Shown here: piece after piece, positions 1-37,433 of the stretch
Layout: each line of letters opens with the position of its first letter
Numbering within the stretch: position 1 is the stretch's first letter
Translations under genes and position numbers: made by a program
Notes under the pieces: generated by a model
Told to the model about the DNA's origin: nothing
The model's database searches: none
What the model saw: the letters and a program-made list of their open reading frames with translations, nothing else
DNA from: a virus
Reading direction: 5' to 3' (one strand)
Virus record (IMG/VR): IMGVR_UViG_3300032304_001680
Span: 1 to 37,433 of that record
DNA: 37,433 nt

Positions 1-123
1 AACTTAGTTAGAGCTGTTCTAAATGCTGAACTTCTTAGTTTCAATGGTGAGTGTAAGAGCTTTATTAAAGAGCATGAGGAGTATTCAAAAGATGATAATG
101 GTCGTATTCCAAAGCGTGATGAC
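1..123. repeat. Direct terminal repeat, left copy (circle closure)
   Basis: These 123 bases are identical to 37311-37433. The large terminase frame runs unbroken through the repeat (residue 368 begins at both base 1 and base 37311), so this is one locus read twice. An assembly overlap on a circular or circularly permuted genome is the simplest explanation. A real packaged terminal repeat inside terL is less likely. Confidence 0.95.
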
Positions 124-270
124 CATTTAGTTAATTGCCTACATTACTTATGCGGAGCATTAGGACTTAATTTAGACGAATTATCTGCACCAAAAGAGCA
201 AGAAGATACTAGACGAGGCTATGCTTTACATACAGAATTTCAAGAGAACGAATACAAGGAGTTAGATTAA
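1..270 (+). CDS. terL: Terminase large subunit, C-terminal part (continues from 36210)
   Basis: This is the last 89 codons and stop of the large terminase that begins at 36210 and crosses the circle join. It holds the end of the nuclease domain, including a KRDDHL motif near residues 405-410 of the joined 456-aa protein; the third metal-binding acid of terminase nucleases normally lies in such a segment. The TAA overlaps the ATG of the next gene (TAATG at 268-272), suggesting translational coupling. It is truncated here only because the record is cut inside the gene. Confidence 0.93.
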   Translation, partial: NLVRAVLNAELLSFNGECKSFIKEHEEYSKDDNGRIPKRDDHLVNCLHYLCGALGLNLDELSAPKEQEDTRRGYALHTEFQENEYKELD

Positions 271-506
271 TGGAATTAGCAGCAATAATTATCAGTACAA
301 TTTCACTACTATTATCTATGGCCTCTATTATATGGCTATTAGCTAAACAGCTTTCTACACATAATATACAGATGGTGCCTGTAGACCCATTTAAGGATAT
401 GACAGAACCTAGTCAGATAGGTAAAAATTTCATGGACGAATTTAGGGATTTAGATAATCCTATTACAGCCGATGAACTAGCTTCACTGGCAAAAAGACGT
501 AAGTAA
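270..506 (+). CDS. Small membrane-anchored protein between terL and portal
   Basis: This 78-aa protein has one N-terminal hydrophobic segment (about residues 4-25) followed by a polar tail ending in KRRK. Its ATG overlaps the terminase stop by 1 nt, so it is translated with the packaging genes. I recognise no family. The place between terminase and portal and the single membrane segment are all that can be said; a short soluble tail at the membrane could tether the packaging complex, but that is speculation. Confidence 0.75.
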   Translation: MELAAIIISTISLLLSMASIIWLLAKQLSTHNIQMVPVDPFKDMTEPSQIGKNFMDEFRDLDNPITADELASLAKRRK

Positions 507-517
507 TTAAAACTATT

Positions 518-534
518 CCCTCATAATTAGAGGG
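518..534 (+). other. Short inverted repeat before portal gene
   Basis: CCCTC (518-522) and GAGGG (530-534) pair around a 7-nt loop in the 41-nt gap before the portal gene. No T-run follows, so it is not a terminator. It sits just before the AGGAG ribosome site at 537-541 and could influence portal translation. Confidence 0.4.
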
Positions 535-547
535 CTAGGAGTACACT

Positions 548-2530
548 TTGTTCAATACCTTTGATGATTTAGAAAATCTAAACTATAGCGAATCTGGAAA
601 ACCTTTCTTTGCAATCGACCTATCAAATGATGACACGGTCTTAAATTGGATGAAAGACGAGCTGCAAACATTAAGAGCATCGTCTACAACAAGACTTGAA
701 AGAGCTAAGAATAATTATCTACGTTTTAAAGGGCTTCAGTATTTCAATGCTGTTTATGTTCCAAGAGACGTTTTAGAAGTTCAACGTAAGTACACACCTC
801 AATTAGTTCTACCTTTAATATCTGATGCTATTGATGAAAAGGTAGCTAGGTTAATGGAATTTAAACCAATGGTAGCAGTCCTTCCGTCTCATGATGAGAC
901 ATCGGATAAGGTCGATGCTAAGGTTGCTGACAGGTTTTTAAAACATGTAGCACATGATCAACAGTTAGATCACAAGCTACAAAAGATATTACGAAATTCT
1001 AAAGTAACGGGTGAGTCATATATATGGACAAGATGGAATCCAGACCTAGGCGATGTAGTAAGTGCTACAGCTAAAAAAACATCTGATGACGTAACTGTAG
1101 AGGCTGGTGTATTTCAAGGCGATGTAGAACTAGTCAACAAGACAGTTCATCATGTGTTCTATGAAAGAGCTGAATCTTGGGAGAAAGTTAATTATTGTTT
1201 CATCATTGAGTATGATTATGTTGAGGCTTTAAAACTAGACTACCCAATGTGTGCTGATAAAATCCAAGAAGATACAGACGCTAACTATTTCGATTATGAT
1301 AACATGGAATCCCTTAAATTAAAGGGCATGTGTAAAAAGATTCACTTCTACCATAAGAAGACTAAATATTTACCTGAAGGATTTGAAGCTTGCTTCACTC
1401 CAACATGTTTGCTTAAAAAAGGTGCGCTATCTTATAAACATGGTGAATTACCTATTGATCGGTTAGTAGACATTGAGAACGATGAGGAATTACACGGACA
1501 ATCATCTATTGATAAGCTTAAAGGTATATCATCACAAGCTAATAACTTATTAAATGCTATGGTTAAAATGTTTATGTTAGCAGGTCACGCTAAGTGGTTT
1601 GTTGAAGCTGGTAGCGTAGACAATCAGCAATTAAACAATGACGTAAATATCGTTTCAGTCAAACAAGGTGCTCAAAAACCAGTATTAGCTCAGGCTAACC
1701 CAGTAGGACAAAGTCACTTTGAGTTCGTAAACAAATTCATTGAGTGGTACTATAAATTTGCCAAATCTAATTCAGTTATTCAAGGAACTCCCCCAGCTGG
1801 TGTTACCGCTGGGGTTGCACTTCAATATGTATCAGAATCAGAATCTCGTAGACTTTCTACTGATGTAGCTAATTTTAATCTATTAGTTAGATCAGTTAAT
1901 GAAAAGATATTAAAGGTTTGTTCTCAATACTATAGAGCAGATGATTCTCGTACCATGATGGTATTAGGTAAAGATCAAAGATGGGAGACTATTCCTTTGG
2001 ATATCGCTGCCATTGGTAAATCTTATTCTGTTCAAATACAAAGCACTTCAGGTCTTAGTGATTCAAAAGCTCAACGTATTCAACAAGTTATTGATTTGGG
2101 TGACAAGTATCCTGATTTATTACCTCGTGAACAAATTGTTGAAATGACAGGCCTTGCACAAGGTGAAAAGGCTTACGATGTTGCTGCGATCGCTGCTCGT
2201 GCTGCTGAAGATGAAAACGAGCAAATGATGGATACTGGTGTATTGATTGAACCAACTGAGTACGAAGATATGCTTACTCATTGGAGAATCCACACTCAAG
2301 CTATGCAACCATTAGGATTTAAACAAAAAGCAGAGCCACAAGTTCAAAAAGTTATGAACACTCATTTACTAGCTACTGAAACAATGATGATTGATAGAGC
2401 TTTAAAGAATCCAATTTATATGGAGCAATTAAAAGGATTATCAGGGTTTCCAATGTTGGCTGATATGCCACTACTTCGACCAGTAGACCCTATGATGTTA
2501 CCACCTGAAGCACCTGCACCGATGCAATAA
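548..2530 (+). CDS. Portal protein (P22/podovirus-type)
   Basis: This 660-aa protein is expected to form the dodecameric ring at the capsid vertex through which DNA is packaged and ejected. Position (after terL, before scaffold and coat), length and an overall pattern resembling P22-like portals support this: an N-terminal segment on handling several membered folds, a central 'QGTPPAGVTAGVALQYVSE' stretch near residues 415-435, and an acidic, then Pro/Met-rich C-terminus. The start is TTG: AGGAG at 537-541 lies 6 nt upstream and no better ATG is near. Family assignment is by pattern, not by a search. Confidence 0.85.
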   Translation: MFNTFDDLENLNYSESGKPFFAIDLSNDDTVLNWMKDELQTLRASSTTRLERAKNNYLRFKGLQYFNAVYVPRDVLEVQRKYTPQLVLPLISDAIDEKVARLMEFKPMVAVLPSHDETSDKVDAKVADRFLKHVAHDQQLDHKLQKILRNSKVTGESYIWTRWNPDLGDVVSATAKKTSDDVTVEAGVFQGDVELVNKTVHHVFYERAESWEKVNYCFIIEYDYVEALKLDYPMCADKIQEDTDANYFDYDNMESLKLKGMCKKIHFYHKKTKYLPEGFEACFTPTCLLKKGALSYKHGELPIDRLVDIENDEELHGQSSIDKLKGISSQANNLLNAMVKMFMLAGHAKWFVEAGSVDNQQLNNDVNIVSVKQGAQKPVLAQANPVGQSHFEFVNKFIEWYYKFAKSNSVIQGTPPAGVTAGVALQYVSESESRRLSTDVANFNLLVRSVNEKILKVCSQYYRADDSRTMMVLGKDQRWETIPLDIAAIGKSYSVQIQSTSGLSDSKAQRIQQVIDLGDKYPDLLPREQIVEMTGLAQGEKAYDVAAIAARAAEDENEQMMDTGVLIEPTEYEDMLTHWRIHTQAMQPLGFKQKAEPQVQKVMNTHLLATETMMIDRALKNPIYMEQLKGLSGFPMLADMPLLRPVDPMMLPPEAPAPMQ

Positions 2531-2535
2531 AAAAA

Positions 2536-2562
2536 CCCCCAATAGAACCATTCTAAAGGGGG
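2536..2562 (-). terminator. Hairpin after portal; terminator-like only when read leftward
   Basis: CCCCC (2536-2540) with TAGAA (2543-2547) pairs with TTCTA (2551-2555) and GGGGG (2558-2562), with AA/AA mismatches between the stems. On the minus strand the stem is followed by seven T; on the plus strand it is preceded by A's and followed by CAAAAC. It is therefore a leftward terminator in form, although no leftward gene lies upstream. On the plus strand it may act as an mRNA-stabilising or pausing hairpin between portal and scaffold. Confidence 0.5.
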
Positions 2563-2657
2563 CAAAACTTAATCCCGAGCACGGACTAATAATTATTTAT
2601 TACAAATTTAAAAGGCAAGCTAGCAATGACGCGAGCACCTAAATCAAAGGGGACACT

Positions 2658-3863
2658 ATGTCTGACATCAATCCAAACATCAACATGACGGAAACTCAAA
2701 CCGCAACTAACGGCAAGATCGAATTAGATTCAGCCGCAGGGGCAGTAAGCTTTGACGAATTAGAGCAAGTCATAAAAGACTCTAAAAAAGCAAAAGCAGC
2801 TGAAAAGAAAGCGGAGAAGTCCATTGACCTTACAAGCGATGATAAAAAGGGCGATAAAGTTAAGGAAGATAAGACAACGGAAACTAAAGAAAAGTCTGAG
2901 CCAAAAGAAGCAAAGACTAACGCAGAGCAAAACAAAGAAAACATCGAAAAAGCTCGTAAGCTTATCAAGGCAAAGTTTCAGGACAAAGAATATGAATTAG
3001 ATGAGGAATCTGTTGTTCCTGTAAAGATTGACGGCAAAGAAGTAGAAGTTCCTGTTAAAGATTTAATGTCTAACTATTCTGGCAAAGTAGCCTATGACAA
3101 ACGATTCACTGAATTATCAAAAAGAGATAAAGAAATCAAAAGTATGGAGTTCAGAGCTAAACAAGCGGCTGATAATCTTAAATCTGTATTTGAAGAAAAA
3201 GATCAAACAGTTCGTATGTTTCGTATGGCTCAAATGGCTGGTGTAGACCCAGTCCAGTTTAGAAATAATTTTTTAAACGATAATATTAATTTGCTTGAAA
3301 AATGGTATGGAATGTCTGAGGATGAACGTAAGGCTGATGCGCTGGCTTATGAAGCACAGTATCATAAGCATAGAGCAGACACTCTGGAATCAACTACTAA
3401 AGAGCAACAAGCCCAACGGGAATTGCAACAGAAAGTAGAATCTCTCAGAGCAAGTCATCAAATAGCAGAAGACGAATTTACTAGCTACCAAGACCAAGTC
3501 GAACAGGCAGTCAATAACGGTCAATTAGATAAAAGTTTTCTAGCACCTGAAAAGATAATTGAAACGATTAAAAAAGACAAACTATGGACTGCTACAGATG
3601 CAGCCCTTCAAGGATTAGAGCTGTCATGGTCTGAACAAGATCGAGGCAATAAGATTCTTAAAATGGTAGAAGATGCCTTTCAAATGGGATTTAAACCAGA
3701 AGATATGTCAGAGATTGTTTCAGAGATTTATGGTGACAAAAAAGCTCAGAAAAAAGTGCAACAAATAAAACAAGAACGCGAACAGTTTATGACTGGCAAA
3801 AAAGATGTCATTCAACAAACTGCTAAAAAAGACAGCCCAGTGTTCTTTGATGAAATAATTTAA
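2658..3863 (+). CDS. Probable capsid scaffolding protein
   Basis: This 401-aa protein is highly charged and low in aromatic residues. The first 100 residues are Lys/Glu-rich and probably disordered, and coiled-coil-prone helices follow (about residues 150-270). Gene order portal-scaffold-coat and the composition indicate a procapsid scaffold that nucleates coat assembly and then exits or is cleaved. A separate protease domain is not visible. ATG follows AAAGGGG. The last ~20 residues are mixed and basic, as expected for a coat-binding tail. It could instead be a head-maturation factor. Confidence 0.72.
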   Translation: MSDINPNINMTETQTATNGKIELDSAAGAVSFDELEQVIKDSKKAKAAEKKAEKSIDLTSDDKKGDKVKEDKTTETKEKSEPKEAKTNAEQNKENIEKARKLIKAKFQDKEYELDEESVVPVKIDGKEVEVPVKDLMSNYSGKVAYDKRFTELSKRDKEIKSMEFRAKQAADNLKSVFEEKDQTVRMFRMAQMAGVDPVQFRNNFLNDNINLLEKWYGMSEDERKADALAYEAQYHKHRADTLESTTKEQQAQRELQQKVESLRASHQIAEDEFTSYQDQVEQAVNNGQLDKSFLAPEKIIETIKKDKLWTATDAALQGLELSWSEQDRGNKILKMVEDAFQMGFKPEDMSEIVSEIYGDKKAQKKVQQIKQEREQFMTGKKDVIQQTAKKDSPVFFDEII

Positions 3864-3890
3864 AACAAAACCTTTTGAAAGGGGTAAAAA

Positions 3891-5081
3891 ATGGCTCAAT
3901 TTTCATTAACAGCGTCAACGGCGTTGTTCAAAACAAAGTTCGGTAAGCTATCTGAAAACGCTTACAACTCAGCAAACCCAGTATTGGGTACAATTAAAAA
4001 GGACTATCAATTTGTCGGCGAAGACTATAAAGCAGCAGTGCCTACGTTTTTCTCTGGTGGTGTTGGTTCTGGTTCGTTACCTACAGCTAATCCTGCATCT
4101 GCAGTAAAAGCTACGTTAACAGCTAAAAAAGTATACGCAGTAACTGAAATCCAACGTGAGGCGTTAAAAGCTTCTAGTTCAGATGAAGGTGCTTTCGTAG
4201 AAGCTATGAAATGGAACGTACAAAAAACTGTAGAAGCTTGGAATCGAAATGCTTCTCGTATTATGTTTGGCGATGGAACTGGTGCTTTAGGTACTATTTC
4301 TGCAAATGCTACTGGTACTGCGGCAGCTCCTGTTATCATTATCACAGCGACTTCATGGGTTGAAGGACACTGGGAAGAAAACGATTATGTAAACTGCGGA
4401 ACTGATGCTTCGGTATTCTCTGTTGTTACTGTTGTTCCTTCTACTCGTACAGTTACTTTAGCTCGTTTATCAGGCACTCTTGATTTAACTGCTGCTGGTT
4501 CTGGTTTAATCGTATACATGCAAAACTCTAAAGATAATGACCCAATCGGTTTAAAAGGTGTTTTAGATGCGACTTCAGGAACTCTTTACGGAGTAACTGT
4601 TCAACGTCGTTTCCAAGCTACTCAAATTGCAGCTGGTGGCTCTGGTATCTCTACAGATTTCATGAATGAACTAGTTTCTAAAATCATGTTCAAATGCGGT
4701 AAAGCTCCTAAATTATTGGTAACTTCTTACACTCAAATGCGTAAGATCAAAAACTTCCTAGAAGATCAAAAAGTATACCAAATTGACCCACGCGCTTCTG
4801 AACTTAAAGGAAAGATCTCTTGGTCTGGTATTGAGTTCATGGCTAACGGCTCTAAAGTAGCGATCATTGAAGATCGTATGTGTCCAGATGACAGAATGTA
4901 TGGTATCAATACAGATTTCATTACTGCTTATCACAGACCTGACTTCGGATGGTTTGATGACGATGGTACAGTTTTCTTACGTGTTGCTAATGACGATGCT
5001 TATGGCGCTCGTTACGGTGGATACTACCAAAACTACATTATTCCATCTTTCCACGGTGTTATCACAGGACTTTCAACTTAA
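3891..5081 (+). CDS. Major capsid protein
   Basis: This 396-aa protein sits directly downstream of the scaffold with a strong GAAAGGGG site 8-9 nt before ATG. Sequence traits fit an HK97-fold coat: a basic N-arm, a long helix region (residues 80-125, ending FGDGTGALG), then a beta-rich insertion (about 135-215) reminiscent of an I-domain, and a C-terminal A-domain-like part ('IEDRMCPDD', 'ANDDAYGARYGGY'). Codon use is cleaner than in neighbours, as expected of the most expressed late gene. Identification rests on position and pattern. Confidence 0.88.
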   Translation: MAQFSLTASTALFKTKFGKLSENAYNSANPVLGTIKKDYQFVGEDYKAAVPTFFSGGVGSGSLPTANPASAVKATLTAKKVYAVTEIQREALKASSSDEGAFVEAMKWNVQKTVEAWNRNASRIMFGDGTGALGTISANATGTAAAPVIIITATSWVEGHWEENDYVNCGTDASVFSVVTVVPSTRTVTLARLSGTLDLTAAGSGLIVYMQNSKDNDPIGLKGVLDATSGTLYGVTVQRRFQATQIAAGGSGISTDFMNELVSKIMFKCGKAPKLLVTSYTQMRKIKNFLEDQKVYQIDPRASELKGKISWSGIEFMANGSKVAIIEDRMCPDDRMYGINTDFITAYHRPDFGWFDDDGTVFLRVANDDAYGARYGGYYQNYIIPSFHGVITGLST

Positions 5082-5087
5082 TTAAAC

Positions 5088-5110
5088 GGGGGGTGAATAA
5101 CCCCCTTATT
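5088..5110 (+). terminator. Hairpin after coat gene, probable partial terminator
   Basis: A G-run (5088-5093) pairs with CCCCC (5101-5105) around a 7-nt loop, followed by TTATTT. The T-run is short, so this probably reduces rather than stops read-through to the decoration-like gene, or protects the coat mRNA 3' end. Confidence 0.5.
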
Positions 5111-5121
5111 TAGGAGACTTT

Positions 5122-5481
5122 ATGGCTATAGGAAAACAAAACCTACAAAGCCCACAAAGAGATACTGCGGTATTAGCCGTAAGAAAACTAGGAGCTGGTA
5201 CGCCAACTCTTTCTGGTTTATGCGCTAATTTCTGCACTATCACTGATAATGGTGTGGGTGATTATACAATCGCAATCAATGTTGACAGACCTTTTGCTGC
5301 TGCTTCACCAATCATTGCCAATGCTACACCTCATTCTGATGGTATCATTGTGCTTGATGTTGCTGCATCTAGCAATCTAGTTGTCACTGTAAACTGTTTT
5401 GAAGTTGATGGCACTACACCTGCGGAATTAGATTTCGATTTAATCTGCGTTGGTACATACGCTTCAGATCTACAAGGTTAA
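5122..5481 (+). CDS. Small virion protein, possible capsid decoration protein
   Basis: This 119-aa protein is predicted mostly beta (alternating hydrophobic pattern, 'GDYTIAINVDRPF', 'NLVVTVNCFEVDG'). It follows the coat gene and ends the head operon before a strong terminator. The start uses TTTAGGAG. Size, fold type and place fit a head decoration or head-fibre protein, but no family signature is recognised. A tail-fibre-related beta protein is an alternative. Confidence 0.62.
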   Translation: MAIGKQNLQSPQRDTAVLAVRKLGAGTPTLSGLCANFCTITDNGVGDYTIAINVDRPFAAASPIIANATPHSDGIIVLDVAASSNLVVTVNCFEVDGTTPAELDFDLICVGTYASDLQG

Positions 5482-5487
5482 TTAAAC

Positions 5488-5517
5488 ACCCTGATTCAAG
5501 GATGAATTGGGGTTTTT
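5488..5517 (+). terminator. Strong intrinsic terminator closing the head operon
   Basis: Bases 5488-5498 pair with 5503-5513 (11 bp, including two G-T wobbles, ACCC with GGGT at the base) around the loop AGGA, followed by TTTT. It separates head genes from the fibre module, so the fibre genes either need their own promoter or use read-through. Confidence 0.82.
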
Positions 5518-5550
5518 CACTAAGACGCTCACAAGAAGCAGAGGAATAAT

Positions 5551-6645
5551 ATGTCAATAAAAGGATTTCCAACTCAGAAAAAACTCACGACTAAATTAGT
5601 CAATTTCACAGATAAAGAATCAATCACAACTAACGAATTTATTACCGCGCAACAAAATTACTCAGATCAGGTAGCTTTAAACACTACGACAACTGGTCTA
5701 GCTCGGTTACATCCTTTAGTTAAATTAGCAGAAGCTAATACAGACTCACCAAAAAGAGTTCTAGTATCAACTGCACATGGAGCAAGCAAAGGTGATGTTG
5801 TTAGATTTGATCTAGTAGCAGCCAATCCTTACTTTGAAGCATCGGTTTTATCTACTCCTGATGCAGATACTATTATTTTGTCAGCTGAATTGCCAAATGC
5901 AATAGCAACAAATGATGAATTTTACATTTTAAGATATACTACTTCACGATTAAATGCCGATGGTTCAGGCGTTGTCGTTTTAACCCCATCACCTGTTCAA
6001 TATGTTTATGACGGTGTAGACACAGAAGTTGAACTAGATACTGTAGTCCCTGCCAATTCAAGACCGTTACCTATTTGGTATATAGATCAAACAGGCGCAC
6101 AAGTAAATTTAAATATCGAATCAACTCAACAAGCTGTTTTGAATGAAGTTACTGGAACTGCTACAAACACGGCAGGAATATTAGCAGATACAAATCTTTT
6201 AGCAGCAGCTACTGGTATTGATGGTGCAGCACTTCCAACTCGTGTTGAAATGATAGCAGGTAGCGATGGAACAAATGTTAAAACAGTAAGAATCGGTCAA
6301 GAATTAATGGTTGATTCAGTATCTGTTGTATTAGCTTCAGATCAAACTCCTGTCCCAACAACTGAAACTATAAACACATCAGGCTCTGTCGTTAACGGTA
6401 CGCTTTTAACTACAGTAGCAAATAGTGAAGCTCCACCTGTAAATGCAAAGGGATTTTACTTACAAAATGAATCTACTAATGCAAATTCAATCAGATTTAA
6501 CATTGGGGGCGTAGCGTCACCAGCTGATGGAGTATTATTAGAATCAGGTAGAAGTTCTGACTTCGTACCTATTGCAGCAACAGTAAGTATCTGCAACACT
6601 GTCTCAAGCACACAATTATATAACCTTTTATGGGTTATCGCATAG
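5551..6645 (+). CDS. Beta-rich virion/fibre-associated protein
   Basis: This 364-aa protein lacks a signal peptide, unlike the three fibre genes that follow. Residues 1-130 look like a beta-sandwich ('DVVRFDLVA', 'DEFYILRYT'). A helical low-complexity linker follows ('TNTAGILADTNLLAAATG'), and the C-terminal part begins near 'SVVLASDQTPVPTTE', a motif common in phage fibre-type proteins. It is preceded by GAGGAATAAT. Likely the structural base to which the downstream fibres relate; the exact role is unknown. Confidence 0.6.
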   Translation: MSIKGFPTQKKLTTKLVNFTDKESITTNEFITAQQNYSDQVALNTTTTGLARLHPLVKLAEANTDSPKRVLVSTAHGASKGDVVRFDLVAANPYFEASVLSTPDADTIILSAELPNAIATNDEFYILRYTTSRLNADGSGVVVLTPSPVQYVYDGVDTEVELDTVVPANSRPLPIWYIDQTGAQVNLNIESTQQAVLNEVTGTATNTAGILADTNLLAAATGIDGAALPTRVEMIAGSDGTNVKTVRIGQELMVDSVSVVLASDQTPVPTTETINTSGSVVNGTLLTTVANSEAPPVNAKGFYLQNESTNANSIRFNIGGVASPADGVLLESGRSSDFVPIAATVSICNTVSSTQLYNLLWVIA

Positions 6646-6653
6646 GGGACAAT

Positions 6654-8024
6654 ATGAAATTATTATTAATATCTTTGCTCTTAACTTTTAATGTTGAGGC
6701 ATCACTACCGCCCACGCAATCACGTGGAGCGAATGAGTCTAATTATGGGACAACATTTAAATTTAATTGGGGTGCTTTACCTATTACAAGATCAGGAACA
6801 GAGATAACTTTTGGTACTTTACCTGTAAGCGGTGGTGGTACTGGCTTAACAACTTTGAGTCAATATTCAATCTTGTCGGGTTCAGGTACTGCGGTTAATG
6901 AAATCACACCAGCTGCAAGTGGTTCAATTCTGTTTGCTACGGATGATTTTCCAGCATTTAGATTTTTAAACAATACAGATGTTGTATCCGCATTAGGTTA
7001 CACACCAGTCATCAGCGGAACAGTAGTTTACAGTGTTGCTGGTATTTATCCTGTATCGGTAACAGGAACGTCATCGGCTCCAATAGTTAGCCTTGAATAT
7101 CAACCTGTTGCTTCTGTTTCAGTGACTGCGCCTATTACAATTACGGGAACTGCATCTAGTCCTACGATTGGATTACAACCAAGTGGAGTAATAAGTGGAA
7201 CTTATACAAAAGTAGGAGTTGATTCTTTTGGTACAGTAACAAGTGGAACTTTATTAGTTGAATCGGACATTCCTAATCTACAAACTACAAAAATCACAAG
7301 TGGAACATTTGGTATAATTAGAGGCGGTACAGGATTAAATACAGTAGGAGCATCGAGCACAGTTTTAACAAGCAATGGAACTGACTTAGTTTATGCTCCT
7401 GTTTTTGCTGCACCTTTGCCTATAGCTGTTTCATCTACTTCAGTGAGTGTGACTTATCCAAGTTATGTTAATTTTTTAAATGTTCAAGCTGGTAGCACTA
7501 TTACACTTTTGCCAGCTGCAAGTTATACTCAAGCACTAACAATCAAGAGATCATACGGCGTTGGGTCAAATGTTTTAATTCAAACTAGTTTAGGGCAATT
7601 AATAGATTCTGTAAGCGCTTCAACTTCTTTAGTTAATTATGGAGAAGCTGTGACGTTGGTTCCTACTGTTGGTGGATTTGTTTATGCAGATGACAATTCA
7701 AGAATCAGACGTTTTTATGGTTCTTATGGTGGGGTTTCACAATTCCTACAATGTGCAACAGCGACTTGTCCATTATACTCAAACAGTGGTGCAGTTAGTG
7801 GAGTCGCTAGACCATCACAAGGCAATTACAGAATGGAAACAGTTCCTCAAACATGTCGTGGAGCTATTTCTTGCGGAATAACTACGGCCAATAACACCAA
7901 TCAAATAACTGTAGTTTTACAAAATACCGCTTCAACTACGGCTGTTCCTTTTACTACTGCAATTCCGACCATAGGTGGAGACAACACTTGGGGAACATTC
8001 ACATGCCAATGCGAAAGATGGTAG
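6654..8024 (+). CDS. Fibre-like protein with Sec signal peptide (fibre 1)
   Basis: This 456-aa protein starts at ATG 6654, 10 nt after AGGGGA, and not at the in-frame ATG 24 nt upstream, which lies in the preceding gene. The N-terminus is a textbook signal peptide: MK, a leucine-rich core, then VEA before Ser. The body is Ser/Thr/Gly-rich beta repeats including 'VSGGGTGLTTLS' and 'IRGGTGLNTVG', motifs typical of phage fibres and of secreted adhesins of Bdellovibrio relatives. The C-terminal 100 residues have six Cys, possibly disulphide-bonded after export. A signal peptide on a virion fibre is unusual, so surface display in the host is an alternative. Confidence 0.7.
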   Translation: MKLLLISLLLTFNVEASLPPTQSRGANESNYGTTFKFNWGALPITRSGTEITFGTLPVSGGGTGLTTLSQYSILSGSGTAVNEITPAASGSILFATDDFPAFRFLNNTDVVSALGYTPVISGTVVYSVAGIYPVSVTGTSSAPIVSLEYQPVASVSVTAPITITGTASSPTIGLQPSGVISGTYTKVGVDSFGTVTSGTLLVESDIPNLQTTKITSGTFGIIRGGTGLNTVGASSTVLTSNGTDLVYAPVFAAPLPIAVSSTSVSVTYPSYVNFLNVQAGSTITLLPAASYTQALTIKRSYGVGSNVLIQTSLGQLIDSVSASTSLVNYGEAVTLVPTVGGFVYADDNSRIRRFYGSYGGVSQFLQCATATCPLYSNSGAVSGVARPSQGNYRMETVPQTCRGAISCGITTANNTNQITVVLQNTASTTAVPFTTAIPTIGGDNTWGTFTCQCERW

Positions 8025-8034
8025 GGGAGAATTT

Positions 8035-8445
8035 ATGATTAAAGTAATTCACACACATTTAGATAAAGAAAGACTGGAATCTGAGTTTGAAAATATAGAA
8101 GATTGGAATAGTTTTCTAGCATCAAATCAATCGTTTTTTGCTGGCTATAACCATGATATTTTAGATATTACAAACGAAGTAAATAAAAAAATTGCCTTAA
8201 TTACTCGCGATCAAGAATTACAAGCATGTAATGAAGTAATTAAATTAGTCGGATTGTTTAATAAATCAAAACCAGAGGGAACTGTGTTGACTGTTTTACA
8301 GACACCACAAATGCAAGCTGTGATCTTTGCTTTATTAACAGGCGCTCCAAAGACTGCAAAAGGAGCAATCTTACAAATGGGTGTTGGCTTGTATACTGAT
8401 ATTGAATTATCTGAAGTCATTTCTATTTTGGATAAAGTAATCTAG
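8035..8445 (+). CDS. Small protein following fibre 1
   Basis: This 136-aa, mostly helical protein starts at ATG 8035, 6 nt after AGGGGAGA; the ATG at 7975 lies inside fibre 1 and has no ribosome site. No domain is recognised. A similar-sized helical protein follows fibre 3 at 12268, so each may be a small accessory (chaperone or adaptor) to its fibre. That link is inferred from position only. Confidence 0.6.
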   Translation: MIKVIHTHLDKERLESEFENIEDWNSFLASNQSFFAGYNHDILDITNEVNKKIALITRDQELQACNEVIKLVGLFNKSKPEGTVLTVLQTPQMQAVIFALLTGAPKTAKGAILQMGVGLYTDIELSEVISILDKVI

Positions 8446-8465
8446 ATCATAATAAGGGGTGTGTT

Positions 8466-8657
8466 TTGAATCAAATAGATTGGTTAAGAGAAGACATAAA
8501 AGCTCTTAAGGCAGATGTAGATTCTCAATTAACAGATATTAGATCAGATGTTAAATCGCTTCTAGCTTTTAAGTGGCAAATGATCGGCTCGACTACGATT
8601 GTGTCATTAATTATAGGAGTTGTCATAAACATAGCTATAGCACTAGCATCAAAGTGA
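8466..8657 (+). CDS. Coiled coil plus C-terminal membrane segment, XhlA-like
   Basis: In this 63-aa protein residues 4-35 form a charged amphipathic helix with heptads ('LREDIKALKADVDSQL') and residues 40-60 a membrane segment. This layout is that of the haemolysin XhlA family of phage lysis accessories (cytoplasmic coil, C-terminal anchor). The TTG start is supported by AAGGGG 7-9 nt upstream; GTG codons nearby are out of frame. Odd location inside the fibre module rather than the lysis block; it could act in membrane handling of the exported fibres. Confidence 0.6.
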   Translation: MNQIDWLREDIKALKADVDSQLTDIRSDVKSLLAFKWQMIGSTTIVSLIIGVVINIAIALASK

Positions 8658-8664
8658 GGTTTTA

Positions 8665-10881
8665 ATGAAATTATTTTTTATTCTATTAATATGTATTAAC
8701 GCAAAAGCAGCCATAGTAACTACACCGTTAACAGATGCTCAACTTAGAGCTAGTCCTGTGGTGGTATCAGGTACATTTTCAGCAGCTCCACCAGTAGGGG
8801 GCGCAACAAGTGCTCTACAAATAGATGGAAACAATTTATTGACAGATATTTCTACTAAGCTAACGGCTCCGATAGCAGTAAGCGGTTCTATTACTACGAG
8901 TGTTGTTTTTCCAAGTTCTCAAACTGTGAATCAAGGTACAAGCCCGTGGATTACAAGTGGAGTTGTATCAGTAGCAAATCAAATCACAGGTTTTTCTACA
9001 TCGGCACTTCAGACATCTGGAAACGCATCTCTGGTATCAATAGATTCTAAATTAACAAGTCCTTTAACAGTAAGTGGAACAGTTCAAGCTACTCAATCAG
9101 GAATTTGGAATATATCATCTATATTAAATCCAATATCTGGTTTGGTATCTGCAACAATTACCAATCAAATTACTGATTATGCTACTGAAACGACACAAAG
9201 TCAGAATTTAACAGAATTACAGGCAATTAATACCGAATTAAACACTCAAACAACTGCATTAAATAGTATTGATTCTAAGTTGACTGCACCTTTAATAGTC
9301 AGTGGTTCATTAACAACAAATGTCACGTTTCCATCAAGTCAGGTAGTCAACCAAGGTACAAATCCGTGGATTACATCAGGTACTACAGAAATAACTAATT
9401 TTCCAGCTGTTCAACAAGTATCACAAACAGGTATTGTTTCAGTAGAAGTAACAAATCCAGTTTCAAATGTTACTATCGTTGGGATTGTTCCTGTATCAGC
9501 TACTGGAATTACTCCAATTTCAGGCAATGTTAGTGTTTTAAATGAAGTTTTAGTAAGTGGAGCATTAACTGATGCTCAATTAAGAGCTTCACCAGTTATT
9601 GTATCTGGGTCTTTATTAGCAACAGTCACTAATCCAGTATCTCAAGTTACTGTGATAGCTTCGGCTTTGCCTAATAACGCAGCTACTGAAATTACACAAT
9701 TAAATAATCTTAATGAATTGCAAATTTCAAACTCTATTTCATCTCAAAACCAAACTATATTAGATGACACTTATAACTTTTTAACAGCTTGGAATCCAAT
9801 CGTTTCTGGTTCTGTAAGCATCACTAATCCTACACTAGCAGTTACTCAATCCACAAATCCTTGGATTGTTTCTGGTTCTGTAAGTACAAACGTAGTTTTC
9901 CCTTCCAGCCAAGTAGTGAATCAAGGTACAAGCCCGTGGATTACATCAGGTACTGTAAGCGTAAGCAATTTTCCTGCTTTCATAGGCTTAACTGATGCCG
10001 AATTAAGAGCTAGTCCAGTACCAGTTTCAGGAACAGTAACAGCTAATGTTACGTTTCCTAGCGTTCAAGACGTAAGCGGTTCAGTTCAAGTAAGTAATTT
10101 TCCTTTAATTCAATCGGTATCAACTACAGGAACAAACGCAGTTAGTGGTTTTGTAACAATAAACAATCCTGTGACATCGGTAGCAGTTAATAACTTCCCA
10201 GCATTTACTGGTCTTACAAATGCAGAGCTTAGAGCTTCTCCTGTAGTTGTATCAGGCTCAGTAAGCACGAATGTAGTTTTTCCTACTTCACAAGTTGTTA
10301 ATCAGGGAACAGACCCTTGGATAACTTCAGGAACATCTATTATTACTAATTTTCCATCGGTTCAAGCTGTATCAACTACTGGAATAAATGCTGTATCTGG
10401 CTTTGTGACAGTTTCAAATCCAGTGACTTCAGTATCAATAACAGGAACTCCAACAGTTAGCTTTACAAATACAAGTATCGGTGTAACACAATCATCAAGT
10501 CCTTGGATAACAAGCGGAACTGTGTCGATCGTAAATTCATCTTTACCTGTTACGATCGCAGGAACATTACCTGTAAGTACGACAGGAATTAATGCAGTGT
10601 CGGGTTCAGTGACTGTAAACAACCCAGTAACTACGGTTTCAGCTACAGTATTAGGACAGCAAAGAACTCCTAGTTACACGTCAACAACGACAACAGGAAC
10701 AGTATCGGCTGGGACTAAGTCAGTGTCTTTTTATAATGCAGGATTTTTTAATGCTACAGTATTAGGTACAACATTAAGTGCAGGTGATACGATTACTTTT
10801 CAAGCTCCTGATCAAGATACACTCGGAGCTATTGCTTATGTAGCAACAGGAACAACGCTTAGAATATTAGAGGTGAGATAA
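8665..10881 (+). CDS. Large repetitive fibre-like protein with Sec signal peptide (fibre 2)
   Basis: This 738-aa protein is preceded by GAGG 6 nt before ATG. Residues 1-15 are a signal peptide (MK, Phe/Leu/Ile core, NAKA). The rest is almost entirely low-complexity beta repeats. At least four copies of 'LTDAQLRASPVVVSG'-type, six of 'NQGTSPWITSG'-type and three of 'TTGINAVSGFVTV'-type units are present. The 'LTD-LRASPV-VSG' unit is widespread in phage tail proteins with unknown role. The final 80 residues form a distinct globular end ('STTTTGTVSAGTKSVSFYN'). Hardly any Cys or Trp outside the repeats. A long secreted or virion-bound fibre is the best reading. Confidence 0.72.
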   Translation: MKLFFILLICINAKAAIVTTPLTDAQLRASPVVVSGTFSAAPPVGGATSALQIDGNNLLTDISTKLTAPIAVSGSITTSVVFPSSQTVNQGTSPWITSGVVSVANQITGFSTSALQTSGNASLVSIDSKLTSPLTVSGTVQATQSGIWNISSILNPISGLVSATITNQITDYATETTQSQNLTELQAINTELNTQTTALNSIDSKLTAPLIVSGSLTTNVTFPSSQVVNQGTNPWITSGTTEITNFPAVQQVSQTGIVSVEVTNPVSNVTIVGIVPVSATGITPISGNVSVLNEVLVSGALTDAQLRASPVIVSGSLLATVTNPVSQVTVIASALPNNAATEITQLNNLNELQISNSISSQNQTILDDTYNFLTAWNPIVSGSVSITNPTLAVTQSTNPWIVSGSVSTNVVFPSSQVVNQGTSPWITSGTVSVSNFPAFIGLTDAELRASPVPVSGTVTANVTFPSVQDVSGSVQVSNFPLIQSVSTTGTNAVSGFVTINNPVTSVAVNNFPAFTGLTNAELRASPVVVSGSVSTNVVFPTSQVVNQGTDPWITSGTSIITNFPSVQAVSTTGINAVSGFVTVSNPVTSVSITGTPTVSFTNTSIGVTQSSSPWITSGTVSIVNSSLPVTIAGTLPVSTTGINAVSGSVTVNNPVTTVSATVLGQQRTPSYTSTTTTGTVSAGTKSVSFYNAGFFNATVLGTTLSAGDTITFQAPDQDTLGAIAYVATGTTLRILEVR
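8926..8955 (+). repeat. 30-bp exact direct repeat in fibre 2, copy 1
   Basis: This 30-bp stretch, coding for the NQGTSPWIT unit, is identical at 9916-9945 (990 bp apart, a multiple of 3). Less exact copies occur around 9348 and 10303. In-frame recombination between them could shorten or lengthen the fibre. Confidence 0.9.
9916..9945 (+). repeat. 30-bp exact direct repeat in fibre 2, copy 2
   Basis: Identical to 8926-8955. Spacing of 990 bp keeps the reading frame, so homologous exchange would delete exactly 330 residues. Confidence 0.9.
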
Positions 10882-12266
10882 TGAAATACTTAATTTTATT
10901 TTTTCCTTTGATAGCTAGCGCTCAGTTTAGACCAAATCCAGTTAGTGCTCCTTTATTAAATTATAGCGTTGGAACAAATACACCTTTAAGTGTTTCAGAT
11001 ACTATTCTTACAGCGCTTCAAAACTTACAAGGTCAAACCAATTCTAGGCAGCCGATAGATGCAGATTTAACAGCAATCGCAAGCCAAACGGGTGCAGGGT
11101 ATTTAGTTAGAATAGGAACAAATAGTTGGGCAACTAGATCAATTATTGCAAGCGCAGGAATTACAGTAGCTGATTCAGATGCGGTGTTTGGTAATACTTC
11201 AATAGCCAATACTGATCGTGGAACAATAGCGGTATCTGCTCACGTTGCTCTTGCCGACCCTCATCCTCAATATACTTTATTTACTAACTTTAATACTCTA
11301 ATAGGCTCAGCTACTCAAACAGCATTAAACGGCAAGGCTAATTTAGTTGGTGGTAATTTGTTTACAGGTAGTCAGATAGTTTCAAGCTCTATAGCGACAA
11401 CACCAACACTATTAACAAGTAATACGGCCACAGGTTCATTTATTGAGACAGCTAGTTTTTTTGCTCCTAATATGGCATCAGGAACAAGTGCGGTCTTAAA
11501 TTTTGGTAAAGATTCAACGGCTAATGATTCATCTGAAATAAGATTTTTTTACGATAATGATAACTCATCTTTTAATCGTTTAAATTTTGGCTGGACGGCT
11601 GGAAACGTGACCGCATCAATGCTAGCTGGGGGGCAAACAGGATTTGGAACAGAGACGCCTGTAGCATCTGCAAAGGTTCAAATTGATTCTACAACTCAAG
11701 GTTTTTTACCACCGAGACAGACATCAATCCAAAGACAAGCTATTGCAGCTGCTGATGGATTACAAGTTTACGATACAGAGTTAAATGCAGTAGCTATATA
11801 TGATACATCTGATTGGACATTTAAACATACGAAAACTACAGCTAACGTACAAACATCGACATCAACGACATACGTAAATATCACCGAACTAGTAACTGCC
11901 ACATTAGATGAGGGTCTTTACGAATTTCAATTTACAGGAATAGCTCAAAGTACAGCTGCACTAACAGGTATTGGTTTAAGACTAGCGCAAGGAACAGCTA
12001 CAATAAGCTCGCTCACAATTAATTGGAATTTTTCTCAAGGAGCCGCAGGAACTGATAAGAACTTTGAGTATTCACAAATTGCACTTGCAGACAACATTAC
12101 TTCAGCCAGCTTTCAAACAGCGAATGCTAACGCCCCAGTAAGTGGGCGTGGGGTTTTTAGAGTGTCTTTAGAGGGAACGGTCGCTATGCAAATAAGAACT
12201 GAAAATGCTGGTACAGGGGTATCTATACGGCCTGATTCAATATTGATAGTTAGAAAGGTTAATTAA
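10881..12266 (+). CDS. Fibre-like protein with Sec signal peptide (fibre 3)
   Basis: This 461-aa protein's ATG overlaps the fibre 2 stop (TAATG). Residues 1-14 are a signal peptide ending ASA before Gln. Near residue 120 lies 'AHVALADPHPQY', a collar-type motif common in phage tail fibres, and near residue 285 'TTQGFLPPRQTSIQRQAI', a unit found just before fibre tips and intramolecular-processing domains. The C-terminal ~130 residues look like a jelly-roll type receptor-binding head ('GLYEFQFTGIAQS'). Likely the distal, receptor-binding fibre. The signal peptide again suggests export. Confidence 0.75.
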   Translation: MKYLILFFPLIASAQFRPNPVSAPLLNYSVGTNTPLSVSDTILTALQNLQGQTNSRQPIDADLTAIASQTGAGYLVRIGTNSWATRSIIASAGITVADSDAVFGNTSIANTDRGTIAVSAHVALADPHPQYTLFTNFNTLIGSATQTALNGKANLVGGNLFTGSQIVSSSIATTPTLLTSNTATGSFIETASFFAPNMASGTSAVLNFGKDSTANDSSEIRFFYDNDNSSFNRLNFGWTAGNVTASMLAGGQTGFGTETPVASAKVQIDSTTQGFLPPRQTSIQRQAIAAADGLQVYDTELNAVAIYDTSDWTFKHTKTTANVQTSTSTTYVNITELVTATLDEGLYEFQFTGIAQSTAALTGIGLRLAQGTATISSLTINWNFSQGAAGTDKNFEYSQIALADNITSASFQTANANAPVSGRGVFRVSLEGTVAMQIRTENAGTGVSIRPDSILIVRKVN

Positions 12267-12267
12267 T

Positions 12268-12681
12268 ATGATTAATTTTAACGGCGTCACATACACAGAT
12301 ATTGAATTATTGGAAGCGGCGATGACTGAAGCTGGTATTCCAGAAATTCAAAAAATATTTATTAGAAACGATTTTAACGGTGTTATAAATGAGGCGGCAA
12401 TAAATACAGTTCCTGTATCGGTTACAAACAATCAACTAAGACTAGCAATGATTGATTTTGCTTATGACAGAAATATGCCTCAGATACACCCAAATGCTAT
12501 CATAAGTATTCTTAAGTCAATGCCAGCAAGCAAAGCCGTAGACTCGGCAATACAAAGCTTTGAATATTCAAACGAAATGATTAGAGAAAATCCTTTAATA
12601 TCACAAATGTTACCAGCGTTAGGTTTAACTTCAGAATTAGCAGATGAGTTATTTATTTTAGCAGCAACAAAGGTACTTTAA
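12268..12681 (+). CDS. Small fibre-associated protein, possible chaperone
   Basis: This 137-aa protein starts 2 nt after fibre 3 and ends overlapping the next ATG (TAATG). A central 'TVPVSVTNNQLRLAMID' followed by a helical region and 'LISQMLPALGLTSELADELF' matches a pattern I have seen in small proteins next to tail-fibre genes (a 'Q-RLAL' helix, an E-rich helix, then a 'LGL' plus 'LF' end). Function of that group is unclear; fibre assembly is the obvious guess. Confidence 0.58.
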   Translation: MINFNGVTYTDIELLEAAMTEAGIPEIQKIFIRNDFNGVINEAAINTVPVSVTNNQLRLAMIDFAYDRNMPQIHPNAIISILKSMPASKAVDSAIQSFEYSNEMIRENPLISQMLPALGLTSELADELFILAATKVL

Positions 12682-13226
12682 TGAGTGTTAAATACTATCT
12701 GGCATTCTATAGACGCAAGAATCCATTGATGATTATTTCTAGAATTATAATGATAGTATGTGGCAGGAATGATTCTCATTGTGAGATTTTAAGAGTAGAA
12801 AACGACAATTTACGTGATTCATGGTCGATAGGTTCTGTATGGCCTAAATCAAGAGCTATTAAGTTTAATAAAATTCTAGAAACTTACGAATGTACTAAAA
12901 TAATTCCTTTAAAAATAAAAGATCAAAACAAAGCTGATTCTATTCTGACTTCATTACAAAGAAAGCTTTATTCGTTCTTACAACTTATAGTTATTGCAAT
13001 TAAAATCATAGTTGGAAGCGGTATTAAATCACTTAAACATATTAACCTTAATTTAAGTAAATATTTAATTTGTACTGAGCTTTGCGGTGTGTTTATGAGA
13101 GACGCTGGTGAATACCAATTAACCGCTAGTCCAGACATGTTAGATCTAGATGAAATAGAGAACATATCTCTTTCTGTTTTTCCTGAGCCTGACAACATTT
13201 CAAGTAATTGGAGTAAATATGTGTGA
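12681..13226 (+). CDS. Permuted NlpC/P60 (YiiX/YaeF-like) papain-fold protein
   Basis: This 181-aa protein shows the order of a circularly permuted NlpC/P60 fold: an early His in 'NDSHCEIL' (about residue 33), a conserved tyrosine in 'RKLYSFLQLI', and a late Cys in 'YLICTELCGVF' (about residues 127-137). Such proteins cleave or bind peptidoglycan peptides or lipid amides. A hydrophobic helix (about 98-113) lies before the Cys. It follows the fibre block and precedes membrane proteins, so a role in cell-wall entry or lysis is likely. Catalysis is inferred from the His/Cys pair only. Confidence 0.62.
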   Translation: MSVKYYLAFYRRKNPLMIISRIIMIVCGRNDSHCEILRVENDNLRDSWSIGSVWPKSRAIKFNKILETYECTKIIPLKIKDQNKADSILTSLQRKLYSFLQLIVIAIKIIVGSGIKSLKHINLNLSKYLICTELCGVFMRDAGEYQLTASPDMLDLDEIENISLSVFPEPDNISSNWSKYV

Positions 13227-13383
13227 CGATTGGCGATATATGGCAATATTTGGACTTGTGCAGCTTGTAATGTCTATGATTGAATTGTGGCTAGGTAAAA
13301 CTGATAAAGTTAAATCCTCGTCAATTATAGAATTAATTTATAATTTGATAAAAATTTTAATAACAAAGCCAGTAGGCAAATAA
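13219..13383 (+). CDS. 54-aa membrane protein
   Basis: A short ATG ORF overlapping the end of the previous gene, with GGAG 5-6 nt upstream. It has a hydrophobic N-terminal helix ('YMAIFGLVQLVMSMIELWLG'), then KTDKVKSSS, then a second amphipathic or hydrophobic helix. The 'LGKTDKVKSSSIIEL' pattern resembles small phage membrane proteins found near lysis genes. A holin or holin partner is possible. Confidence 0.6.
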   Translation: MCDDWRYMAIFGLVQLVMSMIELWLGKTDKVKSSSIIELIYNLIKILITKPVGK

Positions 13384-13395
13384 CAAGGAGAAGTT

Positions 13396-13626
13396 ATGGA
13401 AAAATCATTTGACACAAAAGATCTAGCAGCACGTTTAGAAGCTAAAGGATTACCAGCGGTTGAGGGACTAGCTGAAGTCGTATTAGCAGAAGTATTTGGA
13501 TGGACTGAGGAATCTTTACAGATTCACGAAAACCCTTTAGTAAAAGCTATCGGTATTCCTGCATTAAATATTTTAAAACCATTAGCTCAAAAAGCTGTTG
13601 ATAAAATCGACGGTCAAGAAGGTTAA
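13396..13626 (+). CDS. Hypothetical 76-aa helical protein
   Basis: Preceded by ACAAGGAG 6-7 nt before ATG, a strong ribosome site. Helical, mildly hydrophobic with charged ends, no clear membrane segment. Tucked between membrane proteins, 3 nt before the next gene. No family recognised. Confidence 0.65.
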   Translation: MEKSFDTKDLAARLEAKGLPAVEGLAEVVLAEVFGWTEESLQIHENPLVKAIGIPALNILKPLAQKAVDKIDGQEG

Positions 13627-13629
13627 TAA

Positions 13630-14001
13630 GTGGCTGGAAAGTATGACTTTTCAGGTATAAAAAAAGCTGGGGCTGCTGCACTAAAGGCAGTCCTAGTAAC
13701 TACATCTTGGGGTGCGTATATTATCGCCTCTCCCTTTAAGCCCCTAGTTGATATAGTTCTTAAATATTTAGTAGAATGGTTAGCAAACAAAGGCTTAATC
13801 ATTATTAATTTAGCTGTCATTTATATAGACGGAAAAATAGATCAAAAAGAATTTGATAAAGCTATGAATGAAGCTTTAGAAAAAATAAAAACACCAAACA
13901 TGACAGAAGCTGAGAAGGAACTTATTGATGAGAAAGTCAGAAAAGCATTTCGTGAATTTGCGCGTCTTAATGATCAGCCTACTGAGTCTGGTCTTATTTA
14001 G
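13630..14001 (+). CDS. Membrane protein with helical tail, possible holin or i-spanin
   Basis: This 123-aa protein begins with GTG after AAGAAGG. Hydrophobic stretches cover about residues 14-36 and 44-67. The C-terminal half is a charged helix ('DQKEFDKAMNEALEKIK'). Its 3' end overlaps a lipoprotein gene in another frame, the arrangement of Rz/Rz1 spanin pairs, in which the first partner has a membrane anchor and a periplasmic helical rod. Holin function is the alternative; the two membrane segments argue slightly for it. Confidence 0.6.
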   Translation: MAGKYDFSGIKKAGAAALKAVLVTTSWGAYIIASPFKPLVDIVLKYLVEWLANKGLIIINLAVIYIDGKIDQKEFDKAMNEALEKIKTPNMTEAEKELIDEKVRKAFREFARLNDQPTESGLI

Positions 14002-14290
14002 CTGCAACACAATGAAAATTTCAGATACCCCACTTATGGTTAGACTTCCAGCGTCTAGAAAATGCTTTGAAGTTAGAGTTCTGTCTCAAAAAGAGAAAAC
14101 TTACTCAGAACAAGAGTGCGACCGAATATCAGAGCGAGCAATATTACTTACTTCAGACTCTTGGAAAATGTTAAAAACAGATATTCAAGCAAATTGCCAA
14201 ACTTCAAAATGTAAACAATTAACAGGTGCAGCCGATGGTTTATTTATAGCTATCGACACAGCCTTAAAACTAACACCGATTAAGAAATAG
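13952..14290 (+). CDS. Outer-membrane lipoprotein, possible o-spanin, embedded start
   Basis: From GTG 13952 the protein begins with a short lipoprotein signal ending in the lipobox 'LVLFSC', the Cys falling at about residue 18 with Asn next. The mature part is about 95 aa with five further Cys. Its first 50 nt lie inside the preceding gene in the +1 frame, as in embedded Rz1. It is longer and less Pro-rich than Rz1, so spanin function is inferred. ATG 13925 or 13970 are other possible starts; GTG gives the most typical signal peptide length. Confidence 0.62.
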   Translation: MNLRVLMISLLSLVLFSCNTMKISDTPLMVRLPASRKCFEVRVLSQKEKTYSEQECDRISERAILLTSDSWKMLKTDIQANCQTSKCKQLTGAADGLFIAIDTALKLTPIKK

Positions 14291-14291
14291 T

Positions 14292-14696
14292 ATGATTAAT
14301 TCAATTAAGAAAATATTTAAAATCATAAAAGCTATTTACACAATAATAGTGTTTTTCTTTTTTAATAAGTTCATTACTTGGAAAACTCCTAAAAAAGAGA
14401 AAGCACCAGAACCTGAGTTATTACCTCAATCAACTGAGCCTGTATTTAAAGAAGATCAGATTGTCGATGTACCTGAAGTTATAGAAATCCCGCCTGAGTA
14501 TATTCCAGAAAAAGAAGTCATTTTCTTTAGCCAAACAATTAAGGCAATGGATAATGAGATATCAATTCTAGACGAGTCTGAAGTGGTTATTGAATACTTC
14601 TTAGGTGTTCGAGTGCGTGGTATTCCGACAGATATAACAACACCAAATACTCACTTAAGATCGAAACACCCTGCTTTTGATGTAGATAGGATTTAA
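14292..14696 (+). CDS. Single-pass membrane protein with Pro-rich stalk
   Basis: This 134-aa protein has a basic amphipathic start then a membrane segment (about residues 13-30), then KTPKKEKAPEPELL and a Pro/Glu-rich linker to about residue 75, then a short mixed domain. It starts 1 nt after the lipoprotein stop and ends 1 nt before the endolysin. Placement suggests a lysis role (holin or spanin-like anchor). No family is recognised. Confidence 0.6.
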   Translation: MINSIKKIFKIIKAIYTIIVFFFFNKFITWKTPKKEKAPEPELLPQSTEPVFKEDQIVDVPEVIEIPPEYIPEKEVIFFSQTIKAMDNEISILDESEVVIEYFLGVRVRGIPTDITTPNTHLRSKHPAFDVDRI

Positions 14697-14697
14697 A

Positions 14698-15309
14698 ATG
14701 TTAGACTTTATAAAAAAGCTATTTAGCAAAAAGGAAACTATGGAACAAAAACCAGAAAATACACCAGTGGACGCTCCACCGTGGTACAAAAAAGCAAAAG
14801 AACATGATGGAGTATCTGAGAACAACTCAAAGTTTGCATCTCTTATGGTTCCTTTGTGGAAAAAACTGTTCAAAAGAGACTTAAATAGTATTTCAAAATA
14901 CGCATGGTGTGGTCTAGGTATGGCAGCGGCTTTATTTTGGTCTGGTCAAGACTGGCAAATGGGTGGAGAAGCTGCAAGGAATTGGGGTAAATATGGAGAC
15001 CCTATTGAATGGAAAACAGAAGGTATACCACGAGGCGCTATTATTTGGGTAAATCATTCATATAATTGCAATAGTTCTAAGTCTAACCATGTGGCTCAGG
15101 CTGACGGTGACTGCGCTGCGGTAGATTTATTAAAATCAGGCGCTAGAATCAATCTTTATGGTGGCAATCAATCTAATTCTTGGAAGGTTTCATCGTTTCC
15201 AGTCAAAGAGATTTGCGCAGTTAGATGGCCTAAAAACTATCCTAAGCCACCTAAGGTTATAAAGTCAGTTAAATGTAGTGGTTCTAGTGGAGCTAGTAGT
15301 ACGAGATAA
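14698..15309 (+). CDS. Endolysin-like, TIGR02594 / NlpC-P60-type peptidase
   Basis: This 203-aa protein matches the pattern of the TIGR02594 family: 'PPWYKKAKEHDGVSE' at about residue 27, the catalytic-type Cys in 'YAWCGLGMAAALFWSG' (about 70), 'AARNWGKYG', 'PRGAIIWVN', a His in 'SKSNHVAQADGD' and a final 'GGNQSNSWKVSSFP' then 'AVRWP'. Such proteins are papain-fold cell-wall hydrolases used for lysis. There is no signal peptide, so release would depend on a holin. A basic N-terminal 25 residues and a Ser/Lys C-tail flank the domain. An insertion with two Cys ('SYNCNSSKS') before the His is unusual. Confidence 0.78.
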   Translation: MLDFIKKLFSKKETMEQKPENTPVDAPPWYKKAKEHDGVSENNSKFASLMVPLWKKLFKRDLNSISKYAWCGLGMAAALFWSGQDWQMGGEAARNWGKYGDPIEWKTEGIPRGAIIWVNHSYNCNSSKSNHVAQADGDCAAVDLLKSGARINLYGGNQSNSWKVSSFPVKEICAVRWPKNYPKPPKVIKSVKCSGSSGASSTR

Positions 15310-15359
15310 TTCTTGCAAATAAACATAATTAGTTCACAATTTTAAAAGGGGGGTCAAGG

Positions 15360-15695
15360 ATGGCTCGTTCAGAAAAAAAGATATTAAAAGCCTTGCCGTT
15401 AACAGTAAGCGCAAATGCGATTGAGTCTATTGATATAACCAATTTCTCAGGTTGCGCAATTACTGTAATTAGCCCAGCAGGGGCAGCAGGAACTTTCAAA
15501 CTACAATACAGCAATATCAATTCACCAAATGCAGCAGATTGGACAGATATTCCATCGGCTTCACTGGCTATTGTTGCAAGCGGTGGTTCTACCTTAGATA
15601 TATCAAATACTCATGCAGGTTTTGTAAGAGCTGTTATCACTTTAAGTGCTGGGGCTGGAAACTATGACATTTACTATTTATCAAAGGATTTTTAA
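15360..15695 (+). CDS. Small beta-rich virion protein
   Basis: This 111-aa protein opens the tail module after a 50-nt gap, with a strong AAGGGGGG site. Pattern is beta-strand rich ('GTFKLQYSNINSPNAADWTD', 'HAGFVRAVITLSAGAGNYDI'), resembling small virion decoration or tail-collar proteins whose 'QYS-N---W-D' strand is common in phage. Stop overlaps the next start (TAATG). Confidence 0.6.
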   Translation: MARSEKKILKALPLTVSANAIESIDITNFSGCAITVISPAGAAGTFKLQYSNINSPNAADWTDIPSASLAIVASGGSTLDISNTHAGFVRAVITLSAGAGNYDIYYLSKDF

Positions 15696-16090
15696 TGTAC
15701 GAAAAACCATACAATAGTCCGTATTTAAAATATAAATCTCAGGATGAAATGCCTGATATGTATCAACAAATGGCTCAAGAAAAACCACAAATGGAGTCAT
15801 TTTCTCCAACTATGTCAGTACCACAATCGGCTCCAATTCAAGTAAAACCTCAAGCTGGTATTGACGCTGGTCAAACAGCTCAAGCTGGAATGACTGGTGC
15901 ATCCGTTGGTGGTGTTCCTGGGGCTGCGGTAGCCGTTGGTGGTTCACTTTTATCTCAATACATCGCACAAAAAGCTGCTGATGAAAGAGCTAAACGTGAA
16001 GGTATCGGTCAAGCTTATGCAAAACAAGCAAGTGATGAGCAAAATATAATTAATTCAATAATGGCAACAAACGCGAGGGCTTTAAGATGA
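15695..16090 (+). CDS. Ala/Gln-rich internal or tail protein
   Basis: A 131-aa protein: a disordered Met/Pro/Gln-rich N-half ending around residue 60, then a Gly/Ala segment ('TGASVGGVPGAAVAVGGSLL') that could insert in membranes, then a charged helix. This is typical of small virion proteins in podovirus ejection modules. Overlaps the next gene by ATGA. No firm family. Confidence 0.58.
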   Translation: MYEKPYNSPYLKYKSQDEMPDMYQQMAQEKPQMESFSPTMSVPQSAPIQVKPQAGIDAGQTAQAGMTGASVGGVPGAAVAVGGSLLSQYIAQKAADERAKREGIGQAYAKQASDEQNIINSIMATNARALR

Positions 16091-16284
16091 TTAAAGATTT
16101 AGAAGAAGAAATCGAACAAGACGAAATGAACCTAGCTATGAAAAAAGCTAAACTTACTCAAATGATGGGTTCAGATGATCAAGACGGTAATACTTCAACA
16201 GTTAATCCTGTTACAAATGAAGTTGATTACGAAAAAATGATGAAAAAGAAAATGATGATTTCTAAGTACAAAATGGAGTCGTAA
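16087..16284 (+). CDS. Small charged coiled-coil protein
   Basis: 65 aa, with a Glu/Lys-rich heptad-like N-terminal helix ('DLEEEIEQDEMNLAMKKAKL') and a Met/Lys-rich end. It ends exactly one base before the next ATG. It may be a small adaptor or assembly factor of the tail module; no family recognised. Confidence 0.6.
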   Translation: MIKDLEEEIEQDEMNLAMKKAKLTQMMGSDDQDGNTSTVNPVTNEVDYEKMMKKKMMISKYKMES

Positions 16285-17196
16285 ATGAGACGAGTCGAAC
16301 AGCTTATTGATATGGCAAGAAAACTCTCTGGTAATACTAGCTATGATTCTAATAGCGGTGTGCCACAAGATGTTTTCGTCCAGTATTTTAATAATGCTCA
16401 AGACTCACTCATGAAAGAAGTTGTTAATTTAAAAACTAAATTTTTACTTAAACAAGTAAATGTTCCTGTGGTTAACAACCAAGAGAGATACGAATATCCA
16501 CAAGATTTGTATATGCAGCACATTGATACGATTCAGTGGTTGAACTCTCAAAACGGCACTTATTATCAAACTCTATATAAAAGCTATGTAAAAGAAAAAA
16601 TCACCACTTCCACAGCTTATCCTTTTGGATATGTTATGCAGAATGACGGATATCATTTAAACCCACCTATTAATGCTGGAACTCTACAAATATCATATAT
16701 TAAAAAAGTTCCTACTCTGCAAATTAGATCAGGAATTATAAGTTCTGCTGTAGTAAATGGTTCAAACCAATTAACTGCACTAAGTGTTACTAATAATTCA
16801 ATTTATAATGAGTCTGCAATTAATGATGATTATTTCTTGTGCGTAGTGGATAAATTTGGCAATCAAAAAGCCATTAACGTAGAATATACTTCTGTATTAA
16901 ATGGTGTATTTACACTAAATCCATATCAACTAGAAGATGGTGAGACTGTATCTGTTGGTAATTATGTTTTAGTTGGTAAAAACACAGTCAATTTGCCTCA
17001 ATGGCCTGATATTTGTGAATCTTATTTAATAAAACACGCTGTTTATGATGCGAAATACTCCGATGCAAGTCCTTGGTCTGCGGAAGCAAAGGCAGACATG
17101 GCGATGAGTTTTGCAGCACTTAGTGGTTCTTTTGCAACACTAAGCGATGATGTTACCGACATAATGATAAGCACAACCGATTACATAGGATTTTAA
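16285..17196 (+). CDS. Tail adaptor / head-tail connector protein (podovirus type)
   Basis: In this 303-aa protein an N-terminal helical part ('VEQLIDMARKLSGNTSY', 'YFNNAQDSLMKEVV') followed by a beta domain ('QERYEYPQDLY') fits the adaptor proteins that dock beneath the portal in short-tailed phages. It directly precedes the giant tail protein, the expected adaptor-nozzle order. The C-terminal 'YLIKHAVYDAKYSDASPWSA' is helical, as in adaptors. Assignment is structural-pattern based. Confidence 0.6.
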   Translation: MRRVEQLIDMARKLSGNTSYDSNSGVPQDVFVQYFNNAQDSLMKEVVNLKTKFLLKQVNVPVVNNQERYEYPQDLYMQHIDTIQWLNSQNGTYYQTLYKSYVKEKITTSTAYPFGYVMQNDGYHLNPPINAGTLQISYIKKVPTLQIRSGIISSAVVNGSNQLTALSVTNNSIYNESAINDDYFLCVVDKFGNQKAINVEYTSVLNGVFTLNPYQLEDGETVSVGNYVLVGKNTVNLPQWPDICESYLIKHAVYDAKYSDASPWSAEAKADMAMSFAALSGSFATLSDDVTDIMISTTDYIGF

Positions 17197-17197
17197 T

Positions 17198-20100
17198 ATG
17201 CACAAACTTCTCAAGTTCTATGAATCTTTTCAAGGAATTGATACTAGATCTAATAAACTATCCGTTAATCCTAAAACATTCAGAGCTGGCAGTAAAAACT
17301 TTATAGTTAATTCTTTAGATGAATTGCAAAAAGCTAACGGTTTTCAACACAAGTCTTTATATGGGTTTACTAATATAGGTGACATTGAATACAGGTACAC
17401 CGACTTAAACACTGGTGAAGCAAAGCTTGAATATTTAGCTATCGGAACAGATGGTAACTTATATCGTAGAAAATCAGAATACGTTAGTTTTTCATCATTA
17501 GGAACGTCTAATTCTTATTCATTTTATTATGATGAGGTTTCAAACAGTTTCATTTTTAAATTGAACTCCTACGCTGCGATACCAGTTTCTCTGAGCACAA
17601 CCTTAGATCAACTCAGAACTTTAATCAATGCGTTGGGAGCTTCTTGCTCAATAGTTGATGACAACGGAAACACTGTAACAGGCTCGACTAAATTAGCCTA
17701 TTATATGGATGTAGTTATTGATAAAGATTTATCTATTGGGGTAAATAGCGCAATTAATTCTCAATATTGGGAGCAAGTGCCGTATCCTAGTAAATATATT
17801 TCATTAACTAAAGAACCTTTTTTTACTTCTAAACATTTCAATACAAATCCAAACTATGAAGGTGTGTCTTTTATTAATCTAAATAATGTTTGTTATATTA
17901 CTGACGGCGGTTGGCCTATGAAATATGACGGCAATACTGTTTACAGAATGAATATGCCAAAAGTTCTACAACCTCGTGGTGATTCTGCAACAGTTAATTT
18001 TTCAGGATTTTCTTTAAGTAATACAAACAGAGCAGACAGTGGTCTGACTTCTGGTTCTAAATATCAATATTTATTTCAATATGGGTTTGTTGACGCTCAA
18101 GGTTCAGAAATACTAGGAACTTTTGATTTAGGTACAGAGAATATTTATCTAGCTACCACATTAGTAAATGGTACTAATTGCGTGGCGATCAACATACCTC
18201 AGTTTGAACCAACTGCTAATTTTCCATATTACACGGTTGAGGTCGTTGGAGACCAAAATGTAGCTACATCAGGTGGAACGATTAACGTAAATGCACTTCA
18301 TAACATTGAAGTCGGCATGAATATAAGAATACCTATATCTAATTCTGATGTTTCATTTAGTGGATATTCGTATATCAGTTCAAAAGTTTCAGCTTTAAAA
18401 CGTGGATATACAGGAGCTGCATCAGTCACTAGCGGTTCTCCTGTAATTACTGGGTTAATTTCTACTGTAGAAATTGCAGTAGGTTCAGTAGTTAGTGGAA
18501 CAAATATTCCATTAAATTCTACTGTTTTATCTATAGATTCATCTACTCAAATCACAATTTCAGCAAATGCTACAGGTACGGGTTCGATTACATTAACTGC
18601 AAGTGGTAGACTAACTTTAGAAAAGGGTTATACTTCGGCAAACCCAGTTCCTAGAATTTACCCATTTCAAAGACAATTTAGCTCTAATATCTCAACGGCA
18701 ATAGGTTCAGCAAATGTTACTTTATTGCCTTATTTGGTTCAAAGTATAACTACCATAAACGGCAATACATTAGTTACAACAACGAGCACATCACAACTGG
18801 AAATAGGTCAATATGTGTCTTTTGCTGGTCAAATATCTGGAAACATTACAGCAATTAATTCTGCGACAACTTTCACAGTTAATAATCCAGCTATTTCATC
18901 AGCTACAAATAATGCAAATTTTTATTACTTTTTAGTTGGTTATTATGTTGATAACTCTGCAATTCCTGTAGGAACTACTGTTTTATCTCAAACTAATAAC
19001 ATTCTAACTATGTCAGCAAATGCTACAGCCAATTCAGTAGCTCAGCCAGCAGACTTTTATCAATACTCTACTTTGTTAATTGATGGTCAAAACTTAAATG
19101 GTGGATTTACTCAAAGCATTTATGAAAATACAATTACAGATGTTAATAGAGTGAACAATTATCTACCGCCTGTTAATTTTGGTGCTTTTATTCGTATATG
19201 GAGAACTACAGCAAACACTGATATATTTTATCAATTAGCTGATGTTGAAGTTCCTGCTAATTCTGCCTATACGTTTGTTGATACTTTTGAAGATGCGGTC
19301 AGCACAACTGGACTATCAAGAATTGCATTAATTGACTCAGATCAAGGCTCTGAACTTCCCAGGGCTTGTAAGTATTTAACAGAATGGCAAAATCAAATAG
19401 TTCAAATGGGTAGACCTGTAGACACAACTTTAAAAGATGAATTTTATCCTACTTTCTTTGGTTCTGGTGCGCCTGTTAATTCTTGGGGTGAAGACTCAAA
19501 TCAATATACAGGTTATTTGTATGGTGAAATTTCTCTTTGTGATTTTCAGTCTATTTATTGGAATGATACATTGTCTCCTGAAGGTTTCCCGATTACAGGA
19601 TTAAATGAATTTAGAATTGAATCTAATTTTGATGATGAAATTAGAGGCGGAGTAAAAAACAAAGATGCTTTTTTTGCTTTTAAAGAAAGATCTACTGGGG
19701 TCTTGGTTGGTTCGTTAGCCGATAATACACTAGAATTAGAATTATTAGAAGATGACATCGGATGCGCTTCGCATAGATCAATTCAACAAGTTAATGGTTC
19801 GGTTTTGTGGCTTGATGCAGTTAACGGGTTTTATTCTTGTGTTGCTGGTAGATTGCCAGTCAATATTGGTTACCCTATAGCTGACTTTCAAGAAGTAAAC
19901 CCTACAAACCTTGATTTTACAAAAGCAGTTTCAGCTAATTTTAGAAAAGAAAATTATTATGTATGTGCAGTTGAGGGCACGACTTTTGTCTATGACTACA
20001 GTCAAATGCCTAACGGTAACAGATCTCAATGGTATATATGGGACAGATTTAACACTACATCGCTTTTAGCTACGGCAAGTGATGAGTTTTTATTAAGTGA

Positions 20101-20509
20101 CGGTGTTCATCAATGGAAACTGAAACTGACTAATACTAAGTATGATTTTACCGATCACACAACAGCTATTAATATGGTTTTAAATACTAACTGGGCTAAT
20201 TTAGGCGCTCCTGCTATTGATAAACAATTTATTAATTTATGGGTTAGCTCTATTCAAGGCGATTTTACACTAGATTTTAAACAATACCAAAACTATCTAG
20301 ATTACTCTTTGGGTGAATTAAATAATCAACCTTTTTTAATTGAATCATCTAGTAAAAAATTAGTTAAGGTTCCATTTAAAGCTAGCAACAATAAAATGAG
20401 TGGTGCTTCTTTTGGTATGGAGAACAATGTTAAAAACGCTTTTGTGCGTATTCAAGGATACGAAATAGAATACTCACCTTCATTTGACCTTGGGGAGCCT
20501 AGAAAGTGA
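17198..20509 (+). CDS. Large tail (nozzle-like) protein
   Basis: This 1103-aa protein is the largest in the genome. The N-part ('SFQGIDTRSNKLSV' start, 'DELQKANGFQ') and the C-half ('ACKYLTEWQNQIVQMGRPVD', 'GVLVGSLADNTLELELLEDD', 'ASHRSIQQVNGSVLWLDAVN') follow the pattern of podovirus tail-tube/nozzle proteins of the T7 gp12/P22 gp10 type. Between about residues 385 and 620 lies an inserted set of three Ig-like units of the 'IAVGSVVSGTNIPLNSTVLS' kind, suggesting acquired host-contact domains. It starts 1 nt after the adaptor and overlaps the next gene. Confidence 0.65.
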   Translation: MHKLLKFYESFQGIDTRSNKLSVNPKTFRAGSKNFIVNSLDELQKANGFQHKSLYGFTNIGDIEYRYTDLNTGEAKLEYLAIGTDGNLYRRKSEYVSFSSLGTSNSYSFYYDEVSNSFIFKLNSYAAIPVSLSTTLDQLRTLINALGASCSIVDDNGNTVTGSTKLAYYMDVVIDKDLSIGVNSAINSQYWEQVPYPSKYISLTKEPFFTSKHFNTNPNYEGVSFINLNNVCYITDGGWPMKYDGNTVYRMNMPKVLQPRGDSATVNFSGFSLSNTNRADSGLTSGSKYQYLFQYGFVDAQGSEILGTFDLGTENIYLATTLVNGTNCVAINIPQFEPTANFPYYTVEVVGDQNVATSGGTINVNALHNIEVGMNIRIPISNSDVSFSGYSYISSKVSALKRGYTGAASVTSGSPVITGLISTVEIAVGSVVSGTNIPLNSTVLSIDSSTQITISANATGTGSITLTASGRLTLEKGYTSANPVPRIYPFQRQFSSNISTAIGSANVTLLPYLVQSITTINGNTLVTTTSTSQLEIGQYVSFAGQISGNITAINSATTFTVNNPAISSATNNANFYYFLVGYYVDNSAIPVGTTVLSQTNNILTMSANATANSVAQPADFYQYSTLLIDGQNLNGGFTQSIYENTITDVNRVNNYLPPVNFGAFIRIWRTTANTDIFYQLADVEVPANSAYTFVDTFEDAVSTTGLSRIALIDSDQGSELPRACKYLTEWQNQIVQMGRPVDTTLKDEFYPTFFGSGAPVNSWGEDSNQYTGYLYGEISLCDFQSIYWNDTLSPEGFPITGLNEFRIESNFDDEIRGGVKNKDAFFAFKERSTGVLVGSLADNTLELELLEDDIGCASHRSIQQVNGSVLWLDAVNGFYSCVAGRLPVNIGYPIADFQEVNPTNLDFTKAVSANFRKENYYVCAVEGTTFVYDYSQMPNGNRSQWYIWDRFNTTSLLATASDEFLLSDGVHQWKLKLTNTKYDFTDHTTAINMVLNTNWANLGAPAIDKQFINLWVSSIQGDFTLDFKQYQNYLDYSLGELNNQPFLIESSSKKLVKVPFKASNNKMSGASFGMENNVKNAFVRIQGYEIEYSPSFDLGEPRK

Positions 20510-20820
20510 TTAAAAGGCTTAGCAAGCTCAGACAGTTTAAAGGTACAGACCCTGAAAAGGCTATGGACTACCTTAATACTGAAATGCGCCAAAACTTAAA
20601 AGCTATTGAAGATGCCTTTGATAGACCAGTAGGGTTTAATTTTACTCAAAATGTTGCTGCATTAGAGTGGAATATAGAACACAATTTAGGATATAAGCCG
20701 ATTGTTGTGGCTTATGATAATAGTGACGCTATTTTATCGGGCACGGTAGTGTATCCGAACACAAATCAAGTAATTATAACATTTGTCTCTGCTCAAAATG
20801 GCAGGGCAAGATTAGTTTAG
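20506..20820 (+). CDS. Small tail protein
   Basis: 104 aa, GTG start overlapping the preceding stop (GTGA). Helical N-half ('YLNTEMRQNLKAIEDAF') then a beta half ('EWNIEHNLGYKPIVVAYDN', 'TNQVIITF'), the pattern of small tail-tip or fibre-adaptor proteins in which a helix binds the nozzle and a beta-sandwich caps it. No firm family. Confidence 0.62.
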   Translation: MIKRLSKLRQFKGTDPEKAMDYLNTEMRQNLKAIEDAFDRPVGFNFTQNVAALEWNIEHNLGYKPIVVAYDNSDAILSGTVVYPNTNQVIITFVSAQNGRARLV

Positions 20821-20828
20821 GAGTAAAT

Positions 20829-21452
20829 ATGTCTTTTTCTTTATCTAGAACATTAGGGTTAGGAAACTCAGGAATATCACGTCCACTTGATCGTGTTACC
20901 AACACAATAGTTGACCCTCTAAACATTACGGGAATTAAAGATAAAACACCTGAGACTTTTGACGCATCGGCAAGTGGTCAAAGACGTGACGCTGCATATA
21001 ATACTGGTATAGAACGCGGTAAAAAAGAGTTTTATGATGACCCTGATATGCAAATGCTTCGCAAAAGACGTGAAGATTTATCTCAAGGTTACAATGGTCA
21101 AGAATTAGGAGCTTTAAGACAAGAAGCTCGTGGTAATTTAGCAGGACAAAACTCTAATTACTTACGTCAATTACAAGGTCAACAAGCTCGTGCTGGTGTT
21201 GGCGGTGCTCGTGGCGCAGCAATGCAAAATGCCGCAAGACAAGGTTTTGCTGGTCAAGCAGCAGAAGCAGAAAGAAAATTAGCTTTAGATTCAGGACAAA
21301 TGAAGCGTCAAGGAGTTAATGATTTACAAGATTATATTACTCGTCAAAAACTAGGAAAACTAGGTTTAGCATACGGAGAGCAAGCTTTATCAAGTGCTGA
21401 TTATGCTGCTGAACGCGGAGTTCAAGCTGCTCAAAGCGGTGGTAAAAAGTAG
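20829..21452 (+). CDS. Internal virion (ejection-type) protein, Ala/Gln/Arg-rich
   Basis: 207 aa, low in aromatics and rich in Ala, Gln, Arg and Gly ('RQLQGQQARAGVGGARGAAM'), helical, no signal peptide. Such small helical proteins in series with two larger ones after the tail genes are characteristic of DNA-ejection proteins packaged in podovirus heads. GAGTAAAT precedes ATG. Confidence 0.6.
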   Translation: MSFSLSRTLGLGNSGISRPLDRVTNTIVDPLNITGIKDKTPETFDASASGQRRDAAYNTGIERGKKEFYDDPDMQMLRKRREDLSQGYNGQELGALRQEARGNLAGQNSNYLRQLQGQQARAGVGGARGAAMQNAARQGFAGQAAEAERKLALDSGQMKRQGVNDLQDYITRQKLGKLGLAYGEQALSSADYAAERGVQAAQSGGKK

Positions 21453-21847
21453 TGAATTTACAAAGATATTCTGCAATAGAATGGCAAACTGTATCTGAAG
21501 ACGTTCACATGACTGTCTTTGGTGAGATTCGTCCTCAAGAAATGAACAGAATAGATTTTGCTTTAGTAGTTTGGCATGTAATCCCATTAGGTTATGTGAC
21601 ATGTAGAGAGTTTGATTATGAAACTGTATATATGGGATATGGTGGATGCTTACAAAGAAATTCACTTCAAAACGTGCGTGGTTATCAGATGGTGTTAAAT
21701 GAGCTGTCTATTTATAAGCGAGCTGTGACATTAGTCGAAAACACCAATATTGCAATGTTGAGATTAGCTATGTCACAAGGTTTTTTAATTACTGGTTTTA
21801 GAAATCATAAGAATACAAATTTAATTGAATTAACATTGGAGTTTTAA
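21452..21847 (+). CDS. GNAT-like acetyltransferase-fold protein
   Basis: This 131-aa protein starts with GTG overlapping the preceding stop. The C-terminal half has a GNAT-like pattern: 'RGYQMVLNELSIYKRAVTLV' followed by 'ENTNIAMLRLAMSQGFLITG', where 'N--ML--A---GF---G' is the signature of the last helix and strand. The canonical acetyl-CoA loop R/Q-x-x-G-x-G/A is not clear, so the enzyme may be inactive or use another ligand. Placement between ejection proteins is known for GNAT-like proteins in some podoviruses. Confidence 0.6.
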   Translation: MNLQRYSAIEWQTVSEDVHMTVFGEIRPQEMNRIDFALVVWHVIPLGYVTCREFDYETVYMGYGGCLQRNSLQNVRGYQMVLNELSIYKRAVTLVENTNIAMLRLAMSQGFLITGFRNHKNTNLIELTLEF

Positions 21848-22851
21848 TGTTAGACGAAAAAACACAACAATTTTTAGATAATATTATTCGTGGAAAATCT
21901 AACGAGGAACTGTTTAAGTCTCAGCCTGTAGTTGAAACTCTACCAGAAAGAGACTTGGCATCAGAAGCGATTATATCTTTTGCACCAGCATTGTTTGGCG
22001 CTTTAGGTGGAGAGTCTGCGGCTATTTCTCAAGTCAAGGGCGGACAACAAGCTCGTGAACTAGTTAATGCGCAAAGAAAAGAACAGCAAGCTAATATAGA
22101 TTTAAGAAATAAAGCATCGCAAGACCGTTATGATAAACTGGCTAAAATAGATCAACAAACCGCAGACAATTTGCTTAAAAGAGAAAAGATTGACTTAGAT
22201 AAAAAACAATTCCAAGAATCTCAAGATTTAAAAAAGGAATTATCTAAACAAGCTACCGAAGACAGAAGATTGACAGCTGGAATGATGGGTCAATACAGAG
22301 GCGATGCAAGAGAGTTGGCTAGACAAGATAGATTAGATAAAGAAGAACAAAAAAGGGAAGATAAAGAGCTTCAACTTGTAGTTCCTAATTTTGAAAGAAC
22401 TAGTGAAGTGTTGCCTACGGTTCAAGAAGCGCAAAAATTAAGAGAAGCTGCTTCAGATGCTGAAGAACTAACTAAAAAATTAGAACGGGTTAGGGATATT
22501 GTAAAACAACAAGGTTCATTTGAATTAGGCGGCGAGCTTGGTACAGAAATGAAATCTTTAGCTACAGAAATTCAATTACTTGCTAAAAGCAAAAGCATGT
22601 ATGACTTGGGTGTGTTAACTGGGCCAGATTTGGGATTACTACAAAGCATAACGGCAGACCCTGAAAGTTTAGACTCATTATTCACAAGAGATAAAACTAG
22701 AATAAAGCAAATTGAAACGCAGTTAAAATCAGTTAAAGACAAACTAGGCTCAGCTACTAAAGCGCGTGGATATAAACCAGTAGAAAAACAAAATGAACCG
22801 CCTACTCGTGAACAAATGATTAAAGAATTAAAAGCTCGAGGTCTTGGATGA
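21847..22851 (+). CDS. Coiled-coil internal/ejection protein
   Basis: 334 aa. About residues 70-170 are a long charged coiled coil, then a hinge, a second coil (about 200-230) and a basic C-tail. A single Gly/Ala hydrophobic patch ('SFAPALFGALGGESAA') near residue 45 could touch membrane. ATG overlaps the GNAT-like stop (TAATG). Fits the second component of the ejectosome; no catalytic motif seen. Confidence 0.62.
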   Translation: MLDEKTQQFLDNIIRGKSNEELFKSQPVVETLPERDLASEAIISFAPALFGALGGESAAISQVKGGQQARELVNAQRKEQQANIDLRNKASQDRYDKLAKIDQQTADNLLKREKIDLDKKQFQESQDLKKELSKQATEDRRLTAGMMGQYRGDARELARQDRLDKEEQKREDKELQLVVPNFERTSEVLPTVQEAQKLREAASDAEELTKKLERVRDIVKQQGSFELGGELGTEMKSLATEIQLLAKSKSMYDLGVLTGPDLGLLQSITADPESLDSLFTRDKTRIKQIETQLKSVKDKLGSATKARGYKPVEKQNEPPTREQMIKELKARGLG

Positions 22852-24539
22852 AATTAGAAAAAATGTCAGATGACGAATTACTAGCTTTATATAATAAAGA
22901 AGTTAAAACAAAATCACTTGAAGACATGAGTGATGATGAATTAACTGCTCTTTATAACGAAAAACCTACAGCAAATAAAGCAGGAATGGCTGAGGCCGCA
23001 CTTGAGGGAATAGGCGAAGGTGTTTCATTTGGATATTTAGGGAATCTACAAGCAGCGACTGAGCCTTTAACTTTTGCAGCTTTAAATAAAATAACAGGAC
23101 AAGACGTTAAACCTGATGATTATGTAGCTGCTCGTGATTCATACAACAAAAGACAAGAGCAAATAAAAGAAGATCAACCAAATGCTTTTTATGGTGGTCA
23201 AGTTGGTGGAGCATTATTAACGGCAGCTCCATTTTTAAAAGCTGGTCAAGCTGCTACTAAACTAGGTCGAGTAGCTCAAGCGACAGGTGTGGGCGCAACT
23301 CAAGGTGTAGCTCAGTCTCCACAAGATGTAGAGGGCGAAATCAACCCTGTTCAATTAAGCGATAGGTTTACAGGTTTGGCGCTTGGGGGTTTACTTGGAG
23401 CTGGTGGACAATTAGCCTCTGAAGGTGCTTCCGCAGCACTTCCTTTTATTTCTAAAGGCGTTCAAAATACTGGTTCTTATATTAAAAGACAGGCTGGAAA
23501 GCTAGCTGAAAAGGCCACAGGCGCAACAGGTAAGCAATCAGAAAAATTTGCTGAAGGCGCTGGCAATGAGCTACTAGACAGAGGTTTGTTGAAAGCATTT
23601 GATGACCCTGAGAAAATTGCACAACGAGCGCAAACAGCAATGAATGAATCTTATTCACAAATTGACGATGCTTTGTCTCAATTAGACGCATCAGGAGCAG
23701 AGGCTAGTATCGAGAATATAGTTAAGGTTTTAGAAAACAAAGTTGTTGAACTAAACAAAACAGCTGGTAACAATAAGCTAATCAAACAAATTCAAAATGA
23801 AATAGATAGTCTTTATGAACGCGGTCAATCTGGTATGCCTTTAAGTGCAGGAGAAGTTTCTAAAAGGAATTTTCAAAAACAAGTAAATTGGAACTCATCA
23901 GAGGCAGAAAAAACAGGAGCTTACGCTGTATCCGATGCTTTTAAAGATGAGGTTGAAAGAGCTGCGTTAGCTACAAAACCAGAACTAGCAGAACAATTCA
24001 CAAAAGCTAAACAAGATTATTCTTTGTTAGCACCTATCGAAAAAGCAGCACAAAAACGAGCTGACACTTTAAATCAGTCACCTTTTGGCGGTTTATTAGA
24101 TGTTGCTGCTATTGGAGCAGGGGGCGGTTTTGGCGGTGAGGAAGGAACAGCGGCTGGTTTAGCTTTTGCTGGTGGGAGAAGATTTCTTGCTCCTAGATTA
24201 GCGTCAACATTAGCTGTGTCACTTAATAAAATAAGCAAACCCTTAATGGCTTTTCCTAAATTACAAGCTTCACTTCAAGCTAATCCTGTAGCTGTGGCAA
24301 CGATAGCTAATAATTTACTTAAAACACCAGCTTTAGAAGCTATGTCCCAAGAAAACCCAGGGGCATTTGGAGCAATAGTTGACTCTATTTATGAAAAATC
24401 ACAATCAGATCAAAAAGTGCAAGAGCAACAAATTATACAAAACTATTCACCATATGAGCGTGAACAGTATATAAGAAAAGATCAAACTTTAAAGCCTAGC
24501 GAAAAGGCTAAGCTATTAAAAGAAAACAGAACTCGCTAA
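22848..24539 (+). CDS. Large ejection-type internal virion protein
   Basis: This 563-aa protein begins with two tandem copies of a short motif ('KMSDDELLALYNKE', then 'DMSDDELTALYNEK'), common at the N-terminus of podovirus internal proteins and likely a packaging or partner-binding tag. Gly/Ala-rich hydrophobic segments near residues 95-125 and 170-195 and again around 405-440 could form a membrane channel; helical charged regions lie between. It is the last late gene; its stop overlaps the stop of the convergent gene at 24536 by 2-3 bases. Confidence 0.66.
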   Translation: MKLEKMSDDELLALYNKEVKTKSLEDMSDDELTALYNEKPTANKAGMAEAALEGIGEGVSFGYLGNLQAATEPLTFAALNKITGQDVKPDDYVAARDSYNKRQEQIKEDQPNAFYGGQVGGALLTAAPFLKAGQAATKLGRVAQATGVGATQGVAQSPQDVEGEINPVQLSDRFTGLALGGLLGAGGQLASEGASAALPFISKGVQNTGSYIKRQAGKLAEKATGATGKQSEKFAEGAGNELLDRGLLKAFDDPEKIAQRAQTAMNESYSQIDDALSQLDASGAEASIENIVKVLENKVVELNKTAGNNKLIKQIQNEIDSLYERGQSGMPLSAGEVSKRNFQKQVNWNSSEAEKTGAYAVSDAFKDEVERAALATKPELAEQFTKAKQDYSLLAPIEKAAQKRADTLNQSPFGGLLDVAAIGAGGGFGGEEGTAAGLAFAGGRRFLAPRLASTLAVSLNKISKPLMAFPKLQASLQANPVAVATIANNLLKTPALEAMSQENPGAFGAIVDSIYEKSQSDQKVQEQQIIQNYSPYEREQYIRKDQTLKPSEKAKLLKENRTR

Positions 24540-24838
24540 GCTTGTGGAATAGTTTTCTCAGGCTGGTCATTACGCTTAAAATCTAATCCTTTAAGTTCAT
24601 TACCTATTTTATGATCTGAAAATGCTTTAGTAAGTAATTCAGTCCATGCGCCTTGGACAATATCTTCAGTCAAAGTGTCGGCAGCAGCGCGAGTAGAATA
24701 AGTTATAGTCCCAAAGTGCAAATGAAAATGACAGAAAACATCATCCATTTTCGTCTCTACTTGGCATCCAACCATAGCAGAAAGCATCATTGTCCCTATT
24801 TCGCAATCATGAGATCCAAGTTTAGGTGTTATTTTCAT
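24536..24838 (-). CDS. Hypothetical 100-aa early protein
   Basis: The start is taken at 24838 because that ATG overlaps the stop of the upstream HTH gene (ATGA); the frame stays open further up only by running inside that gene. 'HDCEIGTMMLSAMVGCQVET' and 'FHLHFGTITYSTRAAADTL' suggest a small alpha/beta fold with several His/Cys. No family recognised. It ends the leftward block, tail-to-tail with the late operon. Confidence 0.68.
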   Translation of the reverse strand: MKITPKLGSHDCEIGTMMLSAMVGCQVETKMDDVFCHFHLHFGTITYSTRAAADTLTEDIVQGAWTELLTKAFSDHKIGNELKGLDFKRNDQPEKTIPQA

Positions 24839-25005
24839 ACTCTGTTTACCGCCTGTATTCTGTTTTTTACCTTTAACGTCTTGTAAGCTCTCCATAATTG
24901 ATGAGTCACAGTATTAATAGATATGTTTAGTTTTTCAGCTACTTCTGTATTTGAAGCACCTTTTTTAATTAATTTTAGTATTTCTTTTTGTCGTGGTGTG
25001 AGCAT
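24835..25005 (-). CDS. Stand-alone LuxR/GerE-type HTH protein 1
   Basis: A 56-aa protein that is almost exactly one GerE domain: 'LTPRQKEILKLIKKGASNTE' opening, then VAEKLNIS-NTV as the turn and recognition helix, and KTLKVKNRIQAV as the fourth helix. All the residues usual in the family are in place (LT-R, G-SN, IS, TV, L-V, R-QAV). No ligand, receiver or dimerisation part is attached. AAAGGA lies 4 nt before ATG. Its start is 11 bp from the divergent VRR-NUC start. Expected to bind DNA as a dimer; target unknown. Confidence 0.85.
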   Translation of the reverse strand: MLTPRQKEILKLIKKGASNTEVAEKLNISINTVTHQLWRAYKTLKVKNRIQAVNRV

Positions 25006-25010
25006 ATAAT
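24999..25010 (+). promoter_or_regulatory. TGAGCATATAAT element before VRR-NUC (predicted leaderless start)
   Basis: TATAAT at 25005-25010 is a perfect -10 box located 6 nt before ATG 25017, with no ribosome binding site in between. The 12-nt block is repeated, inverted, at 25599-25610 before the second HTH gene. No convincing -35 box is seen here. Transcription would start at or next to the ATG. Confidence 0.5.
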
Positions 25011-25016
25011 CCTTTT

Positions 25017-25430
25017 ATGAATGAAAAAATGGTAGAGTCTGAGGTTCTAGCGTGGATGTTTGCTCGCGGTTGGAGCGCAGACGTGTATGATTCAAAAGGT
25101 CAATATTCTGCATCTTTTGGTGGTTATAAATCGTCTCAAGCTTTGAAAACTGGGACTCCTGACTTGATTGCGAGTACTGATTTAGGTCACGCGGTATTTG
25201 TCGAGTTGAAAAAAACAGGCCACGATCATACTTGTCGATTAGAGCAACGTCAGTTCCTAGAAAAGAAGATCGCTTCAAATGCTTTCGCATGTGTCGTCTC
25301 AAGTGCCAAACAATTAAATGATATTTATTTTGAATGGTTATTGTTGCCAGTAGATAAGCGTAGAGAATTCTTGCTTTCAAAATTACCTCGTAAAGTTTTA
25401 GTTAATAAAAAAATATTACATTTGAGCTAG
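25017..25430 (+). CDS. VRR-NUC domain nuclease
   Basis: This 137-aa protein has the compact PD-(D/E)XK pattern of VRR-NUC nucleases: an early Glu (ESEV near residue 7), 'TGTPDLIASTDLGHAVFVEL' with the Pro-Asp and, 15 residues later, Glu-Leu-Lys, then 'RLEQRQFLEKK'. Stand-alone VRR-NUC proteins in phages are thought to act on branched DNA. It is the only plus-strand gene inside the leftward block, divergent from one HTH gene and overlapping the 3' end of another by 15 bp. No ribosome site precedes ATG. Insert-type signs (reverse orientation, own promoter) suggest late acquisition. Confidence 0.85.
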   Translation: MNEKMVESEVLAWMFARGWSADVYDSKGQYSASFGGYKSSQALKTGTPDLIASTDLGHAVFVELKKTGHDHTCRLEQRQFLEKKIASNAFACVVSSAKQLNDIYFEWLLLPVDKRREFLLSKLPRKVLVNKKILHLS

Positions 25431-25592
25431 TAAAACAACTAATTGATGTCTGGAATGTATGTTTAACTCTCTATAGATATTCTGTAAATGCCACTTTACA
25501 GCCGAAACAGACACAAACATAGCCTCTGCTATCTCTTTATTCGATAACCCTTGCTTGATTAGTCTACATACTTCTAACTGATGCTTAGTCAC
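25416..25592 (-). CDS. Stand-alone LuxR/GerE-type HTH protein 2
   Basis: A 58-aa GerE domain with a GTG start: 'RLIKQGLSNKEIAEAMFVSV' then AVKWHLQNIYRELNI and SRHQLVVLLAQM. Core positions are kept (G-SNKEIA, VS, V--HL, R-QLV), but the usual first LT-RE is TKHQLEV. A stop (TAA) lies 3 codons before GTG and no ribosome site is visible. TATAAT sits 6 nt before GTG, so a leaderless mRNA is predicted. The 3' end overlaps VRR-NUC. Confidence 0.78.
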   Translation of the reverse strand: MTKHQLEVCRLIKQGLSNKEIAEAMFVSVSAVKWHLQNIYRELNIHSRHQLVVLLAQM

Positions 25593-25598
25593 ATATAA

Positions 25599-25628
25599 AT
25601 TATATGCTCATTTTAAGATCAATTACAA
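25599..25628 (-). promoter_or_regulatory. Promoter for HTH 2 with the shared TGAGCATATAAT element
   Basis: On the minus strand TTGTAA (25628-25623), an 18-nt spacer and TATAAT (25604-25599) form a good promoter. The 12 nt ending at TATAAT (25610-25599) are identical to 24999-25010. The GTG codon starts 6 nt after the -10 box. Confidence 0.6.
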
Positions 25629-25952
25629 CTCAACTTGTATTGTTCTGCCAGTTTTGATGATTGGTACTTTATGTCTGTTTTTATTAAAGAAATGGTCGGA
25701 TGGATAAAAACAAGAACAATACCCACCATCGGTGGCAAGCAAATACTCATGCAAAACAGTTTTAGGCTTTAGTTCTTCATATATTTTGTATTTACTAGGA
25801 TTACATAAATCAATAAAAGACAACTCTCCATAGGCGTTCCTTATATGTCCACCAATTAAACAATGGTGTACGTCATCAGAAAAAAATACTTTTTTACCCT
25901 CAAGTAGTGCTTCCATTAATTCTTTTGTTGATTCAAAACATCCATCTTTCAT
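25623..25952 (-). CDS. Hypothetical 109-aa early protein
   Basis: Strong GAGGTG site 6-7 nt before ATG. Opens with a helix ('STKELMEALLEGKKVFFSD') typical of small phage proteins that adjust or sense a value, followed by beta segments. Five Cys in total without a clear zinc pattern. No recognised family; independent ribosome site and start indicate a real gene. Confidence 0.65.
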   Translation of the reverse strand: MKDGCFESTKELMEALLEGKKVFFSDDVHHCLIGGHIRNAYGELSFIDLCNPSKYKIYEELKPKTVLHEYLLATDGGYCSCFYPSDHFFNKNRHKVPIIKTGRTIQVEL

Positions 25953-25983
25953 TTTAACACCTCAGCTTTTATATTTTTTTCAA

Positions 25984-26136
25984 TTAAACATCCATTGAGC
26001 ACTGATGCTCACAATAAGAACAACATTTGCAAACAAATTCACTATTATCGTATATTTCACTTTGAAATGGGCAGGTGTGATTATCATGAGATTCGTTTTC
26101 GCAAGTACACCAATTTTCTTCATTGTCTAATGTCAT
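25984..26136 (-). CDS. 50-aa Cys-rich zinc-binding-type protein
   Basis: Has 7 Cys and 3 His in 50 residues: WCTCENESHDNHTC, then CKCCSYCEHQC. GAGGT lies 7 nt before ATG. This CxC-HD-HTCP ... C-CC--C---C pattern recurs in small proteins of many phages and probably folds around one or two zinc ions. Role unknown; transcription or host-takeover factors are typical for such early proteins. Confidence 0.72.
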   Translation of the reverse strand: MTLDNEENWCTCENESHDNHTCPFQSEIYDNSEFVCKCCSYCEHQCSMDV

Positions 26137-26154
26137 TTTAATACCTCTTTGACT

Positions 26155-26406
26155 TTACAGTCCATGTTCTTTTACCTCAAGTTGTGATTTTAGAATTTCA
26201 TTTTCAGCCTTAAGCTTGGTGATTTCATCTAGGGCTTGTTCGTAAGCTGAGTAGATAATAAATTTAGTTAAGAATCTTTTGTCATCGCGATGTGGATATA
26301 GGCAAACAGTTAGTTGCTTTGATTTATCTAAGTCTAATCTGTCAATTACAGATGTAAGATCAATAGTATCTGCATAAAATGTTGTATCGCTTTTTATTTC
26401 ACTCAC
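26155..26406 (-). CDS. Hypothetical 83-aa protein with C-terminal coiled coil
   Basis: The ATG overlaps the upstream gene's stop (4 bp). N-half is mixed alpha/beta ('KQLTVCLYPHRDDKRF'); residues 55-80 form a heptad helix ('YEQALDEITKLKAENEILKS'), so it probably oligomerises. No family recognised. Confidence 0.6.
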   Translation of the reverse strand: MSEIKSDTTFYADTIDLTSVIDRLDLDKSKQLTVCLYPHRDDKRFLTKFIIYSAYEQALDEITKLKAENEILKSQLEVKEHGL

Positions 26407-26687
26407 CCATTACTCCCTTCAATTAAATCTAAGATTTCTTGATCTAATGAATTAAAAAAATCAACAGCTTTGTTAAAATCCATTGTCGTGTTATTACGTG
26501 CATAATAATTTCTCTGACGTATTAACAACTCAATCACAGGCATAAGCATTTCTGCGCCTGATTTGAATGATTCAGCACAATGAAAACTGTTAATAAAATT
26601 ACCTTCTTCTATAAATTTGCTATCGTAAACCTTAGCCGCTAATTCTATAGCCTTATTTAATTCATCTTGGAGTGATGTCATCGTCAA
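26403..26687 (-). CDS. Hypothetical 94-aa helical protein
   Basis: Two nearby ATGs (26687 and 26681) are possible; the longer form overlaps the upstream gene by 26 nt. The body is helical ('NKAIELAAKVYDSKF', 'SFKSGAEMLMPVIELLIRQR'), like phage proteins of the 'FKAGA--L-P--E-L' group present in many early operons, whose function is unknown. Ends overlapping the next start. Confidence 0.62.
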   Translation of the reverse strand: MTMTSLQDELNKAIELAAKVYDSKFIEEGNFINSFHCAESFKSGAEMLMPVIELLIRQRNYYARNNTTMDFNKAVDFFNSLDQEILDLIEGSNG

Positions 26688-26841
26688 CCTCTGCCATTAG
26701 TTCTAGGTCTGTAAACCTTGTTGTTTGACCAAGCCAAACAATGTCGCCATAAAAATGTTGATAAGAAAAAATATGTTCTACACCATGTATTACATCATCA
26801 AACAAATAATCCTGTAATGATTCTGACCAATATATTTTCAT
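26662..26841 (-). CDS. Hypothetical 59-aa acidic protein
   Basis: A short ORF found by reading the minus strand. Its ATG overlaps the upstream stop (ATGA at 26841-26838), and it overlaps the next gene's start. Tyr/Trp/His-rich and acidic ('HGVEHIFSYQHFYGDIVWLG'). Coupling on both sides supports it; no family. Confidence 0.58.
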   Translation of the reverse strand: MKIYWSESLQDYLFDDVIHGVEHIFSYQHFYGDIVWLGQTTRFTDLELMAEVDDDITPR

Positions 26842-27056
26842 TCTAAACCTAATTTATCTTTGATCTGGTTTTTAATTTCACGAGCTAGTTTGCCGCCTGA
26901 TTCAAACTCTAAGCCATTTGGAATTTTTCTGCCGTTAAATGAATTTTGAATATCGCAATCACAATTTTTAATCTGGTTATATAGCCAGTTTTGGTTGTTA
27001 CCATAAAACTCCAACGCTTCAACAGCCAACTGTTTTAGTTCTTTGAGGTTAATCAT
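26838..27056 (-). CDS. Hypothetical 72-aa helical protein
   Basis: Starts 3 nt after the preceding stop region and overlaps the next ATG by 4 bp. A leading helix ('INLKELKQLAVEALEFYGN') recalls small phage proteins with a 'L--LA-EAL' start. Cys-x-Cys near residue 33. No family recognised. Confidence 0.6.
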   Translation of the reverse strand: MINLKELKQLAVEALEFYGNNQNWLYNQIKNCDCDIQNSFNGRKIPNGLEFESGGKLAREIKNQIKDKLGLE

Positions 27057-27059
27057 TAC

Positions 27060-27341
27060 TTAACTCACTTGCTTTTTTATCTTTGGACTATCAGGAAGTT
27101 GTATAAACTCCCAATTTTCTGAGCCATAAGGTTGACCACGTTCAATCCAAAAATCTTTACCCACTAGCATTAAGCTTTTATAAATATCTACTCGATCACA
27201 TCTATCATTGTATTCAAAACTAGCATTAGATATAAAATCTGAAACATCCAAATAAAAGTTTTCGCTTTTTACGAATAAAATATCGCTAAAACTTTTATTT
27301 TTATTATTTAAAAATTGTTCAATCTCTTTAATCAGGTTCAT
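27060..27341 (-). CDS. Hypothetical 93-aa protein
   Basis: ATG overlaps the upstream stop (4 bp). Charged, with a helical N-terminus ('IKEIEQFLNNKNKSF') and a beta-like C-half ('DIYKSLMLVGKDFWIERG'). No family recognised; retained for operon coupling. Confidence 0.6.
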   Translation of the reverse strand: MNLIKEIEQFLNNKNKSFSDILFVKSENFYLDVSDFISNASFEYNDRCDRVDIYKSLMLVGKDFWIERGQPYGSENWEFIQLPDSPKIKKQVS

Positions 27342-27562
27342 AGTAATCCTTGGATGTCAGAGTCACCCTCTGAAAGAATTTTTACTACTTTGTATTTTCG
27401 TTTTGATACCTTGCCAGTGTCTTCGTTTGTTCTTTTAATTTCACTCAAACTTACAAAAACTGATTCAAACCATGATTCTGGCTCGTAATAAGCTACTACA
27501 TCTAAATCACCATGATCTTTTTTGATGCTGTTTAATTTTTTAACTACCTCTGATATTTTCAT
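27338..27562 (-). CDS. Small phage early protein, 'GDLDVVAY' type
   Basis: 74 aa, with AAAGGA before ATG. 'MKISEVVKKLNSIKKDHGDL' followed by DVVAYYEPESW matches a common small phage family whose core is 'L--I-K--GDL-V---'. Function of the family is unknown. It is the first gene after the attenuator-like structure at 27584-27666 and could be regulated by it. Confidence 0.68.
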   Translation of the reverse strand: MKISEVVKKLNSIKKDHGDLDVVAYYEPESWFESVFVSLSEIKRTNEDTGKVSKRKYKVVKILSEGDSDIQGLL

Positions 27563-27583
27563 ATTTTTCCTTTCGTTAATGAT

Positions 27584-27666
27584 TCAAAAAGAACGATTAG
27601 GTTAAACAAAAATCCCCATTCTAAATCAAATGAGGTTAGTGGCTCTTTAAGCTTAACCTAATCGCT
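27584..27666 (-). terminator. Long-stem terminator with a competing pairing (attenuator-like)
   Basis: On the minus strand 27666-27653 pairs with 27605-27592 (14 bp with one G-T wobble), followed by TTCTTTTTG. The loop contains a 7-bp hairpin (27635-27629 with 27620-27614). The first stem strand (AGGTTA) can instead pair with TAACCT at 27638-27633 in the loop, which would break both. This mutually exclusive layout is like an attenuator between the membrane-peptide genes and the gene at 27562. Confidence 0.55.
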
Positions 27667-27671
27667 CTATT

Positions 27672-27833
27672 TCAATTATAAACAGAAAGCCACGCCGCTG
27701 CCCAACAAACAAGTCCTAAAATTAAAGTTATCCCTAACATATACCAGTCTGTTCTATTCATTAAGAATAGACGTGATATTATAAAAAAAGTAATTATCAA
27801 AAGAAATATAATCTTATCTAAAGCTACACTCAT
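27672..27833 (-). CDS. 53-aa two-pass membrane protein
   Basis: Two hydrophobic helices ('KIIFLLIITFFIISRLFL' and 'WYMLGITLILGLVCWAAAW') with a short MNRTD turn. The ATG overlaps the upstream stop by 4 bp. Last member of a run of tiny overlapping genes. Could be an anti-defence or holin-like peptide; no family recognised. Confidence 0.62.
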   Translation of the reverse strand: MSVALDKIIFLLIITFFIISRLFLMNRTDWYMLGITLILGLVCWAAAWLSVYN

Positions 27834-27937
27834 AAATTCGCTATCCCCCAGATGAATAGACCAGTAAGAATTGTGTCCATAAAAGTTAATAAAAGAATAT
27901 CAATAACTGTTAAATCTTTATGTTTGCTTGCATTCAT
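27830..27937 (-). CDS. 35-aa single-pass membrane peptide
   Basis: A charged N-end (NASKHKD) then one membrane helix ('ILLLTFMDTILTGLFIWGIA'). Its TGA shares 4 bp with the next ATG. Weak ribosome site (GAATT), but the gene fills the gap exactly between two coupled genes. Confidence 0.5.
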   Translation of the reverse strand: MNASKHKDLTVIDILLLTFMDTILTGLFIWGIANL

Positions 27938-27941
27938 AATT

Positions 27942-28058
27942 CTAATTTATGTCGTGCATACCAAAGGCATCAGATACTGGACTTATAAGAAATTTAGTCT
28001 GCTTATTCTTCTCATACATCGCAATTACTTCTGATAGCTTTAATCCTGTGGTATTCAT
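27942..28058 (-). CDS. 38-aa micro-protein
   Basis: The ATG overlaps the upstream stop (ATGA at 28058-28055). Sequence is polar-helical ('LKLSEVIAMYEKNKQTKFLI'). Probably translated by coupling. No function can be assigned. Confidence 0.5.
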   Translation of the reverse strand: MNTTGLKLSEVIAMYEKNKQTKFLISPVSDAFGMHDIN

Positions 28059-28243
28059 AATTCACCAATCTTTTTAAATCCATATTTTTCGCCAATCACT
28101 TCTGATTTATCCCAACCCGTTAAAACCCAGTTACGATTATAAAAACAATTTACTTCATTCCATAGATATAAAAACACTCTATGCTCACCTATGAAATAAA
28201 TTGAATCAGGACATCTTCTGTTTATGTAAAAACTTATTTTCAT
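28055..28243 (-). CDS. Hypothetical 62-aa basic protein
   Basis: Starts with an ATG overlapping the upstream stop by 4 bp and ends overlapping the next start. Aromatic and basic ('MKISFYINRRCPDSIYFIGE', later NCFYNRNWVLTGWDK). No family recognised. Confidence 0.58.
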   Translation of the reverse strand: MKISFYINRRCPDSIYFIGEHRVFLYLWNEVNCFYNRNWVLTGWDKSEVIGEKYGFKKIGEL

Positions 28244-28347
28244 ACACCACGACCTGATAATGCGTATTGCATTGAAAACATAATTAAAGAAATTACACAG
28301 ATAAAAAAGATTGCATCGAATATATCGTATTTAGTTATTTTCATCAT
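28240..28347 (-). CDS. 35-aa single-pass membrane peptide
   Basis: One membrane helix ('AIFFICVISLIMFSMQYAL') between short polar ends. ATG at 28347 is within the ATGATG that also gives the upstream stop; GAGGGC lies 3-5 nt ahead. Overlaps the next start by 4 bp. Confidence 0.52.
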   Translation of the reverse strand: MMKITKYDIFDAIFFICVISLIMFSMQYALSGRGV

Positions 28348-28553
28348 GCCCTCACTAATTCAAATCGTTTATGTTGTTTACATCCAGAACATATTCTGAA
28401 TATTTTAATATCTTTGCTGAAAAACTGCCTATCGCAATTAAGACAATTTCTATATCCATCTTTTATAACATCCATTTTATTCTCTACTCTTGTTTTATTT
28501 ATAGTATCCTTACTATATAAATCAGAAGTAAAAGCGTAATCTTTCCATTTCAT
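28344..28553 (-). CDS. Zinc-ribbon small protein
   Basis: 69 aa. C-terminal 'RNCLNCDRQFFSKDIKIFRI' followed by CSGC gives CxxC...CxxC, a zinc ribbon frequent in small phage and proteobacterial proteins with 'CL-C---F-S-D-K--R-C--C'. The N-half has no recognised domain. AAAGGA 8 nt before ATG. DNA or RNA binding is likely; target unknown. Confidence 0.7.
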   Translation of the reverse strand: MKWKDYAFTSDLYSKDTINKTRVENKMDVIKDGYRNCLNCDRQFFSKDIKIFRICSGCKQHKRFELVRA

Positions 28554-28582
28554 ATAACAAAATCCTTTTATATTATTAGTAT

Positions 28583-28816
28583 CTAGTCCATTTGTTTTTT
28601 TACAAGATTAAAATTCCAGTCATTTAAAATTAACCAATCTTTAACTACAGGGTATTTTTCTGCAAAACTATTAATGCCTATTTGATGGACTTGTGTGTGA
28701 TGCGCCCTACAAAGCGGCATAAGATTAAATACACTATCACAGCCCCCAGATTTTCTTGTCTTAATATGATGCAATTCACCATTATTGACACATATTAAGC
28801 AGCTTATCTTTTCCAT
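28583..28816 (-). CDS. Small HNH-type nuclease
   Basis: 77 aa holding little more than an HNH core: CLIC, then 'GELHHIKTRKSGGCDSVFNL' with the HH pair, then 'NLMPLCRAHHTQVHQIG'. The pattern is close to the C-terminal domain of DUF968-type phage proteins associated with recombination. The start overlaps the HTH gene by 35 bp; no later in-frame ATG keeps the CLIC motif. Likely DNA nicking in recombination or packaging. Confidence 0.72.
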   Translation of the reverse strand: MEKISCLICVNNGELHHIKTRKSGGCDSVFNLMPLCRAHHTQVHQIGINSFAEKYPVVKDWLILNDWNFNLVKKQMD

Positions 28817-28982
28817 AATCTATAATCATTTGGTATTTAGATTTAACTTTCAACTTCTTATAGATTCTGGTGTTGTGAAATTTAACAGTTTTCTCATTAA
28901 TACCAAGCTTGTCGGCTATTTCTTTATTAATCATGGTTTTTAGAACTAATTTTAAAACGTCTTTTTCCCTAGGACTTAGCAT
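28782..28982 (-). CDS. Stand-alone LuxR/GerE-type HTH protein 3
   Basis: 66 aa: 'LSPREKDVLKLVLKTMINKE' then IADKLGINEKTVKFHNTRIYKKLKV, the GerE four-helix pattern, plus a ~15-residue tail. AAAGGA 6-8 nt before ATG. It follows the 75-aa gene with a 14-bp overlap. Third HTH of this type in the genome; its sequence is about as distant from the other two as they are from each other, so they look like separate gains or old duplicates. Confidence 0.8.
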   Translation of the reverse strand: MLSPREKDVLKLVLKTMINKEIADKLGINEKTVKFHNTRIYKKLKVKSKYQMIIDYGKDKLLNMCQ

Positions 28983-29196
28983 AAATATCCTTTAGCATTT
29001 GATTTATTTCTTGGTCTTTTTGTAACACATAAACTGAAATATTTAATTCTCTACAAACTATAGTTCGAGACAGCATTGACGAATTATCTTTTGCTGCCCT
29101 TGTGTATACAGAACGAATAATATTTTTCAGCAAGTTTTGTTCATCTGAGTTAAGACTATTGTAATAACCCAAAGTAATTCGTTTAATATTATACAT
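28969..29196 (-). CDS. Hypothetical 75-aa protein between recombinase and HTH 3
   Basis: Helical; 'DEQNLLKNIIRSVYTRAAKD' then 'LSRTIVCRELNISVYVLQKD', in which ELNIS resembles the turn of a helix-turn-helix but the fit is weak. First ATG overlaps the upstream stop by 1 bp. Might be a DNA-binding partner of HTH 3. Confidence 0.6.
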   Translation of the reverse strand: MYNIKRITLGYYNSLNSDEQNLLKNIIRSVYTRAAKDNSSMLSRTIVCRELNISVYVLQKDQEINQMLKDIYAKS

Positions 29197-29867
29197 TAGA
29201 ATGGTATGATATTCTTGGTTTCAATGTGTTTTTTCATAGCGTTAAGGTCATCTAGCAAAGCGCCCTTAACATCTGGTATTTTTTGAATATAATTAACATA
29301 ATTAATAACATCATCGTCTTTCATATCAACAATAAATACACCTTTATTTTTACCAGCTTTTAAAGCGTAACCTTTTGGGTCTACAGTTTTAGATTTAACT
29401 TCTTGTTTTTGTTTAGCATCACCAACTTGAACACCAACTGCGTCGTCATCTTCGTCAATAAGTGCAATATCTAAAGCAGCTGCGTAGCAATACCTTTTAT
29501 TATAAGTAAGTTTAGAACCTCGGTCTTGTTCTTTTGAGGTTCCTGTCATATCAATAGGCCATATAGATTTATGCCATTGACCAGACTTATGGCCTATCCT
29601 TGTAACGATAGCCTCTGTGATTCCTTCTTTTAATTCAATATATGAAAGAAATTGATTTATAGTTAAACCATTTTCTGAAAGTATTGGCCTAACTTGCTCT
29701 TGAATTACCTCTAAAGGTGCATATTCGTATTTTACTTCGTATTCTTTACCAGCTTTTGAGGTTCCTTTCATAGCTACGTCATTTGATCTTTTAACTGGAA
29801 GCATTTTTGATTTAAATAAACTCAATGCTGCATCTATTTCGCTTGTTTCATTTGATGATGTAAACAT
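29196..29867 (-). CDS. erf: Erf-family single-strand annealing recombinase
   Basis: This 223-aa protein has the Erf core: an N-terminal 'KYEYAPLEVIQEQVRPILSE' with NGLTINQF, the mid strand region, and the hallmark 'GSKLTYNKRYCYAAALDIAL' (about residues 120-140), followed by an acidic linker and a small C-terminal domain. Erf proteins anneal complementary ssDNA in circularisation and recombination of phage DNA. It is the only recognised DNA-metabolism protein besides nucleases, so replication relies on the host. Upstream are a membrane peptide, a small protein and iterons. Confidence 0.87.
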   Translation of the reverse strand: MFTSSNETSEIDAALSLFKSKMLPVKRSNDVAMKGTSKAGKEYEVKYEYAPLEVIQEQVRPILSENGLTINQFLSYIELKEGITEAIVTRIGHKSGQWHKSIWPIDMTGTSKEQDRGSKLTYNKRYCYAAALDIALIDEDDDAVGVQVGDAKQKQEVKSKTVDPKGYALKAGKNKGVFIVDMKDDDVINYVNYIQKIPDVKGALLDDLNAMKKHIETKNIIPF

Positions 29868-29868
29868 A

Positions 29869-30039
29869 TTAAACCCAAAACATCATACTAAGTTTACTAG
29901 TAATAACAGCTATTAATATTAAACATAAAACAATCAAAGTATTTTCAATAGCAAGCTTTCTTTTCTGTCTACGTTCTTCTATTTGCTTAATTACCTTTTC
30001 AATTCTCATTAATCTAAAGCCCATTTCATCTCTTTTCAT
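29869..30039 (-). CDS. 56-aa protein with C-terminal membrane anchor
   Basis: Basic coiled N-half ('RIEKVIKQIEERRQKRKLAI') and a membrane segment ('LIVLCLILIAVIT'). AGGGGT 7-9 nt before ATG; it ends 1 nt before Erf. Orientation would place the basic coil in the cytoplasm. Placement next to a recombinase suggests membrane tethering of phage DNA, which is only a guess. Confidence 0.6.
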   Translation of the reverse strand: MKRDEMGFRLMRIEKVIKQIEERRQKRKLAIENTLIVLCLILIAVITSKLSMMFWV

Positions 30040-30041
30040 AT

Positions 30042-30278
30042 TTACCCCTTTATAAATCCTAATTTAATTAATTCTTGTCTTGTTTTTAATACTTCAGCCA
30101 TAAAGTCAGGAGTATCTCTTTTATACTGAACAACTGGTGTATTGTCGTAATATTCGTCTTGAATGCCTAAAAAATCACATACTAATTGTTTACGATAAGG
30201 TTCTGATTCATATCTGTCTTGATATTCTTTTATAACGTCTTTAGATACATACTCTGTGTTAGTGTTTAATATATTCAT
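30042..30278 (-). CDS. Hypothetical 78-aa acidic protein
   Basis: First gene of the recombinase operon, with CGGAG before ATG. Contains 'QDRYESEPYRKQLVCDFLGI' and 'AEVLKTRQELIKLGFI'; no recognised domain. Preceded by the 139-nt non-coding region with iterons. Confidence 0.62.
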   Translation of the reverse strand: MNILNTNTEYVSKDVIKEYQDRYESEPYRKQLVCDFLGIQDEYYDNTPVVQYKRDTPDFMAEVLKTRQELIKLGFIKG

Positions 30279-30417
30279 GTTGTCTCCGATAAATAGATAT
30301 ATAGACCTTAGTCTGGTTAATGTATAGCTAAATGTGGTGCGTTGTAATTAATTGATAATGCTGTGTTTAATATGTCTGAACGAAGACCGAACGGAAAACA
30401 ACGGAACAGAACGAGAA
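30279..30417 (-). promoter_or_regulatory. Non-coding control region before the recombinase operon
   Basis: 139 nt without a gene. It contains the phased iterons at 30378-30415, a short palindrome AGACCTTAGTCT near the gene-proximal end, and AT-rich boxes such as TTACAA/TATACA (15-nt spacer, minus strand) that could serve as a weak promoter. It is the only sizeable gap between 27.7 and 31.2 kb. Confidence 0.5.
30378..30415. repeat. Four helically phased 7-bp iterons (GAACGRA-like)
   Basis: GAACGAA (30378), GAACGGA (30389), CAACGGA (30399) and GAACGAG (30409) recur at 11-, 10- and 10-bp steps, about one DNA turn, so they present the same face. The arrangement is typical of binding sites for an initiator or regulator that multimerises. 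No obvious initiator gene is present. Confidence 0.65.
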
Positions 30418-30603
30418 TTACTTTGTTAACGCTCTTTTTAGTTGTTCTGCCATAAACTGTTTAAGGTCTAATGACTTTTGTTCATAAAATATATCTTTTG
30501 ACTTTTTGCCTTTGCGTCTAATTAAGTAGCAATTAGTTGAGCAACACCCTGCATGTTTTTTGTTAATTTTATACTTCTTTCCACAAGACCTACATGACCT
30601 CAT
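30418..30603 (-). CDS. 61-aa zinc-finger-type protein
   Basis: N-terminal CxxC ('MRSCRSCGKKY') and 'AGCCSTNCYLIRRKGKK' form a four-Cys zinc knuckle followed by a basic stretch and a helical tail. ATG overlaps the HNH stop (ATGA), so the two are coupled. Small treble-clef proteins like this often assist nucleases or bind RNA. Confidence 0.68.
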   Translation of the reverse strand: MRSCRSCGKKYKINKKHAGCCSTNCYLIRRKGKKSKDIFYEQKSLDLKQFMAEQLKRALTK

Positions 30604-31184
30604 AAAGATTGATCTCTAAAATCTGTTTCATCAGTGTTACTTTTGCCTAAATTACAATCTCTACATAATATCTGCAAGTTATCTAAAGAAAGCTCAAGTT
30701 CTGGGTATAATGATCTTGGTTTAATATGATCTATATGAATTTCAACCCCAGATGCACCACAGCACATACACTTTCTATTATACTTTAATAATGCCTTATA
30801 TCTTAAACTTAACCAGACACGAGAATTATAAAACTCTTCACTGCTGATATAATTTTTAATTGCCTTAGTTAAAATAGGATGAACCTTGATCTTTTTAATC
30901 TTTGGGATACTGGGAACTTTTGGTTTAACAACTACTACTTTAGGAACTACAATATTGTTTCTTTTAAGGATTGTTTTGACTTCCTTTTTGTTTTCAACTT
31001 GCTTAGATTGTTTTACAAGTTTTTTACTTTCAACAACAGGTAAATCAGCTTTTGAAACATGTTTAGGGACTTTGTTGCTTTTAATAAATCTTTGCATAAA
31101 GCAATGAATACATTTTTTACTAAAGTGATGTTTTCCATTAACAAACTTTACTTTGTAATACTTAAACTCATGAACGTGATTCAT
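30600..31184 (-). CDS. HNH endonuclease with N-terminal zinc motif
   Basis: This 194-aa protein is taken from ATG 31184: GGGAGAGG lies 10 nt upstream. The frame is open to ATG 31277, which has no ribosome site. N-terminus 'HEFKYYKVKFVNGKHHFSKK' with CIHC is a zinc knuckle; the middle is Lys/Val-rich and disordered; the C-terminal HNH domain has W-S-R, CMCCG, 'VEIHIDHIKPRSLYPELELS', and 'DNLQILCRDCNLGK'. It is a nicking enzyme or homing-type nuclease. It lies beside the structured non-coding region, which could matter if the pair is mobile. Confidence 0.82.
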   Translation of the reverse strand: MNHVHEFKYYKVKFVNGKHHFSKKCIHCFMQRFIKSNKVPKHVSKADLPVVESKKLVKQSKQVENKKEVKTILKRNNIVVPKVVVVKPKVPSIPKIKKIKVHPILTKAIKNYISSEEFYNSRVWLSLRYKALLKYNRKCMCCGASGVEIHIDHIKPRSLYPELELSLDNLQILCRDCNLGKSNTDETDFRDQSL

Positions 31185-31185
31185 A

Positions 31186-31269
31186 TATTTAAAACCTCTC
31201 CCTACGGAATAAGAGCCCCGACCCCTTGGATAAGAAGTTAAGACTCTCTTTTTTGTATTTAAAACCTCT
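31186..31269. repeat. 14-bp direct repeat TATTTAAAACCTCT flanking the HNH leader
   Basis: Copies at 31186-31199 and 31256-31269, 70 bp apart. Read on the minus strand each carries AGAGG followed by TTTTAAATA; the nearer one serves as the HNH ribosome site. The duplication suggests a local insertion of the 70-bp block or a decoy ribosome site. Confidence 0.7.
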
Positions 31270-31314
31270 GCATACATTCACACTTGCATACTCAGCCTTC
31301 AATGTAGATTCCGT

Positions 31315-31694
31315 TTCTATTTAGAGATTTCTCTCAAGGTTGACGTAGCTCCTACCAGCACATTGGGCTCGACGTACCAATGCCCCCTACGTTTAAATAC
31401 TTGGAACTTAAACGCACATATATCGTTCCTTGATATACACACCCCGCCACAGCTCACTAAGTGTCACCTTAATTGCAGAAGTTTATCTGTTTCCAGACCT
31501 TCGTTTCATCAAGCTCAATATGCTCAATGGAAAGAGTGGGATCTCAGCGACCTTTTCGCCTTTTTTAAGTGTTTGGCTTCACTTTGTTGTTAATTAAAAA
31601 AAACATATTGACCAGATTCGGCCACAGACTTAAATTATTCCCAACCACAAGAGTAATCTAAGTCTGGCTAGGTAACCCCTAGCCTTTCTTTTTT
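31315..31694 (+). ncRNA. Candidate structured non-coding RNA, ~380 nt
   Basis: No gene with a ribosome site exists in 31278-31740. On the plus strand successive perfect or near-perfect helices occur: 31344-31348 with 31387-31391, enclosing 31361-31366 with 31377-31382; 31390-31396 with 31408-31414; 31419-31424 with 31432-31437; 31547-31550 with 31556-31559 then six T; 31567-31571 with 31580-31584; and a long arm 31625-31640 with 31651-31666 (one mismatch). It ends with a strong intrinsic terminator valid only on this strand. A closing helix ACGGAAT (31204) with ATTCCGT (31308) could extend it 5'. TTGCAT/TAGATT at 31284-31310 is a weak promoter. No tmRNA, RNase P, tRNA, intron or retron signature is recognised. 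Confidence 0.6.
31666..31694 (+). terminator. Strong intrinsic terminator ending the candidate RNA
   Basis: GGCTAGG (31666-31672) pairs with CCTAGCC (31678-31684) around TAACC, followed by TTTCTTTTTT. The opposite strand has no T-run, so it terminates plus-strand transcripts only. No plus-strand gene exists upstream for many kilobases, which is the main reason to believe in a plus-strand RNA. Confidence 0.85.
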
Positions 31695-31740
31695 CGTCCA
31701 ACTAGAATCATTAAAAATATTCAGACTTTCAACAAAATTC

Positions 31741-32061
31741 TTAAGATGACTTAAGTTTAAACATTAATTCAACACAAGATGTCACTTCATACTTTTTAAG
31801 CATGTCTTCTAGGAACCCATCAGTTATGTCGTATTTGTCGTGCTTATAAACGCTTCGTGTAGGGCTTTTAGAGTTATCTGGTATGATGTTAAGGCTTAGT
31901 GGGATTTGTGCGCTTATAGCCCTGTTTACTTCGTCATTAAGGGCATGTACTGGTTTAGACTTCCAGTAGAACCAACCTGTTTTAATCTTATCTTGAGAAT
32001 AGAAGTCCCCGAATGTTTGTATTAAGGGGATTAAGCTAGAATTGTATTCTTGCCATGTCAC
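31741..32061 (-). CDS. Hypothetical 106-aa protein
   Basis: Mixed alpha/beta, Trp/Tyr-rich N-half ('FGDFYSQDKIKTGWFYWKSK'), and a helical C-end. It lies immediately right of the non-coding RNA region and its stop is 47 nt from the RNA terminator. No recognised family. Ribosome site is weak (ACGTG...ATG). Confidence 0.58.
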   Translation of the reverse strand: MTWQEYNSSLIPLIQTFGDFYSQDKIKTGWFYWKSKPVHALNDEVNRAISAQIPLSLNIIPDNSKSPTRSVYKHDKYDITDGFLEDMLKKYEVTSCVELMFKLKSS

Positions 32062-32086
32062 GTTATTAGGCTATCTCATTTAGATA

Positions 32087-32326
32087 CTATGTCAACTTTG
32101 TTTTAATGATCTTCTTAGCCTTAACCCATCCTTTTGGAATATGCATTATACAGCTATATTTATCGTTAGTCGTATCGTTGTTAAGGGCTATGGTTAAAAT
32201 ATCTTCGGTTTCATGTATAAGAATACCAACAGATTTAATTATAGCTAGTTCTGGTCTGACTTCTAAAGTGTCAATCCATGAGTCTTGACTTTGTGCATCA
32301 TTCCATTCTATGTATATGATTTTCAT
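32087..32326 (-). CDS. Small phage protein of 'YIEW-D' type
   Basis: 79 aa. 'MKIIYIEWNDAQSQDSWIDT' then a beta-rich middle and 'IMHIPKGWVKAKKII'. This 'V-W-D----GW' start and 'IPK--I' end is common in small early phage proteins; function unknown. GAGG 6-7 nt before ATG, 6 nt after the metallophosphoesterase stop. Confidence 0.68.
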   Translation of the reverse strand: MKIIYIEWNDAQSQDSWIDTLEVRPELAIIKSVGILIHETEDILTIALNNDTTNDKYSCIMHIPKGWVKAKKIIKTKLT

Positions 32327-32332
32327 AAAACC

Positions 32333-33283
32333 TCAACAGTGTATAAATCTAGCGCCATATTGATCTAACCAACCAAATCCTAAGGTGTAATCAGATAGCT
32401 TTTGTGAGTTATAAGATAGTGCCTTTGCATTTGGGTCTCCCAGAAATCCAGCGTTAAGCTCCCAGAATGTTTGATTCTGAAATCTTCTAAACGACACACC
32501 ACCTCGATGTATATGGCCACAGACTGCGTTCATTAACATATAGTCTCTGTGATCGCCTAATTTACTTCTGTATCCATGTAGAAAAGCTATCCCATCAACA
32601 ATATACTCTTGTCTTGGGTCGTGTATTGTAGTCACGTTTTGAAAAGTCATGATTTGTTTTAAATGTTTAGCTACAACATGTTCCATTGCAGGATTTAATT
32701 CTAAGGTTCTTTTTGCTGCTCTAATATCGTGATTACCGAGTAATTGAACACACTCAGCTTTCGGACATATTTGTTGTAGAGTTTGCCACATTTTAGTAGC
32801 TCCCTCTATAGCCAGTGTTTCTTCTTCTAAAGGACTATATACATTTAATGAACGTGGAAACTTTGAATGAGCATATTGATCATAAAGATCGCCAACTTGA
32901 ACAATTCTTTCAACTTCATGCTTTCTTGCAAACTCATAAAGCTTTTCTAATGTAGGTTCATGAATAAAAGGAAAATGAGTGTCGCCTATGATTAATGTGT
33001 TTTTATAAACAGGGTTTTCTATTGTCTTGACAGGTACGTGCTCTAAAACAGCCTCGGTTATTGGTTTATAGAATGGACTTACTTCATATTTGTTCTTAGG
33101 CGCTCGTGGTGATTCTAATCCAGCCGCATGAATCATGGTCGAATAACTACCATAGTAAAGATCAATCAACGCTTTACCGTTGCGAACTTTTTTTATAAAT
33201 TCGTCTCGTGTTGGCGTGTAACCAAGCTCTACAGCTATATCTATTAACAACCTAATTAATTCATGCTGATCTATTTTTGACAT
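32333..33283 (-). CDS. Metallophosphoesterase with N-terminal homing-endonuclease-type repeat
   Basis: 316 aa from ATG 33283, which follows AGGGG by 5 nt; a GTG two codons earlier is possible. Residues 18-58 ('ELGYTPTRDEFIKKVRN', 'YGSYSTMIHAAGLESP') match the homing-endonuclease-associated (HNH) repeat, a small DNA-binding unit. Residues 95-300 are a calcineurin-like phosphoesterase: GDTH, VGDLYD, LGNHD, and CGHIHRGG supply the metal ligands. The fusion suggests a phosphodiesterase or nuclease directed to DNA. It is the longest gene of the leftward block. Confidence 0.82.
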   Translation of the reverse strand: MSKIDQHELIRLLIDIAVELGYTPTRDEFIKKVRNGKALIDLYYGSYSTMIHAAGLESPRAPKNKYEVSPFYKPITEAVLEHVPVKTIENPVYKNTLIIGDTHFPFIHEPTLEKLYEFARKHEVERIVQVGDLYDQYAHSKFPRSLNVYSPLEEETLAIEGATKMWQTLQQICPKAECVQLLGNHDIRAAKRTLELNPAMEHVVAKHLKQIMTFQNVTTIHDPRQEYIVDGIAFLHGYRSKLGDHRDYMLMNAVCGHIHRGGVSFRRFQNQTFWELNAGFLGDPNAKALSYNSQKLSDYTLGFGWLDQYGARFIHC

Positions 33284-33349
33284 CTGCACCCCTAATTATC
33301 ATTTAGAGGTGTTTTTAAATTTAAGACAATTTAAGATTTAATAATGCAG

Positions 33350-33562
33350 TTAGTTATAAACTAATAGATCTTCTTTGTTTAGGTGTCTGAATTGGTCAAT
33401 TATATAGTCTCTGTCATAATCGCCATAAACTAATTCAACTAAAAATTTAAGAATCTCACTTTGATTTTTTAGTATATTAAGATCAGTTTCAACTTGCTGT
33501 AATAGGTAAATCTCGTTGATAATTTTTGATTGTGTTCTGATTTTATCTATACCAGCGATCAT
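33350..33562 (-). CDS. Hypothetical 70-aa helical protein
   Basis: Heptad-like hydrophobics ('IINEIYLLQQVETDLNILKN') and an acidic C-end. ATG overlaps the stop of the 27-codon gene at 33559 (ATGA). No family recognised. Confidence 0.6.
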   Translation of the reverse strand: MIAGIDKIRTQSKIINEIYLLQQVETDLNILKNQSEILKFLVELVYGDYDRDYIIDQFRHLNKEDLLVYN

Positions 33563-33642
33563 CTTGCCGCCAAATCTGATAGTTCAGTTTCATTAGGTAT
33601 ATTAGGAATGTGATCAAATCCATCAAGGTCTATAGTTTGCAT
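33559..33642 (-). CDS. 27-aa micro-protein or leader peptide
   Basis: GGAG lies 7 nt before ATG, and its stop overlaps the next ATG by 4 bp. Acidic (DLDGFDHIPNIPNETEL). It is the first ORF after the promoter at 33662-33689, so it could be a leader peptide coupling translation of the operon. Confidence 0.5.
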   Translation of the reverse strand: MQTIDLDGFDHIPNIPNETELSDLAAR

Positions 33643-33661
33643 ATTTACTCCGATGAGCAGA

Positions 33662-33689
33662 AATATAAACTAATAATAAATTGTTACAA
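33662..33689 (-). promoter_or_regulatory. Promoter for the main leftward operon
   Basis: On the minus strand TTGTAA (33689-33684), a 16-nt spacer and TATATT (33667-33662) make a good sigma70-type promoter. Transcription would begin near 33655, just ahead of the 27-codon ORF. Confidence 0.55.
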
Positions 33690-33711
33690 GAAAATAATTT
33701 AACACAGGGTA

Positions 33712-33751
33712 GAAAATACAAAAATTGCTCTTTGTTTCGGGTACAAAAAGC
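33712..33751 (-). terminator. Intrinsic terminator after the first leftward gene
   Basis: On the minus strand 33751-33743 pairs with 33735-33727 (9 bp including one wobble) around a 7-nt loop, followed by the T-rich 33726-33712. It separates the 50-aa first gene from the operon promoter and could be a point of antitermination control. Confidence 0.68.
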
Positions 33752-33782
33752 AAAACCACACTTAGCAAGTGATACGACGCAC

Positions 33783-33935
33783 TTACTGAGTAGACCATCC
33801 CAGATTTTTAGCCTGTTGCCAAGATTCAAATGAAATAGTCTTTTTTCCATTTGTTAATTGAAACACTCGGTCACCCTTTGCAAATACATAAGAACCTTTA
33901 AAATAACCCTTAACTTTTGGATTAATCCAGATCAT
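33783..33935 (-). CDS. 50-aa basic protein, first leftward gene
   Basis: The ATG at 33935 is chosen because AGGGG lies 5 nt upstream; the frame extends further up without a ribosome site. Basic and aromatic ('NPKVKGYFKGSYVFAKGDRV') with a C-terminal KKTISFESWQQAKNLGW that looks like a KTI-type small DNA-binding or SH3-like beta protein. It has its own promoter and terminator, typical of an immediate-early regulator. Function not known. Confidence 0.62.
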   Translation of the reverse strand: MIWINPKVKGYFKGSYVFAKGDRVFQLTNGKKTISFESWQQAKNLGWSTQ

Positions 33936-33955
33936 AAACACCCCTATTTTTATAC

Positions 33956-33984
33956 AAAATAACAGTATCTTATTATTCACTCAA
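33956..33984 (-). promoter_or_regulatory. Leftward promoter in the divergent control region
   Basis: TTGAGT (33984-33979), a 17-nt spacer and TATTTT (33961-33956) on the minus strand, about 20 nt before the start of the 50-aa gene. Confidence 0.45.
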
Positions 33985-33985
33985 G

Positions 33986-34012
33986 AATTATCTTGATTTG
34001 ATACAGATAATT
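33986..34012. promoter_or_regulatory. Operator-like dyad in the divergent control region
   Basis: AATTATCT (33986-33993) and AGATAATT (34005-34012) form a perfect 8-bp inverted repeat with an 11-bp spacer, adjacent to the leftward -35 box. A second palindrome ACTTAAGT lies at 34019-34026. The region separates the leftward from the rightward genes, so a repressor or one of the three GerE HTH proteins may bind here. No good rightward -35/-10 pair could be assigned. Confidence 0.5.
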
Positions 34013-34043
34013 ATTAAGACTTAAGTTATATAAAAGGACTTAT

Positions 34044-34301
34044 ATGCACTTAGAGAAGATAAAATCTACACTACAGACGTGGCCTACTACGTTTTATGAT
34101 CGTTTTAAACGAAAACTACGCAAAGACGAGCTTATTGCAGCAATGGAACAAAAGCTTGATGAATTACAACAAGAATCCATCAAAACTCAGTTCATTAATT
34201 ATTCTGCATTAGAACTTCATGAAGCTATAGATTACCTAAAGGATAATAAGTTTGAGTTCTTAGACAACGGGTCAATTTTCGACAAAAAGGCTAAGAAATG
34301 A
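34044..34301 (+). CDS. Hypothetical 85-aa protein, first rightward gene
   Basis: AAAGGAC 7 nt before ATG. Helical with a basic N-part ('TFYDRFKRKLRKDELIAAME') and acidic end; stop overlaps the next ATG (ATGA). No family recognised. Its place beside the control region suggests an early or regulatory protein. Confidence 0.66.
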   Translation: MHLEKIKSTLQTWPTTFYDRFKRKLRKDELIAAMEQKLDELQQESIKTQFINYSALELHEAIDYLKDNKFEFLDNGSIFDKKAKK

Positions 34302-34489
34302 ACTTAGATCAATTCCCTAAACATAAGAAATTAATGAACGATATAGAACTCAGATATTTAACTGATGCTTTAAAGCTATCAGACAACGACATACCTAAGA
34401 CTATTAAGTTAACACAGATACCCAGAGCTACACTCTATCGTATGCTTAAGAAATATAACCTGCATATTTATGCAAGAATGGACGCATAG
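34298..34489 (+). CDS. Fis-type HTH DNA-binding protein
   Basis: 63 aa with a C-terminal Fis/HTH_8 motif: 'RYLTDALKLSDNDIPKTIKL' then TQIPRATLYRMLKKYNL, the pattern in which the last 'R-TLY--LKK' helix reads DNA. Such single-domain proteins include phage NinH and some transcription activators. Coupled to both neighbours. It may switch on the rightward genes or assist packaging. Confidence 0.72.
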   Translation: MNLDQFPKHKKLMNDIELRYLTDALKLSDNDIPKTIKLTQIPRATLYRMLKKYNLHIYARMDA

Positions 34490-35157
34490 TGAGATACATT
34501 AAGGCATTATTTGGAAAATATGACCATAAATGGACTGAACCACCTAAGAATACTCAAGGATTAACTAGATTTCTAGTTGGTAATGATTGGCATATAGGCT
34601 CTAAATATCAGGACAACCCATTTATCACTGAAACTCTTTATGATATTCTCTCAACGCCTGTTGACCCTTACTTGGTATTAAACGGAGATATATTTGATTT
34701 TACCTGTGCACCAAAAAGCGAATTACCCCATCTTTATAGACTTTATGAAAAGACTAGGGCTCATTTAGGTAATAGGTTAATAAGCGGTAACCACGACACC
34801 AAAAAGCCACACTCAACTGATTTAATATTAGAAACAGGAAGCGGCAAAAGAGTATTGTTTGAACATGGTGATTTAATATCAGATCATGCAAAGTGGGCTA
34901 AATACCGAGAAAGAGAACATGGCGCGTCTAACTTTAAATTATTTCAGACAGCTTTATTTGATAATATGGATTGGGTTAAATCTAAACGACCATTACCAAA
35001 AGGATTTATTGAAAGAGCTTCTCAAAGACTTCACGACCTTAATTGTGATGTGTTAGTTGTAGGACACTTTCATGTAGAATCAGAACGTAGATATAATTTT
35101 AATCGCAAGACTATTGTTATTTTACCAGCTCACAGACTAAACAAGGTATGGTTATGA
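34489..35157 (+). CDS. Calcineurin-like metallophosphoesterase
   Basis: 222 aa, GTG start overlapping the HTH stop (TAGTG). Metal ligand motifs in order: 'NDWHIG' (D-x-H), 'NGDIFDF' (GDxxD), 'SGNHD', 'FEHGD', 'VVGHFHVE' (GHxH). Length and order resemble LpxH/UDP-diacylglucosamine-hydrolase-like and YfcE-like phosphoesterases; phage members are proposed to process nucleotides or DNA ends. This is the second such enzyme in the genome; it lacks the N-terminal repeat of the one at 32333. Confidence 0.8.
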   Translation: MRYIKALFGKYDHKWTEPPKNTQGLTRFLVGNDWHIGSKYQDNPFITETLYDILSTPVDPYLVLNGDIFDFTCAPKSELPHLYRLYEKTRAHLGNRLISGNHDTKKPHSTDLILETGSGKRVLFEHGDLISDHAKWAKYREREHGASNFKLFQTALFDNMDWVKSKRPLPKGFIERASQRLHDLNCDVLVVGHFHVESERRYNFNRKTIVILPAHRLNKVWL

Positions 35158-35360
35158 TTTATACTCGTATCATATCATCTGACATCACTAAAACCATTGA
35201 GATAGATAGAGTTGATGTAATGCCTACAGAGTGTCCTTTGATTAAGCTAAATGATAATAGTTCTCAATTAGAGCATAATGAAAACTTATACAAAGACGAT
35301 TTAACTATAAGTAAATCTAATGATGTTAATGAGAATGATTCTCAACTGTCAAAAGAATAG
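35154..35360 (+). CDS. Hypothetical 68-aa acidic protein
   Basis: Start at ATG 35154 overlaps the previous stop (ATGA), with AAGG 7 nt upstream; ATG 35148 in frame is less well spaced. Asn/Asp/Ser-rich C-half, probably disordered. No family recognised. Confidence 0.55.
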   Translation: MIYTRIISSDITKTIEIDRVDVMPTECPLIKLNDNSSQLEHNENLYKDDLTISKSNDVNENDSQLSKE

Positions 35361-35369
35361 CGGTTTTCT

Positions 35370-35816
35370 ATGGCTAGACCTGTAGGAAGAAGAAATGCAA
35401 AAAGTTATCTAGCTGTAGCAGAACTTGAAAGACTCAAGATAAATCCTTTTGAAGAATTAATGAAATGCTTGGCAGAAATTGATGATGTAGTTAAGAAAAA
35501 TATAGAATCTTATGAAAAAATGAGGGGATACAGCGATAAAAGCGACGCTGGTTCTCAATATTTGTCTAACGCACTCAGAGGACTAAATGACAAGGCTTCA
35601 ATATATATGAATTTATCTAAGTTCAAATATCCTACTTTAAGCGCAGTTGCTATAAAAGATTACTCTGATGATGATTCACCTTTAAAGCCAGTGAACACTG
35701 AAGAAGCTATAAAGATCATAAAATCAGACCCTTTTAATATAAAAAATGAAGATATTGTTAATTCTATGAAAGAAATCAGAAATATAGAGTTTTTACCAGA
35801 GGGAAACAAAAAATGA
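35370..35816 (+). CDS. Terminase small subunit-like protein
   Basis: This 148-aa protein begins '[20 protein letters not shown]' followed by [16 protein letters not shown], the basic 'RPxGxxN' plus helical 'NPFE-L' start often seen in small terminase-like phage proteins. Followed by HNH then terL, the expected order. It would recognise the packaging site and regulate the large subunit. No clear HTH is visible, so assignment rests on position and start pattern. Confidence 0.65.
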
Positions 35817-36226
35817 AAAGATTTTATGATAAAGTATATCCAGAACCAAATACAGGATGCTGGTTGTGGGCTGGTAGCAGGTTTAAAACAGGCTATGGCG
35901 GATTTATGCTTAACGGGAAAAACACCAGAGCGCACAGGGTTTCTTATTACTTAAAACACAACTTCATGACTCCGTCATTTGTAGATGTTTGCCATAAGTG
36001 CGACAACAGATTGTGCGTAAATCCAGATCATTTATGGCTTGGAACAAGAAAACAAAATTTACAGGACGCGAGAGATAAAAAAAGAATGAATCAATGGGAT
36101 AAATCAATTTGCAGCAATGGACACGCTTATAATAAAGACAACACTTATATCAACTCAAACGGGAATAAAGAATGTAAGCTTTGTATAAAAGAAAGAAACA
36201 AACGATACCATGCAAAGTTTGATTGA
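35813..36226 (+). CDS. HNH endonuclease between small and large terminase
   Basis: This 137-aa protein is of the HNH_3/homing type: '[19 protein letters not shown]', '[14 protein letters not shown]', then [20 protein letters not shown] with the metal- and nucleic-acid-binding residues, and a C-terminal Cys-rich tail ('[10 protein letters not shown]', CKLC). ATG overlaps the small-terminase stop (ATGA); its end overlaps terL by 17 bp. HNH proteins beside terminases often assist packaging by nicking; a mobile-gene origin is also possible. Confidence 0.83.
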
Positions 36227-37433
36227 CTTAGCAGAGATACATAGGGATTTACACCAGAGGTTTAAACCACATGAGGGACAAGTTCCCATAGGTAGAGCTA
36301 TTTTGTATGAAAAATGCAAAAAAGTATTTGCTAACTGTGGTCGCAGTTTTGGCAAAAGCAAAATAAATGCTTATTTACACGCCAGAATAGCGAGAGAAAA
36401 TGAAAACTCTACAAATTATATTTTTTTACCCTTTTTAACTCAAGGAAAAGAAGTTTACTGGACTCCTAAGCTATTACAGCAATTAATACCAGAAGATGAA
36501 ATCTTATCTATTAATAACACTGAAATGCGTATTATATTGACTAATGGTTCTCAAATAAAAGTTTGCGGAGCTGATAACGTAGAGTCTTACCGTGGTGTTA
36601 AGCCTAACCCGAACAGCATTATAACATTTGAAGAAGCTAAAGACCTAAAAAGAGAGTTTATAGACGCTTTTTTGCCAAATTTATCAGTAAATGACCCAAT
36701 TTTGTTTATTGTTGGAACTCCGCCAGAGTTTGAAAGCCCGTTTACAGAGTTTATGGAGTTAGCAAAAAATAGTCCTGAATGGCGTTACTTTCATGCTCCA
36801 ACAAGTACAAATCCTTATGTAAGCAAGAAATTTATAGAAGATGAACGCATCAGATTAACCAATATAGGCGAAGAAGAAACATTCTTAAGAGAATACGAAG
36901 CTATTTTTGTTAAGGGTGGAAAAAAAACTATCTACCCTCAATTCCTTAAACTTAGCCCTCAAAGATTAGATGAGATATTACCTATTGATTTAAACAAATG
37001 GGAGTTATGGGTATCGCATGACCCTGCATCAACTAGTATTTATGGGGTATTGTTTGCTCTATTTAATCCATATTCCAAGAAGATTATAGTCATAGATGAG
37101 ATCTACGAATCAGAACCATCTAAGATGACTGCTAAAGAAATAAACAAAGCAATTAAAGAAAAGCTTAAACCTTACAAGGATAAAGTTAAGACTATTAATT
37201 ATTGTTATGATGAGGCCGCTGCATGGCTTAAAAATGAAATGGGTGAAGTGGCTCCCGATGTTTGGTTGATACCAAGTCAAAAGGCTAGATTTAGAGTAGA
37301 TGGATACATTAACTTAGTTAGAGCTGTTCTAAATGCTGAACTTCTTAGTTTCAATGGTGAGTGTAAGAGCTTTATTAAAGAGCATGAGGAGTATTCAAAA
37401 GATGATAATGGTCGTATTCCAAAGCGTGATGAC
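36210..37433 (+). CDS. terL: Terminase large subunit, N-terminal part (continues at 1)
   Basis: The gene runs across the circle join to 270, giving 456 aa in all. Motifs of the packaging ATPase are present: Walker A GRSFGKS (44-50), Walker B-like ITFEE (138-142), coupling motif VGTPPE (168-173). The nuclease part follows: SHDPA (269-273), IVIDEIYE (293-300), YDEAAAWL (333-340), and KRDDH (405-409). Walker B has Glu-Glu where Asp-Glu is usual. It cuts concatemers and drives DNA into the head. ATG 36210 lies inside the HNH 3' end; no later start keeps the ATPase. Confidence 0.94.
37311..37433. repeat. Direct terminal repeat, right copy (circle closure)
   Basis: Identical to 1-123. See the left copy for interpretation. 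The unique sequence is therefore 37,310 bp. Confidence 0.95.

Follow-up and report, generated by a model that had tools for sequence, protein, structure and literature searches.

The window, meaning the whole 37,433-nucleotide stretch of viral DNA analysed here (IMG/VR record IMGVR_UViG_3300032304_001680), contains a gap of 556 nt (31185-31740) between two leftward genes. One of them, upstream, encodes a 106-aa protein of unknown function; the other, downstream, encodes a small homing-type HNH endonuclease of about 195 aa, in which Pfam recognises HNH domains only. A sequence-only reading of this DNA had described a gene-free stretch of 463 bp at 31278-31740, and indeed no plausible gene lies there, the internal ORFs being only short and overlapping; the gap is, however, larger than that reading stated. 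The HNH ORF is readable from 31277, but the gene most likely starts with the ATG at 31184, because this is preceded by a ribosome-binding site, GGGAGAGG, at 31195-31202, and because the counterpart of 31185-31277 in a related phage (L131, below) is non-coding, with an in-frame TAA ahead of the endonuclease start.

The plus strand of 31278-31740 folds better than most shuffled versions (z -2.80, 2 of 100 shuffles as low). The minus strand, which the sequence-only reading had not favoured, folds at least as well: against dinucleotide shuffles, z is -3.08 for 31278-31740 and -4.20 for 31185-31740, and when all 37 kb are scanned on both strands with 200-nt sliding windows, the lowest z falls on minus 31085-31284. 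The long arm of 15 pairs in 16 and the T-tailed terminator described earlier are both present, the T-run of the latter on the plus strand only, although a weaker terminator-like hairpin, overlooked before, faces the minus direction (31624-31609, then ATATGTTTTTTTT).

Two other features of the window deserve mention. A metallophosphoesterase (32333-33289) is unusual in being joined at its N-terminus to a homing-endonuclease-associated repeat (HNH_repeat, PF18780, E 5e-8); several related records encode homologues that are 45-53% identical to it. Near the contig end, at 36227-37109, there is another stretch, of about 880 nt, without a convincing ORF.

Copies in two further phages

None of the 4227 families of Rfam 15 matches the window at gathering score and, at E values up to 10, all matches of the window and of both relatives described below are far below gathering scores. 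ARAGORN detects neither tmRNA nor tRNA in the window. When each of the three copies was compared by blastn with phages and plasmids, only short chance matches came back, and no useful relatives emerged when the Erf, HNH and metallophosphoesterase proteins were used as queries.

Homologous segments were nevertheless found in two phages. Relatives of the window's major head protein occur in 80 IMG/VR loci, and one such phage, G031 (IMGVR_UViG_3300020219_000009, locus L131), whose head protein is 73% identical, carries a diverged copy, matched weakly (E 0.03) by nhmmer with the window minus-strand RNA. A pattern built from the window and L131 copies retrieved a third one, in IMGVR_UViG_3300020213_000495 (L232); its E value is 3e-7 against the two-sequence profile and 0.06 when the window sequence is the only query. 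As this copy was fetched by the pattern, its similarity within the pattern is not independent evidence, but its helices are. The head protein itself (phrog_14242, window 3891-5081) has 140 confirmed matches in IMG/VR and none in 50,697 phage records; the phage group that carries it is apparently wholly uncultivated.

Among the matches listed for the first, loose pattern, all but L232 and L256 (G031 again) were judged to be chance, because neither profile nor model supported them convincingly and several lay in coding sequence; under stricter patterns G031 and L232 alone came up, apart from two chance coding matches (L270, L271). Ten pattern matches came from bacterial genomes: four were scanned with the covariance model, giving 15-19 bits or nothing, and the two best (L262, L269) are within coding sequence. 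Four whole bacterial genomes contained no match to the element, which is also absent from the Erf relatives of L232.

The covariance model built on the three copies, R1, gives these, its own training sequences, 84 (window), 95 (G031) and 66 bits (L232). In 50 virus records, of which 46 have a related head protein, it yields no further convincing match, the element being carried by one of the 46 capsid relatives searched. Its single match in about 1,470 bacterial genomes, of 28 bits, lies inside an ORF, lacks the invariant motif and is taken as chance. The element is rare and sporadic, and occurs in at least two phage types.

The three copies have in common hairpins A, C and F, helix D and an invariant core, the last made up of the G-run, the UCGA loop and CUACGUCnAC ... 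AAAnAGAAACGG (Table 1). These last two blocks (31339-31348 and 31311-31322) are enclosed by helix D, together with hairpin E. An insertion of about 55 nt is private to the window copy, and its two hairpin loops, GGAAC and GUUCC, are complementary, so that they could kiss. Nearer to the gene, one copy of the direct repeat TATTTAAAACCTCT, that at 31186-31199, overlaps the HNH ribosome-binding site; these repeats might serve as binding sites for a regulator or represent a duplication of the ribosome-binding region. A comparable repeat pair, TTAATACCnCTCG, flanks hairpin F in L131 9733-9810. The conserved blocks do not code for protein, given that there are stops within them and no consistent open frame is shared among the copies; tblastx between two copies gave nothing better than E 0.1.

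The homologue of the 106-aa gene also adjoins the element in L131 (8802-9131), in the opposite orientation relative to it. An inversion or a re-insertion, either of this gene or of the element together with its endonuclease, thus separates these two related phages.

Table 1. Features in and around the gap. Positions are those of the window unless a locus is named; coordinates and strand of the element are given in the direction of the downstream gene.
Feature	Position	Strand	Remarks
HNH endonuclease gene, homing type	30600-31184	-	PF01844 E 5e-11, phrog_144 E 1e-17
Direct repeat TATTTAAAACCTCT, exact 14 bp	31186-31199 and 31256-31269		Flanks hairpin F
Conserved structured element	31203-31529	-	Homologous to L131 9731-10018 (-) and L232 5616-5880 (+)
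Hairpin F, adjoins start codon	31211-31248	-	Conserved CUUAUC and GGGG strands
Hairpin H, weak	31270-31291	-	Short hairpin at same place in both relatives
Helix D, GUAG (31352-31355) / CUAC (31304-31307)	31304-31355	-	Pair counts and alignment-free test
Hairpin E, GAGA-GAAA-UCUC	31324-31335	-	In two of three copies
G-run GGGGG and hairpin C, CAUUGG / CCAAUG, loop UACGUCGAGC	31361-31387	-	UCGA invariant
Insertion with two predicted hairpins, 31414-31442 and 31390-31414	31390-31442	-	Window only, absent from both relatives; from sequence
Hairpin A, GAAG-GUCUG-GAAA-CAGAU-AAA-CUUC, GNRA tetraloop	31478-31502	-	Outer and inner stem kept in both relatives
Weak terminator-like hairpin	31600-31624	-	Eight T; end of upstream gene
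Long arm	31625-31666		15/16 pairs on plus, 14/15 on minus; unrecognisable by sequence in relatives
Intrinsic terminator GGCUAGGUAACCCCUAGCC-UUUCUUUUUU	31666-31694	+	-12.0 kcal/mol, z -3.9
Upstream gene, 106 aa, function unknown	31741-32061	-	Homologue in L131 8802-9131, E 3e-14
Same-facing terminator	L131 10132-10159	+	Beyond far end of element
Same-facing terminator	L232 5510-5468	-	Beyond far end of element

Covariation of the helices

Across the three sequences, 93% of the cells of core helices C, D and E are paired, and 11 of the 15 pairs are changed on both sides. This pairing is reached by none of 500 shuffles, and slid versions of the alignment are all 31-48% paired. In hairpin A, every one of the 26 cells is paired and 8 of 9 pairs have changed on both sides (0 of 500 shuffles); the corresponding figures are 18 of 18 cells and 5 of 6 pairs for hairpin C taken separately, and 24 of 24 cells and 4 of 8 pairs for the outer stem of hairpin F. 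The alignments behind these counts were placed manually, N serving as filler, that of hairpin F from its two arms alone. For this reason, helices C and D were also put to an alignment-free test, in which the anchors were fixed and the non-anchor bases shuffled within each of the three sequences, giving p 0.00075 for helix C and 0.00095 for helix D, while none of 20,000 shuffles reproduced both together.

Compensatory changes among diverged homologues, the general mark of a conserved structured RNA, are found in these three sequences. From the double-sided pair changes in the core and the alignment-free p of about 0.001 for each main helix, it can therefore be concluded with great confidence that some conserved structured element exists. 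Judged by sequence comparison, it appears to be a previously undescribed conserved folded RNA or single-stranded DNA element; with no meaningful Rfam match and with covarying helices in three phages, the sequence-only proposal of a new structured RNA is supported. Whole-sequence folding beats shuffles moderately, the G031 copy taken whole does not beat them at all (z -0.2), and RNAalifold on an automatic anchored alignment is not significant (z -0.9), a result that we think comes from stems too diverged to be aligned by sequence. All this would fit unconnected hairpins lying by chance in ordinary intergenic DNA, an explanation that is nonetheless scarcely credible, as it is opposed by the alignment-free test and by the invariant blocks and compensatory changes in three phages.

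Strand and role of the element

Each of the three copies ends 25-45 nt before the ATG of a downstream gene; such constant placement ahead of a start codon, always in the same direction, is expected of a cis-acting leader. The genes themselves differ. The window has the HNH gene and G031 a Vsr/DUF559-like endonuclease gene (L131 9190-9726, minus; PF04480 E 0.0016, PF03852 E 0.008), for whose 178-aa product an AlphaFold prediction without alignment was uninformative (pLDDT 38). In L232, a 74-aa gene and then RusA follow, with Erf on the other side of the element. The adjacency to an HNH gene, remarked upon in the sequence-only reading, is thus relevant, since the second copy precedes an endonuclease of a different kind.

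The reading favoured here, with a probability of about one half, is that the element would be the minus-strand 5' leader of the HNH endonuclease gene and a candidate cis-regulatory RNA. Such a leader would be about 330 nt long, running from 31529 down to 31203, ahead of the gene start at 31184, and would be transcribed together with the downstream gene. Its core might bind a protein, a metabolite or another RNA, hairpin F, beside the ribosome-binding site, would tune translation or transcription of the downstream early gene, and together they could set the amount or timing of a DNA-acting protein.

In favour of the leader, there are three homologues in which the core and hairpins A and F covary, no coding signal is seen, and hairpin F speaks for one strand. 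In all three copies it forms only on the gene strand (minus in the window), as it depends on U-G pairs; its z on the gene strand and on the opposite one is -2.9 and 0.04 in the window, and -2.15 and -0.90, and -5.76 and -0.58, in the relatives. Hairpin A has a G-U pair on the gene strand in two copies, and it is on this strand that the invariant loops are A-rich and two tetraloops read GAAA. Against the leader, these counts come from three sequences with hand-set, N-filled alignments; core helices A, C, D and E, with almost no wobble pairs, fold about equally on either strand; the G031 copy as a whole folds no better than shuffles, no shared promoter was found upstream, and the gene that follows the third copy, of 74 aa and unknown function, is not an endonuclease gene.

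A further objection lies at the far end, directly beyond which all three copies have a strong terminator facing away from the gene (-12.0, -7.6 and -22.7 kcal/mol). That of L232 (5466-5512, -22.7 kcal/mol) is very strong; it separates the element from the divergent Erf gene and points towards the latter. Having its own terminator in three different gene contexts is what would be expected of an independent plus-strand RNA, which in the window would start from a promoter near 31190-31290, pass through the core and the long arm and end at about 31694 (some 400 nt), acting in trans or as an antisense RNA. This possibility, though less probable than the leader, is a rival to be taken seriously. In its support, the window has no plus-strand gene nearby that would need the terminator, core z is slightly lower on the strand opposite the gene in most comparisons, and a weak promoter-like site (9 of 12 positions) is present on that strand in L232 (5849-5822). 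However, no promoter common to the three copies was found on either strand, hairpin F, which is conserved with the core, would fail to form, and the invariant loops would be U/C-rich. Furthermore, on the minus strand GAAAAAAGAAAG stands ahead of the window terminator and also ahead of the 3'-end terminator of the neighbouring gene's homologue in G031 (L131 9135-9164); because of this common flank the window terminator may belong to the neighbouring gene rather than to the RNA. Of the independent plus-strand transcription proposed from the sequence, the terminators recur in all three copies, but no shared promoter was found and hairpin F points to the minus strand. A mixed arrangement is also possible, in which a leader with hairpin F runs one way and a core RNA the other way from a shared promoter region.

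The fact that two copies precede unrelated endonucleases (HNH and Vsr/DUF559-like), that the unit is oppositely oriented, in two related phages, with respect to a neighbouring gene that they share, and that it is so sporadic among capsid relatives could indicate a mobile RNA element, in which the RNA moves as a unit with an exchangeable homing endonuclease gene, much as a group I intron or another ribozyme does with its endonuclease. This is considered unlikely, given that Rfam offers no meaningful match at E up to 10, whether to group I or group II introns, to HEARO or to any other family, that no interrupted gene or exon junction is seen, and that the third copy has no adjacent endonuclease. 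Similarly doubtful is a new class of mobile phage RNA, ribozyme or guide-like, with exchangeable homing endonucleases and unrelated to introns or OMEGA RNAs; there, the invariant CUACGUCnAC/AGAAACGG internal loop would be the putative active or binding site.

Slightly less likely still is a DNA-level element, namely, a replication origin, a recombination site or a regulator-binding site whose hairpins act in single-stranded DNA. The recombination and repair functions encoded around it (Erf, RusA, Gam-like, endonucleases), the direct repeats around hairpin F in two copies and the nearly strand-neutral core helices agree with such a role, but hairpin F needs wobble pairs that a single strand provides, neither an initiator gene nor iterons were recognised, and the surrounding terminators suggest transcription.

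Relation to known systems

What began as a hunch about a gene-free stretch is now a family of RNAs described by a covariance model and an invariant core and known from three phage contexts. It can be searched for in metagenomes by means of model R1 and the pattern CTACGTCNAC-N(4-26)-AAANAGAAACGG, and is open to bench work. As a leader, the element would reveal the way in which phages regulate proteins that cut DNA; should it travel with endonucleases, it would represent a mobile RNA of a new kind.

Like ROOL, GOLLD and other large, ornate RNAs of phages, the element is rare, sporadic and structured, with many helices, but it is shorter, has no Rfam match and adjoins a gene start. With phage group I introns (RF00028) it shares the phage setting, exchangeable homing endonucleases by a structured RNA and GAAA tetraloops. 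Unlike in these introns, RF00028 recognises no P3-P9 core, one copy has no endonuclease, and the flanking ORFs in the window, L131 and L232 are complete and unrelated, with no gene interrupted. The HEARO or OMEGA RNA (RF02033), found upstream of IscB-type HNH genes, is also an RNA of a few hundred nucleotides before a same-strand HNH gene. Here, however, there is no RF02033 match, the HNH protein has no RuvC domain match in Pfam and is not recognised as an IscB/IsrB-type protein, and another copy precedes a non-HNH endonuclease. Finally, although it has been found in phages only and is unlike any listed family, the element resembles structured 5' leaders and candidate riboswitches in its conserved core and in the invariant internal-loop nucleotides placed shortly upstream of a start codon.
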